A DNA stretch of 64,000 nt from Paenibacillus xylanexedens (lineage in GTDB: Bacteria > Bacillota > Bacilli > Paenibacillales > Paenibacillaceae). Both the position numbers and the translations under genes were made by a program. The DNA is taken from assembly GCF_001908275.1 (NCBI RefSeq), contig NZ_CP018620.1:620001-684000 (forward strand), given 5' to 3'. Every line of letters starts with the position of its first letter. Positions within the stretch are counted from its first letter, which is position 1. The notes beneath the pieces were generated by a model, which did no database searches, was not told the DNA's origin, and worked only from the letters and a program-made list of their open reading frames with translations. Positions 1 to 64,000 of the stretch are shown one piece after another.

Positions 1-418
1 ATCCGCGATCAACCTCGTCCTGATTCAGGAAACGTGCACAAGGCACTGCTCCATAGAACGTGTCCGCATGTGTGGTTCCCATTACAGGTACGTCCAGTCC
101 GGCTTGCGCCCAGATGGTCGCCCATGTGGAGTGTGTGTGCACGATGCCACCAATCTCCGAGTAATGCTTATATAGTACGGCATGTGTTGCGGTATCCGAG
201 GAAGGTCTCATCTCACCCTCCACCACATTACCGTCCAGATCAACTACAACCATGTCGCTTGCTTTCATCGTATCGTAGCTAACGCCACTTGGTTTGATCA
301 CGAACAGACCGCTTTCCCGATCGATTGCGCTGACGTTACCCCATGTGAATTTTACAAGTCCATGCTTTGGCAGTTCCAGATTCGCCTGGAATACCTCTTC
401 TTTCAGTTGTTCTAACAT
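1..418 (-). CDS. araD: L-ribulose-5-phosphate 4-epimerase (3' end outside window)
   Basis: Reading the minus strand from an ATG at 418, preceded by GGGAGG, gives an N-terminus typical of class II aldolase/AraD proteins. It carries the KFTWGNVSA loop, the substrate-binding KPSGV segment, SSDTATH and the metal-ligand stretch HTHSTWAT, followed by [11 protein letters not shown]. The enzyme converts L-ribulose-5-phosphate to D-xylulose-5-phosphate, the last step of arabinose entry into the pentose phosphate pathway. Only about 139 residues are present because the gene runs off the left edge. It follows the FGGY kinase on the same strand, so both probably share the AraR-controlled promoter at about 2.4 kb, with a small palindromic repeat inserted between them. 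Start and family are clear; only the C-terminus is unseen. Confidence 0.93.
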
Positions 419-448
419 GTTATTCCCTCCCGTTCTCTAATAGTGCGT

Positions 449-614
449 GTTCAAAAAGTCGGTTTTCAGTACCGAGAAGATGGGATGAAGCTAGAAATGG
501 AGTAGCGGAGCGTAGATAGAGCTACGTGAGCCACGGACATTTCGGCTGAATTCCATATTCGATGTTGATGATGCCACTAGGCATCCTTCGTAATCAAAAG
601 CGGTCTTTTTGAAC
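449..614. repeat. MITE-like palindromic interspersed repeat
   Basis: A 166-bp unit bounded by the inverted ends GTTCAAAAAG and CTTTTTGAAC. The similarity continues inward imperfectly (GTCGGTTTT on the left against GACCGCTTTT read inward from the right). It holds an internal perfect hairpin, GATGCC-acta-GGCATC, at 570-585. It sits between the kinase and araD and runs into the kinase reading frame: the last five codons and the stop of the kinase lie inside its right end. No protein is encoded. I recall similar units from other Paenibacillus genomes but cannot verify copy number here. Confidence 0.65.
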
Positions 615-2219
615 TACCTCTACCAGATGATCTACAGCTGCCTGCTCAATTGTGAGCCCATTCCGGTAGCGTTCGATAAATGCTTCAAACCCTTTCACAT
701 CCGATGCATCCGGTGCCACTTCGACACCCTCCACATCGTTAAAGACTTTCTGCTCCAGGAACACATCCAGGCTCTCCTCTTGATCCTTGTTGATCATGTA
801 CGATGCCAGAAGCGCCATGCCCCATGCGCCGCCTTCACCAGCGGTAGACATTACCGACACCGGTACGTTCATCGCAGCAGCTACAATCCGTTGCCCGACG
901 ACAGGCGTTTTGAACAGGCCACCATGAGCCAAAATGCTGTCAATGGCTACATTCTCTTCTTCCGTCAAAATGTCCATACCCAGCTTGAGTGCACCAAATG
1001 CACTGAACAGATGTGTCCGCATGAAGTTTGCCAGATTGAAGTTGCTTTCCGGGGAGCGGACGAACAATGGACGGCCTTTCTCAAGTCCCGTAATGTTCTC
1101 GCCTGAGTAGTAACCGTAGCTGAGCAAGCCACCACCATCAGGGTCTGCCTCCAAAGCCTTGTTAAACAACACGCTAAACAACTTGGCGTTATCCACTTCA
1201 TATCCCATCGCTTGAGAAAATTCACGGAACAGTCCTACCCAAGCGTTGATATCACTGGAACAGTTGTTGGCATGCACCATCCCTACTGGACTGCCATCCG
1301 GCGTGGTGACCATATCGATCTCGGGATACACTTTGGATAATTCCTTCTCAAGTACAATCATCGCAAATACGGATGTACCGACGGAGATGTTCCCCGTACG
1401 TTTTCTCACGCTATTTGTTGCCACCATACCCGTTCCTGCATCGCCTTCTGGCGGGCAGAGCGGAATGCCTGCTTGCAGATCTTGTGAAGGGTCGAGCAAC
1501 TTGGCTCCCGCTTCCGTCAACTCACCTGCATTCTCACCAGCGAGATACACTTTGGGAAGAAGATCTTCAACCTTCCACGAATAGCCTTTGCCTGCGATCT
1601 GTTCATCGAACTGTTGGATCATGGATGGGTGATAGTTATGTGTAGACTCGTCAATTGGGAAAATGCCTGAAGCATCGCCGATCCCAATCGCCTTATTGCC
1701 CGTCAGCAACCAGTGGATGTATCCAGCCAAAGTTGTCAGGTGATCGATCTGTGGCACATGCACCTCTTCGTTCAAAATCGCTTGATACAAGTGGGCAATG
1801 CTCCAGCGTTCCGGAATATTGAATTGCAGAAGTTCCGTTAGCTCTCTTGCAGCTGCTCCCGTCGTAGCGTTACGCCACGTGCGGAAAGGTACCAACAGTT
1901 CACCAGCGCTATCCAAAGCGATATATCCGTGCATCATGGCCGAGAATCCGATAGACCCGACCGTGCGCAGCGTGATTCCGTATTTCTGTTCCACATCTTG
2001 CTTCATCTCACGATAAGCCGTTTGCAGACCTGTGATGATATCCTCCTGGTTGTACGTCCAATATCCATCTTTCAGGAGGTTCTCCCATTCATAACTGCCT
2101 GACGCGATGGTTTCAAAACGTTCGTCAATCAACACCGCCTTAATCCGCGTTGATCCAAATTCAATTCCAAGTGAAGTAGCGCCCTTGGTAATGGCTTCTT
2201 TCAAGTCCAATTGACTCAT
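594..2219 (-). CDS. FGGY-family pentulose kinase, probable ribulokinase
   Basis: A carbohydrate kinase of the FGGY family, about 541 residues. The N-terminal ATPase motif [17 protein letters not shown] is followed by GFSAMMHGY and the FRTWRN segment. The second actin-like domain carries [20 protein letters not shown] and HGGLFKTP. It is not of the classical E. coli AraB sequence type, but its position with araD and opposite araR argues for phosphorylation of L-ribulose. An unrelated ribulokinase type is known in some Firmicutes arabinose regulons; this is an inference from context. The ATG at 2219 is chosen. An in-frame GTG at 2225 lies six bases after GGAGAGGGG and is an equally good start. 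The C-terminal residues VQKDRF and the stop come from the inserted repeat, so the original C-terminus has been replaced. Confidence 0.8.
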
Positions 2220-2375
2220 AATCACGTGTATCCCCTCTCCGGTCGCGATTTCACATCCCAAAGGATGTATATATAAGGTGAAGCTTTTACTTATGGCAGT
2301 AGCTAATAATGAATTTTGTATACATGCTTCCTGTTGTGTTTTTCAAAGAATGCGCTTTCCTTTTCTGACAGCCTT

Positions 2376-2404
2376 AGTATATTTTTTGTACGTACATTTG
2401 TCAA
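2376..2404 (-). promoter_or_regulatory. araK/araD promoter with AraR box in the spacer
   Basis: On the minus strand TTGACA (2404-2399) and TATACT (2381-2376) are separated by exactly 17 bp, a near-consensus SigA promoter. The palindrome TGTACGTACA (2387-2396), core of the known AraR operator, lies inside the spacer. Repressor binding would therefore occlude RNA polymerase directly. The transcript would have a leader of roughly 150 bases before the kinase. Confidence 0.88.
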
Positions 2405-2586
2405 TAATATATAATAGTTATACTTACATAGGACACAAAATGTACTCTATTTGACCATTCAAAGGTCTTATATGGCTATAAAATGGCTATGCTGTAAAGT
2501 ACACCTCCATCCAAAAAGGCTGGATATGTACGGTTTATTTCGAAAAATGTTCGGTTTTATTTTCATCCTATCTGAATCATGCTAAA

Positions 2587-2602
2587 ATATGTACGTACAA
2601 CT
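2587..2602 (+). promoter_or_regulatory. Second AraR box upstream of araR
   Basis: The sequence ATATGTACGTACAACT repeats the AraR palindrome about 200 bp from the first box, just downstream of a possible -10 (TAAAAT at 2583-2588) for araR. This placement suggests autorepression, and possibly looping between the two boxes, as described for B. subtilis AraR. No other gene lies in the 430 bp between the kinase and araR starts. Confidence 0.82.
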
Positions 2603-2654
2603 ATTTGAACAACAACGTTTATATAGATGAGTAACGATGAAAGAAGTGGACTAC

Positions 2655-3746
2655 GTGAAGCCAAAATATCAGGTCATCATTGATGATATAAAGAGTCATA
2701 TCCTCTCGGGGACATATAGCATAGGCGAACAGATCCCCACCGAGTTGGCATTACAGGAAAGCTACACCGTAAGTCGCCAGACGGTGCGGAAGGCTATTTT
2801 GGAGTTATCGAACGAAGGGTTTTTACGAAGCGAAAAGGGTTCAGGAACTTACGTTAGCAATCAGTATCGATCACGATCAGGTGGCAATACATCGAAGAAA
2901 ACGATTGGTGTGATCACGACATACATCTCGGATTACATCTTTCCGTCCATCATTCGCGGTATTGAGAGTCGTCTGAATGAGGACAACTACTCCTTACTAC
3001 TGGCCAGTACTAATAATGATGTAGCACAGGAGAAAAAAGCACTCGAAATGATGCTCTCCTACGGCGTGGATGGCCTGATTGTCGAACCGACCAAAAGTAA
3101 TCTGTATAATCCCAATATTGCGTACTACCTGTCGTTCAAGGAGCAGGATGTGCCGTTTACGATGATTAATGCATTTTATGAGGAGCTGGAGGTTCCGTTC
3201 TTCTGCCTGGATGACGTGCAATCCAGTTATCTTGCCACACGGGAATTGATCGCCAAAGGCCATACCCAGATCGGCATTATTGCCAAAATGGATGATCTAC
3301 AAGGCAAGTACCGAATGAAGGGGTACATCAAGGCGCTGGGTGAAGCGAAGTTACGGTTCCATCCTGAGCAAGTGCTTTCCTTTGATACCGCATCGAAACC
3401 GGATTTATCCTCTAATGTAGCAACGTATCTGGACGAAAACAGGGATTCGCTCACCGCGATTGTCTGTTACAACGATGAGGTGGGACTGGAGGTCGTGAAC
3501 GCCTGCAGGCAACTGGGCATCTCGATCCCGGATGAGTTATCCATCATTGGGCAGGACAATTCGTACATCGCCAAGAACGCCAACATCAGGCTAACAACGC
3601 TAACCCATCCCCAAGAACAAATGGGCCGCGATGCTGCCGACTGGGTGATCAAGAACCTGCAAGGCAAAAAGGATCTGCCGACAAACACCTACTATCAGCC
3701 CGTACTGGTTGAGGGAGAGACGGTGAAGGAGATCGTAGTGGAATAA
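2655..3746 (+). CDS. araR: Arabinose operon repressor AraR
   Basis: A chimeric repressor: a GntR-type winged helix (about residues 1-75, with SRQTVRKAI as recognition helix and GSGTYV wing) fused to a LacI/GalR-type sugar-binding domain. The stretch KTIGVITTYISDYIFPSIIRG is almost the same as in B. subtilis AraR. VDGLIVEPTKS, TLDD-like LDDVQSS and CYNDEVGLEV are further landmarks. It should bind L-arabinose and then release the boxes at 2387 and 2591. The GTG at 2655 follows AAGAAGTGG and aligns with the start of B. subtilis AraR; an in-frame ATG at 2637 has no ribosome-binding site. It is divergent from the kinase/araD pair and followed by a strong terminator. Confidence 0.93.
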   Translation: MKPKYQVIIDDIKSHILSGTYSIGEQIPTELALQESYTVSRQTVRKAILELSNEGFLRSEKGSGTYVSNQYRSRSGGNTSKKTIGVITTYISDYIFPSIIRGIESRLNEDNYSLLLASTNNDVAQEKKALEMMLSYGVDGLIVEPTKSNLYNPNIAYYLSFKEQDVPFTMINAFYEELEVPFFCLDDVQSSYLATRELIAKGHTQIGIIAKMDDLQGKYRMKGYIKALGEAKLRFHPEQVLSFDTASKPDLSSNVATYLDENRDSLTAIVCYNDEVGLEVVNACRQLGISIPDELSIIGQDNSYIAKNANIRLTTLTHPQEQMGRDAADWVIKNLQGKKDLPTNTYYQPVLVEGETVKEIVVE

Positions 3747-3801
3747 TATTGTTGCGGGATGGGCGTTAAGTTGTTACCGAGCGTCACTTTCCAACATGCT
3801 T

Positions 3802-3842
3802 AAAGAAGGTCGTCAGAATATCTGCGGCCTTCTTTGTTTTTG
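3802..3842 (+). terminator. Rho-independent terminator after araR
   Basis: AAGAAGGTCG (3803-3812) pairs with CGGCCTTCTT (3825-3834), with one G-U pair, and is followed by a T-rich tract. Confidence 0.88.
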
Positions 3843-3903
3843 TTCACTATTAATGAGGGATTACTTCTTCTTACATATACATATACATCTTCTCTAATCG
3901 AAA

Positions 3904-4668
3904 CTACTTCGACTGATCCGCTTCTTCGCTTACCAGACTTACAACGACGCCTTTCTTCTCCAATTTTTTCACAACCTGCTCTGCACGCTCATTCAACGGA
4001 TTATTAGCCAAATATACCTCTGTTAGATGTGGGATGGTTTCGAGCACTGAAATATCCTCAATGAGGTTATCTTCTACATATAGATACTCCAAGGTTGGAT
4101 GGTTCTTTAAAGGTGTCAGATCCTGAATTTTATTATCATTCATAATGACCCATTCCAACTTTAATTTTTGAAGAGGACTTAGATCGGTCACCTGATTCCC
4201 ACTGGCGAGTAAACTGGTCAGCTTACGCATATTTTTTAATGGAGCCAGGCTTTTTATTTTGTTATTGTCCATAACCAGATTTTTCAGATTAGTCAGACCT
4301 AAAAGTGGTGAGATATCTGCAATCTGATTGCCTTCAACAGCTAAGAACGTCAATTTCTTTAACTTGTGGAGTGGCTTAATATTTTTTATATTTTGACCAG
4401 GCAAGAATAAATCCGTCAGATTAACGGCATGTTCAAGACCCTGTAGATTAGAAATCTTACTTTTTGTTTCCATAGCATATAGGGATTTTAATTTTTTCAA
4501 ATCGGCAACCTTTATTTCCTTCTTAGCCGATAACTTCAAATCTGCTCGAATAACTTTGGCCAAGACCGGGTCCTTAATAAGCGACGACGCAGCCAAAACG
4601 CTCGTTGCCGGTAATAATACAAAAACCAAACAAAGTACGATCAACTTTTTGATGAATTGATTATGCAT
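3904..4668 (-). CDS. Secreted leucine-rich-repeat (internalin-like) protein
   Basis: A 254-residue protein with a Sec signal peptide (KK, hydrophobic core LIVLCLVFVLLPA, cleavage after SVLA) and about six leucine-rich repeats of 20-22 residues. The repeats show the bacterial pattern LxxLxxLxLxxNxIxDIxPL (for example NQIADISPLLGL and NKIQDLTPLKN). It ends without a sortase signal or SLH domain, so it should be released or held non-covalently. Such repeats form a curved protein-binding surface; the ligand cannot be read from sequence. The start at 4668 follows AAGGAGA with six bases of spacing. It is monocistronic and convergent with araR. Confidence 0.85.
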   Translation of the reverse strand: MHNQFIKKLIVLCLVFVLLPATSVLAASSLIKDPVLAKVIRADLKLSAKKEIKVADLKKLKSLYAMETKSKISNLQGLEHAVNLTDLFLPGQNIKNIKPLHKLKKLTFLAVEGNQIADISPLLGLTNLKNLVMDNNKIKSLAPLKNMRKLTSLLASGNQVTDLSPLQKLKLEWVIMNDNKIQDLTPLKNHPTLEYLYVEDNLIEDISVLETIPHLTEVYLANNPLNERAEQVVKKLEKKGVVVSLVSEEADQSK

Positions 4669-4864
4669 GTAGAATCTCCTTACATTATTTAATACTACAA
4701 ATATACCATGATCTGGAATGTAATACATGGATATTATCTTCATCCTAATTATTAGAACCCCTCGAGATCACCCATGGTAGTGCCGAGAGGGCGATATCAT
4801 GCAAAATAGACTAATAGCTACTGTGCACACATCCAGCTTATGGAGCGTCCTTCTATAATGAACC

Positions 4865-4897
4865 AATCCCCTGGCATATAAAAGCTGCCAGGGGATT
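4865..4897 (-). terminator. Hairpin downstream of the DUF4260 gene
   Basis: A perfect 12-bp inverted repeat, AATCCCCTGGCA/TGCCAGGGGATT, with a 9-base loop, about 50 bp after the stop of the gene at 4945. The following T tract is weak on the minus strand, so termination may be inefficient. Confidence 0.6.
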
Positions 4898-4944
4898 TCA
4901 ATAAAATCCATTTCCATCGCATCTTACTGTGATGGCAATGAAGA

Positions 4945-5295
4945 CTATATTCTTTGGATATGAGAATTTTTGAAATCGGTTGTGTATTTTAAACCGTAGC
5001 CCACCGTGCGATCCACACCAATATGAACTAACCAGATGAAGCCGATCATAGTCAGGAATGAGATAGAGAACATGTGTCCTGCCAATAGCAAGAGCACCGG
5101 CGTTACGAACGTATGAGCTATATTATACACGTATGCTCCTACCTTGTTGCCAAATGCATATCCGAACATAAATATATCGGGAGCAAGCAGCAAAAGCAGG
5201 AAAACCCACCAACTGTAACCGTAGGAAAAGTAGAAATAAGTGCCCAGCGCGGCAACGATAGCATTTTCTATCTTAATCAGTATTTGATTATTCAT
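4945..5295 (-). CDS. DUF4260 family membrane protein
   Basis: A small integral membrane protein of 116 residues with four hydrophobic segments. FFSYGYSWWVFLLLLLAPDI, FGYAFGNKVGAYVYNIAHT and WLVHIGVDRTVGYGLKYTTDF match the DUF4260 family, whose function is unknown. The conserved D, H and R residues lie near the membrane edges. ATG 5295 is separated by one base from the TetR stop codon and overlaps its ribosome-binding context (GGGGAATGACATG), so translation of the two genes is probably coupled. It may be the effector controlled by the TetR regulator, an inference from operon structure only. Confidence 0.85.
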   Translation of the reverse strand: MNNQILIKIENAIVAALGTYFYFSYGYSWWVFLLLLLAPDIFMFGYAFGNKVGAYVYNIAHTFVTPVLLLLAGHMFSISFLTMIGFIWLVHIGVDRTVGYGLKYTTDFKNSHIQRI

Positions 5296-5296
5296 G

Positions 5297-5911
5297 TCAT
5301 TCCCCTTTTTTCTGCATGGTAATGCCATCAAGCATCCATCCAATACCCCGTGATACCTGCTCGTGGTTGATAGGCTCTGCGGACAACATTACAGGTGCCT
5401 GAAGTGTCAAGCCATCGAATACAGCCTGAATCAGTGACACTAGCATCTCTTTTTCGTGCGTGTTCAATGGCAGTGCCATCCGATCAATGATCTCCATTAT
5501 GCCCAACTTCATTTCCTTATATAGCATCACCAACTCTGTGGCAAGTTTCTCGTTGTTGACACTCTCCGTCCAGAGGTTAATCAACAAGGTGAACCATTCC
5601 CGATTTTCTTTTCGAAATTCGACTACGTGCAGTAACCCCTGCTGAAGAATTTCTGCAGGAGATACCTCCAAATCCAGCTTCGAGAAGGCAGCCTTCATCC
5701 CTTTATTAATCATCCATTCTCTGACCACTTCCACCAATAGCGTTTCTTTCGTGCCAAAATGATATCCGATCAGCCCTTGGGCTACACCCGCCTTCGCTGC
5801 AATCTCTTTCATTGTTGATTTAGTGTAGCCCACTTGACCGAATAATGTAAAAGCCGCTTGCATGATCGCGTTTCTTCGCTCGTCTTGATTGGGCGGTTGG
5901 ATGTTAGTCAT
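5297..5911 (-). CDS. TetR/AcrR family transcriptional regulator
   Basis: A 204-residue one-domain-plus-ligand-pocket regulator. The N-terminal helix-turn-helix is clear: RRNAIMQAAFTLFGQVGYT, then TMKEIAAKAGVAQGLIGYHF, then TKETLL. The C-terminal half is the variable TetR ligand/dimer domain. The ATG at 5911 follows AGGAGTGAATACGTC. Its promoter region contains two near-identical palindromes that span the promoter, pointing to autorepression. The inducing ligand is unknown. The gene is co-transcribed with the DUF4260 membrane protein. Confidence 0.92.
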   Translation of the reverse strand: MTNIQPPNQDERRNAIMQAAFTLFGQVGYTKSTMKEIAAKAGVAQGLIGYHFGTKETLLVEVVREWMINKGMKAAFSKLDLEVSPAEILQQGLLHVVEFRKENREWFTLLINLWTESVNNEKLATELVMLYKEMKLGIMEIIDRMALPLNTHEKEMLVSLIQAVFDGLTLQAPVMLSAEPINHEQVSRGIGWMLDGITMQKKGE

Positions 5912-5928
5912 GACGTATTCACTCCTAT

Positions 5929-5989
5929 ACTGTTTGTTCGAACAGTCAACTTATGATCTTATTGTATTACTGTTTGCTCGAACAGTCAA
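5929..5989 (-). promoter_or_regulatory. Duplicated TetR operator overlapping the promoter
   Basis: Two copies of ACTGTTTGYTCGAACAGTC occur at 5929-5949 and 5969-5989, 40 bp apart (about four helical turns). On the minus strand the distal copy contains the -35 TTGACT. The -10 TACAAT follows after 17 bp, between the copies, and the proximal copy covers the leader just before the ribosome-binding site. Binding at either copy would block transcription. Confidence 0.85.
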
Positions 5990-6057
5990 TATAATATATT
6001 TGTTATCATTTTTGCCTGTGAACCTACGCGCCATGTACTCGATTCAGAGGCAACTTT

Positions 6058-6097
6058 AGTAAAAAAGGCAATTGCACGCTATTACGCACAATTGCCT
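6058..6097 (-). terminator. Terminator of the polysaccharide operon
   Basis: AGGCAATTG and CAATTGCCT form a stem with additional inner pairing. On the minus strand the stem is followed by TTTTTTAC. It lies about 70 bp after the stop of the gene at 6168. Confidence 0.85.
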
Positions 6098-6167
6098 CTT
6101 TCATATGGAATCGTTGTTGATGACATCTGGCTATTCTCAATAAGCTATCGCTTATGACCTACTCAAG

Positions 6168-8027
6168 CTATACCTTGGTCAACGTAAGAACGATCTGATC
6201 CCCGGAACGAGTGATTTTGTAGATACCTTCTTGCATGTCGATACCATAATGCTTTTTCAGCAACCACTTGGCGTTGAGATCCGTCTCGACGACCACCAGA
6301 TAATCGTAGCCGCTCAGAAGGTTGTCCATATTATCCTCATAGAACAACACAATCCCGTCCACATGAGGAGCATACAAGAAATACTTCCCTACATATTGCA
6401 TGTAATAGTTCGTGACCTGTTGGTCCCTGTCTGAGGCGTAGAAGAGATATCTGTTATTATCCTCTTGTCCACCTGAGTACCACCGATCACCAGTAACCGC
6501 ATGAATCTTGTAAGGGAGCGTTGTATCATAACTTTGGGCGATAGACACGATACCATTATATTCGGACAAAAGGATGGTGGCCGCAACCGCCATACAACCG
6601 ATGATGCCTTTTTGATAATGACCTTTTGTCTCAACGGTCTTAAAGGACTGATAATCAGGCACTTCACCAATCCGATAGTGGAATGATCGCTCCAGGTCGA
6701 TCGCAGCGCACAACACCAGCCCACCGGCGAACAGTACCACTATACTGGACGCATAACGCTCAAATCCAGCCAGGACAATTGCTTCATCCAATGGCATGGA
6801 GAAGAGATACAACGCCAGAATACCCGCATAGTACAGTAACAGTACAACGTCCAGTGCAATCAATGCTTTCCACAAGTTCCACTTCTTCTTAAGCACAACG
6901 ATGGCAAATACAGATGCTGCAATTGCGATAAGCTGGAAAATAACAATGCCGATCACTGGCCGTGTCGTCAAATCCGTACTGGCCTTGAGGAAAGTCCACA
7001 GAATATCACGCATCTGCTCTGGCGTTTTGCCAGCCTGTATCCCCGAGGTAGCCACATCGAACTTGTTATCAATCCCTTGGAACACCGTTGCCATTCGCCA
7101 GCTCCAGCCGAAGTAGGGAATGAGCGCAACGCAGATCGTACCCACTACAGCGAGCGCTGTTTTCCAATCGAACTTTTGTTTATGTTTTAGCCATGTATAC
7201 ACTAGGAATATCAGACCGATCGCGGCGAAAATAATACCCGTGCTTTTGATAATGGTCAGTAATCCCGCAAGCGGAGGAACGACAATACATGCCTTTTGGA
7301 TCTCATTACGATATTGGTAGATCACCGCCAAGATCGCGAGTGCGTAGATCGGAAGCAAGAAATCCACGAGCAGATTGGTGATCCGAATCGTAAGATTGAA
7401 AAACGAAAGCGTAGATAAACCAAGTCCTAGAAAAGCGTACAAAAGAAAGCGTTTCTTCTCCGAAACGATGCCAAACACAGCATAAAAACAGGAAAAGATA
7501 AGCAATCCCTGTGCCAAGAGCATTACGGACTGGGAGTGCCCCATGAAGCGACAGACATAATAAATAAACGACGAAGTCCCCAGCGGATAGTTTTTAAAAT
7601 CAATCAGGTTGGAGTCTGGCGTCGGAAAGGCATCTGTACTCAACATCTGCTTCAATACGATAGCCCAGTGTGAGAAATTATCGTAATGTGTTATTTGGTT
7701 CTGAAAGAGTACCAGCAAGAAAACAAAAGTTCCTGCCAGGAATGAAAATTGGAATATGGAAAAGGACATACGTAATGATGCCCCTCGGCGCAGCCTGAGA
7801 AACAACATTCCCCCATACAAAAGCAAACCTGCAATCAGGATGACAAGGCTGCCCGTAAAGAGCTGCCCTGCCAAACCACTCAGAAATACAAAGCAGGCAA
7901 TCGATGAAAACACGAATACAGGGATGAACTCCCAACGTAGTGAAAGTGCCTTCCGTACAAACTGCATATAACCAAGAAAGGAGAATATCAATAAAACTCC
8001 CATCACAAAATGAAGCACAATGAGCAT
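6168..8027 (-). CDS. Polytopic membrane protein, possible GT-C glycosyltransferase
   Basis: A 619-residue protein with about 11-13 predicted membrane helices in the first 450 residues and a soluble C-terminal part after one more helix (near residue 475). The first large outside loop contains HYDNFSHW, an acidic motif placed like the catalytic Asp of GT-C enzymes that use lipid-phosphate sugars. No specific family could be named. It is the last gene of an operon with a GT2-GtrA protein and a BcsA-like synthase, with 11 bp to the preceding stop and an AGGAGAG ribosome-binding site. It may add or polymerise sugars on the outer face of the membrane; this is inference from topology and neighbours. 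No export pore or flippase gene of the Wzx type is seen nearby. Confidence 0.6.
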   Translation of the reverse strand: MLIVLHFVMGVLLIFSFLGYMQFVRKALSLRWEFIPVFVFSSIACFVFLSGLAGQLFTGSLVILIAGLLLYGGMLFLRLRRGASLRMSFSIFQFSFLAGTFVFLLVLFQNQITHYDNFSHWAIVLKQMLSTDAFPTPDSNLIDFKNYPLGTSSFIYYVCRFMGHSQSVMLLAQGLLIFSCFYAVFGIVSEKKRFLLYAFLGLGLSTLSFFNLTIRITNLLVDFLLPIYALAILAVIYQYRNEIQKACIVVPPLAGLLTIIKSTGIIFAAIGLIFLVYTWLKHKQKFDWKTALAVVGTICVALIPYFGWSWRMATVFQGIDNKFDVATSGIQAGKTPEQMRDILWTFLKASTDLTTRPVIGIVIFQLIAIAASVFAIVVLKKKWNLWKALIALDVVLLLYYAGILALYLFSMPLDEAIVLAGFERYASSIVVLFAGGLVLCAAIDLERSFHYRIGEVPDYQSFKTVETKGHYQKGIIGCMAVAATILLSEYNGIVSIAQSYDTTLPYKIHAVTGDRWYSGGQEDNNRYLFYASDRDQQVTNYYMQYVGKYFLYAPHVDGIVLFYEDNMDNLLSGYDYLVVVETDLNAKWLLKKHYGIDMQEGIYKITRSGDQIVLTLTKV

Positions 8028-8038
8028 CTCTATCTCTC

Positions 8039-10330
8039 CTAACCCTCTCTGGTGGAACGATCGGAATGTGGCTGAATCAGATCCGTCAGCAATTGGTCGA
8101 TCAGGCCCTTCTCCACAATATCATCGATATTCTCCACCGAGAGAAGCACTTCGCGCTCACGGGCTGTCGTTTTTCCCGTATGTTGCAAAATGACTTCAAT
8201 ATTACTCTTTGTATAAAAAGTAACGACCGCTCCTGCCGCAATATCACCATGGAAACCCGTCGCGGAGAAGAAACGATAATTGAAGCTGCGCAGCGTACAG
8301 CTAGCATCATTGGTGAAATGAACTGGAAGCTGAAGGGAAAGCCGCGGCATTTTTCGCTGATCCGATCTGGGTTGAACAATCCGTTTTTTCACATTACGTA
8401 ACATATCGTCATAAGCCGTATCCCACAGATTCATCTGCTCTGGCAATGAGTGTTTACGGTCGTAGATGATTTGCATGTATTGGCGGTTATCATTCTCATC
8501 AATCGGCTGAACCGTTGCGGAGTAACGCCAGCCCTCTCCATCCTGTTTCACATAAACGATGACTGCATCGAGGTTGGCCTCATATCGCTCGGTTTTGACG
8601 ACCAGAGAGATGATCTTTTGCTCAGCCAAATAAATGGGATAAGGGACATAAAAGGCAATACCTTGTTCGGATACATCCACCGTCTTAGCCTGATAACGCA
8701 GATTGTTGGCTTGGTCGTGAATCGTGACATCTTCCTGCGCCCGAATCCGCTCTGTCTCCCGGTACGCACGGCGGCCGATCATGAAGAACAGGGCGTAACA
8801 CAGCGCAATCATGTTATGAATCAGCCAGAAAATAATGATACTGCTGAAGAACAGCGCGATGCCGTACTTGCCATTCACATACCGAATCACGGCTGCAATG
8901 GATAGCAACAGCAAGAAGATATGCGGAAGTGCATATAACAGAGCAGACATCCATTGTCGACCGCTTGCTCTGCTTTTGTTGGTAACCTTGAATTTTTTCT
9001 CACGAATACCCAGCGTCTCCAGGAGAACCGGCCAGATCAGATAAGGCATGAATATGGTATCGATAACCTGACTCCAGCGCTGATTCCGAATATTGCTGGA
9101 CAGATATCGCATGGATACACTGTAGAAGAAATAAGAGGGAAGCCAGAATATTAAGATCTGCCAGAAGGTTGTGTTCACAATCTGGAAGTCGAATAACGCA
9201 AATAAAATAGGTGCCAAAATGAAAATCAACCGATTAAAGAAGGACCACCAGTATAAGAAACTGCTTAAGTAGGTCACTCTCGTCCAGAAAGGAAGCTTGC
9301 CAGACAAGGGTGCACGCGTATTCTGCAGGCTCTGAATGATACCCCGTGCCCAACGAATCCGTTGTTTAATCATGCTCTTCACTGTTGTTGTTGTCTGCCC
9401 GGCAGCTTGAACCTCTTGAGTCGCATAGGTAATATAACCTTCCTGCTGCAAGCGGATGCTTGTCTCAAAGTCCTCGGTGATTGTATTGAGTGGAAAACCT
9501 CCGATATCTTCCATGCCCTGCCGGGAAATGATCGTATTACTTCCTGTATAGGCTACCGCATTGGAGGCATTACGCAGGATGTTCACTTCTCTGGAGAAGA
9601 AATCCTGTTCATTCGGAATACCTTGCTCTGCATACAGGTTAAACTGGAATAGATCCGGATTGTAGAAGCTTTGCGGGGTCTGTACCAGACCAAGCTTGAA
9701 CTTAGGGTCCATCTCGTCCTCTCGGCGAGGACGCCATACCTCATTCTCCTTAATAAACGTGGAGAGCATGAAATAGGGTACCGTTTTCATCAAAAAGGTG
9801 TGCTGTGGAATCATATCCGCATCAAACGTTGCAATGAGCGGCGAAGAGCTTTTGCTCAGTGCATTGTTCAGATTACCAGACTTGGCATCCTTGTTTCCGG
9901 GGAAACCCAGATATCCCACGCCAAACTGTCTGGCAAGCTCCTCCACCTCTGGTCTCGCTCCATCGTCACAGAGGTAGATATGAACCTTCTGCTTGTCCGG
10001 GTAATCCATGAACGTACAGGCATTAACGGTTTTATATAACAGATCAACAGGCTCATTATGCGTAGTAATAAATACATCCACATCCGGATAATACTCCGGC
10101 GGAACGGTTGGAAAGTCGAGCTGTGTACGTTCTTTTTGCATCTTTTGAAAGAATAATTCAAAGGTTGTCAGTACGGTGACCGTTTCAGCCACAATCAGCA
10201 GCATACCAAAAATGACGTTTAGAACGCCTTCCCCCCATGGCAACGTAAAGAACGTACGCCATACCAAATAAATCGACATCAGGATCATCGTGATGACAAA
10301 AAAGATATTCTGCCTTTTTTCGTTTTGCAC
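8039..10330 (-). CDS. BcsA-like processive GT2 synthase with PilZ domain
   Basis: A 763-residue glycosyltransferase resembling bacterial cellulose synthase catalytic subunits. After two N-terminal membrane helices the GT2 domain shows CDDG (near 122), FDADM (near 180), TED (near 296) and the processivity motif QRIRW (near 333). Further membrane helices follow (about 355-530). Then comes a PilZ domain (about 530-640) with RxxxR in RRAYRE and DVSEQG, the c-di-GMP binding signature. A second, degenerate PilZ-like segment follows (KMPRLSLQLPVHF to the C-terminus). The GTG at 10330 overlaps the upstream stop as TAGTG and has AAGGAGG 11 bases before it, so coupling decides the start; the in-frame ATG at 10363 lacks a site. 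The polymer formed cannot be told from sequence. No bcsB or bcsC accessory gene is present. Confidence 0.85.
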   Translation of the reverse strand: MQNEKRQNIFFVITMILMSIYLVWRTFFTLPWGEGVLNVIFGMLLIVAETVTVLTTFELFFQKMQKERTQLDFPTVPPEYYPDVDVFITTHNEPVDLLYKTVNACTFMDYPDKQKVHIYLCDDGARPEVEELARQFGVGYLGFPGNKDAKSGNLNNALSKSSSPLIATFDADMIPQHTFLMKTVPYFMLSTFIKENEVWRPRREDEMDPKFKLGLVQTPQSFYNPDLFQFNLYAEQGIPNEQDFFSREVNILRNASNAVAYTGSNTIISRQGMEDIGGFPLNTITEDFETSIRLQQEGYITYATQEVQAAGQTTTTVKSMIKQRIRWARGIIQSLQNTRAPLSGKLPFWTRVTYLSSFLYWWSFFNRLIFILAPILFALFDFQIVNTTFWQILIFWLPSYFFYSVSMRYLSSNIRNQRWSQVIDTIFMPYLIWPVLLETLGIREKKFKVTNKSRASGRQWMSALLYALPHIFLLLLSIAAVIRYVNGKYGIALFFSSIIIFWLIHNMIALCYALFFMIGRRAYRETERIRAQEDVTIHDQANNLRYQAKTVDVSEQGIAFYVPYPIYLAEQKIISLVVKTERYEANLDAVIVYVKQDGEGWRYSATVQPIDENDNRQYMQIIYDRKHSLPEQMNLWDTAYDDMLRNVKKRIVQPRSDQRKMPRLSLQLPVHFTNDASCTLRSFNYRFFSATGFHGDIAAGAVVTFYTKSNIEVILQHTGKTTAREREVLLSVENIDDIVEKGLIDQLLTDLIQPHSDRSTREG

Positions 10331-11424
10331 TACAACTGCTTCCTCCTTGCTGCAAATACCCATCTTCGCTGCAATTGGAAACTGAGCAGGAACAGCAAGG
10401 CATCACAGACGAATTTCGCCAATTTCTCATCTACGAAGAGAACGGTATGGAATATATATACACCGGTACTGGACAGCAAGATCACCACTCCGCATAACGT
10501 TAGATAACGCCATAGACTGCCCTGGCTATCCTCCTTGCGGAATACAAAGTGTCTGTTCAGTACATAGTTGACCACAATGGAAATAACTCTCGCAATCACG
10601 GTTGCAAGCAGAATTCTTAAATAGTGCTGCTCACCCAACACGGGCCGCAACGCGTCGATCAAAAACCAGGCAATGCCCAAATCCACAACAGAACTGGCCA
10701 CCGACGATGAGATGAACCGCAGGAAATTGGAGAACAACACCCCCATGACCCGAGCACTATCCTGGATCGCTTTAAAATGAGTGCCTGCATTGCCATTCTC
10801 ATAAATGACTTGGATTGGCATGGTATGAATCGGTATGCCAGACTGAATGCACGAGATAAGCATCTGCAGCTCATATTCAAATCGAGTGCCGCGAACATCC
10901 TGCATAAACGCAAGTAACCCTGGACCGAAGGCACGAAGCCCAGTCTGGGTATCTGACAGTTTTTTACCATACAGCATGGCAAAAATAAAGGAGGTCATCC
11001 GATTGCCTAACAGGGACTTTGGGGGTATATTCCCCTCGCTGAAGTTCCTTACCCCGAGCACCAACGAATCCGGATGAAGCCTTGCTTCTTGGGCTATGCG
11101 GTATACATCTTCAGCTGCGTGTTGTCCGTCTGAATCAGCGGTTACGACGAAGGAAGATGCGTCGAATTGCTTCCCAATATACTGAAATCCGGTCTTGAGT
11201 GCTGCACCCTTCCCCTGATTTTCCGTATGTGTCAGCAGAGCACAACCGTTCTCACGAAGCTCCTCAAAAATCGACTGGTAGGCCTCGCTTGATCCATCGT
11301 CCACAATAACAATATTGCTGAAGCCATACTCTCGCAATTGCCGTACATAGGCTGGAAGTTTCTCATCCGGTTCAAGTGATGGAATGAGGATGATCGTTTC
11401 GCCGTTTTGTTTACCCATAATCAT
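10330..11424 (-). CDS. GT2 glycosyltransferase fused to GtrA-like membrane domain
   Basis: A 364-residue fusion. The first about 215 residues are a dolichyl-phosphate-mannose-synthase type GT2 fold (ILIPSLEPDEKL, VDDGS, NQGKGAALKTG, ADSDGQ, DTQTGLRAF). The last about 130 residues are a four-helix GtrA-like domain (FLRFISSSVASSVVDLG, NYVLNRHFVFR, LQRRWVFA). Such proteins transfer a sugar from a nucleotide to undecaprenyl phosphate and help bring it across the membrane, so it probably supplies lipid-linked sugar to the GT-C-like protein. ATG 11424 lies after TTGAGG; ATG 11418 is a possible alternative. The stop overlaps the next start. It is the first gene of the three-gene operon. Confidence 0.88.
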   Translation of the reverse strand: MIMGKQNGETIILIPSLEPDEKLPAYVRQLREYGFSNIVIVDDGSSEAYQSIFEELRENGCALLTHTENQGKGAALKTGFQYIGKQFDASSFVVTADSDGQHAAEDVYRIAQEARLHPDSLVLGVRNFSEGNIPPKSLLGNRMTSFIFAMLYGKKLSDTQTGLRAFGPGLLAFMQDVRGTRFEYELQMLISCIQSGIPIHTMPIQVIYENGNAGTHFKAIQDSARVMGVLFSNFLRFISSSVASSVVDLGIAWFLIDALRPVLGEQHYLRILLATVIARVISIVVNYVLNRHFVFRKEDSQGSLWRYLTLCGVVILLSSTGVYIFHTVLFVDEKLAKFVCDALLFLLSFQLQRRWVFAARRKQL

Positions 11425-11474
11425 CGTGATAAGCCTCAATTCGACATATTTCAACATTTTTTTTGAATATTGTG

Positions 11475-11503
11475 AGTATAACATCGAAAAGGCATACAGT
11501 AAA
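11475..11503 (-). promoter_or_regulatory. Putative SigA promoter of the polysaccharide operon
   Basis: TTTACT (11503-11498) and TATACT (11480-11475) are 17 bp apart on the minus strand, about 50 bases upstream of the GT2-GtrA start. The rest of the 320-bp divergent gap up to 11744 is AT-rich and shows no further gene or clear operator. Confidence 0.6.
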
Positions 11504-11744
11504 CGAATAATTTGTATATATATTGGTAAAAAAGTCGCACTTTTTATAAGCTAATTTATAGGTAAAAAGCACTAGGAATAGGACTGTGGAATGTTGGTTG
11601 TCTGTTCAATGCTATAGCGATAAATATGATGTATTCTTTCATTTACCATTTCATAAAATGAACAAAGTGGACATTAAATTTCATCTATTCAATCTGTAAT
11701 CCGATGGATTTACAAAAAGGTAGTCATGAGAGGAGTGCACAGGA

Positions 11745-13454
11745 ATGCCTCAGGAGGTTTTTGTTAATAGCGCATGGATCGGACTGCCCGTTGGGACCGT
11801 GGTAGGTCCGGGAATGATCATTGGAACTAATGCATTCGGTACAATTACAGAAGGCGTAGCTGCAGTAGCTCCCCAAGGAACCGTACAGGTAGCGGCTGGA
11901 GTCTATAATGAATCCGTTGATATCGATAAGCCACTTCAACTGCACGGTGCTCAATATGGGGTTGACGCGCGTACCCGCTCAGGTAATCCTGCTGAAGAAT
12001 CTGTGGTACAAAGCAGTACAGATTCAGGCATTTTCTTCCTTATTTCCAGCGTTGACAGCAGTAGTGTGGTCATCGACGGGTTCACCATACAAAACAATAC
12101 GTTAGGTACCGGAATCAACGCCAATGGAGCCCAGTCGGGGTTCTGGTTTCTCAATAACATCATTCAGAACAATACCATCGGCTTATACCTAAACTCGAAC
12201 GGTTCCATCGAATGCTTGGTGCAACAAAATCTTATTAACAACAACAATCAGGCAGGACCCGGGGGCGGAAACGGTATTTATTCCGATCAAGGATTCTCCA
12301 ATGCCCTCATCGACAATAATAAATTTACCAATAATCAGGGGACGATGACCTTATTAGGTGGTGAAACTACGGCCTTCGAGAATGTTATCATTTCTAACAA
12401 TGAGATTATTACGGATGGCGGAATTTTTATGCTTACTTGTCAAAACATCAGTATTCTAAATAATACGATTAGTAACAATACGTCTGACGGCATTTTTTTA
12501 TCGGGTGGAAATGATCGAATTACGATCTTGAACAATATCTTGCAATTCAATACGGGCAACGCAATTAACGTTCAACTGGATTTTACCGCTGTCCTCAATT
12601 CTAATATCCGCGTCAAACATAACAGTATCGTAGGGAATACGGTGGCTGGCTTAACTGTAGCTACAGGAAGTTACAATAATACAGCGCCGAATTTGAATCT
12701 CGATGCCACGAATAACTGGTGGGGCGATCCGAGTGGACCCAACGTCAACGGTGGGGGACCAGGTACGGGTCAAGCAATCATCGATCCAGACTTGGTAACT
12801 CTGTATATTCCATTTCTTGTTGAAAACCCGTTTATCCCAACTTCACTTATCGCCCCTGTCCAGAGACTAAGCAGCAGTGCAACGAATGTATATGTAGCAG
12901 CAGACCGTGATACAGCCGTAGCCGCTGCTAATTTGGGAACCGGTACGCTGGCTGTAGAGGTGGCCCAATTTCCGCTTTGGAGCATCTTAACGGAATTTAA
13001 TAATGACAATAATCCTGTATTCGGAGCCGTTCCCAATCCAGTTATAGTATGGGATGCAACGACAGCTCCGGGACAAGTGTTTGGCTTTGCCGCAACCACA
13101 GATTCCTTTACGTTAGCTGCCACAGGGGAAGTTTTGATTAATTTAACGGCATTCGCTGATAATGCCATGGAGGCACAGATCGATCTGGTGGACGCAACAA
13201 CGAATACCATTATATCGACACCACCATTAGGTGTCTTACTATTAGATGGAAGCATGGACCCCACACCTGTCGTTCTCGATTTCCCCTTCAATTGGCAAAA
13301 TATACGCTTTTATTCTATCCCCACTGGTCCGCTCCCTGCTGGCGAATATAAAGTGATCGTTTCCTTTACAGTTGTAAACTATCTTCAATACATGTCCTAT
13401 CCCGACCCTGCCGGGCTATCCTTTGTTGCGGATGTTTATACCGCAAGTACTTAA
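11745..13454 (+). CDS. Right-handed parallel beta-helix repeat protein
   Basis: A 569-residue protein. Residues about 45-315 carry repeated parallel-beta-helix rungs rich in N-N-x-I and G-I patterns (IQNNTLGTGINANG, FLNNIIQNNTIGLYLN, ILNNTISNNTSDGIFLSGG, ILNNILQFNTGNAI). The block closes with ATNNWWGDPSGP, a terminal motif common in NosD/pectate-lyase-like helices. The last about 200 residues are a separate beta-rich domain without known motif. There is no Sec signal peptide and no anchor, unlike most such proteins, so secretion would need another route or the protein acts inside or on spores. The start follows GAGGAGTGCACAGGA. Function unknown: carbohydrate binding or cleavage is possible but no catalytic residues are evident. 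Confidence 0.8.
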   Translation: MPQEVFVNSAWIGLPVGTVVGPGMIIGTNAFGTITEGVAAVAPQGTVQVAAGVYNESVDIDKPLQLHGAQYGVDARTRSGNPAEESVVQSSTDSGIFFLISSVDSSSVVIDGFTIQNNTLGTGINANGAQSGFWFLNNIIQNNTIGLYLNSNGSIECLVQQNLINNNNQAGPGGGNGIYSDQGFSNALIDNNKFTNNQGTMTLLGGETTAFENVIISNNEIITDGGIFMLTCQNISILNNTISNNTSDGIFLSGGNDRITILNNILQFNTGNAINVQLDFTAVLNSNIRVKHNSIVGNTVAGLTVATGSYNNTAPNLNLDATNNWWGDPSGPNVNGGGPGTGQAIIDPDLVTLYIPFLVENPFIPTSLIAPVQRLSSSATNVYVAADRDTAVAAANLGTGTLAVEVAQFPLWSILTEFNNDNNPVFGAVPNPVIVWDATTAPGQVFGFAATTDSFTLAATGEVLINLTAFADNAMEAQIDLVDATTNTIISTPPLGVLLLDGSMDPTPVVLDFPFNWQNIRFYSIPTGPLPAGEYKVIVSFTVVNYLQYMSYPDPAGLSFVADVYTAST

Positions 13455-13524
13455 CATGCAGCTTGGGAGGATCGTTTTCGAGTCTGATTCCCTGTGATTC
13501 AGAAGTCTGCGTATTGGAACAAAG

Positions 13525-13561
13525 AACAGCACGGGTGACTCCCACCTCGTGCTGCTCTTTT
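13525..13561 (+). terminator. Terminator after the beta-helix gene
   Basis: CAGCACG/CGTGCTG plus GGTG/CACC with a one-base bulge, followed by CTCTTTT. Confidence 0.85.
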
Positions 13562-13714
13562 CGTGAGATCCGGTTCTGTGATTCAACCTTCAATAAATTG
13601 CAGAGCACATCTATGATGATCGGTGAGATCCTTTGATCATAAATATAGACGAATGGCCGCTTATGCTGATCACTGATTTGAATTAGAATTACCGTAGAAG
13701 TCTGTTAAAAGGCT

Positions 13715-14446
13715 GTGATTCCAATATTATTCGAAAGAGACAAATGGTTGCAGTATGGCATTCTGCGCGATGAGCCCTCTCTCGCTGAACGTTTGCCAGA
13801 AACACAGTTGCTTGAGAAGGATACGTTAACGAAGATGCTTCTTCAATATCCCAGCGTTGTACTGAAACCTCGTAATGGCAGTTACGGAAGGGGTATCCTG
13901 TTCATTAAACGAAGCGGTGCAAATGCTTATCGTATTCAAAATGAAAATAACACAGTCACCATGAGAGACAACGAGCAGTTACTGGAATGGTTCGAACAAA
14001 CAATCAAAAGTGATGAATATATTGTCCAAAAGCGTCTGCAGCTTGCTCAAATTAAACACAGGCCTTTCGACATTCGGATCATGGTTCAGCGCAAAAAGGG
14101 TTCCTCGTCCACTTGGAACGTGACCGGTTCCTATGCTAAAGTCGCTGCACAAGGATACCAAGTCACCAATGTGAATAACCGCCCCATTCCAGTTCTTAAA
14201 GCACTGAGACTGGCTCGAATTGGAGATCGGCGCTTACTTGTCAGAGCGGAACAAGTTGCACGATTAGCTGCCAAACGATTGGGAGAGCATTACCCTATGC
14301 TTAGACAAGTTGGATTCGATATAGCCATCGACAAGAAACGGCGAATTTGGATTATCGAAGGCAATTATCAACCAGCCTTACGGCCTTTCCGACTTTTAAA
14401 AGATTCCTCGATGCACCGCAGAATATTATGGTACAAAGAACATTAA
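13715..14446 (+). CDS. YheC/YheD-like ATP-grasp protein
   Basis: A 243-residue ATP-grasp domain of the YheC/YheD type seen in spore-formers. Landmarks are VVLKPRNGSYGRGI (nucleotide-binding loop), YIVQKRLQLA, RPFDIRIMVQRK, GSYAKVA, VGFDIAID and the metal-binding end IWIIEGNYQPAL. It is shorter than two-domain YheC/YheD proteins (usually well over 300 residues) and starts close to the ATP-grasp core. In Bacillus these proteins are associated with the spore coat; the ligase substrate is unknown. The start is a GTG at 13715 with only a weak AAAAGG site; an in-frame stop at 13706 excludes an earlier start. Confidence 0.8.
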   Translation: MIPILFERDKWLQYGILRDEPSLAERLPETQLLEKDTLTKMLLQYPSVVLKPRNGSYGRGILFIKRSGANAYRIQNENNTVTMRDNEQLLEWFEQTIKSDEYIVQKRLQLAQIKHRPFDIRIMVQRKKGSSSTWNVTGSYAKVAAQGYQVTNVNNRPIPVLKALRLARIGDRRLLVRAEQVARLAAKRLGEHYPMLRQVGFDIAIDKKRRIWIIEGNYQPALRPFRLLKDSSMHRRILWYKEH

Positions 14447-14455
14447 AGCAAAAGA

Positions 14456-14489
14456 AGACGACCAGCCTTTTACTCATGGCCAGTCGTCT
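14456..14489. terminator. Bidirectional terminator between convergent genes
   Basis: AGACGAC/GTCGTCT with a short internal loop and GCC/GGC closing pairs. T-rich sequence follows on the minus strand (TCTTCTTTTGC) and a weaker tract on the plus strand. It separates the ATP-grasp gene and the small gene at 14531. Confidence 0.7.
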
Positions 14490-14530
14490 CATCCTGTTTA
14501 GTACCTGTTCTTGATATTAACCCTCTTCGG

Positions 14531-14869
14531 TTATTTCCGGCATTTTCTAATCGCACTTGTAACACGTGTCACTCGGAACTGATTTACCCCTACCTGTATA
14601 ATGGCGAACTGGCTGTATGAAGTACCAGAAGAGGTATACGGTTCAGCCTCAATATTTCCACTCGGTGTTCTAACCGTCGCAGTGATTCTAGTTACCAGGC
14701 ACACACCACGGCCGGAAGATCTCCAAGTCTCATCACGCTGAACACTATATCTATCGTTGCTACAAAAAATGGATGCATACTCCACTACTCCACTCGCATT
14801 AAACGAAGTCGAGTTATAGATCTGAACAGGGTCATAACCACTAGGTGCTCCAGGTCTTCTATTTCCCAT
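14531..14869 (-). CDS. Small conserved-looking protein of unknown function
   Basis: A 112-residue protein from ATG 14869, eight bases after GGAGG. It has no signal peptide or membrane helix. It is rich in Ser, Thr, Arg and Val, with a likely all-beta fold judging from alternating patterns (VCLVTRITATVRT, FAIIQVGVNQFRVTRVT), and two cysteines near the middle and one near the end. I do not recognise a family. It is transcribed alone, convergent with the ATP-grasp gene. Its good ribosome-binding site and codon pattern argue that it is real. Confidence 0.7.
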   Translation of the reverse strand: MGNRRPGAPSGYDPVQIYNSTSFNASGVVEYASIFCSNDRYSVQRDETWRSSGRGVCLVTRITATVRTPSGNIEAEPYTSSGTSYSQFAIIQVGVNQFRVTRVTSAIRKCRK

Positions 14870-14980
14870 TCTCAAAACCTCCTTTTTATTGATAATCTAT
14901 TAGATGCAATTAAATAGTTTTGGTGAGGTATAAATGTGGACAAGGCAGAAAAAGTGTGTTTGTCCGAGGGGCGCAGACAT

Positions 14981-15016
14981 AAAAAAGAACCACCCTTTCA
15001 TGTGCAAAGGTGGTTC
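14981..15016 (-). terminator. Terminator after the DUF4303 gene
   Basis: GAACCACC/GGTGGTTC stem, followed on the minus strand by TTTTTTATG. Confidence 0.85.
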
Positions 15017-15046
15017 GAGAATTATAGTCCTATTATCATAATCATC

Positions 15047-15607
15047 TTATTCTGCCGCCTCCGCCAACCATGCTTGCAACACCGGAGATTCTGCCCGATT
15101 CAAACGTAAAGCAATTTCGGTATTGATCTTATCCGGCGGCATGACTTCAACAAGGATACATACCGACTCTCGCAGTTGATTTAAGGCAAATATGCCTTCA
15201 TCATCGAGCATTTTCATCGCCAGCTCCATAGCGCTCAACCTCACATCCAACTCGCGATTCCAATCATCATTCTCCAGTTCCGCAATGAAAGGACGCTCGT
15301 TATATCGTTGTTTGACATCGTCAAAGTGATCATCCTGAAAACAACAATAGGGCGAATCCGCATACGACCATTTGATGAGATCCGCAATCGTGGAGACCGG
15401 CGTATCACTTTCCTCTGCTTGCCTAGCCGACTCCAACGCCAAAGCTTCCCACGACCAGGCAGAGATGCTTGGCGCATGTCCTTCGCCAGTAGTGTATAAC
15501 GTACAATAATAGTAACGTTCACCATTTTCAAAAAGAGTGCAAAAAGACGTTCTGGCGGCAGCAGCGATCTCTATGGCCAGTGTCTCTATTTCTTGCATTG
15601 GCTTCAT
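15047..15607 (-). CDS. DUF4303 domain protein
   Basis: A 186-residue cytoplasmic protein. LFENGERYYYCTLYTTGEGHAP, ISAWSWEAL and IKWSYADSPYC match the DUF4303 family, which often occurs near toxin-immunity and SMI1/KNR4-type genes; its own function is unknown. ATG 15607 follows AAGGGGA. It forms a run of three closely spaced genes with the small membrane protein at 15636 and the unknown gene at 15927 (gaps of 28 and 12 bp), so the three are probably co-transcribed. Confidence 0.85.
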   Translation of the reverse strand: MKPMQEIETLAIEIAAAARTSFCTLFENGERYYYCTLYTTGEGHAPSISAWSWEALALESARQAEESDTPVSTIADLIKWSYADSPYCCFQDDHFDDVKQRYNERPFIAELENDDWNRELDVRLSAMELAMKMLDDEGIFALNQLRESVCILVEVMPPDKINTEIALRLNRAESPVLQAWLAEAAE

Positions 15608-15635
15608 GATTGGAGTTCCCCTTTCCATTCGTTGA

Positions 15636-15914
15636 TCATTTGCCCCTTCGATATGAATTGGCTATTTGGACTAGATACCAGACACCCGCACCCACAAGGA
15701 TAGCAAACACTAGATTAATGCAGCCGAACACGATGAGTGACTTTGCTTGGCCTGGACCGATCCGGAAAGCGGTAGCGAGCTGGAAGACAGCCGGTAGCAG
15801 AAATGCCAGCCATGAGATGGTTATAAGCTTCTCTGTTCTAAAGCTCCACCACACTGCGCAACATGAGGCAACTAGCAGTACCCAGGTACAGATAAGCTTT
15901 AGGGCGAACATCAT
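15636..15914 (-). CDS. Small three-helix membrane protein
   Basis: A 92-residue protein made almost wholly of three hydrophobic helices (about residues 3-23, 31-49 and 58-82) with a basic C-terminal tail NSYRRGK. The ATG has GGAGGGGG five bases before it. No family recognised. It lies between the DUF4303 gene and the gene at 15927 in a probable operon. Confidence 0.75.
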   Translation of the reverse strand: MMFALKLICTWVLLVASCCAVWWSFRTEKLITISWLAFLLPAVFQLATAFRIGPGQAKSLIVFGCINLVFAILVGAGVWYLVQIANSYRRGK

Positions 15915-15926
15915 TTCGTCCCCCTC

Positions 15927-16544
15927 CTATTTGCCATGAATCACAAGACCATATTTACTGAATATCCACGATTGACTCAAGTCGTGCATTGCATCATGGC
16001 TTATACGCACAGAGGGCTTTTGCTCCTTCATCGCATCTGCATCATGGGCTGAGAAGCGAAGGGGTTTGGTCATTTTTTTGATCGAGTCTCTTATTTCATC
16101 GAAAAGCGCATAGGTTAGCGGCTTATGGTCCCGGATATCCTCATATATATAGTACTTTCCTTTTTCATCTTCCAAATTAACTTGAAAACCTTTCGGAAAT
16201 GAAAGCAAGATACACGGCAGTTCATCCTCTGCCCATTGTCCGTGATATGGAAAAGAAACCCCTTCATTTCTCACAAAAAATCCTGAACTTTCTTGATCCG
16301 ATGCAATAGAAATAGAGTAAACAAAGAAGGGATGGATGTCATCTCTCTTTTCTCCTGCCACAAAATACTGATAGAACGTCTGATACTCCTCGTACACCTG
16401 ATTATAATCATGCTCTGTTCGGGCAGCATTGGTACGATAGAATTGCGCTTGCCGATGCTCCAAAAGCTGCAAAAGGCTTTTAAACTCTTCAGGAGTGATG
16501 AAGAATCTCAGTTTATAGAATCCGCTATTCTTTAATTTGTCCAT
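15927..16544 (-). CDS. Hypothetical cytoplasmic protein
   Basis: A 205-residue protein without signal or membrane segment, rich in aromatic and acidic residues (FYKLRFFITPEEF, YEEYQTFYQYF, FFVYSISIA, GVSFPYHGQW). I do not recognise the family. It is the first gene of the small operon that ends with the DUF4303 protein. The ATG has only a moderate site (GGTGAGC). Confidence 0.75.
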   Translation of the reverse strand: MDKLKNSGFYKLRFFITPEEFKSLLQLLEHRQAQFYRTNAARTEHDYNQVYEEYQTFYQYFVAGEKRDDIHPFFVYSISIASDQESSGFFVRNEGVSFPYHGQWAEDELPCILLSFPKGFQVNLEDEKGKYYIYEDIRDHKPLTYALFDEIRDSIKKMTKPLRFSAHDADAMKEQKPSVRISHDAMHDLSQSWIFSKYGLVIHGK

Positions 16545-16621
16545 TTTTTTTCGCTCACCGCCCTGTTTAGAAATGTTATGCCATTGACCTTAGCAGTTCA
16601 GGTTTACCCACCGCTCTTCCT

Positions 16622-16645
16622 CATCTCTATCTCTATCTCTATCTC
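16622..16645. repeat. Short ATCTCT tandem repeat in a 416-bp gap
   Basis: Four tandem copies of a six-base unit lie about 78-101 bp upstream of the gene at 15927. The rest of the gap 16545-16960 holds the terminator at 16892 and no credible gene. Whether repeat number affects promoter spacing is unknown. Confidence 0.6.
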
Positions 16646-16891
16646 TATATTGAGCGTTAATTCATCCACATCTGTTCTTATATATCAACTTATATGTATC
16701 TTATTTCCATTATAGTGATTACCTTTCCTGAGTCTACCTACTTTACACCTGAATTTTGCGAATGAACTTTGAAAGGGTATCGAAATATCAGGATCATTGC
16801 GCCTGTACGCAAGCAAAAGACATACGTAAGGTGAATTTTAGATTACCCGCTTTGTGAGGATGGGGGCACGCCAACATATCGTGATCAGCAC

Positions 16892-16929
16892 AAATTAGCC
16901 GTACGGATGATCACCCGTACGGCTAATTT
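16892..16929. terminator. Strong hairpin terminator after ctc
   Basis: Perfect 15-bp inverted repeat AAATTAGCCGTACGG / CCGTACGGCTAATTT with an eight-base loop, about 30 bp past the ctc stop. Confidence 0.85.
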
Positions 16930-16960
16930 TGACTTATTCAGCTCTGCGAATTTGGAATTG

Positions 16961-17506
16961 TTAAGGTTTAACTACAGAGAGAAGAGACTCATTCCCCTCA
17001 GAGATCACCGTTACATCTGGAGCAAACGTTGCATCACTTACATGTAACGTTTCTCCAAGTTCCATAGTACTAATGTCAAATTCAATCGACGTTGGCAAGT
17101 GTCTCGGCAATGCCTCCACTTCAATAGAAGCTAATTGAACTTGCACGACACCGCCCTGTTTTGTGCCAATCGGTGTGCCGTTGAACTTGACAGGAATTTT
17201 AGTGCGCATGATCTCATTGGTCTGCACCTGTTGAAAATCCACATGAATCAAATCACGTGTAACCGAATCACGTTGAAGGTCTTCCAATAATACGGTCAAT
17301 GGGCCTTTCTCTTCAAACTGCAATTCGATAAAACCAGACGCTCCTTGCTTCAACCACTTTTGAAATTCTATTGTTGGAATATGAATCATCTCATTCTCCG
17401 TATTTCTGCCAAAAACAATACCTGGCAAACGCCCGGATTTACGTAGATCCTTAAGTCGAGAAGAATTTAATGGAATGCGGGTCTCCGCCTGAAAACTAGT
17501 AGTCAT
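16961..17506 (-). CDS. ctc: 50S ribosomal protein L25 / general stress protein Ctc
   Basis: A 181-residue protein of the long bacterial L25 (TL5/Ctc) class. The N-terminal 5S-rRNA-binding beta barrel (ETRIPLNSSRLKDLRKSGRLPGIVFG, HVDFQQV) is followed by the C-terminal domain (VKFNGTPIGTKQGGVVQVQLASIEVEALPRHLP, GETLHVSD). It binds 5S rRNA in the large subunit; in Bacillus ctc is a SigB stress gene. Here it does not lie next to the prs/pth genes that usually neighbour it. ATG follows GAGGAGC. One base upstream of the ATG ends a 28-codon frame that may be a leader peptide. Confidence 0.92.
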   Translation of the reverse strand: MTTSFQAETRIPLNSSRLKDLRKSGRLPGIVFGRNTENEMIHIPTIEFQKWLKQGASGFIELQFEEKGPLTVLLEDLQRDSVTRDLIHVDFQQVQTNEIMRTKIPVKFNGTPIGTKQGGVVQVQLASIEVEALPRHLPTSIEFDISTMELGETLHVSDATFAPDVTVISEGNESLLSVVKP

Positions 17507-17507
17507 G

Positions 17508-17594
17508 CTATGTTCGCTCCTCTTTATTAAATGATATTTTCACATTTTTAATACTCATCCAACCATCCCCTGTTGGGGCTAAAGAGAGAAACAT
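17508..17594 (-). CDS. Possible 28-residue leader peptide before ctc
   Basis: An open frame from ATG 17594 to a TAG at 17510-17508, one base before the ctc ATG. It is preceded by GGAGGTGGTGATGCT, a strong SD sequence, and would encode 28 residues starting MFLSLAPTGDGW. A second ATG five bases after GGAGG in another frame gives only a six-residue peptide. The stop-C-start arrangement suggests translational coupling. No conservation can be checked here. The remaining upstream DNA holds a 12-bp hairpin at 17669-17696 and nothing else I can support. Confidence 0.4.
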   Translation of the reverse strand: MFLSLAPTGDGWMSIKNVKISFNKEERT

Positions 17595-17668
17595 AGCATC
17601 ACCACCTCCATATACGATCCAATTGATTTTAAAATACATTTAATGTAAGCTCCCATAATATACATGAA

Positions 17669-17696
17669 GGCACTCTACTCCGAAGAGTAGAATGCC
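17669..17696. other. Hairpin of unclear role
   Basis: GGCACTCTACTC and GAGTAGAATGCC pair with one mismatch around a CGAA tetraloop. It lies 176 bp downstream of the acetyltransferase stop (minus strand) and upstream of ctc. It has only a weak T tract, so it could be a terminator or part of a ctc leader. Confidence 0.45.
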
Positions 17697-17871
17697 TATG
17701 GGATGCCTCCACCCTATCATAGAAACATCCTTTTGTCGATATAACCCCATAATATGATCAAAAGTGTCTCCATCCTGTCCGCATCGTTGATTAGCATAGA
17801 GACCACCCAACGTGGAGTGGCCTTCATGTCCTCATCTCTAATTTATATATCCTTAATACTCGTTGGATTCG

Positions 17872-18990
17872 TCAGAATTTATCGATCTTGTACCAGAATA
17901 TCGGGAGTGGAAACCACCCAATGGGCGCAGCAACTGCCATATAACGGCCATGTTGTGTAAGTAGAAGCGCCTGAGCCTGCCGCTTATCAAGGACAACGGC
18001 ATCGGTCTTAGCAGATCGCTCGACAGTCACACCACTCGCATCCACTCGCGCAGTAATCGGCTGACCGTCCATAACTGCTGAGAATTCTCCCTCCACTATC
18101 CCTGTGGTTTTGAATTTGAGTGTCAGATATGCCTCCAATACATTGGCAAAGTCCAGAATATGATACATATCCGATGTCTCAATAACATAGTCTTCCGCAA
18201 TGTTGCCAAGTGTCGTATTCAGCGGAATGTCATATTCCGGCGTAAATATAGATATACGATCCGATCTGCTATGTACCATATAAGCCTTAATCGTCCGCGA
18301 AATATCTGCCTCATTTTCCAACGCAAATTCAGATATTTCATCGCCTGTTTCATTTACAATTAGATACCCAATCAGTTTACCTTGATCCAGAACGCCCAGC
18401 GCCTTTTGATGGAGGCTGCTGAAAATAAGCGGCAATTGCTGCACTGTACGTTCAACATAAGCAAGCCGCGAGGTGTTGATGCTAAGTGCAACGGACTCTG
18501 CTCCTTCAATCTCGAAGAACGGCCTGAAGGATATTCCTGTGTCGTTCACATGTTTTAAGCCATGGCGCACATTGGCCTCTCCCACAATATACTTAAGCTT
18601 TACACCACCAAGCGTGAAGCCAAAATACTCATATCTCTGCCGCTGACCATATAATACAACCATATCACACGTATTGCGCAGTTCCTCAAGCCACATGTCC
18701 ATGAGCACCTTCATATGTCCTTCGCCACGCGCCCGTGGATGGACCGATACAGTACCCAAATAGCCGGTTCGCAGGGTATAGCCACATACCGTCAGAGGCT
18801 CTGGAAAAACAGCTACCTGCGCGCGCAGCCTACCTTCCTCATCTACAGCAACCTTATGCATGGCAGAAGAATCTACATTCTTCCCGTACCCTTTGGGTAT
18901 CAGGGTTTCAAAATCCAAGTGAAAAGCATAGTTGGCTAAATCGATACATTCTTCACGCTCATCTGGAGTTGCCATTCTGTATTCAGTCAT
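17872..18990 (-). CDS. Eis-type GNAT N-acetyltransferase with SCP2-like domain
   Basis: A 372-residue protein with the architecture of the Eis family: an N-terminal GNAT domain (LGTVSVHPRARGEGHMKVLM is the acetyl-CoA loop), a second GNAT-like middle and a C-terminal sterol-carrier-like domain ending GWFPLPIFWYKIDKF. The terminal carboxylate of Eis enzymes contributes to catalysis. Members acetylate amines, including aminoglycosides in mycobacteria; the substrate here is unknown. ATG 18990 follows AAAGGATAGGGCAA; codons upstream of it lack a site and include unlikely sequence. Confidence 0.88.
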   Translation of the reverse strand: MTEYRMATPDEREECIDLANYAFHLDFETLIPKGYGKNVDSSAMHKVAVDEEGRLRAQVAVFPEPLTVCGYTLRTGYLGTVSVHPRARGEGHMKVLMDMWLEELRNTCDMVVLYGQRQRYEYFGFTLGGVKLKYIVGEANVRHGLKHVNDTGISFRPFFEIEGAESVALSINTSRLAYVERTVQQLPLIFSSLHQKALGVLDQGKLIGYLIVNETGDEISEFALENEADISRTIKAYMVHSRSDRISIFTPEYDIPLNTTLGNIAEDYVIETSDMYHILDFANVLEAYLTLKFKTTGIVEGEFSAVMDGQPITARVDASGVTVERSAKTDAVVLDKRQAQALLLTQHGRYMAVAAPIGWFPLPIFWYKIDKF

Positions 18991-19104
18991 TTGCCCTATC
19001 CTTTCAACATCAATATTGATAAACAGCCTTCCAAAACATAATTCTAGGAGCATATTCAATATCCTGCCCAGCAGCGTAGAAGAGGTCGACCACATGTAAG
19101 CATG

Positions 19105-19157
19105 AAAAAAACACATCCTTAATTGGGATATAGACTTCTCCCAATTGGATGTGTTTT
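19105..19157 (-). terminator. Terminator of the 5'-nucleotidase gene
   Basis: Nested stem: AACACATCC/GGATGTGTT outside and AATTGGGA/TCCCAATT inside, followed on the minus strand by seven T residues. Confidence 0.9.
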
Positions 19158-19191
19158 CCTGTTCTCATATAAAGTTTGAATAAGTTCTACA

Positions 19192-21315
19192 TTATGAAGC
19201 TTTTGCTGCAACAGCTTTTTCAATCAATGCTTTTGCATCGTTAGTAGTAAGACCTTGTTTAGGTTGAAGTGATTTTTTATCTGTTCCAGCAAAAATACCT
19301 TTGTCAATCAATTTTGCCATAGGTTTAATTGCATAGGCAGACACCGATTTACCATCTTCGAAACTAGCAATAATCGTAGCAGCGTCTTTATCAGTCGCTT
19401 GATCTTTTACCAATTTAGCAAGAATGGTAGCAGCTTCTTCACGCGTAATATCCCGATCAGGATAGAAGTTTCCACCATACCCTTGAATAAATCCAGCATG
19501 CGTAGCTTCAGCAATCGCATCTGCATATGCAGCATTAGCGGCAACATCCTTGAATGCAGGTGCTGTGGTTACTTTGTTAAGTTTCAACATGTCGACCAGA
19601 GCACTTACAAATTCAGCACGAGAAATGACTTCTGTTGTTACAGGTGTTTCTGTTGGCTCGGTAGATGCAGCCAGGTTTGTGATGCGTCCTTCATTTTTAG
19701 CTTCGATGCTACCGCCTTTATACGTATCTACGATGTACTGGTAGAATACATCCAGATCGATAGGACCTGCCAGGGATGATTTAGCATCCAGCAGCACTTT
19801 ATAGTTATCTCCACCTGCAGCCATAAAGTTGTTAACTACAGCCGTATATGTTTTTGCAGGATCAATAGGTGTACCATCTTCAAGACTAAGACCAGTAACA
19901 CGTTCTGCGACCGGCTTATTGAAATCTGCAGTGTATTTCAAACCAGAGATTTGAAGTGTTTTGGTATTAGGTGTACCGTCAGCGTTGGTACCCCATTGTT
20001 GTTGCAACAAAGTTTTAATTTGTTCGCCAGTCAGTTCCAGCTTCACTAGAGTGTTACCGAACGGTTGGATTTTGGCAAGATCAGCAAAGGTCACATCGCC
20101 TTGTGGCAGATCCGCACGAATACCGCCTGGATTCATAAATGCAAAGTCAGCAGCACTTGCCTTATCCCCAAAGTCTGCTTCACGCATTGAATCTGCAATG
20201 AGGTTGCCTAGAGGGGCTTCGTTATTATAAGCATCTGTACGGGTAACAGAACCATCCGTTGTACCTACTGGCTTCGTCAGCTCAGGATGCTTGTCCAATG
20301 ATTTTTTAATAATAGCTAAAGATTCAGGGTCTTCTTTTACACCCTCTTGGAAAGTCGTTGTAACAGTCGCTGATTTTTCAGTTACATCCCCGGTAGCAGG
20401 GTCAATCATCAACTTGATATCTTCAAACGCCGTACCATAGGAATAAGCTTGAACGATCAACTTTCCATTCACTTCACCGTTAGCCAATGCATGATTGTCA
20501 CCTGCAACGATAACGTCAACAGGGGAATCCGCCGGTAAAGCTTTTGCCAGATCAGCTGCTTCTCCAGTAGTTACGCCTTCTTTGGTTGTTGCTGGATCAT
20601 GTGCCAAAACAATGATCGTTTCTACGCCTTGGTCTTGCAATTCTTTAGCATATTTATTAACAGCTTCCACTTCTTCTTCTGCGCTCAAGAAACGTACGCC
20701 AGCTGTCCCAGATGGAGATACTTTGGCAGGTGTGGATTTCGTCACTAGTCCGATAAATCCAATTTTGACTCCGCCCACTTCTTTAATCACATACGGCTTA
20801 ATCAATGTTTTTCCTGTGGCAGTTTCAATCACGTTTGCATTGACGTAATCAAATTTTGCACCGGCATGCGTTACTTTTCCTTCTTTTGGATCAAGGCCAC
20901 CAAAGATTTGTGCTTTCAAAGCAGCGACACCTTGGTCAAATTCATGATTACCCAAGGAGCCTACATCAAAGCCCATCATATTCATCCATTCCATGGTAGG
21001 CTCGTCACGATCCAAAGATGAGGCTGGAGCAGATGCACCAACAGAGTCTCCATTATGGAAGAGTAGGGAGTGTTCATATTTGGCTTGCGCTTCTTTGAGA
21101 TAGGTTGCTAGAATTGGAGCCGTTCCTGCCTTCTTATCACCCACGATTGATGTGGTATCTAACTGACCGTGGAAATCATTGATTCCAATCAAGTGTACTT
21201 CTACATCGTTACCTGCGGCAGAGACAGAACCCGCTGCGCCCAATAGTTGCGTGAGTAATAGTGCAGCGGTAGCTACACGCAGTGTGCTTTTACCCAAAAC
21301 TTTTTTCCAAAACAT
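19192..21315 (-). CDS. Secreted 5'-nucleotidase/UDP-sugar hydrolase with SLH anchor
   Basis: A 707-residue exported enzyme. Signal peptide residues 1-34; metallophosphatase domain with NDFHG (46-50), HNGD (87-90), GNHEFD (122-127) and AHDP; C-terminal 5'-nucleotidase substrate domain with NPGGIRADL and FGNTLV. The last about 140 residues contain two clear S-layer-homology modules and a weaker third (FKDVAANAAYADAIAEATHAG, FYPDRDITREEAATILAKL), which bind pyruvylated cell-wall polymer. The usual GHxH metal motif reads GDNH, so one ligand differs from the classic enzyme. It hydrolyses extracellular nucleotides to scavenge phosphate and nucleosides. The start has GGAGAGGGG eleven bases before the ATG. 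Monocistronic. Confidence 0.9.
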   Translation of the reverse strand: MFWKKVLGKSTLRVATAALLLTQLLGAAGSVSAAGNDVEVHLIGINDFHGQLDTTSIVGDKKAGTAPILATYLKEAQAKYEHSLLFHNGDSVGASAPASSLDRDEPTMEWMNMMGFDVGSLGNHEFDQGVAALKAQIFGGLDPKEGKVTHAGAKFDYVNANVIETATGKTLIKPYVIKEVGGVKIGFIGLVTKSTPAKVSPSGTAGVRFLSAEEEVEAVNKYAKELQDQGVETIIVLAHDPATTKEGVTTGEAADLAKALPADSPVDVIVAGDNHALANGEVNGKLIVQAYSYGTAFEDIKLMIDPATGDVTEKSATVTTTFQEGVKEDPESLAIIKKSLDKHPELTKPVGTTDGSVTRTDAYNNEAPLGNLIADSMREADFGDKASAADFAFMNPGGIRADLPQGDVTFADLAKIQPFGNTLVKLELTGEQIKTLLQQQWGTNADGTPNTKTLQISGLKYTADFNKPVAERVTGLSLEDGTPIDPAKTYTAVVNNFMAAGGDNYKVLLDAKSSLAGPIDLDVFYQYIVDTYKGGSIEAKNEGRITNLAASTEPTETPVTTEVISRAEFVSALVDMLKLNKVTTAPAFKDVAANAAYADAIAEATHAGFIQGYGGNFYPDRDITREEAATILAKLVKDQATDKDAATIIASFEDGKSVSAYAIKPMAKLIDKGIFAGTDKKSLQPKQGLTTNDAKALIEKAVAAKAS

Positions 21316-21904
21316 GAATGAAAAAACCCCTCTCCAATTTTAGATCCTGAGATATTTTACCATAGTTCAATTCATAAAAATCATAAAATATATAAAATGT
21401 ATGTAAAAAAGTTGGGAGATTGATAGAGGAGATGAATACCTATGTCTCGATCTGCACCAAAATTAGTGTTTAGCTTCAATTTATTCAAGCGATTACTAGG
21501 TTTTATTCTGGTATAGGAGACGAGAAGTTATGACGCATTGAACGTAAGTAATAGATTCAAAATTTCATATAGAAAAATATGGCTTTTATATTTTTTGTTG
21601 CTATAATGGAAAATAAAGTATGTATTTTCACTTGATGATATAACTCCTCTACTAAAAAACGCTTAGCTTCCATCTCCTAAAACACACATCCCATTACATA
21701 ATATGTATCAAAGATTTTCACACTTCTATTAAAGGAGGTGACCGTTGGGAGCATTTTAGATCTTAGTTCCCGTTTTACACCAGATGGGGACGTGTTACCT
21801 CACCGCTCCTGACTGAATACAACGCAGAAACATGTAATAGCTGTAAGGATTTGTAGTTCTATGCATTTAGCTTCAACCATTAAAAAAACATAGGAGCGTG
21901 TCCA
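21316..21904. other. 589-bp divergent intergenic region
   Basis: AT-rich region between two divergent secreted-protein genes. It contains a strong ribosome-binding sequence (AAAGGAGGTGACC, 21731-21743) followed by a frame of 24 codons (GTG 21738 to TGA 21812) that may be a small peptide or gene remnant. The reading GSILDLSSRFTPDGDV is not of a family I know. No clear operator or RNA element was found. Confidence 0.4.
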
Positions 21905-22531
21905 ATGAACAAACAACTTTTCCCCAGATCTTTTCGAATTCTTATGGCTTGCTTGTTGATTCTTGCATTTGCCGTGCCAGCAACGGCTTCTGCTGGCTAT
22001 CTTGGAGATAAACTCACGATCGGCCAAAGCATGGCAAAGGGTGACTATCTTACCTCCCAAGATGGCAGGTTCTCAGCCATTTGGCAAAATGACGGGAACT
22101 TCGTTATCTATCAAAACGGTTCTTCTCTCTGGAGTAGCGGAACTAGTAACAGCGGTGCTCTCTCGTTCAAGTTTGAACCACAATACGGGAAACCTGTCAT
22201 GTATAAATATGGAATGAAATATCAAGATGTTTACCAATATGGTTATCGTTTTGGTTTTAATCCGGCTACAGGTAAATTCGAATATTACACCGGTTGGGGA
22301 TGGGATAAAGTTTTGGTGATCGATACTTCTGTACAAGTAGCTGCTTGGTCTCCCAATACCACCTCATGGATTCCGGGTCATCACGGAAGCAGCTTACCAA
22401 CTAACACAACAGGTGATACACTGATCATGCAAAGTGATGGGAATTTGGTTCTCTATAACACAACCCTGACCAATGATTATTATCCGAACAGTTGGATTCC
22501 TGTCTGGGCTTCCAATACGGGTGGGCGCTAA
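21905..22531 (+). CDS. Secreted bulb-type mannose-binding lectin-like protein
   Basis: A 208-residue protein with a signal peptide (cleavage after ATASA, residue 30) and two copies of the monocot mannose-lectin sugar site QxDxNxVxY: QNDGNFVIY at 61-69 and QSDGNLVLY at 176-184. Between the two motifs lies an insertion of about 90 residues rich in Tyr, Trp and Gly. All site residues are intact, so both could bind mannose-like sugars. In pseudomonads tandem domains of this fold act as lectin-like bacteriocins that kill relatives. Here a role in self-glycan, fungal or plant surface binding is equally possible. The start has AGGAG eight bases upstream. Single gene with its own terminator. Confidence 0.88.
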   Translation: MNKQLFPRSFRILMACLLILAFAVPATASAGYLGDKLTIGQSMAKGDYLTSQDGRFSAIWQNDGNFVIYQNGSSLWSSGTSNSGALSFKFEPQYGKPVMYKYGMKYQDVYQYGYRFGFNPATGKFEYYTGWGWDKVLVIDTSVQVAAWSPNTTSWIPGHHGSSLPTNTTGDTLIMQSDGNLVLYNTTLTNDYYPNSWIPVWASNTGGR

Positions 22532-22540
22532 AATTAGAGG

Positions 22541-22571
22541 GAGAGCCGCATGGTGCGCGGCTCTTTTTTGT
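22541..22571 (+). terminator. Terminator of the lectin gene
   Basis: AGAGCCGC/GCGGCTCT stem with a seven-base loop and a T run. Confidence 0.92.
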
Positions 22572-22715
22572 TTTTCAAGGAAGTTGATAGATTTACCACA
22601 AATTGAAAAGAGGTCTTCCCAGAACGTAGATCCACCTTCCGCGCTTGATAGCGCGTTGCATTTGAATTTTTCATTTTCTTGAGGGATTTTTCCTACATAG
22701 AGGAAATTACACATG

Positions 22716-23471
22716 TTACTCATTTATATCAACTTTATAATCTTCGACACTTTTATTCTGATAGTCTCCGCGTTTATTTTTCGAAGACAGTCTCGAATAA
22801 CTGAATACCAGCAAAAATGGCAGCATGAGGTCGGGCAAGTAACTTTGAACAAAAAACAAAAAATCGGATTGAATAATCAGTAAACCTTTCCACAGTATCA
22901 ATGTTGTGAGTAGCGCATAAACACCCACGCTCGTATAAAGGAACAGAGTCACCATCCGGGATTCAGCAGGCAGTAGTAGCGATACCGCAATGATCGTAAG
23001 AACTCCCCAGTCTGTGGTGGTCGTATTGTACCATAGCTGTACCGTGCCATATCCGACCGCAATACCCGCCAGCGCCCAAGCAGCGATGTGGCCGCCTAGC
23101 CGATCAAGTCTTGTTGTTCTAGCAATGACGGCTCCGAGATAGGAAAACACCTTTAGGTCCGCTATCCAGCGTATAATGCACAGAATGATAATAACAGCCC
23201 AGAGATGCAATGCAATATACGTAATCTCCCTGTATCGAAACTGTGTTATCGACAGTAAAGTTACACCGGAAACAACCATGAATGTAATCAGCATGTGAAG
23301 CGAGGCTTTGGTTCTCACCGTCAATTCAATAAATAGAAGAAAATAAAGTGAAATCCCTATGGTTAGACCTAGAAAATACGTCGCAAGCCCAATCAAAATC
23401 GAGCTATACAGCATGCGCTCATCTACCAATCGTACGAGCCTACTTAGCCGTCCTTGCGATGTTTTTTCCAT
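22716..23471 (-). CDS. Polytopic membrane protein coupled to the lipase-vWA gene
   Basis: A 251-residue protein with about seven to eight hydrophobic helices and a charged C-terminal tail (SRLSSKNKRGDYQNKS). No family recognised. The ATG at 23471 overlaps the stop of the preceding gene as TAATG and has GGTGGAAG in front of it, so it is translated with the secreted lipase-vWA protein. An in-frame ATG at 23483 is less likely. Constant pairing with a secreted partner would suit a membrane anchor, exporter or signalling partner; the sequence itself gives no mechanism. Confidence 0.75.
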   Translation of the reverse strand: MEKTSQGRLSRLVRLVDERMLYSSILIGLATYFLGLTIGISLYFLLFIELTVRTKASLHMLITFMVVSGVTLLSITQFRYREITYIALHLWAVIIILCIIRWIADLKVFSYLGAVIARTTRLDRLGGHIAAWALAGIAVGYGTVQLWYNTTTTDWGVLTIIAVSLLLPAESRMVTLFLYTSVGVYALLTTLILWKGLLIIQSDFLFFVQSYLPDLMLPFLLVFSYSRLSSKNKRGDYQNKSVEDYKVDINE

Positions 23472-26122
23472 TACTTCCACCATCCCAGTGTCAACCTCCC
23501 CCCTATTTGTTGCAAACTGCTCGCAGGCCCCTCATCTTTCGCAATATTCAGCAAGCCATCCTCTGATCCTCCTAGGCTGAGCATGCTGTGCTTATCGCCG
23601 CCGAGCGTAATGTTCAGTCCTTGCTGCTTCGACTGGCTATCGCTAGGCATGACAATATCGTAGGTCAATGACTGGGAATCAGCGATTGTCTCATAAATTG
23701 CAGCTAACTGTCCCGGATCAGCTGTAAAAAAGAGTAATCCTCCCGTCCGATTAGCAATTTCAGTAAGTACCGGAATATCCACATCGCCTAAGCCGACAAC
23801 ATGAATAGCGACATGATGAGCCGCTGCCGTTGCAACGGCAGATTCCAATGTCGTGCTACTGCTCTCGTCCGCGCCGTCAGTCATGAGCAGTATTGACTTC
23901 TCACCGGGTTCTTCGGACAAATCAGCTACAACACGTTCAATCGTATCGTAAATGGCAGTGCCTCCGGTGAAGTTGGCATATACCGAGTGGCTTGCCGCTT
24001 CATGGTCCGACGTAAAATCAATGAGCTGCTTTGTTGTATCTGCAAATCCATAAACACCTAAATTGATGTCTTTGGGCAAGTTCATCACAAATTGCTCTGC
24101 TCCCTGCTTCGACTGGGCAAGGGGCAATCCATCCATACTGCTAGAATAATCCAAAACGACTGCAAGGCTACCATCCCTGCTAATCGCAGCCCACTGCTTA
24201 CGATTCACGTAATATTTCAATCCATTGTCAACATCAAAATCATCCGTAATCAGATCCTTCAGTGGCTCCCCAGTTATAGGGTCTGTTGCCTTAACAGTAA
24301 TGCTGCGAATGCCATTATTTATTTCGTCGCGAATCAAGGTCAAGTCCACGTCCTTACTCTTCTCATCTGCTTGCCCTGAGTACTCCACCGTATAACGGAG
24401 GTGGTCATTAAATAGATCATTGCTCATAGATGTATCATCGCTATCGGGATTGAGAATGACGTAATCCTCATATTGCTGAAAGTCCAATTCAACATTTGCA
24501 GAAAACACAGTACATGTACTGCATCTGTTGAACAGACTAATATGACGTACCACTCCCTCCTTGTCTCTTCCCAACACGTAGGCACCCAGTGCACCATAGC
24601 TATTGCTCCTGACTTTGATCTGCACCTTCTGGCCTCGTAACGTATCATCCGCAGAGACGACTATCAGCGGGGCATCCATCACACTAGGCTGGCCTTCACT
24701 AACCGTCATCAATTTGGCATCGTCATTATAACCCGTCAACGGATGGAGCATTTGAGCAGACAGTAGCCCAACCGCATCCCGTTGATCGCTGTGTAGGATA
24801 TCCAAATTTGCATTATACACATGCCGATCTGTCAGCACGTGTGGCAGATGTACATTACCTATTGGTACCACACTATCATGATGGATTACACTGTCGAGCG
24901 TATAATTCCATAAACCCCAGCGCTGATTGTCCATGAACGCCTCCACAACAATGTAGTCCAGATTCGGTAACCACGTCCCCCAATGATCCGTCTTAGTCGC
25001 TATTGTAATATACTGAGGCACTGTCTTGCCCGACCGTACCCGCTCATACCGATAGGCCGCCTCGCTTCGATTCAAGGTATCCAAGAACAGATTGGCCGTA
25101 ATAACATCTCGTTCCTTCTGGCCTTTTTTGTTGAGTTGGGTAAAAATCGAGAAGGATTCCGACATCAATCGGTCCTGTACAATATTTTTTGCAGTACTGC
25201 TTTGTTTTTTTCCTTTTATATACTCAATCGTCCCAGTACCTTCATCAATATTACTTGATTCCGGATAAGCCGTCTTATCAGTATAGACGTCATAAGTTTC
25301 TATCTCTAACAGTTGATTCTTCGTTAGCATACGCCCATACATCAATTTGACATATTCAGCGAACCCTTTTGAATACCGATATGCATACCCGCTATCCAGA
25401 GGTTTCGTACCAATCTGCTTATACGGATTTGCGCCTGTTTTCTCAAGTCCTTTGATTCTTGCTATGACCTCGGTATGGGTATCGTAAAGCCATTCTTCGT
25501 ATGTCTTCAGCGCTTTCCGGTTCTGAAAGGTGAAGTCTATGTATTCCGCGTACAGTTCCGTATACCTCTTGATATCTTGTGCATCCGGATTGCTAGAATC
25601 CTCCAGGCTACCGAAATAGTCAGACGGATCATCAAACATATCGGATACACGATTGTAGAAAGCAACTTGAGAACCGCGATTCGGCGTGCCGATGAAAACG
25701 ACCTTGCGAATGCTATCGAACAGCTTTTCATCCTTCTGGTCATACAAGTACCACCTTGTAATCAACCCGCCCATACTATGTACGACAATATCGATTTCGC
25801 CGTCCTTGTTGCCAAGCGCCTTACTTCTGCTAATTGCACTCCTTATAGTCTCATCAATGATGTTCTGCGCAGCTGTGCCCGTAACATCATTGCGACTGTG
25901 TTCCCCATAATCCACATAAAAGAGATGGTTGCTGGAATAACCGTTTTGAACGAGCCACTTTTTAAAATCCGATCCCGACCAGTCCTCTGCGTTGTTATTG
26001 TAGCCATGTACCATGACTACCGGCACGATTTTACTACCTGATGCCTGTACATTTCCGAACGACAAAGGTATGGTTGCGTTCCATAGCAGAAAACATATTA
26101 ACAAAATGCCTATTTTCCTCAA
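23471..26122 (-). CDS. Secreted alpha/beta-hydrolase (lipase-like) fused to vWA domain
   Basis: An 883-residue exported protein. After a signal peptide (RKIGILLICFLLW to VQA) comes an alpha/beta hydrolase: oxyanion-hole segment VMVHGYNNNAEDW, nucleophile elbow VVHSMGGLITRWY (Ser about 116), FIGTPNRGS, and late HHDSVVP and LDILHSD, which could give the Asp and His. Residues about 650-825 are a von Willebrand A domain with complete MIDAS (DYSSSM, GGTA, TDGAD). The elbow has Val instead of the first Gly of GxSxG, as tolerated in some lipases. It may bind a surface ligand through a metal and cleave an ester there. The TTG at 26122 has GGTGGGG six bases upstream; the GTG at 26134 has no spacing to its site. 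It is followed by a coupled membrane protein. Confidence 0.85.
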   Translation of the reverse strand: MRKIGILLICFLLWNATIPLSFGNVQASGSKIVPVVMVHGYNNNAEDWSGSDFKKWLVQNGYSSNHLFYVDYGEHSRNDVTGTAAQNIIDETIRSAISRSKALGNKDGEIDIVVHSMGGLITRWYLYDQKDEKLFDSIRKVVFIGTPNRGSQVAFYNRVSDMFDDPSDYFGSLEDSSNPDAQDIKRYTELYAEYIDFTFQNRKALKTYEEWLYDTHTEVIARIKGLEKTGANPYKQIGTKPLDSGYAYRYSKGFAEYVKLMYGRMLTKNQLLEIETYDVYTDKTAYPESSNIDEGTGTIEYIKGKKQSSTAKNIVQDRLMSESFSIFTQLNKKGQKERDVITANLFLDTLNRSEAAYRYERVRSGKTVPQYITIATKTDHWGTWLPNLDYIVVEAFMDNQRWGLWNYTLDSVIHHDSVVPIGNVHLPHVLTDRHVYNANLDILHSDQRDAVGLLSAQMLHPLTGYNDDAKLMTVSEGQPSVMDAPLIVVSADDTLRGQKVQIKVRSNSYGALGAYVLGRDKEGVVRHISLFNRCSTCTVFSANVELDFQQYEDYVILNPDSDDTSMSNDLFNDHLRYTVEYSGQADEKSKDVDLTLIRDEINNGIRSITVKATDPITGEPLKDLITDDFDVDNGLKYYVNRKQWAAISRDGSLAVVLDYSSSMDGLPLAQSKQGAEQFVMNLPKDINLGVYGFADTTKQLIDFTSDHEAASHSVYANFTGGTAIYDTIERVVADLSEEPGEKSILLMTDGADESSSTTLESAVATAAAHHVAIHVVGLGDVDIPVLTEIANRTGGLLFFTADPGQLAAIYETIADSQSLTYDIVMPSDSQSKQQGLNITLGGDKHSMLSLGGSEDGLLNIAKDEGPASSLQQIGGRLTLGWWK

Positions 26123-26201
26123 GCCCTGCCCCACCTTTCTATTTATATAATAGAATCATCTACTGCCAAGTGTGGTTAATACCATGTTCCCTCCTTGAAG
26201 G

Positions 26202-26894
26202 TTATATTGGTGTATTCTCTACATAGGTCATGTTGGAGGTATTCCATTTGCCATAATTAATAAACAGCATACGAGAACGAAGTCCCTTGTCCTCCCGATT
26301 AATTACCTCAGTTTGTCCAGGCTGAAGGATAATCTGCTTGGTTTGCTCACCATAGGACCAGTTAACGATCATATCCACTCCGTTATCCGCAAGTTTCACT
26401 TCATAGATGGCATTCAACAATAATCTCTGTTCATTCCTAATCGGATTAGGCATATCCGAAGTTTCCAACTCAATAGGAGCAACCTTAAAGTCTCCCTTTT
26501 GATTCATGTTATACACGTTGTCCTCAAGCAGGATGTCCATTGCATATGTTTTGCTGAGAACCAAGAACTGAGTATCCTCTGTGGGCAGATAAAGGTCTGA
26601 GTAGAAATAGAGGGCTTTCGTATCACTATTAAAAGATGTCTGCTCCGAAACTACCGAGCCCTGGTACTGAGAAGATAGTCCGCCCAGATTCAATTCTTCC
26701 ATATAGAAGATCGGAATTTCTGCTTCAAAAGGGAGCTTGGCTTCGACTACCTCATCTTGTGTGGCGAGCCATTCATCATAATCGAACGGCTCAATCGTCT
26801 GTTCAATCGCTTTATTCTTGTTCTCAACCATCGGGTAAATGATCGCCGCTGCTATAAACAAAGTAAATAAAATCATTGATAGTCCTTTTCTCAT
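26202..26894 (-). CDS. Membrane-anchored hypothetical protein
   Basis: A 230-residue protein with one N-terminal hydrophobic segment (about residues 5-22) and an outside domain rich in beta patterns, ending in WNTSNMTYVENTPI. No lipobox. No family recognised. It precedes the lipase-vWA gene by about 80 bp in the same direction and lies directly after the terminator of the zinc-ribbon operon, so it may start its own transcript with the two downstream genes. Good site GGAGAGAG. Confidence 0.7.
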   Translation of the reverse strand: MRKGLSMILFTLFIAAAIIYPMVENKNKAIEQTIEPFDYDEWLATQDEVVEAKLPFEAEIPIFYMEELNLGGLSSQYQGSVVSEQTSFNSDTKALYFYSDLYLPTEDTQFLVLSKTYAMDILLEDNVYNMNQKGDFKVAPIELETSDMPNPIRNEQRLLLNAIYEVKLADNGVDMIVNWSYGEQTKQIILQPGQTEVINREDKGLRSRMLFINYGKWNTSNMTYVENTPI

Positions 26895-26930
26895 CGTTCA
26901 CTCTCTCCATCCTCTTCTAACTTCGCAGCA

Positions 26931-26982
26931 AAAAAATAACCCCAACCCGATCCATAACAAATATGGCGGATTAAGGTTATTG
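26931..26982 (-). terminator. Terminator of the zinc-ribbon operon
   Basis: About 20 base pairs, including wobble pairs, between AATAACCTTAATCCG and its partner. The minus-strand stem is followed by TTTTTTT. It begins four bases after the stop of the gene at 26986. Confidence 0.88.
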
Positions 26983-26985
26983 CGA

Positions 26986-27468
26986 TTATTCTGTCTTCGC
27001 TCCGCAAGAGGTACAGAATACGGAATCGCTCTCTAGCTGCAAACCGCAGCCGGTGCAAAAGGTATTCGTTTGCTGCTCTGCTTCAACCTGAGCTGGTTCA
27101 GATACAACGTATTCTGCTTTAAATTCACTGCCGCAAGTATTGCAAAACCTTGATTCTGCGGGGATTACAGCACCACAGTTACACTGTTTCCCCCCTTTGA
27201 CTCTAAGTAACTGCGCTTCCAACGATTCAATCTCTAACTCCACCTGTGTGATAGCATTAGAATGCTGCTGAATTTGCTCTATTGATTCCTGCATCCTTCC
27301 TCTTTGATTTGCTTGATGAACAATCTCCCCAAGCTTCTCCAGCTGGGAAGCTCTCTCTTTGTGAATGCTTGAAATTTGTGAGCTTAAGCGGGTAATTTCT
27401 ACCGTTTGTGCAGCTTTATCTTTTACCTGATTCATACCTGATTTCATTTTATTCAAGAAGCTCATCAT
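26986..27468 (-). CDS. Coiled-coil protein with two zinc ribbons
   Basis: A 160-residue cytoplasmic protein. Residues about 10-90 form a long helical coiled coil (ISSIHKERASQLEKLGEIVHQ, ITQVELEIESLEAQL). Two zinc ribbons follow: CNCGAVIPAESRFCNTCG and CTGCGLQLESDSVFCTSCG, each a CxC/CxxC pair. Similar double ribbons mark a set of Firmicutes envelope-associated proteins. GGAGG lies five bases before the first of two adjacent ATGs. It is the last gene of the operon that starts with the TcaA-like protein; three of its four members carry zinc ribbons. Confidence 0.82.
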   Translation of the reverse strand: MMSFLNKMKSGMNQVKDKAAQTVEITRLSSQISSIHKERASQLEKLGEIVHQANQRGRMQESIEQIQQHSNAITQVELEIESLEAQLLRVKGGKQCNCGAVIPAESRFCNTCGSEFKAEYVVSEPAQVEAEQQTNTFCTGCGLQLESDSVFCTSCGAKTE

Positions 27469-27489
27469 CTAATCCTCCAACTCTATTCG

Positions 27490-27903
27490 TTATTTCAAGG
27501 CATAGGATGACGCAGAATACCTAAACAACGCATAACCCAAGTATACATATACAGCTGGCGTAATCATGCCCGACAAGGAAAGACCCGTAAAAGGGAATAG
27601 CATAATAAATGCATAGGCCCACAATGCATAAGGTGTATATTTTGCATTATTCGACACAAGCGTCGTCCATACTGTAAGTAAAAACACAACATGTACCAGC
27701 GCCGCTACTGGGATAGTATAGAAAATCGTGTTCAATGTACTAAATGTGCTTACCGGTAGGAAAGTATACAACAACTCCCGTAGCAGCTTAATGACCAATG
27801 CTCCAAATAATAGTTGCAGTTCGATTGCCCTTATGAACGGGTACCACTTCATTGTCTGGAACCAGTTGCCCAGTTCTGTTACTACTTTTGAAAACTGCTG
27901 CAT
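27490..27903 (-). CDS. Small membrane protein of the zinc-ribbon operon
   Basis: A 137-residue protein with about four hydrophobic helices, aromatic-rich, ending YALFRYSASSYALK. No family recognised. AAGGAGG lies seven bases before the ATG; gaps to both neighbours are about 20 bp, so it belongs to the operon. Confidence 0.75.
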   Translation of the reverse strand: MQQFSKVVTELGNWFQTMKWYPFIRAIELQLLFGALVIKLLRELLYTFLPVSTFSTLNTIFYTIPVAALVHVVFLLTVWTTLVSNNAKYTPYALWAYAFIMLFPFTGLSLSGMITPAVYVYLGYALFRYSASSYALK

Positions 27904-27921
27904 TATTGTTCCTCCTTGAGA

Positions 27922-28443
27922 TTAAAAGTTAGAAAAACTGTCATTAATGTACCACTTACTTCCTACATTTATTAAATCAAAAGAGTCCTCTGTCGTTTTC
28001 ACTTCGTCCCCACGCTGAAACTTAATCATATAGTCAACCGTCGCTTCTTTTCCCTCGATTTCCACATCAAGGATTTTATAATCCTTGACCTGGTTGGATT
28101 GCTCCTTGATCATTTCTTTCAATTGATCTTTAAAAAAAGCCAGATCAGACTGGTTGATATCTTTATCCGGAACAAAGAACTTGTACATCTTGTCGACATC
28201 CTGTTTTTGGAAAGCTTTAATAAATCCTGCTACCGTTCCCTTAGGACTGGACATATCCCCTCCAATGCTGAACATTTTTGGAATAAAGATGAGGACCAAA
28301 ATAGCAGCAACGACGATTATACCCCATTTTTTAAAATTAATTGTTGTTATCTTAACCTCAGCTGATTTCCTAACCAGTTTGCCGCAGTTGTCGCATTGCC
28401 TCGCATGTTCTTGAAGTTTGTTTCCACATTGTCCGCAGTACAT
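27922..28443 (-). CDS. Zinc-ribbon membrane protein with NTF2-like outer domain
   Basis: A 173-residue protein: N-terminal zinc ribbon MYCGQCGNKLQEHARQCDNCG in the cytoplasm, one membrane helix (about 40-59), then an outside domain of about 110 residues with the DUF4878/NTF2-like pattern (GTVAGFIKAFQKQDVDKMYKFF, KWYINDSF). ATG 28443 follows AAGGTGG; a TTG seven codons earlier is less likely because homologous zinc ribbons begin near MYC. It has the same layout in miniature as the neighbouring TcaA-like protein, so the two may have arisen by duplication and share a partner. Confidence 0.82.
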   Translation of the reverse strand: MYCGQCGNKLQEHARQCDNCGKLVRKSAEVKITTINFKKWGIIVVAAILVLIFIPKMFSIGGDMSSPKGTVAGFIKAFQKQDVDKMYKFFVPDKDINQSDLAFFKDQLKEMIKEQSNQVKDYKILDVEIEGKEATVDYMIKFQRGDEVKTTEDSFDLINVGSKWYINDSFSNF

Positions 28444-28466
28444 TTTATGAGCCACCTTATTCAAAA

Positions 28467-30446
28467 TTATATTTCTTTTGTTTCAATCAGCGTATGAACC
28501 TTCCAATTACCGTTATGCGATACAAGTTTATATGTACTCACGTAGCTTTTTTCCTTCAGATTGCCGTCCTTATCTATAATGTTAAAGGTCTCATTGGTCC
28601 TGACCTCAACGCTTGTTTCATCTAATACACGGAAAGAAACGCCTTCTACATTCAGAATCTCTTCTGTAATGCCCTTCTTCTCCAAATAGGAGATATATTT
28701 CTCCGACTCCTTGTATGCAGGACCTGCTGTATCCAATAGTACCGATACTAGACTGAAATCTCTGCTGTTGATAGCATTTACGTATGATGTCAGATAGTCA
28801 TGTATAAACATTTCCAAAGACGGCAGGTCTGCCTGCTTCGACGTACTTTGTACCGCGGCTTCATGCGCAACCGCCTTTTGCTCAACGAACTCCTTGAGGT
28901 TGTCGCTGAACTCTCCACCATCGTAGAAGATATCTACAGCATCCATCAGCCACTGTTTCCGATTCTCATCATAGATTAGCGTGAAATATCTGCCTTGCGA
29001 ATTTTCAACACCACCTCCCCATTCTCCCCCTTCTTTGTACTCATAGTTGTACTTGCCTGTCGTTTGTACTCTTACTTGCCATACTCCATCAATCTGATAG
29101 ATAACAAAGGAATCCAGATCAAATGTCGAGCTTAAATAGGTCACTCGATGCGGTGTTGTGCTCTGCCTGTTTTGATCCACGATCGTCTGTTCATAGCTTA
29201 ATATCCTATCCGTTACCGAGCCCAGCAAGGCCAAATTACCTGTCGCCATAGCTTCTACCTCATCACGATTAAACTGTACGATTTGCTCGATCATTTCATT
29301 CTCGAAAGCAGTATCTTGAAAATCTCCTATGTTAATTAACACAACGCTACTCTCGACTGGTACTTCTTCCGTTCGCATTTTTCCCCATGGTAGCTCCGTA
29401 TCAATTGATAGTTTCACAGTGCCGTCTGTAGGAACTGGTCCGAAGGTCTGTTTTTCATATGGATTTAAGCCCGTTGAAGTGCCGTTCACAAGAAGGTCTC
29501 CCTTAAGAGTCGATACATCGTAATAGCCGGTATTGATTGTAACCTCTGTGCCGTCCAGCTCCATGTTTGCGATATAATCCTGCCATCCACTCATAACTGT
29601 CGCCATTTCTTTTCGCTCCAGATCGATCCAATCTGTACGCAGCACCGTTTCAAGCTCGAATGTGCCAGGGAAGTATGGGCCGAAGGTTTGATCAAAACTA
29701 GCTTTATCTGTAACAGCAGCTTCTTCACCATTGATTCTAATAATCGTGTCTTTATAATTAGTTGTAATATTGATATGTACGGGTATGATACGAAGCTTAT
29801 ATTCTTTGAAAATAAGTGCAGTCTTCCCCTCTTGCTGAAGCAGTACTTCATGACTGATGTTGCTGTCCGTTTCGCCGCCGCTCTTAAGAGCGAAAGCTTG
29901 CTTCCTTAAATCTTTTACTACATCGCTTACTAGGTCCTTATTTCCCTTCAAGTAATCTACATAACCCTTAACAGTCTGCTCGTTAATAACCAGTTTCTCT
30001 TCATCGGAAGTAAACATAGATGCTACTGCTTTATAATCTTGTGATTGGATCGATTTCTCGAATTGGCTAATTAGCCTTCCATCCGATGTCCAGTAGCTTC
30101 CAAGTTGGTAACCCCCTAATAGCAATACTGCAAATAGAAACAGGGATACTACCCAAATGATTCTTGTACGCAGCTTTCCTTTACGGAATACGGGACTGGA
30201 CTCTGATACAATTGACGGGATAAGATTATCCGTGGATTTGATTGACATATTCTCCACTTGTTTGGTTGCTGCCTGGTCAAGCTTCGGTTCCGACGAAGAA
30301 GTTATCACTTCTACCTCATGGTTTACTGCGTGATGAGGTGCTGATTTTACTTCTTCTACATCGATTAGGGTCCCACAGCTTTTACAAAACCTATATCCAG
30401 TCATGACTGTTGACCCACATTTCTTACATTCTTGCAATTCTATCAT
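28467..30446 (-). CDS. TcaA/YvbJ-like zinc-ribbon membrane protein
   Basis: A 659-residue protein with an N-terminal zinc ribbon (CKKCGSTVMTGYRFCKSCG), a linker, one membrane helix (about residues 93-114) and a large outside region. The outside part shows repeated TcaA-type domains (LISQFEKSIQSQDYKAVASMF, GDLLVNGTSTGLNPYEKQTFGPV) and a C-terminal NTF2-like domain (NAINSRDFSLVSVLL to NGNWKVHTLIE). B. subtilis YvbJ and staphylococcal TcaA have this plan; TcaA is tied to glycopeptide and wall stress. It is the first gene of the four-gene operon. The role here, envelope-stress sensing or wall-polymer attachment, is inference. Confidence 0.85.
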   Translation of the reverse strand: MIELQECKKCGSTVMTGYRFCKSCGTLIDVEEVKSAPHHAVNHEVEVITSSSEPKLDQAATKQVENMSIKSTDNLIPSIVSESSPVFRKGKLRTRIIWVVSLFLFAVLLLGGYQLGSYWTSDGRLISQFEKSIQSQDYKAVASMFTSDEEKLVINEQTVKGYVDYLKGNKDLVSDVVKDLRKQAFALKSGGETDSNISHEVLLQQEGKTALIFKEYKLRIIPVHINITTNYKDTIIRINGEEAAVTDKASFDQTFGPYFPGTFELETVLRTDWIDLERKEMATVMSGWQDYIANMELDGTEVTINTGYYDVSTLKGDLLVNGTSTGLNPYEKQTFGPVPTDGTVKLSIDTELPWGKMRTEEVPVESSVVLINIGDFQDTAFENEMIEQIVQFNRDEVEAMATGNLALLGSVTDRILSYEQTIVDQNRQSTTPHRVTYLSSTFDLDSFVIYQIDGVWQVRVQTTGKYNYEYKEGGEWGGGVENSQGRYFTLIYDENRKQWLMDAVDIFYDGGEFSDNLKEFVEQKAVAHEAAVQSTSKQADLPSLEMFIHDYLTSYVNAINSRDFSLVSVLLDTAGPAYKESEKYISYLEKKGITEEILNVEGVSFRVLDETSVEVRTNETFNIIDKDGNLKEKSYVSTYKLVSHNGNWKVHTLIETKEI

Positions 30447-30853
30447 TCCTCATTCCTATGATAATGATACTATTTTCACTGCTAACTAGGACAAAAGATA
30501 CATTTTCCATTATATAACTGGTATTTTTATACTGTAAAGTAGAAAATGTTGATTTTACATATAAAAATAGTGAAAATGCGAAAAGAGAGTAGCACAAGGT
30601 CACTTTTAAACGTTTTTCCACCGATTCTAGAGACAAAAAAAATCACTCTAGTTTAGTCTCAGTACACCATTCAACGAATCTGACTGATATTCCCCCATAT
30701 CGATCCTTCTCGCAGTAAGATAAGCTTATTTGCATATATTGACAAATAAATATGTTAGACTACTAAAAGAAGAATTGCCGATCTATACTATAGAACGCTA
30801 CACAACTGGATGCAGGCAAGTATTACGATAAACGTAGTTAGAAAGGAAGCCCC
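30447..30853. other. 407-bp divergent gap, no gene
   Basis: AT-rich DNA between the TcaA-like operon and the YndJ-like gene. A TTGACA at 30739 could be a -35 element for the rightward gene, but no convincing -10 lies at 17 bp. No repeat or RNA structure that I can support. Confidence 0.5.
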
Positions 30854-31828
30854 ATGAATAGTTCCTTGAAACAACTAATGAATTCATTATTAACACCAGC
30901 GTTTCCCGGTGGGATCATAACCATTCTGATATTTTATCTAGATTACTTTCAATTCGAACTTGTTGAAAAATTTCTGCTGTTTGCGGCTTTCGTTATTGTG
31001 CCTCTTGTGATTTTACTTTTGGATCATGACGCGAAGAATATATATCAACGATTGATGTATGTTGCTATGAAGTGGCTTCAATTTCCCGCTGCGCTTCTTA
31101 CTCTAGCTTCGGTAATGAGTAGTAAGGTGTGGGGGTTAGAAAGTACGGCAATCCCAGGAATTCTGTCCCTTGGGTGGCTACTGTTCACACTGCTGCTTGG
31201 CATCTATGGCTTGACCACTATTGTGATCGCTAAAGGAAAAGCAGCGGAAATAGCAATTGGTGCGGGGCTCGTTTATTTTTTCATCGGGGGCATTTGGTTT
31301 ACCTTATATCAATATCAATTGAACCTTTTCCAAGCTAATCCTGCAACGCACGCGTTAAGCTCGGTTCACTTTCATTTCTCATCTGCAATCGTTCCAATTT
31401 TCATTGGTGAACTGGGACGCATCATGATGAAGAAAAGCTGGTATCCCTGGGTTGTTGCCATCGATATCATCGGACCCATCTTGATTGCGATTGGTATGAT
31501 TTTCTCCAAGCCGATTGAATACATTGGTGTCGCTTTGTTCGCCTGTAATATTGTGGTTTACACCGCTTATCTCCTTACTTACTTGAGGAAAAACGCTTTG
31601 GATATTAAGGCAACCATCTTTTTAGGCCTTTCTTGCCTAGCCTTTTACACGGTGGTTGTCATTTCCATCTTCTATCCGTTACTGAAAAATATGTACTCAT
31701 TAACCATACGCGATTTCATTCCCATTTACGGAGCTCTGCATGCGTTTGGTTTTGTCTTATGTGGACTGATTGGTTGGGTGTTCATGGTAGACTTCGTTAA
31801 GGAAAAGGCTAACCAATCGGCTTCATAG
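30854..31828 (+). CDS. YndJ-like membrane protein
   Basis: A 324-residue protein with about nine to ten membrane helices. It resembles the YndJ family of Bacillus (SSVHFHFSSAIVPIF, GALHAFGFVLCGLIGW), whose function is unknown. The conserved histidines HFHF and LHAF face the membrane centre and could bind a metal or haem, which is speculation. AAAGGA precedes the ATG. It is followed after 86 bp by a HEAT-repeat gene with its own ribosome-binding site; the two may form an operon closed by the terminator at 32398. Confidence 0.8.
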   Translation: MNSSLKQLMNSLLTPAFPGGIITILIFYLDYFQFELVEKFLLFAAFVIVPLVILLLDHDAKNIYQRLMYVAMKWLQFPAALLTLASVMSSKVWGLESTAIPGILSLGWLLFTLLLGIYGLTTIVIAKGKAAEIAIGAGLVYFFIGGIWFTLYQYQLNLFQANPATHALSSVHFHFSSAIVPIFIGELGRIMMKKSWYPWVVAIDIIGPILIAIGMIFSKPIEYIGVALFACNIVVYTAYLLTYLRKNALDIKATIFLGLSCLAFYTVVVISIFYPLLKNMYSLTIRDFIPIYGALHAFGFVLCGLIGWVFMVDFVKEKANQSAS

Positions 31829-31914
31829 GAGTAGTTTAGTCAGGTTCGTGCTATAATAGTGTTTAATAACATTCATCATTCTGCCGAGATGGCGATGATT
31901 AAGGAGATTGAATT

Positions 31915-32367
31915 TTGACGAACAACCATGAAGTTGGAGCAGTGAACGAACTACCGGAGAACTTTGAAGAGCTCAAACGAGCGGCTAACCGGACGTCAAG
32001 CTGGAGAGACAGACTGAATGCGGTGAACGAATTGGGAAACTGGGATACAGCCCCTACCATTAAGTTACTTCAGCATGTTTTGAAAAATGATCAAGTGTTC
32101 CAGGTGCGTGAAGCCGCATATCACAAGCTGAAACAGTTGGATGAAGATGTACAAATGCCTGCCAAAAACAAAGGCGAGCTGTTTAAAGGTACTAACAAAA
32201 TTTTGCTGCGGATCAAAAAAAGCCTTCCTGAAGGTCATACATTTGAGGAATTTAAGGAAAAACTGCAAAAGACACGTCTGGATCTCTATGATACTTACGA
32301 GGGCGACAAAGATGCTGAGTTCGACTCCTGGCTCCATGGAATTTGGGAGACACTAGGTAGAAGATAG
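31915..32367 (+). CDS. HEAT-repeat protein
   Basis: A 150-residue helical protein with one recognisable HEAT-like repeat (WRDRLNAVNELGNWDTAPTIKLLQHVLKNDQVFQVREAAYHKLKQL) and a basic and acidic C-terminal helix region. Such repeats make protein-protein contacts. The start is TTG 31915, eight bases after AAGGAG. No signal or membrane segment. Confidence 0.82.
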   Translation: MTNNHEVGAVNELPENFEELKRAANRTSSWRDRLNAVNELGNWDTAPTIKLLQHVLKNDQVFQVREAAYHKLKQLDEDVQMPAKNKGELFKGTNKILLRIKKSLPEGHTFEEFKEKLQKTRLDLYDTYEGDKDAEFDSWLHGIWETLGRR

Positions 32368-32397
32368 CCGCCGTTCACCGTAACATAGCTGAATACA

Positions 32398-32435
32398 AAG
32401 CCACTCCAAAAAAATGGAGTGGCTTCTTTATTTCT
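32398..32435 (+). terminator. Terminator after the HEAT-repeat gene
   Basis: AAGCCACTCC/GGAGTGGCTT stem, A-rich loop, then CTTTATTTCTT. Confidence 0.9.
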
Positions 32436-32548
32436 TATTATTTTGATTGTCACCAGATTTCATCTCACTCTTTAGCACTTTGAAATAGCCTACATTTAAT
32501 TTCACATGTACATTCCTCGTACGATGTCAAAGTTGTGTGCTATAAGAT

Positions 32549-34039
32549 TTACTCTGGTATATAAGGAAGATCCAGTGTCTTTGGAACGTTGATGACATGC
32601 TTTTCTGTATACGTGCGGATACCTTCCGCGCCGTATTCACGACCAATACCAGATTGCTTAACCCCACCGAAAGGGAAGCGAACATCCAGACCTTGAACAG
32701 CAGCAGTATTGATCATTGTCGTTCCCGCTTCGAGTTGACGTGCGACGGAGATGGCATCCTCTTCTTTGCCCCACACAGAACTCGTCAATCCATATATGCT
32801 TTCATTGTGTAGATGAATAACCTGCTCTTCATCGTCAAATGGCAGAATCGGAACCGTAGGGCCAAACTGTTCCTCTACTACAATCGGATCATGAACATCG
32901 CAACCCAGAACAAGCGTAGGTTGTAGGTAGTAACCTTGGTCAAACAGCTTCTGATCCAAAATTTGACCGAGAGGGATGACCTTAGCCCCGCGCTTTTGTG
33001 CATCTTCAACCAAACCAAGCACGTAATCTTTCTGCTTCAGGTTATTAACCGGACCTACTGTCGTATTTGGATCAAATGGATCACCGATTCGAATCCAGCG
33101 ATTAGCCGCCTCGATATATTTTTCCACAAACTCATCATAAATAGAACGGTGTACATACACACGTTTGGCGATCATACAGATCTGTCCTGCTGTCAAGAAA
33201 TTAGAAATGACAATGCGGCGCATTGCTCGCTCATCATGAACATCAAAGCTTTCCAAGAAGATAGCCGCATCATTACCACCAAGCTCAAGCGTCATATCTT
33301 TAATCGTTTCCGAAGCTGCTTTGATAATATGCTTAGCGGTCGCGGTGCCACCTGTGAAGGCGATCTTTGTGACATGAGAATTGGTAGTCAATTCAACGCC
33401 TACATCCGCATCACCATGAACGACATTGATTACACCAGCCGGGAACTCACTCGCAATAATCTCTGCTACCTTCGCTGCCGCCAGTGGTGCAAACGGGCTT
33501 GGTTTAAGCACAATCGTGTTGCCCGCAAGCAAGGCAGGAGCGATCTTAATGGTAGATAAAGCAATGGGATAGTTCCATGGACTAATCGCTGCCACCACAC
33601 CAATTGGATCATAGGAAAGAATCGTTTTACCATTCTCATGCTCTTTGATCTCTTCCTGTAAAGCCGATTTGGCTTCATTACAAGCAAATTCCATCCACAT
33701 TAACGAAACATAAATTTCACCGTGTGCATCATACAGGGGCTTGCCATGCTCTCTGGACAGCAAATGAACAATTTCATTCTCAGCTGCTCTAATCTTCTCG
33801 ATCGCATTTCGCATCATAATAATGCGTTCATCAATAGAGGTCTGCTTCCATGTTTTAAAAGCCCCTGCCGCTGCTTCAATCGCTTCAACCGCTTGTTCTT
33901 TCGTAGTAACAGGGAAATAGCCTACGATCTCGGATGGGTTTGTCGGATTCTCTTTTGCTAACTGCGAAAGGGATTTTACATTTTGACCATTAATGAACGC
34001 TTCAACGATAACTGTCTCTTGGTCTGCTTGCGTCGTCAT
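32549..34039 (-). CDS. NAD(P)-dependent aldehyde dehydrogenase
   Basis: A 496-residue enzyme of the aldehyde dehydrogenase superfamily. SPWNYP (near 154), FTGGTATAKHI (cofactor loop), LELGGND with general base Glu 252, and AGQICMIAKRV with catalytic Cys 288 are all intact. EEQFGPTVPILPFDDEEQ and the C-terminal FPFGGVKQSGIGREYGAEG complete the pattern. It is closest in feel to succinate-semialdehyde or lactaldehyde dehydrogenases; the substrate cannot be fixed. It follows the MetE-like gene by 28 bp with its own GGAGGGG site, so both are probably co-transcribed, which hints at sulphur or C1 metabolism without proving it. Confidence 0.88.
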   Translation of the reverse strand: MTTQADQETVIVEAFINGQNVKSLSQLAKENPTNPSEIVGYFPVTTKEQAVEAIEAAAGAFKTWKQTSIDERIIMMRNAIEKIRAAENEIVHLLSREHGKPLYDAHGEIYVSLMWMEFACNEAKSALQEEIKEHENGKTILSYDPIGVVAAISPWNYPIALSTIKIAPALLAGNTIVLKPSPFAPLAAAKVAEIIASEFPAGVINVVHGDADVGVELTTNSHVTKIAFTGGTATAKHIIKAASETIKDMTLELGGNDAAIFLESFDVHDERAMRRIVISNFLTAGQICMIAKRVYVHRSIYDEFVEKYIEAANRWIRIGDPFDPNTTVGPVNNLKQKDYVLGLVEDAQKRGAKVIPLGQILDQKLFDQGYYLQPTLVLGCDVHDPIVVEEQFGPTVPILPFDDEEQVIHLHNESIYGLTSSVWGKEEDAISVARQLEAGTTMINTAAVQGLDVRFPFGGVKQSGIGREYGAEGIRTYTEKHVINVPKTLDLPYIPE

Positions 34040-34067
34040 TTTGCATCCCCTCCGTTATTTAGATGGA

Positions 34068-35153
34068 TTAATTCCAAACTTCTTCTGCAATTTCCTTCAC
34101 ATAACGAAGTTTACGCCATTGTTGTTCTTCCGTTAAAATATTGCCTTCTTCCGTGGAAGAAAAGCCGCATTGTGGGCTTAAACAAAGTTGCTCAAGTGGT
34201 ACATAGGTTGCCGCCTCTGCAATCCGAGCTTTAATCTGTTCTTTATCCTCTAACTCGCCTGTTTTCGAAGTAAGTAAACCAAGCACGATTTTCAAATCTT
34301 TTCGATTCACATATTGTAAAGGCTCGAAGCCACCTGAGCGCTCATCATCAAATTCCAGGAATAATCCATCTACGTTTAAGCCACCAAAGATAACTTCAGA
34401 AGCGTACTCGTAACCACCCGTTGAGAAATAATTTGATTTATAGTTACCACGACAAATATGCATCGTCACAACTAAATCCGCCGGTTTATGAGCCAAAGTT
34501 TCGTTAATCATTCGCTGCATCGTTTTCAACTCTTCTGCCGGTTCCAGACCTTTGGCACGCAGCTTATCATGACCAGCTTCTGAGAATAGGTCTGCCCAAG
34601 CGGTATCATCTAATTGCAGGTATCGGCACCCCGCATCATAGAAAGCTTGAATGGCTTTTTGATACGCCGCAATCGTATCCTGAAGGAATTGCTCCCGGTC
34701 CGTATAGATATTGGCGCCATTTTCCAACCGATATAGAAGCATGTTGGGACTTGGAATGGTCTGTTTCGCCACTGCGTCACCTGCATGCTTTTTCAAAAAC
34801 TCAAAATCCTCAACAAAGGGATGACTCGAGAAATCAACTTTACCCACAACACGAATCCCGCCCTTGCGCGTTTGCATATTATGGAATTTCGGTCCGTCTA
34901 TTTGCTCATACAACTCTACGCCATCCAAGCCGCCCAGAAAATCAAAATGCCACCAGCTTCTGCGGAATTCACCATCCGTAACTGCCAATACGCCATTTTC
35001 CTTTTGCTTTTCAATAATTCGAGTAATCTCTTTATCTTCCACAGCTCTTAATTCCTCATATGTGATGTTGCCTGATTTATATTGTTCACGTGCCTGACTT
35101 AAATCTGCAGGACGTAGAAAGCTACCTACATGATCATTACGAAATGGTATCAT
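34068..35153 (-). CDS. MetE-like cobalamin-independent methyltransferase (YxjG/YxjH type)
   Basis: A 361-residue protein corresponding to the C-terminal catalytic half of cobalamin-independent methionine synthase. TDGEFRRSWW, LQLDDTAWADL, the zinc ligands in MHICRGN and LCLSPQCGFSS and the acidic LEFDDERSG are present. In B. subtilis YxjG/YxjH are methionine-synthase-like enzymes under SAM control. No S-box riboswitch is visible in the 276-bp upstream gap. The ATG follows AGAAGGAGAAATAG. It is first in a two-gene unit with the aldehyde dehydrogenase and divergent from the xylosidase. Confidence 0.88.
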   Translation of the reverse strand: MIPFRNDHVGSFLRPADLSQAREQYKSGNITYEELRAVEDKEITRIIEKQKENGVLAVTDGEFRRSWWHFDFLGGLDGVELYEQIDGPKFHNMQTRKGGIRVVGKVDFSSHPFVEDFEFLKKHAGDAVAKQTIPSPNMLLYRLENGANIYTDREQFLQDTIAAYQKAIQAFYDAGCRYLQLDDTAWADLFSEAGHDKLRAKGLEPAEELKTMQRMINETLAHKPADLVVTMHICRGNYKSNYFSTGGYEYASEVIFGGLNVDGLFLEFDDERSGGFEPLQYVNRKDLKIVLGLLTSKTGELEDKEQIKARIAEAATYVPLEQLCLSPQCGFSSTEEGNILTEEQQWRKLRYVKEIAEEVWN

Positions 35154-35429
35154 AACTATTTCTCCTTCTAACTTTTTAGTCTAATGAGTATAGCATGATG
35201 GAAAGGAATGCTTGTTATATGAAAAAAGCATGGCTAGTCATAGCTTTTAACAATAGCTAGAAAACTTTAATACGCAAAAATCCACAACTTCATAGGGTAG
35301 TGGATGTGGTTTTACCTTTTATCAATATCAATTCAGGCTAACATACACCTTCCTATCTCTGCCATTATAATTATTTTCTAGTATAATAACGGGATACAAC
35401 AATAATTTTAAAATAGAAGGAGAGTTGTT

Positions 35430-37454
35430 ATGGAATATCATGTATCCATACATGGGAATGATCAAGGAAAAGGAACAGCGGATCAACCCCTTCGTACCAT
35501 ATCACGCGCTGCGGCTCATGCCATGGCCGGTGATACAGTTATTGTTCATGCGGGAGTATACAGGGAATGGGTTAACCCGGCTAATGGAGGAACAGCGGAG
35601 CATAGAATCGTATATCGATCCGCAGGAGACGGGGAAGTCGTGATTACAGGAGCTGAACAGATTACCAACTGGAATTCTGAAGGAAACCATGTCTGGAGCA
35701 CAGAAGTGCTCAATTCCCTCTTTTCCGTTCGCAATCCCTATGAGGTAGAGCTCAGTGGAGACTGGTTGTTTGACGGGCCCTTCCCAATTCATCTCGGCGA
35801 TGTCTATTTGGATGGCAAATCATTGTATGAATGCGATAGTATTGAAAGCGTTCACAACCCTATAGTTTGGTCTGAAGCCAAGTATCCCAAGGATTCATTG
35901 TTAAAATGGTATGCCGAGGTTGGTTCTACGACAACCAAAATATGGGCCCATTTTGGCGGAAAGGATCCTCGTAAGGAAAATGTAGAAATTAATGTACGTC
36001 CTTATTGCTTCTGGCCTGAGAAACCGGGAGTTAACTACATTACCGTAAGCGGTTTCACTCTTCGTCAGGCCTCCCCCCAATGGGCGCCACCTACAGACTA
36101 CCAGGAAGGATTGATTGGACCTCACTGGAGCAAGGGCTGGATTATTGAAAACAATATAATCAGTGAATCCAAATGCGTTGGTATTAGTCTGGGTACCGAA
36201 ATCGGTACAGGTCACAGCAACTCTTTGGAGAAGCATAGTAAAGGCGGTACTCAACGCGAGCAGGAGGTTATTTTACGAGCATTACGCTCCGGCTGGCATA
36301 AGGATAACATCGGCAGTCACATCGTTCGAGGTAATGTGATTCATGATTGTGAACAGGCAGGCATTGTGGGTCATATGGGAGCAGTCTTCAGCCGCATTTA
36401 TCAAAACCGTATTTATAATATTCACCACAAACGACTCAGACACGGTGCCGAAGTTGCGGGAATTAAACTGCATGCTTCACTGGATACTCAAATTAGCGAA
36501 AATATAATGTATAGCTGTTACCGTGCGCTTTGGCTGGACTGGCAGGCACAGGGCACTCGCATCAGCCGTAATGTATTTTTTGACAATCTTTCGGAGGACC
36601 TCTTCGTTGAGGTTTGCCATGGTCCGTATATGGTCGATCACAACCTATTTCTCTCTCCGATGAATTTCAGAAATATGGCTCAGGGCGGGGCATTTGCTCA
36701 TAATTTGTTTGCAGGCCGATTTGTAGTTCGTTCCGAAATTACTCGTATTACGCCATATCACTTCCCTCACGAAACGGCTATGGCCGGATACTCTAATATC
36801 ACTGGAGGCGATGACAGGTACTACAACAATATCTTTATAGGTGACAATGATCCTAATAAGGAGCCTGTGCCCATCACCTTTTTTGAGCATCTTCCGCTTA
36901 AACCAAGAGATGAAGTTGGAGAGGACGGGAAGACGGTCATGGATGGTGTTCCGGACAATTCCATATGTTATCTGCATGCTGTGGGACTTGGCGGCTACGA
37001 TCAACATCCTGATGTGAAAGATAAAAAATGGTGGGAATACACCAAAGAGGAGCTTCTTGAGCTTGGCGATGCGGCGAAGGATTTCTTTATAGGCAATGCC
37101 GTTCTTCCGGTGGCTATGGGCGGAAATTTATATCTTAACGATGCGGTTCCAAGTCGTCACGAACCCCAAGCGAAGATAGTTGCACAGAAGGGCGTAAAAA
37201 TTGAGATTGACCCTACGCAAGGTAGGGTGCACATTCAAATCAATGAGCCCGAACTGCTTCGGGGAACCTCTGCAATGTTAGTTACCACGAATCTGCTTGG
37301 AAAGACTTATCACGCCAACATGAAGTTTGAGGAGCCGGACAGCACTCCATATCATTTTGACTCTGATTTCTTCGGAACAAAGAGACCCGATGCAGTTGTC
37401 ACACCTGGTCCCTTTGAAATAACCGAACAGGGTACGATTGATTTTGAAATTTAG
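35430..37454 (+). CDS. GH120-type beta-xylosidase
   Basis: A 674-residue parallel-beta-helix glycosidase strongly resembling, as I recall it, Thermoanaerobacterium saccharolyticum XylC, the founding GH120 beta-xylosidase. Shared landmarks are the N-terminal GDTVIVHAGVYREWV, VNYITVSGFTLRQAS with WAPPT, and EVAGIKLHAS. LWLDWQAQGTRISRN (Asp 370) and LFVEVCHGPYMVDHN (Glu 394) fit the nucleophile and acid/base positions. A beta-sandwich part is inserted around the helix. No signal peptide, so it cleaves imported xylo-oligosaccharides inside the cell. AAGGAGAG precedes the ATG. It stands alone with its own terminator; no transporter or xylose genes lie next to it. Confidence 0.87.
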   Translation: MEYHVSIHGNDQGKGTADQPLRTISRAAAHAMAGDTVIVHAGVYREWVNPANGGTAEHRIVYRSAGDGEVVITGAEQITNWNSEGNHVWSTEVLNSLFSVRNPYEVELSGDWLFDGPFPIHLGDVYLDGKSLYECDSIESVHNPIVWSEAKYPKDSLLKWYAEVGSTTTKIWAHFGGKDPRKENVEINVRPYCFWPEKPGVNYITVSGFTLRQASPQWAPPTDYQEGLIGPHWSKGWIIENNIISESKCVGISLGTEIGTGHSNSLEKHSKGGTQREQEVILRALRSGWHKDNIGSHIVRGNVIHDCEQAGIVGHMGAVFSRIYQNRIYNIHHKRLRHGAEVAGIKLHASLDTQISENIMYSCYRALWLDWQAQGTRISRNVFFDNLSEDLFVEVCHGPYMVDHNLFLSPMNFRNMAQGGAFAHNLFAGRFVVRSEITRITPYHFPHETAMAGYSNITGGDDRYYNNIFIGDNDPNKEPVPITFFEHLPLKPRDEVGEDGKTVMDGVPDNSICYLHAVGLGGYDQHPDVKDKKWWEYTKEELLELGDAAKDFFIGNAVLPVAMGGNLYLNDAVPSRHEPQAKIVAQKGVKIEIDPTQGRVHIQINEPELLRGTSAMLVTTNLLGKTYHANMKFEEPDSTPYHFDSDFFGTKRPDAVVTPGPFEITEQGTIDFEI

Positions 37455-37466
37455 TTTATTCTTGAG

Positions 37467-37497
37467 GATCCAGTCATCTTAGGTGATTGGATCTTTA
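37467..37497 (+). terminator. Terminator of the xylosidase gene
   Basis: GATCCAGTCA/TGATTGGATC stem with one wobble pair, followed by TTTATCA. Confidence 0.8.
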
Positions 37498-37543
37498 TCA
37501 TGTGTAAAGCCTCTACTCCGCTAATTGTGACAGGGTTCACCGG

Positions 37544-38518
37544 TTAACTCAAAAAGTCCATATCAATATAAGGCGTGTTATTTAATAAATTTTCATAGTA
37601 AAAGCGTCGGGCTTGCTCATACCATTCAGTCCAATCAGGAGCGTTAAAGTCTCTGCTTCTATAGAGCGCAGCTAAAACTCTAGCTTGCCTTAAATTTATA
37701 AATAGTGGAACTTTGTTTAACTGGCTTTGGCTTAGAGTGTATTCCTTGCAATAGCCATTTAAGAAGTTGCAATAGTAGCGTTTTGCAATCTCCTTCCTCA
37801 CATCTCCAGACACAACCCAAGGAATTGGGATTTCATAAAATAATGGTGTAGCAATATCAGAAACAAACCAGCTATATTCCACCTCATCATAGTCAATAAT
37901 AAAGGCTTTGTCCCCATCATTAAGATAATTGCCAGGGCTGATATCCCCATGAATAAGACCGTATGTATTTTTTTCCTTGGGCAGGGCACTAATTTCATTA
38001 ATTAAACGATCATAGTTACTGTGTAATTCTAACGGACAATACTTCTTAAAAGATTCTAATAGAGTATTACCACTCCATTCATGGCGTGGGTTTTGGGTCG
38101 AGTAATTAAGCGATAACTTATGTATTTTCCCGACCATTTGTCCAATATTTTCATAAAACGTATTGCTCTCCTCGGCGATTACTGCATTTCTGCCTGGTGC
38201 TTTCTCAAAAGCTGTCACGATAAAGGACCCGTCAATGATATGAATAAGATCCCCTGATGAAGATTGAATAGGCCTTGCTACTTTCATTCCGCGATCAGCC
38301 AGAAACATGATGAAATCTAGTTCCGCTCTTGTTAATAATTCATTTCGATGGGTGACATGCGTAATTCTTAAAATGACTTCTCTATTTCCAACGACGCCGG
38401 AATAAACGAAATTTTGAAACCCATTTAATTCGATAATGGAGTTCTCACGTATTCCAAAACATTGTGCGGACTCTTTCAATATATCTTTTGTGAATAGTAG
38501 TTTAATCTTTTTATCCAT
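37544..38518 (-). CDS. Aminoglycoside phosphotransferase-family kinase
   Basis: A 324-residue small-molecule kinase of the APH/choline kinase fold. The Brenner-type motif LIHGDISPGNYL and the metal-binding IIDYDEVEYS are intact, and an N-terminal lobe with VILRITH supplies the nucleotide Lys or Arg. Similar proteins include homoserine-kinase-like and spore-associated kinases; resistance cannot be inferred. ATG 38518 follows AAAGGGGAG; the open frame further upstream crosses a terminator hairpin and is not coding. It is convergent with the xylosidase gene. Confidence 0.85.
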   Translation of the reverse strand: MDKKIKLLFTKDILKESAQCFGIRENSIIELNGFQNFVYSGVVGNREVILRITHVTHRNELLTRAELDFIMFLADRGMKVARPIQSSSGDLIHIIDGSFIVTAFEKAPGRNAVIAEESNTFYENIGQMVGKIHKLSLNYSTQNPRHEWSGNTLLESFKKYCPLELHSNYDRLINEISALPKEKNTYGLIHGDISPGNYLNDGDKAFIIDYDEVEYSWFVSDIATPLFYEIPIPWVVSGDVRKEIAKRYYCNFLNGYCKEYTLSQSQLNKVPLFINLRQARVLAALYRSRDFNAPDWTEWYEQARRFYYENLLNNTPYIDMDFLS

Positions 38519-38600
38519 ATAATTTCTCCCCTTTACTTCTATGGTAACAAGAGGTGCCAAATGAGATATATGCAGAATTTGATTAGAATCAACTTTCACA

Positions 38601-38633
38601 CAAAAAGTCACATCGGAAAACTCGAGGTGACTT
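38601..38633 (-). terminator. Terminator upstream of the phosphotransferase gene
   Basis: AAGTCAC/GTGACTT stem, followed by TTTTTG on the minus strand. It ends transcripts from the YdeI-like gene. A second weak hairpin, ATCTGGG/CCCAGAT, lies at 38737-38760. Confidence 0.75.
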
Positions 38634-38798
38634 ACAAATGAATCTATGTTCTTGAGTAAATGATTCTTCAATACTTTCGTAGGAAAGACCTTCGCCCTAA
38701 TTGTTTGAGAAATACAGTAGCTCCTCTCTCCTAAAGATCTGGGAAACAATAGACCCAGATGTAAGTAGTACCAAAAATCCCTTTTAACGATTCTTTTG

Positions 38799-39392
38799 TT
38801 ATTTATATTTCCTTATTCTGTAATATATTTTTTTGCAATGTTGAAATTTTAACCCTTCTTCAGATGAAGCGATCAACATTCCAAGCCTTCTTAATCGTGT
38901 TTCTTCTTTCTTGGCGCTCATTACCCACAAGATAGAATCTCTTTTATAGGATGGTGATAAATTAGTGAAGAATAACCAGGCTGTTTGATTTGCCTTGATT
39001 TGTTCTTCATATTCTTTGGCAAGTTCCACGTTTCTTTGTTCAGAGGAATAGCCTTGTGCATCGGTTCTGTTGTTAAAGACGTGCATTCCTTCTGGTCTCA
39101 TCTTTCCAAGCTGTATTAGTGCTTTTACCTTCTTTACGTTCACAGCACTCCATACACTATTTACTTTGCGCGGAGTAAAGCGAATCTTATAGCTTTGTTT
39201 ATCAATGGTTTTTCGTATACCGTCAATCCACCCAAAACAAAGAGCGGCATCTACTGATGCAGACCAAGTAAGGCTTGCATGCCCTGTACTTATCCCAAAA
39301 TAGCCCACCCAAATTTCACTAGCTTCAGCATAATGTTCTTCTAACCAATCGTTAAACTCTTCTTGGTTTTTGAAAAAAACTACATCTCCCAT
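38799..39392 (-). CDS. YdeI/OmdA family protein
   Basis: A 197-residue protein of the YdeI family (DUF1801/OmdA-like). FFKNQEEFNDWLEEHYAEASEIWVGYF, TWSASVDAALCFGWIDGI, IRFTPRKVNSVWSAVNVKKVKALI and the C-terminal INxA-like end (here RDSILWVMSAKKEETRLRRL) are diagnostic. Some relatives confer bacteriocin or antimicrobial-peptide tolerance; the biochemistry is unknown. ATG 39392 lies inside the end of the hydrolase gene (13-bp overlap); ATG 39404 is a possible alternative. It is co-expressed with the hydrolase. Confidence 0.85.
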   Translation of the reverse strand: MGDVVFFKNQEEFNDWLEEHYAEASEIWVGYFGISTGHASLTWSASVDAALCFGWIDGIRKTIDKQSYKIRFTPRKVNSVWSAVNVKKVKALIQLGKMRPEGMHVFNNRTDAQGYSSEQRNVELAKEYEEQIKANQTAWLFFTNLSPSYKRDSILWVMSAKKEETRLRRLGMLIASSEEGLKFQHCKKIYYRIRKYK

Positions 39393-40321
39393 TGTTCCAG
39401 CCATTTTAAAATCGCTTGGTTTGTTTCTTCCGGGTTTTCTTCCTGGATCCAATGACCGCAATCCAGATTAACCACTTCCACATTGGGCACGAACTTTGTC
39501 AGGTTTTCAGACTTCGCAACCACATCCCGGTCGCCGTAGATCATGAGGGTCGGCTGCTGGATGATTGGGTTCACTTTCGCCAATAAGCGCCAGTTGCGGT
39601 CAAGGTTCCTGTACCAATTTATGCTGCCCGTGAACCCTGATGTTTCAAAAGCGGAGACGTAAACGGCCAGCTCGCTTTCGCTCAATACGGGCTCACCGAG
39701 CGGTGTTTCTGCTCTGGCGAGATTGATCAACGCCATACCTGGCTCAGGTGCTCTGAGAGGCTCGTTCTTCCGGTAAAGGTTGCGAAGGAACCTGTATGTA
39801 TTGTCTTCGAATACGGCGTCCGCGACGCCTGGCTGTCGATTGAAGTGGACGAAATAGAAATCGCCGCCAAGTATTTCTTCCATGAACTCGATCCAGGGTT
39901 TTTCTCCGCGCTCTTGATAAGGCAAGCTCAGATTTATCACTTTATTGACGCGGTTTGGATGCAACAAGGTCAGTCCCCAAACGACGAATGCACCCCAGTC
40001 ATGACCGACAAAGGTAGCATCCTCGTATCCATAGTGATCGAGAAGCGCGATGAGATCACCCGACAAGTGTTCAATGTCATAGTCTGTCACTTCGGTTGGA
40101 CGGGATGAGTTGCCGTAACCCCTCTGGTTGGGGACGATGACATGGTAGCCTGCTGCGGCAAGTGCGTCCATCTGATGGCGCCAAGAATAGGCATGCTCTG
40201 GCCAGCCGTGGCAGAGTACAATAGGTTTTCCAGCGTTTTCTCGGCCTGCTTCAAACACTTCGAGTTCCACACTGTTGACTGAAATAAGGGTGGGCTTGGG
40301 AAAATCGGTTGGATTAAACAT
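39380..40321 (-). CDS. Epoxide-hydrolase-like alpha/beta hydrolase
   Basis: A 313-residue alpha/beta hydrolase. HGWPE (oxyanion loop, 38-42), GHDWG with nucleophile Asp 108, the lid SINWYRNL, YGDRDVV and C-terminal CGHWIQEENPEE give the Asp-Asp-His triad and lid Tyr of soluble epoxide hydrolases. Haloacetate dehalogenases share part of this pattern. ATG 40321 has GGAGG ten bases upstream. It is divergent from the WYL regulator, with a perfect palindrome between them, so it is probably the target of that regulator. Confidence 0.88.
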   Translation of the reverse strand: MFNPTDFPKPTLISVNSVELEVFEAGRENAGKPIVLCHGWPEHAYSWRHQMDALAAAGYHVIVPNQRGYGNSSRPTEVTDYDIEHLSGDLIALLDHYGYEDATFVGHDWGAFVVWGLTLLHPNRVNKVINLSLPYQERGEKPWIEFMEEILGGDFYFVHFNRQPGVADAVFEDNTYRFLRNLYRKNEPLRAPEPGMALINLARAETPLGEPVLSESELAVYVSAFETSGFTGSINWYRNLDRNWRLLAKVNPIIQQPTLMIYGDRDVVAKSENLTKFVPNVEVVNLDCGHWIQEENPEETNQAILKWLEQWEM

Positions 40322-40365
40322 TGAATTAAAACCTCCTTCTTGTAATACATGTAGTATAATGGATA

Positions 40366-40391
40366 AAAGGTGACACCTTAGTGTCACCTTT
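40366..40391. promoter_or_regulatory. Perfect palindromic operator between hydrolase and WYL regulator
   Basis: AAAGGTGACAC and GTGTCACCTTT flank a four-base centre: 11-bp arms without mismatch. It covers the region upstream of a TATACT -10 on the minus strand and the likely promoter of the plus-strand regulator, so one bound dimer would control both. Confidence 0.85.
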
Positions 40392-40420
40392 ATAAAATCA
40401 TGTAAAAAAAGAGGGCAATT

Positions 40421-41331
40421 ATGGACAAAGTGGAGAGACTCATTTCGATTATCATGATATTGCTGAGGAAAGAGATTGTTTCTACAACGGAATTCTCACA
40501 ACTATTCAATGTCTCCAAAAGAACGATCCTTCGCGATATGGAAACATTGAGCTTATCGAACATCCCAATCTACTCTGTCAATGGCGTCAAAGGCGGCTAC
40601 GGCATAATGGACGAATACAAGGTCGATAAACGCCTTCTAAGCAGCTCCGATTTACAGAATATATTGGTTGCGCTCGGCGGATTGGAACAACTCCTCCTTA
40701 CTGAAGAAGTGGAAAGAACGATAAAAAAATAGAGGCAATGGTTAGTCCATTGTCTCTGAATCGTTCCATTCAACTGTCGTTTTATGTTTGGGAAGGTCGG
40801 TCCGAGATTCTTGAAACCTTAAAGATATGTCAAGAATCCATTTCTAAAAAAAGGCTGGTTTCGTTTGATTATACAGATAAAGACGGGGCTGTAACGAATA
40901 GAATGGTCGAGCCCTATGAGCTGCATTTCAACGAATCGAGTTGGTACTTGAAAGGATTCTGTTTACATCGACAGGGATATCGAACATTCAAGTTATCGCG
41001 GATCGATCATATTACGATGGATGAACGTACGTTTAATCCTAGAGACGATTGGTCAGAGCAAGGTCGCGTTGCAAGTTATCTACCGCAATTCGTCACGATT
41101 AAGGCATGGATATCGCCTAGCATAAAAGATCAAATCATCGAAAGGTATGGTCGAAGAAGTATTGAAGACCATAATGGTGGATCTTTATTAGCAACTATTT
41201 ATGTCCCACAAAATCATATGGGATTTCAATTGTTAGCAAGCTTCGGCACTCATCTAAAAGTTGTAGAGCCCAAGTCCTATGTTGAAGACTTTCGAAATTA
41301 TTTATATCAAATGATGGAGAATTATTCCTGA
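40421..41331 (+). pseudogene. WYL-domain (YafY-like) regulator interrupted by a frameshift
   Basis: Two adjacent frames together make one YafY-like regulator. 40421-40732 encodes the HTH_11 winged helix (ISIIMILLRKEIVSTTEFSQL, VSKRTILRDMETL, GGYGI). 40738-41331 encodes the WYL ligand domain (KRLVSFDYTDKDGAV, VEPYELHFNESSWYLKGFC, RTFKLSRIDHI). The first ends at a stop right after seven A residues (ATAAAAAAATAG). One extra A would read through as IKKIEAMVSPLSL without loss. The gene is thus either inactivated, expressed by slippage on the A tract, or disturbed by a base-call error. The DNA-binding half alone could still act on the operator. Confidence 0.85.
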
Positions 41332-41375
41332 TATATTTAGCATTAAAGCTTCAACCTTCAACTCAACTTTTCGTC

Positions 41376-41855
41376 CTATTTATGGTACGGTTCCCCGCGA
41401 TTAATCTTCACAGCGCGATAAATCTGCTCCACCAGCACCAGCCGCATAAGCTGATGCGGCAGGGTCATGCGCCCGAAGCTCAAGCGCTGCTTCGCGCGGC
41501 GCAACACCTCATCGGAGAGCCCGTGGCTTCCTCCGATGACAAATACGACATGGCTCGTCCCATACGTGCCGAGCTTGTCGATCTCCAATGCCAGCTCCTC
41601 GGAACTCCAGAGCTGGCCATCCAACGCGAGCGCAACAACATGCGCCTCGCTCTTCACATGCGCGAGGATGCGTTCGCCCTCGCGCTCTTTTACCGCCCGA
41701 ACCTCAGCTTCGCTCAGGGTATCGGGCGCCTTTTCGTCTGCGACCTCGATCATCTGAAACTTGATGTACGGGGCGAGGCGCTTGGCATATTCCTGAATGC
41801 CCAGCGTCAAATATTTTTCCTTCAATTTGCCTACGCCAATAATCTGAATAAACAT
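41376..41855 (-). CDS. rlmH: 23S rRNA (pseudouridine1915-N3)-methyltransferase
   Basis: A 159-residue SPOUT methyltransferase. It begins [16 protein letters not shown] and contains [50 protein letters not shown] and the C-terminal INRGEPYHK, all standard for RlmH. It methylates pseudouridine 1915 in helix 69 of 23S rRNA as a homodimer. In Bacillus it also lies downstream of the wal-htrA region, so gene order is conserved. The GC content of this gene is clearly higher than that of its left neighbours. Confidence 0.97.
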
Positions 41856-41963
41856 AACAACCCATTCCTCCTAAATTGTCTTGCGAGATATTCTATAAGT
41901 AAGATGCTTCATCGCATCGTTCGTTCCAACTGTATTATACCTATACTACACATTTCTCCAAAT

Positions 41964-42161
41964 TCTAACGAATCCCACACACCTTAATCAGCCCCATTTC
42001 GGCTACTTTAAAATCTAACGAATCTGAAACACGCTATCCCAGTCAAATCGAGCTTTCCCCACCACTTTCGAGGCCGTTTCTGTAATATAACGTGTCTACG
42101 ATTCGTTAGATTTCAACCAGGCGGTGTTTGCCTCAAATAAGGCGTCTCCGGTTCGTTATAG
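41964..42161. repeat. Nested inverted repeat, locus A (four half-units)
   Basis: Four related half-units of 22-27 bases built on CTAACGAAYCTGAGACACGC: two direct (41964-41986 and 42012-42037) and two inverted (42087-42113 and 42138-42161). Outer and inner pairs are each able to form a stem, and spacing within each side is about 50 bp. The same architecture recurs at 47815-48010. No coding capacity. Confidence 0.8.
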
Positions 42162-42415
42162 CTACTCGGCCCAACCAAACCTACATCCTTAACCACATTG
42201 CTGTCACCCAAATTTACTTTCCTCACGCCCCAGCAGCTTCCATTTCTACTTACCTACAACTTGCACCTTTACTACAACCTAGCTCACTCCCAACTCGGAA
42301 CTCGGCACCTACCTACCTTAATCTTCCCTTACCCTCGCCTACTCCCACGTTAACCCCTACGTCCCCACCCAGCTCCACGCTGCCTAACAATCACCACCAA
42401 TTGCCCACACAAAGA
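42162..42415. other. G-depleted intergenic stretch
   Basis: From 42181 to 42420 I count 19 G in 240 bases on the plus strand, with C and T dominant, so the minus-strand transcript would be poor in C. Open frames here are Pro/Ser/Thr-rich artefacts of composition without ribosome-binding sites. No known RNA motif recognised. Confidence 0.5.
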
Positions 42416-42439
42416 CAAAAAGAGCGCTCATCACGCTCT
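42416..42439 (-). terminator. Terminator after the CxxH/CxxC gene
   Basis: AGAGCG/CGCTCT stem with a seven-base loop, followed on the minus strand by TTTTTG, about 95 bp past the stop. Confidence 0.75.
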
Positions 42440-42534
42440 CCTTGGCCTCTTGCTGTGATGTTCATACCGGATGGAAAGTCAGCCCGAAGCGCCACCTTAA
42501 GTCACGCCTCCAGCCGTCTAAGTCCTACAGTACG

Positions 42535-42702
42535 CTAAACGACGAGGAATTCCGCGTGCTGTTCGCACTCGGCGCACTTCGCAGGCGGGTCCCAGTCGGC
42601 AAATTCCGTCTCCTTCAAATCAACGATATCTGGAGCGTCCTCATACTCATCGACAAACATATCGATGGCAATGTCCACGTGTTCTTTGCATACAACGTAC
42701 AT
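42535..42702 (-). CDS. yyzF: CxxH/CxxC small protein (YyzF-like)
   Basis: A 55-residue protein read directly from the minus strand: ATG 42702, stop TAG 42537-42535. It begins MYVVCKEHVDIAIDMFVDEY and ends with CAECEQHAEFLVV. The paired motifs CKEH and CAEC define the CxxH/CxxC family of Bacillales, a probable single-zinc-site protein whose gene is normally found between htrA and rlmH, exactly its place here. AAAGGA precedes the ATG by about ten bases. Function unknown. Confidence 0.9.
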   Translation of the reverse strand: MYVVCKEHVDIAIDMFVDEYEDAPDIVDLKETEFADWDPPAKCAECEQHAEFLVV

Positions 42703-42875
42703 CCGTTAAGCATCCTTTCTGTAACCAGCTATGTTCCCGATTCACAACCGCTTATCCCATTACAGGATAGCCACTTCTCAGTTCTATCACACCTGCCGCC
42801 GAAAAGAAACCCCCAGCCCTAATTTATCGTGCCCAACCTCCACCAAACCTCTCCATTCACCGTAAAAGAACACAA

Positions 42876-42919
42876 AAGCATCCTTCCCGATACCTCTACG
42901 GTACTACGAAAAGAATGCT
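42876..42919 (-). terminator. Terminator of the lipoprotein gene
   Basis: About 13 pairs, including wobbles, starting AGCATTCTT with partner AAGGATGCT, followed by TTTTG on the minus strand, about 125 bp after the stop. The rest of the gap 42703-43043 is C-rich and holds no gene. Confidence 0.7.
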
Positions 42920-43043
42920 CTTATAACATTAACAATCACTTCACATAGCGAATGAATCTTGCTCCTGCCCCTGAATTACGAATACAGAGTTACTTATTGC
43001 CCTGTTCCATTCCAATCTATGAATTGTTTCTATCCCGAACTCT

Positions 43044-43568
43044 TTACTTCAACCCCGACTGCGCCTTCGTCAACAGCTTCCCACCTTGAAAAGCAATAAC
43101 AGCATTGGCACCATTGCCAGCAGTGCCTTTATAGTTGTACACCACCATATTCTCCGCTTCACTCAGCGCTTCACCTTCGCCTCCGAGGATCTCGATGACA
43201 TCTCCCACCGACATGCCAACCTCAAGCTTCTCATACTGGGCAAAGGTAATCAGCACCCCATCGCCTTTCCCAGCCGATCCGTTGTTTCCCGATGTTACAG
43301 GCGTTTGACCACCAGCCTCACCCACCGCAATCACATTTGTACTCAGTTCATTCAACTTGGTCTCCAGTGCTGCGATTTTTTGCTCCTGCTCAACGCTCTT
43401 GGCTCCCTGCTCCACCAGTTTCTTCTCAAGCCCTGCAATCTTCTCTTGCAGAGCACTTGTATCTACAGATGCTCCTGTCGTAGCTACCTCAGATCCACAG
43501 GCCGACAGCACAAACAGTGACAGCGCCAAGCTCGTTCCCCCAAGCATCTTTTTCTTCAAATGTTTCAT
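43044..43568 (-). CDS. Lipoprotein with coiled coil and BamE/SmpA-like domain
   Basis: A 174-residue lipoprotein. Signal peptide with lipobox LSAC (Cys near 24) is followed by a coiled coil (TSALQEKIAGLEKKLVEQG, EQEQKIAALETKLNEL), a Gly/Ser linker, and a C-terminal domain of about 65 residues (YEKLEVGMSVGDVIEILGGEGE, AVIAFQGGKLLTKAQ) like SmpA/OmlA or BLIP-type folds. ATG 43568 follows AAGGGG. It probably sits on the outer face of the membrane; binding partners unknown. It lies between htrA and the yyzF-like gene. Confidence 0.83.
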   Translation of the reverse strand: MKHLKKKMLGGTSLALSLFVLSACGSEVATTGASVDTSALQEKIAGLEKKLVEQGAKSVEQEQKIAALETKLNELSTNVIAVGEAGGQTPVTSGNNGSAGKGDGVLITFAQYEKLEVGMSVGDVIEILGGEGEALSEAENMVVYNYKGTAGNGANAVIAFQGGKLLTKAQSGLK

Positions 43569-43869
43569 TAGAAATACCCCTTCCATTCTGAAATAAAATC
43601 AGATCGACAAACAGATGTTATTGCATCAGCGACCGTCTCCAACATATTGACAACAGTTTACCACAGCACAAGTCTTATGTATCTGCTCCTTTGGCTCCGG
43701 GTCTAACTGATCATGGGAAGATGTAAATGGTTAATCTACTCATTTACTGTCGAACGAACACGTCCAATCCCTATTACAGCCAGTGTTATTTCGATGTCCT
43801 GACTTATGTAATTACAATCTAGCTCACCCCTTACAACCAAGCATTGCGTAATGCTCATCATCCAACAAC

Positions 43870-43903
43870 TAAAAAAGAGTGGTCAGTTGATCTGATCACT
43901 CTT
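43870..43903 (-). terminator. Terminator of the htrA-like gene
   Basis: AAGAGTGGTCAG pairs with CTGATCACTCTT (one wobble); T run TTTTTTAG on the minus strand. The rest of the gap 43569-43958 shows no gene. Confidence 0.9.
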
Positions 43904-43958
43904 CTAGCATTCCCTATTTCAATCCACGCAACAGTATGGGCTCGCTCGTTGATCTCCC

Positions 43959-45236
43959 CTACTCCGGTTTATCCGTCAGCTTCACCGATACTTTCTCCAC
44001 TTTGCCATCCCGGTAGAAGGTCACTTCAATCGTATCCCCAATCTTCTTCTCATCGTACAGATATTTCCGTAGATCCAGCGTGGAGGTAATTTTTTGCCCG
44101 TCAAATTCCGTAATGACATCATTCAGCTTCATGCCGGCTTCGGATGCTGGACCAGATGCTTCCAGCACAACCACACCGCTGTCCACATGAGATGGCAGCT
44201 TCAGATCCTTACGCTGCTCGTCATCCAGTGGTGCATAAGGGTTGCTCAGATCCACCGTGTACACGCCAAGATATGGACGAGATACTTTACCGTTCAGTAA
44301 CAGAGAATCGACCGTTTTCATCACTTCGTTCATCGGAATCGCAAAGCCAAGACCTTCAACGCCGGTATCCGAGATCTTCATCGTGTTGATGCCGACCACT
44401 TTGCCGTTCAGATCGACGAGTGCACCGCCGCTATTACCTTCATTAATCGCCGCATCCGTCTGGATCACGTTTTGCTCCCAGTCGTACACCCCGTCCTGAT
44501 TAATCGATACCGGTAGAATACGATCCGTGTAACTGACAATACCGGATGTAAGCGTACCACCCAGACCGAGCGGATTTCCGATCGCCAGCACCGTTTGACC
44601 ACGCTGAAGCTTGCTGGAATCACCGATCTCCGCCACTGCACCCAGCCCTTTATCCTCTGCGGATAGTACAGCAATGTCACTTACACGGTCTTTACCGACC
44701 AGCTTCGCTTTGTGTGTCTCCCCATCTACGGTCACAATCTCCAGATCACTCGCACCCTCCACAACGTGGTGGTTGGTCATAATATAAGCTTTGCCATCTT
44801 CCTTCTTGAAAATGACCCCTGAGCCCAGCGCCGAATCTTCCATCGATAGACTGCTACCCGTTTTATGGTTCACAATGCTCACCACGGAAGGACGAACGTG
44901 TGCTGCTGCCTGGATAATCCGGTCGTATGGATCAGCTGCCTGCGCTGTCTGTGCACCGCCTCCACCACCATTACCTGTAGCATTAGCCAGCGGTAACGAA
45001 GCGGGCTGTGTGATGAAGCTAAACAGCATGACGGTCACGATGGAGCTGATCACTGAGCTAATCACAGCTACCTTAACTGTGGAACTGATTCCCGTACGTG
45101 ATCTGCGCGGATTGCTCCAGCGGTCACGTCCACGTGCTCTGCCTCCAGGGCGGATGATCTGAAGTTTGCCTTTCTGTTCAGGTTCGGCGCGTCTTGATAC
45201 TTTGGTTGAATAAAAATCGTCTCCAAACAATCCCAT
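43959..45236 (-). CDS. HtrA/DegP-like membrane-anchored serine protease
   Basis: A 425-residue S1C protease. A basic cytoplasmic N-terminus is followed by one membrane helix (about 53-75), a trypsin-like domain with catalytic His 157 (TNHHVV), Asp 187 (VSDIAVL) and Ser 269 (EGNSGGALV), and one C-terminal PDZ domain (VLEASGPASEAGMKLNDVITEFDG). It degrades or refolds damaged proteins outside the membrane. It holds the same place as B. subtilis yycK/htrC at the end of the wal region. ATG 45236 follows AAGGGGAGAGG. Separate from walJ: a 725-bp gap and a plus-strand gene intervene. Confidence 0.93.
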   Translation of the reverse strand: MGLFGDDFYSTKVSRRAEPEQKGKLQIIRPGGRARGRDRWSNPRRSRTGISSTVKVAVISSVISSIVTVMLFSFITQPASLPLANATGNGGGGGAQTAQAADPYDRIIQAAAHVRPSVVSIVNHKTGSSLSMEDSALGSGVIFKKEDGKAYIMTNHHVVEGASDLEIVTVDGETHKAKLVGKDRVSDIAVLSAEDKGLGAVAEIGDSSKLQRGQTVLAIGNPLGLGGTLTSGIVSYTDRILPVSINQDGVYDWEQNVIQTDAAINEGNSGGALVDLNGKVVGINTMKISDTGVEGLGFAIPMNEVMKTVDSLLLNGKVSRPYLGVYTVDLSNPYAPLDDEQRKDLKLPSHVDSGVVVLEASGPASEAGMKLNDVITEFDGQKITSTLDLRKYLYDEKKIGDTIEVTFYRDGKVEKVSVKLTDKPE

Positions 45237-45994
45237 CGTGATCCTCTCCCCTTCGTTGTCACGCATCAAGACCCTGACTGCCGCCTAAGTTGTCGCATGG
45301 ATCAACGATGGTGTTCTTACGTTACCCCACTCCAGCCACAGCCGAGCTTTCGATCGCTGTTACTCACAAACTCCCATCCCACTTTCAGGGTGAAATTTGT
45401 TCATCGCGTATGCTCTCGAAGTAGCTTTCCTTCAGAAAGCTTTCCGGCGAACGCTACGCTTCTCCAGCTTCGTTCTGTGTCTTTCGTTACGTGCGTACCG
45501 TAAATAACCTCTCGTTTTCCCATGCTTTTTTGCAATTTTATAAAATGGTCTTGCATATCGCCGCATCCCGGCATCAAATCAAGATACAGCGTCTATGTAC
45601 AACAGAACGGACACGCCATTCTGTCAGTGACTCTATCAATCATGCTCTCGCATTCTATGACATGCCATTTCACACGCAAAACAGCCAAAATCACAATGCT
45701 CCTCATATACTAAACACGTCAAATCACAAAAAGTTGCATATTTACGAAAATTAAAGCAAATTTCCGCTATAACGCGCTTAACAATAAAGGTCCATAGTAT
45801 CTATCACCACAAAATCCGGTCCGCTAAGCGCCATTTTGGCAAATTTGAAGAACTTTTTCACCCCTGCATAGTCACAGGTTCAGCATACAGGTCTCATCAC
45901 ACAAATGTTAGCGGCAAAAAGAGGAATGTTTTCCATCAAGCCTGACTACAATAATAGTAAAAGACAATTCGAAGCTTCATAGAGGAGGATATAT
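45237..45994. other. 758-bp gap upstream of htrA with possible repeat remnant
   Basis: No gene with a credible ribosome-binding site was found. The stretch at about 45420-45500 (GAAAGCTTTC palindrome followed by GCGAACGCTACGCTTCTCC) resembles, by memory, an interspersed unit in other Paenibacillus genomes and loosely the internal part of the repeat at 449-614. Promoters of htrA and of the gene at 45995 should lie near the two ends. Confidence 0.35.
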
Positions 45995-46207
45995 ATGGAT
46001 CGCACACGTACACTCACAGCCATGGATGAAGTTCATATGGCGGCCAAGCTGGCCGATCTCAAGGAAGAGCACTATCGCAACACGCTTGCACTCAGTACCA
46101 TCATTGAACTACTTATCGATAAAGGCATTCTGACCCGTGAGGAAGTCGAGCGCAAAGCCGCCGAACTCGACAGCTTTATGGCTCACCCACCCTATCCCAT
46201 GGCGTAG
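45995..46207 (+). CDS. Small helical protein convergent with walJ
   Basis: A 70-residue, mostly helical cytoplasmic protein (VHMAAKLADLKEEHYRNTLALSTIIELLIDKGILTREEVERKAAEL). The central pattern recalls the helical part of nitrile-hydratase-like small proteins, but no family can be named. A very good site GAGGAGG lies before the ATG. Its last 32 bases overlap the 3' end of walJ on the other strand, so transcripts of the two genes would be complementary at their ends. Confidence 0.78.
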   Translation: MDRTRTLTAMDEVHMAAKLADLKEEHYRNTLALSTIIELLIDKGILTREEVERKAAELDSFMAHPPYPMA

Positions 46208-46982
46208 GACGGTCGTAATACGTATCACAGAGTTTGAACTCATGATCCCGATAAAAACATCCACGGCTCTCCATCGCGTCGCGCACCGACATTTTCGCCA
46301 AGTCCATCATATTATGATCTCGGCTAAGATGTGCCAGATACGTGCGCTTGATGCGTCCGTTCATCAGTTCACTAAGCGCTGCACCTGCCGCTTCGTTCGA
46401 CAGATGCCCAATGTCGCTCAAAATCCGGCGCTTGGTGTTCCATGGATAACGCCCCATACGCAGCAATTCGACATCATGATTCGCCTCCAGCACCAGCACG
46501 TCGGAATCAGAGATTGCATCGCGAACCTTGTCGCTCATGTACCCGAGATCCGTTGCAACAGACAGCTTCTCCGTACCATCATCGAATGTGTACCCTACCG
46601 GCTCAGCCGCATCATGCGAGATCCCGAAGGATTCCACGCGCAGTGACCCAAAATCATGCTTTTCACCCGTCTCAAATACCCTCCGGTTTTCCTCTGGAAT
46701 CGCCCCAACCGACTTCTCCAGTGCCGCCCACGTATTCAGATTCGCGTAGATTGGTAAATTATATTTCCGAGACATCGCGCCTAGTCCTTTAATGTGATCG
46801 GAATGTTCATGTGTAACCAGAATCCCGTCCAGTTCTGCCCCAGAAATCTCCCTTTCCTGAAACAGTGCATCCAATCGCTTCGCACTAAGACCCGCGTCAA
46901 TCATGAGAGAGGTACCCCCATGCTGTATGACTGTGGCATTACCTGTCGAACCGCTGGATAACACGGTAAAATATATCCCCAT
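46176..46982 (-). CDS. walJ: WalJ, metallo-beta-lactamase-fold hydrolase
   Basis: A 268-residue MBL-fold protein. FTVLSSGSTGNATVI, the metal motif THEHSDHIKG, SHDAAEPVGYTF, VATDLGYMS, EANHDVELLRMGRYPW and LAHLSRDHN are characteristic of WalJ (YycJ). It is thought to be a nuclease or hydrolase that links the wal operon to DNA replication and cell division. It follows walI by six bases. Its 3' end overlaps a convergent small gene. Confidence 0.95.
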   Translation of the reverse strand: MGIYFTVLSSGSTGNATVIQHGGTSLMIDAGLSAKRLDALFQEREISGAELDGILVTHEHSDHIKGLGAMSRKYNLPIYANLNTWAALEKSVGAIPEENRRVFETGEKHDFGSLRVESFGISHDAAEPVGYTFDDGTEKLSVATDLGYMSDKVRDAISDSDVLVLEANHDVELLRMGRYPWNTKRRILSDIGHLSNEAAGAALSELMNGRIKRTYLAHLSRDHNMMDLAKMSVRDAMESRGCFYRDHEFKLCDTYYDRPTPWDRVGEP

Positions 46983-46988
46983 AACGCA

Positions 46989-47732
46989 TTACTCCCCTGG
47001 TTTGTCTGTCTTGGGACTGAATACATCCCCACTGATGCCCTGCACATACAACACTTCGCCACTTTCCAGCACGAACCGCCATGCCGGCATCGCTACCTGT
47101 ATATCTGAATTGAACAACTGGCCGTAATAGCCCAGCTGAATATCTTTGACAATTGCATCATTTGGCAAAAAGTTCTCGATCAGCGTTCCCAGCGCCTTCG
47201 ACGCCGGAAGCACCTGCTGATCGCTCTCCTCTGCGGTTGTAATCCGCACTGGAGTTTGACGGTAACCCGTTATTTTCTGGTCGCTGTAGAATAGCTCCAG
47301 ACTCACATTGAAGAGCGGCCATTTGCCATCCACCAGTGGGTGAAGCACAAAAGCCCCATCCTCGGCCATCAGTTGATCCAGCCGGTATGTCCCGATCTGT
47401 GGAATCTCACGCTCTAATGCATCTTCCAGCTCACTCTGCGAGAAGATCAATTTGCTATCTACAGGCTGTTCCAGTTCCATATCCACGCCAGCCTTGTCCT
47501 CTTCAATGAACTCATAGGACAACTTCGGTAGCTTCGGCGTTTCATTCGGAATCGGAGCCAGCACCTGAATGCCCTTCTCTTCCATCGCCTGCTGTGTATT
47601 ATCTGCCAGTGAGGTGAAGTCCAGATTGGCTCCGGCCGTCTCCCGCGCATCCATCCAGATCTGGTATCCCAGCACCAGATTGAGCAGCAGAAAGGCATAG
47701 ATCAACACATTTTTCGCCCGTCCCCAATCCAA
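46989..47732 (-). CDS. walI: WalI, regulator of WalK
   Basis: A 247-residue membrane-anchored protein: one N-terminal helix (VLIYAFLLLNLVLGYQIW) and an outside YycI domain (LSYEFIEEDK, VDGKWPLFNVSLELFYSDQKITGYRQ, AWRFVLESGEVLYVQG). With WalH it holds WalK in check through the membrane. The start is TTG 47732, eight bases after GGAGG, giving MDWGRAKNV, which fits the MDWNKTK-type start of B. subtilis WalI; the GTG three codons earlier lies inside the site. It is cut off from walH by about 1.9 kb of inserted DNA, so it may need another promoter. Confidence 0.93.
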   Translation of the reverse strand: MDWGRAKNVLIYAFLLLNLVLGYQIWMDARETAGANLDFTSLADNTQQAMEEKGIQVLAPIPNETPKLPKLSYEFIEEDKAGVDMELEQPVDSKLIFSQSELEDALEREIPQIGTYRLDQLMAEDGAFVLHPLVDGKWPLFNVSLELFYSDQKITGYRQTPVRITTAEESDQQVLPASKALGTLIENFLPNDAIVKDIQLGYYGQLFNSDIQVAMPAWRFVLESGEVLYVQGISGDVFSPKTDKPGE

Positions 47733-47814
47733 AACGTTCACCTCCCTCAGTTAACTGGCTGAAATACTTTCAAACACTCTTGGAAAATTGATCTCTATCC
47801 ACGTTAGCCTGCTC

Positions 47815-48010
47815 GCTAACGAACTGCACACGCCTTATATGCTCCATTTTCCGCAAGTTTGTAATCTAACGAATCTGAGAGAAGTTATTTCAATCATTCA
47901 TAGGCATTCCATCGGTTTTCACTCGTTTTCTGCCGGAATAACGTCGCTGAGGTTCGTTAGATTTTGCGTTCTAGGCTAATTCGGCATTTAAAGCGTGTCA
48001 GATTCGTTGC
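47815..48010. repeat. Nested inverted repeat, locus B (four half-units)
   Basis: Half-units at 47815-47840 and 47863-47890 (direct) and 47938-47965 and 47988-48010 (inverted), all variants of CTAACGAAYCTGAGACACGC. Order and spacing match locus A at 41964. It stands between walI and the IS110 element inside the wal operon. Confidence 0.8.
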
Positions 48011-48309
48011 TATGAACGTTTTTGTCAAGCCCATCACAAAAAGCTGCTTTTCCCCGAAGCCCTAAGCGCGGGAGTCCATATGCGAGCGACGGTTGGCACG
48101 CTGCTATCCGTGGGTTGGTTACCACATGGTATGCCTTCGTCAAGGAGAGCTTTTACAAGCTAGCCACGCACGTTCAGCCCATTAAAAGCCTAGTGCAAAC
48201 GAACCTCGTACATTCTCTCCTGAACCTTCCATGAACTCCCGGGCCTAAGGCTCCGGAGTTTCCCCCTTTTTCCTTTTAAACCATCCGTCTCTTCAAGATG
48301 AATAACAGA

Positions 48310-49428
48310 TTACTGAGCGTTCGGTAGCTCCAACGTTCGGGCGACCGCCCAAATGAACCCGGTCAGTTCCCTGGCCACCGCGGTGACCGCGACATTTTTG
48401 TGTTTGTTTAATCCATAAACTAAACGGCGGAATTTTCGGTGCAGCCGTTCCTGAGCTTTCCAGGAAATGAGCTGTATGTCCGCAGGCAGACCTTCCAAAC
48501 GGCGGGCCAAGTCCCCTTTAATCGCAGGCCGATGGCGGTAACTCCATGCCGATTCAATCAAGGTGCGACGCAATCGTCCATTTCCCGCTTTGGTGAGCGA
48601 GCCTCGTTGGGTACGGACTCCAGACGAATGCTCACGCGGAACCAGGCCCAAGTAAGCCATGAGCTGAGCAGGGGAACGGAAACGGGCAAAGGAACCAATC
48701 TCCGCAGCAAGCGTGACGGCCGTGAGAAATCCAATGCCACGCAGAGACTGTAAAATTTGAATCAAATCGGCTTTAGAGCTGGTCGCCGCCTCTTCAATCA
48801 AGGCTTTTTCCAGTCGACCGATGCGTTGCTCGATCTCGTCCATGGCATGAAGGTACTCCGTAAACGCAATCTGCATAGGCGCATTCGGGAAGGTCAGTTG
48901 TCCAAGCCATACGCGATATTTTTTCGTCCAGCGACGTTTGATTTGTTCAGGCGGATGGATCTGGTGACGCAATAAAAATTTGAGCACGCGTTGACGAGCC
49001 CGGTGAGCATCTTCTTTTGCCGATTCGCGTGCCCGAACCAATTCACGAAGCGCCTCATCTTCACGTGCTGGAACGTAAATCGGCGTAAGCTCGCCTGCAC
49101 GGAACAGACGTGCCAGTTGCTCGGCATCCCGTTGATCGGTTTTCACGTGATCGCCGGAGCGCTTGGGGATGAGTGAAGGGGCAATGACGACACAATGGGC
49201 CCCCATGGATTCGATCCAGCGGTAGGTTTCGTATCCTGTAGGACCGGCCTCATAACAAAACGAGAGGGAGCTTGCCGGACCCAATTCTTTGATGAGTTTG
49301 CGTAAGGCAGCAGGCGCATGAGCAATGGTGCCGTAATACCGCGGCTTGTCTTGACCCTCGTCAGCAATAGCAACAGAAATTTTTTCTTTGGATACATCTA
49401 AACCGATGAATTTTGTGGTAGACTTCAT
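48310..49428 (-). CDS. IS110-family transposase (DEDD recombinase)
   Basis: A 372-residue protein with both Pfam parts of the family. The N-terminal RuvC-like DEDD domain reads FIGLDVSKEKISVA (Asp 11), FCYEAGPTGYE (Glu 60) and KTDQRDAEQLARL (Asp 98, Asp 101). The C-terminal Transposase_20 domain has LRGIGFLTAVTLAAEIG, FRSPAQLMAYLGLVPREHSSG and GNGRLRRTLIESAW, including the likely catalytic Ser. The reading frame is intact, so the element could be active. AAAGGAGAG precedes the ATG. These recombinases are guided by a short RNA that pairs with donor and target DNA. Confidence 0.95.
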   Translation of the reverse strand: MKSTTKFIGLDVSKEKISVAIADEGQDKPRYYGTIAHAPAALRKLIKELGPASSLSFCYEAGPTGYETYRWIESMGAHCVVIAPSLIPKRSGDHVKTDQRDAEQLARLFRAGELTPIYVPAREDEALRELVRARESAKEDAHRARQRVLKFLLRHQIHPPEQIKRRWTKKYRVWLGQLTFPNAPMQIAFTEYLHAMDEIEQRIGRLEKALIEEAATSSKADLIQILQSLRGIGFLTAVTLAAEIGSFARFRSPAQLMAYLGLVPREHSSGVRTQRGSLTKAGNGRLRRTLIESAWSYRHRPAIKGDLARRLEGLPADIQLISWKAQERLHRKFRRLVYGLNKHKNVAVTAVARELTGFIWAVARTLELPNAQ

Positions 49429-49469
49429 AGGGATAGCTCTCCTTTGCTGTGTAGCTCTGAAATGGTGGT

Positions 49470-49600
49470 CTTCTTACTGTCCATTTTAACCTACGATGTG
49501 CAGCAATATGGAGGGCTATTTTTTTGTGGTTACGTTCATCATAGCTAGCCATTAGCCCGCTGCCCAAGGGAACCTATCATCCCACTTGGGCAGTTCACAT
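49470..49600 (-). ncRNA. Candidate IS110 bridge RNA
   Basis: On the minus strand, upstream of the transposase, three elements follow each other: a stem-loop CTGCCCAAG.../...CTTGGGCAG (49593-49560); a loop closed by GGGCTA/TAGCCC (49558-49513); and, directly adjacent, a loop closed by TCCAT/ATGGA (49512-49480). A 5' stem-loop followed by two large internal loops is the layout of known bridge RNAs (target and donor loops). The first loop contains ATGAACGT, complementary to ACGTTCAT just beyond the far end of the element (48012-48019). No promoter was assigned. The 299-bp region downstream of the transposase is an alternative place. Confidence 0.45.
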
Positions 49601-49674
49601 CTATAGACCGGAAGGTTATTCTGCACGCGTAGTGATAAAGTACAGCTACTCTTTGGTTCAAAGACTATAACCTA

Positions 49675-50955
49675 TCAAGATACGGTAGTTTCCTCCCCGT
49701 TTCCAAAGCGGATCACCCATACCGGGATCAGCTTTAGTCCGTCCTCAATCGAAGAAGGACGATATGCCGGGTACACGTCTACGACCTGACGATTCTCACC
49801 TGCGACCTTTTTAATAAGAGCCTTCAGCTTGTCTCCGCCAGGCAACTTTACCGATTTCTTCGTCTCTGCACCTTCGTTCAGGTATTCCAGTGATCGCTCA
49901 TAACTGGATACCGTCTCCTGCTGCATCTCCATACTGATCGTGCCAAAGCGGAACTGCATGGAATCCATAATCGGATAGCTACCATAATACTGTTGGAATT
50001 CAAGCTGCGTCTTGCTGTCGGCGGTCTCCAGCATCATGCGCGAACGGCCTTTCCAGCCACCATGCTGATTCACAAAGTCAACCGCAGACAACGCATCCTT
50101 CGCGGGATCAATCTGTCCCGCAGGCGGTGCCGCCGGATCGGTGTAACTGATCCAGCGCTGTTCCTGTTTTACCTGCAGACTACGTTTACTATCCGTGTAG
50201 ATCTCCGATCCATCTTTTTCCCGGATATTCCGGGTCATGCTTGGATCGAAAAACAGACTACGCTGCATTTGCTCAACCGTGAACTGCCCTGTCGGCACAT
50301 CTGCCTCAATCGTCTCCAGAGCTTCGGCTGGGATATAATACCCGCCATCCATCAGCGTATATGGCGTCCAGTTCGTACCGAAGTCAACATGCTGTTGCAC
50401 GTCTTGTACTGTCAGGTCCGCCTGCGTTGCTTCGTATACCACGTCTCCCTTGGCGCTGAAGAACAGCGCATGGGCCTTCGTTTCATTTTTGGACGTATAG
50501 ATCGAAATTCGGTTAATCGTCTCCCCTTGAAATAAGGAATCCGTCCCAAGCCTCATCACCCGCTGTAACAATGCTACGGGAATACCTTCTTTGAACAATA
50601 GCTCAAACCCAGGGTTCTCCTTGCGAATCTGATCCCAGTTCACCGATTGCACACTGCGGCGCTGAAAATCATCGAACGCCCGCCCCTGTAACCGCGAATA
50701 GATTAACTGATAGAACGTATTGCCAGGGTAAAACACCGTATGTTTATCCTCACCCAGATGAATAATCATCTGATCAGGGAAGATCAATTCTTCAATATTG
50801 CGTTCCTGACCCATATTTTCCGTCTTCACATAGTTCGTTTCTGACGTCACAATGGAATCCCCGCCTCCGGGCAAACGGTAGATCAGAAAACAACTCTGAA
50901 CCAGACTGGCTACAACAAGGGCAGCAAGCACCAAGGATTTAATCCGTTCCTTCAC
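49675..50955 (-). CDS. walH: WalH, regulator of WalK
   Basis: A 426-residue YycH protein: one N-terminal membrane helix (IKSLVLAALVVASLVQSCFLIY) and a large outside region (FPDQMIIHLGEDKHTVFYPG, FFDPSMTRNIREKDGSEIYTD, HGGWKGRSRMML). It acts with WalI on WalK. GTG 50955 lies six bases after AGGGGGTGA and gives the start VKERIKS, matching the MKRETVK-like start of Bacillus YycH; GTG 50964 is inside the site. It overlaps the walK end by 17 bp. The DNA just after its stop is the insertion zone. Confidence 0.93.
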   Translation of the reverse strand: MKERIKSLVLAALVVASLVQSCFLIYRLPGGGDSIVTSETNYVKTENMGQERNIEELIFPDQMIIHLGEDKHTVFYPGNTFYQLIYSRLQGRAFDDFQRRSVQSVNWDQIRKENPGFELLFKEGIPVALLQRVMRLGTDSLFQGETINRISIYTSKNETKAHALFFSAKGDVVYEATQADLTVQDVQQHVDFGTNWTPYTLMDGGYYIPAEALETIEADVPTGQFTVEQMQRSLFFDPSMTRNIREKDGSEIYTDSKRSLQVKQEQRWISYTDPAAPPAGQIDPAKDALSAVDFVNQHGGWKGRSRMMLETADSKTQLEFQQYYGSYPIMDSMQFRFGTISMEMQQETVSSYERSLEYLNEGAETKKSVKLPGGDKLKALIKKVAGENRQVVDVYPAYRPSSIEDGLKLIPVWVIRFGNGEETTVS

Positions 50956-52789
50956 GGTGCTCACCCCCTTTCTCCCGCATCGGCAGTGTGAACGTTACTG
51001 TCGTTCCCACATCTACTTCAGACTCCAAAGAGATGCTTCCATCATGTGCCTTCACAATTTCCCGGGCAATGGACAGTCCTAGCCCTGTGCCTCCCATACT
51101 GCGGGAACGAGCCTTGTCCACCCGATAAAACCGCTCAAAAATGCGATCCAGATCGCGCTGTGGGATACCCATTCCGGTATCCGATACCGAGATGGCAAGT
51201 GCGTGTTCATCACTGCGTCTAGCCGCAATCGTAATGGTGCCGCCTTCCAATGTATATTTCAGCGCATTGGATACGACATTATCCAGCACCTGATCAATCT
51301 GGTCACGATCCAGCGGAACAGCCGGAATATCATTCTCTACAGACAGCACAGGCTGAATATCCTTCTGATGCATCTGAAACGAGAATCGATCCGTCACTTC
51401 CTCCAGCATTTCCAGGATATCGGTTGGCTGTTTACGTAGCAAAGCCTCTTTGGAATCCAGCCGAGATAGATGCAGCAGATCCGTAACCAGTCGTATCATT
51501 CGCTCCGTCTCGTTCTGAATAACACCAACGAAACGACCGGCAAGTTGCGGATCTTCCAGTGCACCGTCATCCAGTGCTTCCGCGTAACTCTTGATCGTGG
51601 TCAGTGGTGTACGCAGTTCATGGGATACATTGGCTACGAATTCACGCCGGGATGCTTCAAGTTCTTCCTGCTCAGTAACATCCTGAAGTACGGCAATGGT
51701 TCCCGTGATCCCCCGTTCACGTCGATGAACCGGTGTGAACGTCATCCGAATAACCACAGGCTCTTCTTGTCCAGCGGGTGCAATCTGCAGCAGCGTTGAA
51801 CCTGTGAAGCCACTCGCGAGGGCTTCCGCATCCTCCGGATCAATGCCGAGTAATATGGCAAAGTGTCTTCCTTCAATATCCGCAGGATGCATACCCAGAA
51901 TGCTGCTGGCACGACGGTTTACGAGAATGACTTTACCGTACTCATCCGTAGCCACCACACCATCACTCATATTCGTCAGAATGGAGGTCAACTTCTCCTT
52001 CTCCTCTTCATTCAGTGAAAGTGCATCCCGAAGCCGGCTGGTCATATAGTTAAAAGCCCGACTGAGCTGACCAATCTCATCCGTGCCAAATACAGGTGTC
52101 TGCTGATCAAAGTTACCTTCTGCGACCGCTGTCGCTCTCCGAGTGACTTCTTTAATCGGCTGTGTAATCGTATGGGACAGGATCACGCCAAGCACCGCCG
52201 TTAACAACAAGGCAATCAGAATGCCGGAGATAAAGATTTTGTTGATTCCCTCCATCGTGGAATACAGCTCGTTCATGGATGCCGCGATGTAGACCGCACC
52301 AATGATCTTACCGCCGGACAGCACCGGCTTGGCGACGACCTTTTTGCGAACATTATCCTCGTCCACGATATATTCCTCATTGTCCCGAATGCCTTGCAGC
52401 GCACGGCTGACGACGGTCTGGGTGTTTTTGCGCCCGACATAATCCGAATGTGAACTTAGCGAGGTCGTGAGTACCTTGCCGCTGGCATCCAGCACCTGAA
52501 TCTCGGCACCATTAATGTTGAACAGATTGTTCACCAGCACACGCAGATTTTCCGTTTTGTCCTCGCCAGCTTCTGCTTCTCCACCCGCCATCGTCTCCCC
52601 CACGAGAACCGACAGCATCTCCGCACGCGCCTGCAAGTCTTCCGTAAAGTTGCTCGTTAGTGAGTTCTTCATCGCGCTCACAAAATAAACCCCGATCAAT
52701 TGCATCGCAATCAGAATCAGCAGTACATAGATAATGATCAATTTCGCCTGAATCGTTCGGAAGAACGAGAATCGCGCGAATCGGCCCAT
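50939..52789 (-). CDS. walK: WalK sensor histidine kinase
   Basis: A 616-residue kinase: membrane helix about 15-38, outside sensor domain to about 180, second helix (183-205), HAMP (206-258), PAS (about 262-370), HisKA with His 390 (FVANVSHELRTPLTT) and ATPase domain (NALKYTLEGG, SDTGMGIP, RFYRVDKARSRSMGGTGLGL). It senses the state of the wall/lipid II and phosphorylates WalR, controlling autolysins and division. The ATG overlaps the walR stop as TAATG. Confidence 0.97.
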   Translation of the reverse strand: MGRFARFSFFRTIQAKLIIIYVLLILIAMQLIGVYFVSAMKNSLTSNFTEDLQARAEMLSVLVGETMAGGEAEAGEDKTENLRVLVNNLFNINGAEIQVLDASGKVLTTSLSSHSDYVGRKNTQTVVSRALQGIRDNEEYIVDEDNVRKKVVAKPVLSGGKIIGAVYIAASMNELYSTMEGINKIFISGILIALLLTAVLGVILSHTITQPIKEVTRRATAVAEGNFDQQTPVFGTDEIGQLSRAFNYMTSRLRDALSLNEEEKEKLTSILTNMSDGVVATDEYGKVILVNRRASSILGMHPADIEGRHFAILLGIDPEDAEALASGFTGSTLLQIAPAGQEEPVVIRMTFTPVHRRERGITGTIAVLQDVTEQEELEASRREFVANVSHELRTPLTTIKSYAEALDDGALEDPQLAGRFVGVIQNETERMIRLVTDLLHLSRLDSKEALLRKQPTDILEMLEEVTDRFSFQMHQKDIQPVLSVENDIPAVPLDRDQIDQVLDNVVSNALKYTLEGGTITIAARRSDEHALAISVSDTGMGIPQRDLDRIFERFYRVDKARSRSMGGTGLGLSIAREIVKAHDGSISLESEVDVGTTVTFTLPMREKGGEHREGTD

Positions 52790-53511
52790 TATATCCCCAC
52801 GCTTTTGGCACTGCGCACGAGATAACCGAGCCCGCGGCGAGTCAGAATCGTTTCCGGTTTGCTCGGATTCTCCTCAATCTTCTCACGCAGACGACGAATC
52901 GTAACATCCACGGTGCGTACATCGCCGAAATATTCATATCCCCACACCGCTTGCAGCAGATGTTCTCGTGTCATAACCTTGCCGGAATGCTTCGCCATAT
53001 AATAGAGAAGTTCGTACTCACGGTGGGTTAGATCGAGCGGTTCCCCGCCTTTGTAAGCCGTATACATGTCCATATCAAACGCCAGATCAAATAGTCGCAT
53101 GACCTGCTTTTCCTCATCTTCCGGCGCTTCGGCCGTAATCGCAAGCTTTTGCCGTCTGCGCATCTGTGCCTTCACCCGTGCAAGCAGCTCACGCGTACTG
53201 AATGGCTTCGTCACGTAATCATCCGCACCCAGTTCCAGACCAAGCACCTTGTCGATCTCGCCATCCTTGGCGGTAAGCATAATGATCGGCATCTCCAGAT
53301 GAGCGCGCACCTCACGACAGACATCCATACCGTCCTTGCCCGGGAGCATCAGATCCAGCAGCATCAGATCCGGTTTCTCGGATAACGCCAGTTCAACCGC
53401 ACGAATGCCATCAAATGCACAGATGACCTCGTACCCCTCTTTTTCCAAATTAAACTTCAGAATGTCCGCGATGGGCTGTTCATCGTCCACCACCAAAATC
53501 TTCCCCTGCAT
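52789..53511 (-). CDS. walR: WalR response regulator
   Basis: A 240-residue OmpR-type regulator with receiver domain (VVDDE at 8-12, phospho-acceptor Asp 53 in [24 protein letters not shown]) and a winged helix ([52 protein letters not shown]). Essential in related Firmicutes, it binds paired TGTWAH hexamers; such a box lies before the M23 peptidase gene just upstream. Start follows AGGGGTGAAC. Confidence 0.97.
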
Positions 53512-53708
53512 CGGCTAAGTTCACCCCTATATCCTGCTTAATCCGCATTAGCGTTTATATCTCTCTTCTATGTTTAGCTTGTACCAAGCCTACTTGATTG
53601 GTTTCTCTAGTTTGTTGTTTATACTCTCTAGTTTAACATACCTGAAGCACCGTCACATCCCGATCAGGGGCTTGGAAGGTCTTTCATCTGAAAATTTTTT
53701 ACAGCAGC

Positions 53709-53740
53709 AAAAAACAAGGCCAGCATTATAGCCAACCTTG
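53709..53740 (-). terminator. Terminator between the M23 peptidase gene and walR
   Basis: Ten pairs with three wobbles (CAAGGTTGGC/GCTGGCCTTG in RNA), followed by TTTTTTG on the minus strand, so walR must have its own promoter in the next 200 bp. Confidence 0.85.
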
Positions 53741-53758
53741 CTCCACTTAAGCTCTATA

Positions 53759-55291
53759 TTAGTTCAAATACGTTAACGGATTTTCTACCGTTCCATTCTT
53801 AATAATCTCAAAATGCAGATGTGTTCCAGTCGAACGACCCGTGTTGCCCATAACGCCGATACTCTCGCCTTTTTCAACCACTTGTCCAACCTTAACGCCA
53901 ATGCTGTTCAAATGTCCATACAGTGTTTCGTATCCGTTACGGTGGTTAATAATGATGACATTACCATAACCGCTTTTCTGTCCTGCAAAAGTAATTACAC
54001 CCTCATCAGACGCTTTCACATCGCGGTTACCTACCAGATCGACACCTTTGTGCTGGCGACCCCAACGTTGTCCAAAGCTGCTACTCATCGTTGCATTTGA
54101 TACCGGCCAAGCAAATTCACCTGTGCCCTCACCAACAACTTTTGTTCCGCTAAGGACTACTTCAGTTACAGCTGCTTTAATCACTTCCTGACCAAGCCAC
54201 TCTTCCTGAACCACTTCACCATTTTCTTTGGTTATACGGTACTGCATGCTTTTCAAGCCGCTTTGTCCTGGGCGCACGACTTTTGTTGTACCTGCTTTCA
54301 ACTCGTCACTTTTGCGCACTTCCACTTGTGGTTTGATCTCAATCTGTTCAACAACCTGCTCAACCGATTTAACGGTTACCGCCGGTTTCGGAACGGTCAA
54401 GGTCAGTTCGTCTCCGATTTGAAGCGACGTTTCCTTGATGCCCGGATTATGCTGGCGAATCTCGCTTTGTGTTATTTCATACTTGGCAGCGATCGAAGAG
54501 ATCGTATCTCCTTCACGAACCACATAAGTTACAGGCGCGTCTTTACCAACGGTTAAAGCTTTAACCGCCTCGGACACATCCCATATTTTATTTGGATCAG
54601 CCTTCACCACATCTGTCGCTACATCTTCCTTGATGCCTACCGACTTCAGGGTTGTGCTTGGTCCCTCGTCTTTCTTCGAGGAGTTAGCCGATACCGACTT
54701 CGTCTTAAGCGAACTTCGCACAGCCGATGCCGATATGTATTTGCTCTGCACTTGTTCCAGGATTGCATCAGCTGTTGCCTGATCCTTCACAATACCAATG
54801 ACTTCACCATCTACCTTAAGCTCCACACCTTTGGCGTAGGCTGTCAGCATGTCACCCAGTTTGTCCAGCGTCTCGTCACTGTTCACTTCAGGTTTGTACG
54901 CTCTTACCGTTTCGGTTGTGATGCCATCTGTGTTCAGCACCATCTCTGCATCCGGATATTTATGTTGATATTCCTCAGTTTTGTCTGTAAATAGTTGTTG
55001 TAATTGTGCCTCATCTGCAATGGTACCAATCTCGCTACCTTTAACCATTACTTTATAGTACGGTACGGTGTTTGCAGTAACATATTGTTTGCCTGCGAAC
55101 CCGAGCGATGCTGCGATGAATACACCACATGCTGCTGTAATGATCCATTTGCGCGAGGCCAGAACGCGCTTCTTATTCACACTGAAGGTGGACATGCTCA
55201 TGTTGTTTTTGTCTTCGGCCGTCCGGTGTTCCCCGGATTGTTCGTGTACCCGGTCTTTGCCCGGTTGGCGTATGCCTCTGAAACCTTTCAT
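53759..55291 (-). CDS. LysM-G5-M23 cell-wall endopeptidase
   Basis: A 510-residue protein: cytoplasmic N-terminus, one membrane helix (about 48-67), a long outside region, LysM domain (YVVREGDTISSIAAKYEITQSEIRQHNPG, about 255-305), G5 domain (about 310-390), and a LytM/M23 peptidase at the C-terminus. The M23 zinc and catalytic motifs are HKGVDLVG, YGNVIIINH and GTHLHFEI. It should cleave peptidoglycan cross-bridges or stem peptides at the membrane-wall interface. AAAAGGAG precedes the ATG. A perfect WalR box lies about 165 bp upstream, so the protein is a likely member of the WalR regulon. Confidence 0.92.
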   Translation of the reverse strand: MKGFRGIRQPGKDRVHEQSGEHRTAEDKNNMSMSTFSVNKKRVLASRKWIITAACGVFIAASLGFAGKQYVTANTVPYYKVMVKGSEIGTIADEAQLQQLFTDKTEEYQHKYPDAEMVLNTDGITTETVRAYKPEVNSDETLDKLGDMLTAYAKGVELKVDGEVIGIVKDQATADAILEQVQSKYISASAVRSSLKTKSVSANSSKKDEGPSTTLKSVGIKEDVATDVVKADPNKIWDVSEAVKALTVGKDAPVTYVVREGDTISSIAAKYEITQSEIRQHNPGIKETSLQIGDELTLTVPKPAVTVKSVEQVVEQIEIKPQVEVRKSDELKAGTTKVVRPGQSGLKSMQYRITKENGEVVQEEWLGQEVIKAAVTEVVLSGTKVVGEGTGEFAWPVSNATMSSSFGQRWGRQHKGVDLVGNRDVKASDEGVITFAGQKSGYGNVIIINHRNGYETLYGHLNSIGVKVGQVVEKGESIGVMGNTGRSTGTHLHFEIIKNGTVENPLTYLN

Positions 55292-55456
55292 GATTCTCTC
55301 CTTTTCAGCACTTCTCAGTTCGCATTTCTGTCAAGACATCACCCATCGTGTCTGTCCCCTGCTCGTTGATACTTGTATTGGGTGTCCGCAAAATCAGGAC
55401 TTTAGCTGCGCTCGTAAAAGTGTCAAAATTTTAACCTTTTATTACACCCGTATACT

Positions 55457-55473
55457 TTAACACAGGTTTTACA
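55457..55473 (-). promoter_or_regulatory. WalR binding site
   Basis: TGTAAA-ACCTG-TGTTAA on the minus strand fits the WalR consensus (TGTWAH, five bases, TGTWAH) without mismatch. It lies upstream of the M23 peptidase gene, before a TTGACA at about 55428 that could be the -35 element. The gap 55292-55777 also holds the terminator at 55660 and otherwise nothing I can support. Confidence 0.72.
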
Positions 55474-55659
55474 CTCATTTCAACTCTACACGTCACACCG
55501 CAAAGCCACGCCCCGCTTGCTTTCCCTAAATTATCCATAAGATAGTACGGCTGGTCCATCACCCATTATGCCTCAACATCCGCTGTACTATGTACTTTTG
55601 TTCGCAAATTAAGACTAGGTTCTAAGACCCAGTGAAATATGCTTTATTTTTCATAAAAA

Positions 55660-55702
55660 TACAAATAAAATCCCTCACCAGATCAACTCTGATAAGGGAT
55701 TA
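55660..55702 (-). terminator. Terminator of the methyltransferase gene
   Basis: AATCCCTTATCAGA pairs with TCTGGTGAGGGATT (wobbles included), then TTTTATTTG on the minus strand. Confidence 0.85.
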
Positions 55703-55777
55703 CGTAAACAACCTGTTTGTGGTTTATCTTAAACTGGATTTCATCTCATGCCACAATAGAAATTAACTTTTATGTCT

Positions 55778-56587
55778 CTATTCTTTGACTGCAAGAATTA
55801 CAAATCGCTTTTGCTGTACTTCCCAAAATCCATTGTGCTCCATCTCCATATGAATATCCATTAACGGCTGACGGAACTGTTCCACTTTGAAATCAGGTAC
55901 TTGCCACGGGATAGTCTTTAGATAATAGACCAGTGCGCCTATATCATAGAAACGCTGCGCGGGAGTTGCTTCCCGTTGCTCCAGAATACGGAATCCACAC
56001 TGTTCCAGCTGAAGAACGGCACGATCCAGCTCCCATCCATCGTAATCCACTGGCATAGGAATGCCGAGCCGATCATTGATCTCCCTGCAATCTGACCAAC
56101 CTACCTGTTGAGTTAGAAACATTCCCCCTACCGATAGAATCCGCTTAACTTCCTGCTCATCATACGACTCATGCCGATTAAGAATCAGATCGAATTCCGC
56201 ATCTTTAAAAGGAAGCTGCGAATCATCAGTCACTGGAAGCACCTTCACACCGAGCGGCTGTAAACGTTCCTCTGCAATCGGTATATTGGGGAGATAACCT
56301 TCGGTCGCACATGTGTATGGAGGAAGTGGAAGGAGTCTGGACAGCATTTCTCCTCCACCAGTCCCCATGTCGAGCAATCGTTCTGTTTGATTCAACAATC
56401 GGCGCGCCATTGTTCCATATGACCAAGGCAACATTCCGCTCTGGAGCCGCCCACTCCCTGTTACATAGCTAAAATCCCAGCCAATAAACGGCTGATCCGC
56501 CTCTCGCAACCCTTGCTCGTATCGCTCATTCGTCGCCTCGGTAAACTTTTTTAATGATGGTTCTGAATTAGAATGATATAAGTTCAT
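55778..56587 (-). CDS. SAM-dependent class I methyltransferase
   Basis: A 269-residue Rossmann-fold methyltransferase. LLDMGTGGGEML is the SAM-binding loop, followed by ATEGYLPN (motif II), LPFKDAEFDLILNRHESYDEQEVKRILSVGGMFLTQQVG (motifs IV-V). The family resembles small-molecule methyltransferases near rlmA-like proteins; substrate unknown. ATG 56587 is chosen, eleven bases after GGAGG; a TTG two codons earlier has better spacing and may be used. Single gene between the peptidase gene and the low-complexity protein. Confidence 0.87.
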   Translation of the reverse strand: MNLYHSNSEPSLKKFTEATNERYEQGLREADQPFIGWDFSYVTGSGRLQSGMLPWSYGTMARRLLNQTERLLDMGTGGGEMLSRLLPLPPYTCATEGYLPNIPIAEERLQPLGVKVLPVTDDSQLPFKDAEFDLILNRHESYDEQEVKRILSVGGMFLTQQVGWSDCREINDRLGIPMPVDYDGWELDRAVLQLEQCGFRILEQREATPAQRFYDIGALVYYLKTIPWQVPDFKVEQFRQPLMDIHMEMEHNGFWEVQQKRFVILAVKE

Positions 56588-56871
56588 GTTCAATACAACC
56601 TCCAATTAGTGTATTCATAAACACAAGTCCACCGGATCTCTTGAATGCATCTATGAACGGAGGTCCACGAATTGGACTGGAGGTTTCTGCAATGTTGCCT
56701 GAACGTTTTTATATGTTGTGTTCTTTACCTTTATATTTCATACACTGTTCCCTCCTACAGGCATTTCCAGTATTTATTTAAATAAATTATATTCAATCAT
56801 CCTCGACAAGTCCATTACATTATGAATCAGGCGATACCCGTCTAGGAGCACGCCTGCTTTACCTTCCAATC

Positions 56872-57639
56872 TTATTCTGTTTGCAGCACTTCCATCAGGT
56901 TGTCGTACTCTTCATTGGTCAGGTACTTCGAGATCACCTGTTCAATCTCACGTAATTCCTGTTCCGTTAGGCCACCTTCCATGGCGCCTGAGATCTGTTG
57001 CATTTCTTTCTGCGGCAGCTTGTTCATGAGCAGACTGAAGATTTTTTCTTTCTCCTCTGCTGGCAGCTTGTCCTTCGCTCCTGTAATGTCATCCGGTGAT
57101 ACAACAATGGCATCATTGCCTGAAGAAGCACCGCCGCTGGTCGCTCCGGTTCCGTTCCCTGAAGCTGAACCACTACCCTGATCTGTTCCTGAGTCATTAC
57201 CCGTGCCCGTATCCGTCCCATTGCCTGCACTTGTGCCTGAGTTTGATCCTACGGTCGTATCTGTACCTGAACCTTCCCCTGTGCCCTCGTTTGAGCCGCT
57301 CCCTTGGGACGCATTGTTGCCCGCATCTATGCCAGATTGACCGTTCTCTGTCCCATTCCCCATAACTGAAACAGCATCTTCCGGAACCTGCTCTTCGTCC
57401 GCTCCTGTCGGCTGATCTGTTGTCCCATTTCCTGATTTGTTCCCCTCGCTAGTTTTACCGCCCAAGGCACCTTGGAAAATGGCGGTTAACCCCATGGGTT
57501 GACCTTCCCACTGAATATTGAAACTCGCGAGTAGCGACTTCGCATATGACTGTACAATTAATCCGGTCGTGAGCAGTGTCAGTGAACTGACCAGCAACAC
57601 GGTTAGCACGATTTTAACAAACCACACAAGCAACTTCAT
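56872..57639 (-). CDS. Membrane-anchored Gly/Ser/Thr-rich protein
   Basis: A 255-residue protein. One N-terminal helix (about 5-30) anchors it; residues about 60-180 are a low-complexity linker of G, S, T, N and D (GTDTGTGNDSGTDQGSGSASGNG). The last about 70 residues form a compact helical domain (AEEKEKIFSLLMNKLPQKEMQQIS, LTEQELREIEQVISKYLTNEEYDNL). The linker could span the wall and present the helical domain, or let it reach a partner. No known family. Good site GGGAGAG. Position between purA and the wal region; its repeat coding may vary in length among strains. Confidence 0.8.
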   Translation of the reverse strand: MKLLVWFVKIVLTVLLVSSLTLLTTGLIVQSYAKSLLASFNIQWEGQPMGLTAIFQGALGGKTSEGNKSGNGTTDQPTGADEEQVPEDAVSVMGNGTENGQSGIDAGNNASQGSGSNEGTGEGSGTDTTVGSNSGTSAGNGTDTGTGNDSGTDQGSGSASGNGTGATSGGASSGNDAIVVSPDDITGAKDKLPAEEKEKIFSLLMNKLPQKEMQQISGAMEGGLTEQELREIEQVISKYLTNEEYDNLMEVLQTE

Positions 57640-57751
57640 TCCGTTCTCTCCCTCCGATTATCCCACCCGTCTAACATGCGCATGTCGGGGTCTGTGACTC
57701 TACTGTTAACCAGTATTGACGGAAATCTCGGGATTATATCCGATAAACATA

Positions 57752-57795
57752 CAAAAAACCTCCAGTCATCGCTATAAAAGCAACAACTGGAGGCT
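57752..57795 (-). terminator. Terminator of purA
   Basis: About 15 pairs (GCCTCCAGTTGTTGC with GCGATGACTGGAGGT), then TTTTTTG on the minus strand. Confidence 0.92.
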
Positions 57796-57861
57796 TAACA
57801 TGCCTAAGTCGGCAGAGGATTCTATTTTATAATTCAAAAAACAATCTCTCTATTTCTTCGA

Positions 57862-59592
<1,731 letters not shown>

Positions 59593-60954
59593 TTACATCG
59601 CGAAGGCGTCATTGTGCGCCCTCTCGTAATTGACGAATTTATTAAAGTTTTTCAGGAAGACCAGTTCCACCGTACCTACCGGACCATTACGCTGTTTGGC
59701 GATAATGATCTCAATAATATTTTTCTTCTCGGTCTCCTGATTATAGTAGTCATCCCGGTACAGGAACGCTACGATGTCGGCATCTTGCTCGATCGAACCC
59801 GATTCCCGCAAGTCACTCATCATTGGACGTTTGTCCTGACGTTGCTCTACACCCCGGCTCAGCTGGGACAAGGCAATAACCGGAACTTCCAGTTCCCGGC
59901 CAATCTGTTTCAGTGTACGTGAGATCTCGGATACCTCTTGTTGACGGTTCTCCCCTGCTTTACCACGTCCACTAATCAGTTGAAGATAGTCGATCAGGAT
60001 CATGCCAAGGCCTTTCTCTTTCTTCAGACGACGGCATTTGGCACGAATATCCGCTACGGTAATCCCTGGCGTATCATCTATGAAGATGTTGGCTTCTGAC
60101 AAAGCTGCAATACCCATCGTCAGCTTCTGCCAGTCTTCATCACCCTTGAAATCACCCATACGCATCACGCTGGCATCCAGGTTGGCTTCCGCACAGATCA
60201 TACGTTGCACCAGCTGGGCAGCTGACATCTCCAGACTGAAGATGGCTACCGTCTCCTGTGCCCGAATGGCAACGTTCTGAGCGATATTCAGGGCGAAGGC
60301 CGTCTTACCTACGGAAGGACGGGCCGCTACAATGATCAAGTCACTGCGCTGGAATCCGGCAGTCATCTTGTCCAGATCGATAAACCCGGACGGAATACCT
60401 GTCGTTGTTCCCTTGTTCTGATGAAGTGTTTCCACACGATCGAATACTTCCATCAGTACGTCCTGAATGGCTATAAAACCACTACTGGAGCGACGGTTGG
60501 AAATCTCCAGAATGCGACGTTCAGCTTCTCCGAGCATCGCTGCAACATCTTCGCCGCCTGTATATCCTTCGCTCACGATCTGTGTTGCCGTACGAATCAG
60601 GCGACGCAGCATCGATTTCTCTTCGATAATCTGAGCGTAATAGTCTACGTTCGCGGCTGTAGGTACACCATGGGCTAGCTTAGCCAGATAACTAACGCCC
60701 CCGATGTCCTCCAACTCACCTTTATCCTTCAGAAGCGAAGTCAGTGTCACGAGGTCAATCGGTTGATTTCCCTCACCAAGCTGGATCATCGCTTCAAAGA
60801 TTAATTGATGGGGCTTATCATAAAAATCCTCGGTTTGCACCCGTTCCATCGCTGTAATCAGGGCCTCGCCCTGCAACAGGATTGCACCCAGCACGGCCTG
60901 TTCGGCTTCCAGGTTCTGCGGGGGAATCCGGTCGAATAACATTTCTCCGCCCAT
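59593..60954 (-). CDS. dnaB: Replicative DNA helicase
   Basis: A 453-residue DnaB (called DnaC in B. subtilis). N-terminal primase-binding domain (PPQNLEAEQAVLGAIL), linker, and RecA-like ATPase with Walker A ARPSVGKTAF (Lys 217), Walker B LGMILIDYLQLI, and the DNA-binding SQLSRGVEQRQDKRPMMSDLRESG; C-terminal QRNGPVGTVELVF. The hexamer unwinds DNA at the fork. No intein. The start at 60954 follows GGAAGAG; a second in-frame ATG (MLFDRIPPQ) four codons on is possible. One base separates its start region from the rplI stop. Confidence 0.97.
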   Translation of the reverse strand: MGGEMLFDRIPPQNLEAEQAVLGAILLQGEALITAMERVQTEDFYDKPHQLIFEAMIQLGEGNQPIDLVTLTSLLKDKGELEDIGGVSYLAKLAHGVPTAANVDYYAQIIEEKSMLRRLIRTATQIVSEGYTGGEDVAAMLGEAERRILEISNRRSSSGFIAIQDVLMEVFDRVETLHQNKGTTTGIPSGFIDLDKMTAGFQRSDLIIVAARPSVGKTAFALNIAQNVAIRAQETVAIFSLEMSAAQLVQRMICAEANLDASVMRMGDFKGDEDWQKLTMGIAALSEANIFIDDTPGITVADIRAKCRRLKKEKGLGMILIDYLQLISGRGKAGENRQQEVSEISRTLKQIGRELEVPVIALSQLSRGVEQRQDKRPMMSDLRESGSIEQDADIVAFLYRDDYYNQETEKKNIIEIIIAKQRNGPVGTVELVFLKNFNKFVNYERAHNDAFAM

Positions 60955-60955
60955 C

Positions 60956-61399
60956 TTACTCTTCCGTTACCTGTACCTTCAAGGTTGCCTTCACTTCAGG
61001 GTGAACCTTGACAGTTACTTGTGTTACGCCGAGTGTACGAATAGGCTCGTCCAGCTCAATTTTACGTTTGTCTACTTTCAGACCCTTTTTAGACAAAGCT
61101 TCTGCGATCTGTTTGCTGGTAATGGCGCCAAACAGACGACCACCTTCGCCGGACTTCGCTTTCAGTTCAGTCACTTCTGCTTCCAGCTTTTTGGCAAGTG
61201 CTTCCGCTTCCGCTTTCTCTTCCTGTTTGAGTCTTTCTTCAGCCGCCTTCTGGTTGTCCAGTGTCTTCATGTTGCCGTCTGATGCCAGACGTGCGATTCC
61301 CCGTGGCAGTAGGAAGTTCTGTGCGTAACCCTCAGATACTTCTTTCACTTGCCCTTTCTTGCCTTGACCCTTCATATCTTTTATAAAAATGACTTTCAT
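60956..61399 (-). CDS. rplI: 50S ribosomal protein L9
   Basis: A 147-residue L9 with the N-terminal RNA-binding domain (MKVIFIKDMKGQGKKGQVKEVSEGYAQNFLLPRGIA), the long connecting helix rich in K, E and A, and the C-terminal domain (LFGAITSKQIAEALSKKG, VKVHPEVKATLKVQV). It binds 23S rRNA near the L1 stalk. Its ATG overlaps the gdpP stop by four bases (ATGA), a conserved arrangement. Confidence 0.98.
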   Translation of the reverse strand: MKVIFIKDMKGQGKKGQVKEVSEGYAQNFLLPRGIARLASDGNMKTLDNQKAAEERLKQEEKAEAEALAKKLEAEVTELKAKSGEGGRLFGAITSKQIAEALSKKGLKVDKRKIELDEPIRTLGVTQVTVKVHPEVKATLKVQVTEE

Positions 61400-63387
61400 T
61401 CGAACAGCCCCTCTTCCTTTTCGATTTCAGCCAGTACGTTCGTCAGCCGTTTTTCTGCCTCTCCAAGCGTTCCTTCAAGCTGAACGGCAGCATTCGTCAA
61501 ATGTCCGCCACCGCCCAGTCGTTCCATGACAACCTGAACATTCATGCGCCCCAGCGATCTCGCGCTGATGCCAATCAGTCCATCCGGACGCTCACTAATC
61601 ACAAATGAAGCGACCACGTCGGTCATATTCAGCAATGTGTCCGCCACTTGGGCGATCATCATCTGTGGAATCTTGCTGCCAGGGTCCGTGACCGCCAGCG
61701 CAATGTTCCCGTATACCATTTTAGCATGCTTTATGATTTCTGCCTTAGCAATATATTCTGACAGATCCTCTTTCATCAACCGCTGGATCATAATGGTGTC
61801 CGCACCGCTACGGCGCAAGAAGCCTGCCGCTTCGAACGTTCTGGACCCCGTGTGCAATGCAAAATGCTTCGTATCCACTGTAATCCCGGCAAGTAGAGCC
61901 GTAGCTTCCAGCGGAGTGAATTGTACCTTATCATGAATGTATTGCAAGAGTTCGGTTACCAATTCGGCAGCAGAGGACGCATAAGGTTCCAGATAGATCA
62001 ACACTGCGTCATTGATGAACTCTTCGCCCCGGCGATGGTGATCCACTACTACGACACGGGTAGCAGACTGTACCAGTTTTGGCTCCATGGTCATGGAGGC
62101 CTTATGGGTATCCACCACCACCAGCAACGTGTGCTCGGTCATCATCTGGGTTGCCTGTTCCGGTGATACAAATGCTTTGGACAACTTCTCGTCCTTGTTC
62201 ACTTGCTCCATCATGCGTTCAATCGATGGATTAATTCCATCCAGAACAATCCGTGCTTCCACATTGTACAGACTGGCCGCTTTCCACACTCCGATGGATG
62301 CGCCGATCGCGTCCATATCCGGAATTTTGTGCCCCATGATGAGCACCCGATCGCTCTCCTGCATCAGATCACGCAACGCGTGCGCAATAACGCGGGCTCT
62401 TACCCGTGTCCGTTTCTCCACTGCATTAGACTTACCGCCATAGAAAGACAGGCGTTGTCCGGACTTCACGGCAGCCTGATCACCACCACGTCCAAGTGCC
62501 ATGTCCAGACTGGACTGTGCCAATTCTCCCATCTCGCTGATGCTATCCGATCCAAACGCCAGTCCAACACTGAGTGTCATTGGCACTTTGAGGTCAGCAG
62601 TCATCTCCCGAACTTCATCCAAAATGACAAATCGGCTCTGCTCCAGTTCCTGCAAAGACTTATGATTCAGCATCAACAGATAACGATCAGAAGACAGACG
62701 GCGCAGGTACACTTCGTACCGCTTGGCCCAAGACGTAATTTCGCTGGTCACTCGGGCAATCAGTGCTGTACGCTGTTGATCGTCCATGCCTTGGGCAGCC
62801 TCGTCCAGATTATCCAGAACGAGAATTCCCAATGCAAGGCGTTCATTTTCATATTTATCACGAAGAATGGCTAACTCCGTAATCTCGTATACATATACAT
62901 ACCGCTCCTGCGGGTTATGAATTACTCCATAATGCCGATCATCCAACTGGAATTCGTCATGGAACTCCTTGGATGAATGTTCCTTCGTCCCATCCTTCTT
63001 CTCTTTAGGCTGAGGAAGTTTGGGAAACAAATTAAGTAGCGGATTACCCACCATTGTCTTCTCCTGGAACATCTCCGCGACAAAGCGGTTATGCCACTCT
63101 ACCGTACGATCTTCGCTGTACAGCACAATTCCGAATGGAAGCATGCTGACCGCTTCCCCCTCCATCCGTTTGATCCGAATAGATAGGCCATTAATGTAGT
63201 CGTTAAGCTCACGGCGGAACGCGAGCTCCGCCTTAATCATGACGATTCCCAGCGCCGAAGCCAGTATCAGACTAATCAAACCAAGCGTCCAGTTATAAAT
63301 GGTAACGAACATAACGAGCAACAGCAGCAGTATGAACGCCCATACGGTATAGTAGCCGTGCCAGCGTTTCTTCAGAAATTTAGGCAT
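61396..63387 (-). CDS. gdpP: Cyclic-di-AMP phosphodiesterase GdpP
   Basis: A 663-residue membrane phosphodiesterase: two N-terminal helices (about 14-52), PAS-like haem-binding domain (about 75-165), degenerate GGDEF (about 170-305), then DHH (MGHKIPDMDAIGAS, VVVDTHKA, VVVDHHRRG) and DHHA1 (GRMNVQVVMERLGGGGHLTNAA) domains. It hydrolyses c-di-AMP to pApA and so affects wall and potassium balance. The gene lies between yybS and rplI, as in Bacillus. Confidence 0.97.
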   Translation of the reverse strand: MPKFLKKRWHGYYTVWAFILLLLLVMFVTIYNWTLGLISLILASALGIVMIKAELAFRRELNDYINGLSIRIKRMEGEAVSMLPFGIVLYSEDRTVEWHNRFVAEMFQEKTMVGNPLLNLFPKLPQPKEKKDGTKEHSSKEFHDEFQLDDRHYGVIHNPQERYVYVYEITELAILRDKYENERLALGILVLDNLDEAAQGMDDQQRTALIARVTSEITSWAKRYEVYLRRLSSDRYLLMLNHKSLQELEQSRFVILDEVREMTADLKVPMTLSVGLAFGSDSISEMGELAQSSLDMALGRGGDQAAVKSGQRLSFYGGKSNAVEKRTRVRARVIAHALRDLMQESDRVLIMGHKIPDMDAIGASIGVWKAASLYNVEARIVLDGINPSIERMMEQVNKDEKLSKAFVSPEQATQMMTEHTLLVVVDTHKASMTMEPKLVQSATRVVVVDHHRRGEEFINDAVLIYLEPYASSAAELVTELLQYIHDKVQFTPLEATALLAGITVDTKHFALHTGSRTFEAAGFLRRSGADTIMIQRLMKEDLSEYIAKAEIIKHAKMVYGNIALAVTDPGSKIPQMMIAQVADTLLNMTDVVASFVISERPDGLIGISARSLGRMNVQVVMERLGGGGHLTNAAVQLEGTLGEAEKRLTNVLAEIEKEEGLFE

Positions 63388-63398
63388 GACTCATCACC

Positions 63399-64000
63399 CT
63401 ATCGTTTTGATTTCGATATTGCCTCACGAAGCGGGAACGCCAGATCGATAATTCCGATAATCCGAAGCGGACCAATGAAGAAGACCGCTGCCGCCAGGAA
63501 ATATGGTATAACCGGATTCCATTTCTTTGTATGTGAGAGAAAGAAGAAGAAACCGATCGCTTGAATCATGAAGCCCAGATTAATTAACGGGGACAGATTC
63601 ATGGCAATCATGGTCCAGTATGTTCCATCACTTTGTCTGGAGATCACTTCGATCAACAGAGCAAGGAAATAATACCAGATCAATGCACGCGGCATACGCC
63701 ACTCTCTCGCTGGTGGAAGCTTCGATACCACCACACCCATCACGTTCAGAATCGGACGAGCTATGGCGTGTGTAATAAAGGCCATTACCATCGACGTGAC
63801 AACGAGAGCAAACGGAATCATAAGCTGTGTTTGTTTGGCAACATCCTCGGTCATCTCAGGTGTCCATGCAAACCCGTTGATCATCTGATTCGATGTATTG
63901 GTTAACGGTTCAATGGTCAATTTGACCACATCTTCAATATAACTGGACAGGTCGAATTGGAAAATGACACTGCCGACCAAGAGCAACAACAAGTATTCTG
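63399..64000 (-). CDS. yybS: YybS-like DUF2232 membrane protein (5' end outside window)
   Basis: The C-terminal about 200 residues of a multi-helix DUF2232 protein (AFITHAIARPILNVMGV, WYYFLALLIEVISR, MNLSPLINLGFMIQAIGFFFFLSH, YFLAAAVFFIGPLRIIGIIDLAFPLREA). The frame stays open to the right edge. Position directly before gdpP supports YybS; it is predicted to be a membrane protein of unknown function, with some similarity to transporter S-components. Eleven bases separate its stop from the gdpP start. Confidence 0.88.
   Translation of the reverse strand, partial: EYLLLLLVGSVIFQFDLSSYIEDVVKLTIEPLTNTSNQMINGFAWTPEMTEDVAKQTQLMIPFALVVTSMVMAFITHAIARPILNVMGVVVSKLPPAREWRMPRALIWYYFLALLIEVISRQSDGTYWTMIAMNLSPLINLGFMIQAIGFFFFLSHTKKWNPVIPYFLAAAVFFIGPLRIIGIIDLAFPLREAISKSKR

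Follow-up and report, generated by a model that had tools for sequence, protein, structure and literature searches.

A dispersed four-unit DNA element of Paenibacillus and its candidate partner, a family of DUF559/winged-helix proteins

Dispersed repeats that are linked to a dedicated gene have been described in bacteria as REP and BIME-REPIN sequences. These are extragenic, palindromic and species-specific in sequence, and the linked gene is flanked by cognate repeats. RAYT, the enzyme of the REP/RAYT partnership, belongs to the tyrosine (Y1) transposases and works on hairpins of single-stranded DNA. MITEs are also short and dispersed; they have inverted-repeat ends and do not carry an ORF of their own. 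Among the papers listed, the nearest known system to the element described here is a group of unexplained 52-nt satellites; an earlier description may exist. In Bacillus and Paenibacillus, these satellites form tandem repeats of constant length (Subirana and Messeguer 2021, PMC8161180). According to that report, they are especially abundant in Paenibacillus, several families are found per genome, and a protein requiring a constant repeat size has been proposed by its authors. Among nucleases, the EDxHD (Vsr-like) homing endonucleases include I-Bth0305I (PMC3943268; PDB 3r3p).

The window analyzed here is a stretch of 64,000 nucleotides from Paenibacillus xylanexedens. The first-pass annotation had described eight half-units in it, four at each of two loci flanking the htrA-walJ segment, and all eight were found at their places (Table 1). 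Element A sits between rlmH and yyzF (the latter name was given by the first-pass annotation). The core spacing is 50/83/50 in both A and B. Unit 4 of B is split after 48008 by an insertion sequence, which belongs to the IS110 family by its DEDD and Transposase_20 domains and its fixed insertion site (seen in 8 copies among loci that had been selected for their elements). The ends of the insertion were delimited against the copy in L114.

Table 1. Coordinates of elements A and B and of the insertion in B, with the first position of each unit core
Feature	Position	Strand	Core start	Remark
Element A, complete ++-- array of four units	41960..42164	.		model E=3.1e-32
A unit 1	41960..41987	+	41964	
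A unit 2	42010..42037	+	42014	
A unit 3	42087..42114	-	42097	
A unit 4	42137..42164	-	42147	
Element B, complete except last bases of unit 4 (cut off by IS110)	47811..48008	.		model E=4.1e-33
B unit 1	47811..47838	+	47815	
B unit 2	47861..47888	+	47865	
B unit 3	47938..47965	-	47948	
B unit 4, broken off after GATTCGTT	47988..48008	-	47998	
IS110-family insertion sequence, 1538 bp, within B unit 4	48009..49546	-		Pfam Transposase_20 + DEDD_Tnp_IS110
IS110 transposase ORF	48310-49428			

A and B belong to a family of about 64 copies of a roughly 200-bp element in the 7.1-Mb Paenibacillus chromosome. Each element consists of four pseudo-palindromic units in ++-- order, and the half-units are not scattered without this nested order: 55 complete four-unit groups were found, in 53 of which the unit starts are 50/76-77/50 bp apart. 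A whole-element, sequence-only model built from 20 copies, A and B included, gave E-values down to 1e-37, and the pattern TCTAACGAATC occurs 33 times in the genome, compared with a single occurrence of the reversed control pattern. The paired repeats are thus real, but with about 64 dispersed copies there is nothing special in their flanking of the htrA-walJ segment, and the idea that A and B mark it finds no support.

In the stretches between units, constraint acts on composition alone: A/T alternates with G/C every 10.0 bp, whereas the flanks show no such alternation (spectral power at 10.0 bp is 0.853 in non-unit columns and 0.0002 in flanks). The A/T share of non-unit columns is 0.836 in phase and 0.314 out of phase, with no preference for A over T (A:T 595:669). 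The unit spacing is near an integer number of helical turns. It had been proposed that an architecture kept in spite of diverged sequence would indicate a protein-binding array, and the fixed spacing, the 10.0-bp phase and the rarity of indels argue strongly for this reading of the sequence.

An RNA or a cruciform had been offered as another possibility. The ++-- order can in principle give a long hairpin, and transcription of related 52-nt satellites has been reported for B. coagulans (PMC8625621). Nevertheless, such a structure is very improbable. There is no Rfam match at the gathering score, the consensus folds into just 7 pairs, of which two show any double change, and the units that would pair within the element do not covary (z -1.5 for units 1 and 4, z 1.3 for units 2 and 3). 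The single weak covariation excess (z 2.2) joins units 3 and 4, which are not would-be partners, and the linkers are constrained in A/T versus G/C and not in pairing. With neither a family match nor covarying helices, the element does not belong among the structured RNAs of Rfam. The 10.0-bp phase, the lack of unit covariation and the length kept in the orthologues of A point to protein-wrapped duplex DNA instead.

The suggestion of a MITE that formed nested copies was borne out in its spread and not in its nesting. Cohnella xylanilytica has 17 element loci, most pairs of which are 82-92% identical. The four-unit layout is, however, one fixed module, and nested insertions were rejected on account of the fixed spacing. 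The elements resemble MITEs in being short and dispersed, with inverted-repeat ends and no ORF of their own seen. They differ in that no target duplication has been shown, orthologous copies are maintained, and copies within the own genome, in contrast to the similar Cohnella copies, have diverged between the units (34% linker identity) while their length is rigid. Integron attC sites were considered for their RYYYAAC/GTTRRRY likeness and dropped because the element copies are scattered singly in a different layout. A guide array (CRISPR/TIGR-like) is also unlikely; the linkers are unlike acquired spacers, show the 10-bp composition phase and drift among locus A orthologues at 77-82% identity. 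A Myb-like protein (the hexamer TAACGG is a c-Myb site) and an Lrp octamer also came into consideration as possible binders.

A search of 246 genomes from the order recovered elements in 183. Their unit cores are species-specific, and from clade to clade the central gap changes by roughly one turn of the helix (among 94 scored halves, the unit 1-to-3 distance is 126-128 in 31 and 116-117 in 63). At locus A, the bases change among 24 aligned orthologues (own included) and the length almost never does. Gap cells make up 0-0.7% in units 1-3, the linkers and the centre, 2% in unit 4, and 19-44% in the flanks.

The likely partner of the elements is an uncharacterized gene family. Its products, of about 220 aa, have a predicted DUF559/Vsr-like nuclease fold and a C-terminal winged helix. 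In the 246 genomes, protein and element occur together in 165 and are both absent from 44; 18 have the element only and 19 the protein only (p=2e-19). In the class outside the own family, a manual count gave 6 genomes with both, 3 with the element only, 6 with the protein only and 213 with neither. At 22 of 30 loci, among them 11 of the 14 from outside the own genus, the full element overlaps the 3' end of the gene, and a unit core (TTACGAAC or TTACGGAC) is encoded by the C-terminal codons LRT of the protein gene. Several paralogues occur per genome, each type with an array of a different core directly behind the gene. The acidic and histidine residues E58, E60, D72, E86 and H93, candidates for an EDxHD/Vsr-like active site, are invariant in 74 homologues and also in a set of 10 that includes two at 33-34% identity. 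A PDB search with the protein gave no sequence-level match, and PADLOC and PHROGs gave weak C-terminal matches only.

Arrays were also looked for behind divergent homologues. Chains of at least 4 phased 9-mers occur in 26 of 36 3' regions and in 4 of 138 control windows, with spacing classes that were picked after arrays had been seen; 4 of 40 loci with short 3' ends were left out, and L368 and L379 are two pieces of one locus. Visual inspection classed 15 of the 26 long chains as unit-like; the others are either plain tandem repeats or uninspected. L398 and L403 appear unit-like below the chain cut. In a palindrome-only chain test, which overlooked arrays that are visible by eye, 5 of 17 loci exceeded every control. 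Tandem arrays with a 40-42-bp repeat were confined to the regions behind some homologue genes. At locus A, disruption of the element was seen in 6 of 10 species lacking the protein (the cut-short G063 was placed among these), in 2 of 11 with it and in 9 of 30 in which the protein was unscored (p=0.06). Decay upon protein loss is a hint, and the numbers are too few for a claim.

The same gene-array linkage might be expected of a purely selfish pair, in which cleavage by the nuclease propagates the element by homing or in a REP/RAYT-like manner and the wrapped complex is a cleavage or transposition complex without gain to the host. The overlap of the gene with its own array, the paralogues with different cores, the spread in C. 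xylanilytica, the patchy presence of the element and its near absence from divergent gaps (1 of 55 own elements) all fit this explanation, as do the viral contigs with the half-element pattern, 2 of 7 of which hold a complete element. A phage origin was itself rejected on that low count and on the finding of no viral relative of the protein. We regard the selfish pair as unlikely, although it is the foremost alternative. Orthologues stay at fixed places and the intact ones are almost free of indels while their flanks decay, which is not expected of functionless selfish insertions. Neither a target duplication nor an empty insertion site has been demonstrated, and in the three absences at locus A a stump of unit 1 is left, as if the element had been deleted.

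The placement of the elements in the chromosome raises another alternative, namely that they are bound by some architectural protein unrelated to this gene family, be it a nucleoid protein, gyrase or an Lrp-like protein, and that the nuclease gene hitch-hikes beside one copy. Gaps between convergent genes hold 27 of the 55 complete own elements, and 47 of 63 lie in the ori half of the chromosome (p=6e-5), the origin being placed with the parS consensus. This enrichment is weak evidence because core genes are likewise ori-proximal. The wrapping signature and the genomes that keep elements without the gene would also agree with an unrelated protein. It is nonetheless improbable, since paralogues of different kinds carry arrays of different cores directly behind their genes and the presence of the element tracks the DUF559/winged-helix protein across orders. 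As to the surroundings of the elements, 9 of 63 overlap an ORF of at least 270 nt by a crude ORF call, and the flanking genes in the own genome and in G024 have just one family in common at 60% identity or more.

On balance, A and B are probably copies of a dispersed, roughly 200-bp duplex-DNA element that would be recognized and wrapped by a protein multimer, with the DUF559/winged-helix family as partner. Protein dimers would occupy all four units from the same side of the helix, bending the intervening DNA into a compact particle. The gene and its array may form a REP/RAYT-like partnership that seeded the dispersed copies, some of which could now be kept by the host, perhaps as chromosome-organizing or transcription-insulating sites at gene ends. 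A wider reading is put forward more tentatively, as possible but open to doubt. There would be an undescribed gene-array system of Bacilli, in which each DUF559/winged-helix protein recognizes its own phased palindromic 3' array and, by wrapping some 20 turns of the duplex, forms a nucleosome-like particle positioned by sequence, with the dispersed copies as chromosomal sites and the 52-nt satellites as the tandem form.

The likeness to REP/RAYT lies in dispersed elements linked to a dedicated gene. In place of a Y1 transposase acting on single-strand hairpins, the candidate partner combines a predicted PD-(D/E)XK-like nuclease with a winged helix, and the signature is one of duplex DNA; a Pfam search of the linked protein gave no Y1 tyrosine transposase match, and its predicted fold is different. 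Compared with I-Bth0305I-type EDxHD enzymes (PMC3943268), the predicted nuclease is encoded by a free-standing gene, ends in a winged helix and has an array at its 3' side. The elements share with the 52-nt satellites (PMC8161180) a fixed repeat length near 50 bp, a sequence that is variable and species-specific, the presence of several families in one genome, and short conserved signals with their reverse within one repeat. The satellites are direct tandem arrays (at least 4 head-to-tail repeats of a constant 51-53 nt), whereas in the own genome A, B and all other complete copies form dispersed single ++-- modules of four units with a longer centre; the elements add the 10-bp phase and the linked gene family.

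The finding joins printed but unexplained repeats of Bacillus and Paenibacillus, constant in length, variable in sequence and so far partnerless, to a concrete protein family. It also suggests a design rule for duplex DNA, with palindromic units on one helical face and a 10-bp composition phase between them. Many homologues adjoin a candidate binding array, and genome sequences could therefore reveal their specificity. Should the nuclease prove active, this may be a new kind of repeat-mobilizing system. If it is true that the protein wraps the arrays, bacteria would possess a sequence-positioned wrapped particle with co-evolving specificity.

The eight half-units that the first-pass annotation had placed in two nested arrays around the yyzF-htrA-walIJ segment were all recovered at their places, and core spacing is identical in the two element copies, A and B. 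An 11-mer from the unit occurs 33 times in the 7.1-Mb genome of Paenibacillus xylanexedens versus once for a reversed control. A search of this genome with R1, a sequence-only model built from an alignment (A1) of 20 own copies, returned 138 rows at E≤1 across the two strands, the majority of full length. The stretches fetched after the model search gave a catalogue of 63 elements in which three or more units are present; a further one is split by an IS3-type element. Unit starts in the 55 complete four-unit groups are spaced 50/77/50 in 42, 50/76/50 in 11, and 50/79/50 and 50/77/49 in one each. The IS3-type insertion at locus L113 (family assigned by eye) has two ORFs, 105 and 287 aa long. 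On either side of it stands the element's centre, duplicated over 75 bp at 98.7% identity. The usual IS3 duplication is far shorter.

Elements, insertions and arrays behind distant homologues of the putative partner gene
Feature	Position	Units	Spacing (bp)	Setting
A	41960..42164			between rlmH and yyzF (Pfam; yyzF named by the first-pass annotation)
B	47811..48008			between yycI and yycH, wal cluster (Pfam)
IS110	48009-49546			unit 4 of B
L113	G000 C1:1449461-1451024			IS3-type element inside an element
L270	8799-8989	complete, four (E 2e-21)		viral contig
L275	9537-9726	complete, four (E 2e-25)		viral contig
L372		four palindromes, TAACGG-N9-CCGTTA type	51/62/51	behind homologue
L373		TAACGTAAT type	40/72/39	behind homologue
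L377		TAACTGC type	51/60/50	behind homologue
L378		at least 8, about ten, TAACGGCGCAAAAGGCCGTTA-like, near-perfect palindrome	tandem, every 40	3' of paralogue in genome G024
L397		four	50/49/51	behind homologue
L400			38/74/39	behind homologue

The constraint on the element can be read from half-elements, the halves of the four-unit array. Among 40 of them, identity is 67-76% in the units and 34% in the linkers. In 126 half-elements, the linker and centre columns alternate between A/T and G/C preference with little A-versus-T bias; the non-unit columns have a periodicity power of 0.853 at 10.0 bp versus 0.0002 in the flanks, with an A/T fraction of 0.836 in phase and 0.314 out of phase (A:T = 595:669, G:C = 557:566). 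In a hairpin, unit 1 would pair with unit 4 and unit 2 with unit 3. These partners are no more similar within an element than after permutation between elements (0.607 vs 0.623, z -1.5, and 0.736 vs 0.726, z 1.3, respectively), and the largest within-element excess (z 2.2) joins units 3 and 4, a combination for which no hairpin pairing is expected. The RNAalifold consensus fold has 7 pairs, and Rfam gave no match at gathering score. The signal of the element fits bent duplex DNA.

A search for the A region covered 75 Paenibacillus genomes, and 30 loci were fetched, the own one included. The 24 with at least three units form the alignment, from which six damaged, split or absent ones were excluded. 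Gap cells make up 0.7% of unit 1, 0% of linker 1 and unit 2, 0.2% of the centre, 0.3% of unit 3 and of linker 2, and 2% of unit 4; the flanks have 27, 19 and 44%. The four units, in order, are conserved at identities of 0.89, 0.93, 0.93 and 0.80 and the linkers and centre at 0.73-0.82; the corresponding values are 0.73 for the 5' flank and 0.57-0.59 for the 3' flank. At A, substitutions are tolerated and length changes hardly at all. Three loci that lack A (L140, L143, L144) retain a stump of unit 1, and these absences look like deletions.

Gap orientations, called with a crude ORF caller, are convergent in 27 of the 55 clean element gaps at own loci and divergent in one. The other gaps of the same loci give 7 and 5 of 32 (convergent, p=0.01) and, with the window's gaps added, 8 and 10 of 52 (p=0.0002 for convergent, 0.003 for divergent). 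The origin half of the chromosome holds 47 of the 63 elements (p=6e-5), with the origin placed near 0.705 Mb by parS-like sites; this enrichment may mirror only the position of core genes. In genome G024, which has a main contig of 5,012,599 bases, all listed element places but one fall within 0.41-2.89 Mb, and rows of two to four occur among them.

A pattern scan of named genomes found at least 120 stretches, and all 120 listed belong to Paenibacillaceae (Paenibacillus, Cohnella, Saccharibacillus and two bins). Unit cores vary by species (TAACGAATC, TAACGGAC, TAACGGAAC, TAACGAAAC). Of 126 matched halves, 94 scored above the cut; units 1 and 3 are 116-117 apart in 63 of these and 126-128 apart in 31, two classes that differ by about one helical turn. 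Model R2, built from 45 named elements, is positive in 183 of 246 genomes and 36 of 46 genera of the order Paenibacillales, and, for the class Bacilli, in 30 of 250 genomes; in G407, from another order, the outer core is of the GCGGAC type and the inner CGYTATTT is unchanged. Most pairs among 17 fetched copies in Cohnella xylanilytica are 82-92% identical (L230, L237 and L247 lower) and the identity of some extends past the element, and because of this the family can spread.

All eight IS110 copies seen (in the window and at L114, L112, L033, L091, L051, L106 and L037, own loci chosen for their elements) sit at the same unit base, ..TCGTT/GCTATGAACG, in constant orientation to the unit. Three are 96.6-97.9% identical to the window's copy over about 1.4 kb. 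The target loop of the IS110 bridge RNA should match TTCGTTAG. Two copies in Cohnella xylanilytica (L193, L252) terminate in GGTTCGTCCCTCGTA where their contigs stop, as though the outer unit were also hit by a further multi-copy insertion.

When flanking ORFs were compared between the own genome and G024, one family was common at ≥60% identity. In the own genome its gene, an ORF of 220 aa, lies between two elements separated by 1.3 kb; in G024 it adjoins a row of elements. The protein has no notable Pfam, NCBIfam or PDB sequence match, and the homologues listed (120 of 969) are mostly named 'transcriptional regulator' or hypothetical. It was found in 184 of 246 genomes of the order at E≤1e-10. 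In this set, taken as that of the R2 search since sizes and handles agree, 165 genomes have both, 18 the element only, 19 the protein only and 44 neither (p=2e-19). When the cut is tightened to E≤1e-50, the protein never occurs alone and 118 genomes have both. The gene is broken in some Paenibacillus genomes (cut short in G063, an in-frame stop in G020). In about 228 genomes of the class outside the own family, our count among the matches listed in the class-wide searches gives both in 6, elements only in 3 (one weak), protein only in 6 and neither in 213.

Among the 30 best loci, a full R2 element overlaps the 3' end of the partner gene in 22 and lies within about 0.7 kb in 28; L351 has an element fragment only, and L364 ends at the gene. 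Sixteen of these loci are from the own genus, and the overlap is present in 11 of the 14 others. The last codons of the gene (LRT, stop) encode the unit core TTACGAAC, and in two genomes with TAACGGA-type units they read TTACGGAC or TTACGGAAC. More distant homologues, most of them with 24-41% identity to the own protein, have different arrays in the same place behind the gene, of which that of L378 is a satellite-like form. No array was found in the 3' regions of L371 and L404, among others. In a motif-free test, chains of at least four phased 9-mers occur in 26 of 36 3' regions but in only 4 of the 138 windows used as controls (p=9e-19), with spacing classes picked after the arrays had been seen, palindromy not required and 4 of 40 loci left out because their 3' ends were short. 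Visual inspection classed 15 of the 26 as unit-like; the rest are plain tandem repeats or uninspected.

Among the literature matches listed, in several cases far fewer than the total found, there is no description of the element, the gene or their link. The closest among them are 52-nt Bacillus repeats of constant length and variable sequence, reported to be particularly abundant in Paenibacillus, for which the authors suggest a size-requiring protein (PMC8161180). Their listed consensus repeats hold inverted motifs, e.g., TGTCCTTCAT..GATGAAaGACA (PMC8161180), which fits identity with the element arrays but is not proof. The accessible text of an earlier satellite survey does not name Paenibacillus (PMC6749651).

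In the proposed mechanism, dimers of the partner protein would occupy all four palindromic units from the same face of the helix, and the phased DNA in between would be wrapped into a single particle containing about 20 turns. The gene retains an array of its own at its end, one array type has spread in copies, and at locus A such copies have been kept in place. Because the elements sit at gene ends, a host role in insulation between transcription units or in chromosome anchoring is suggested.
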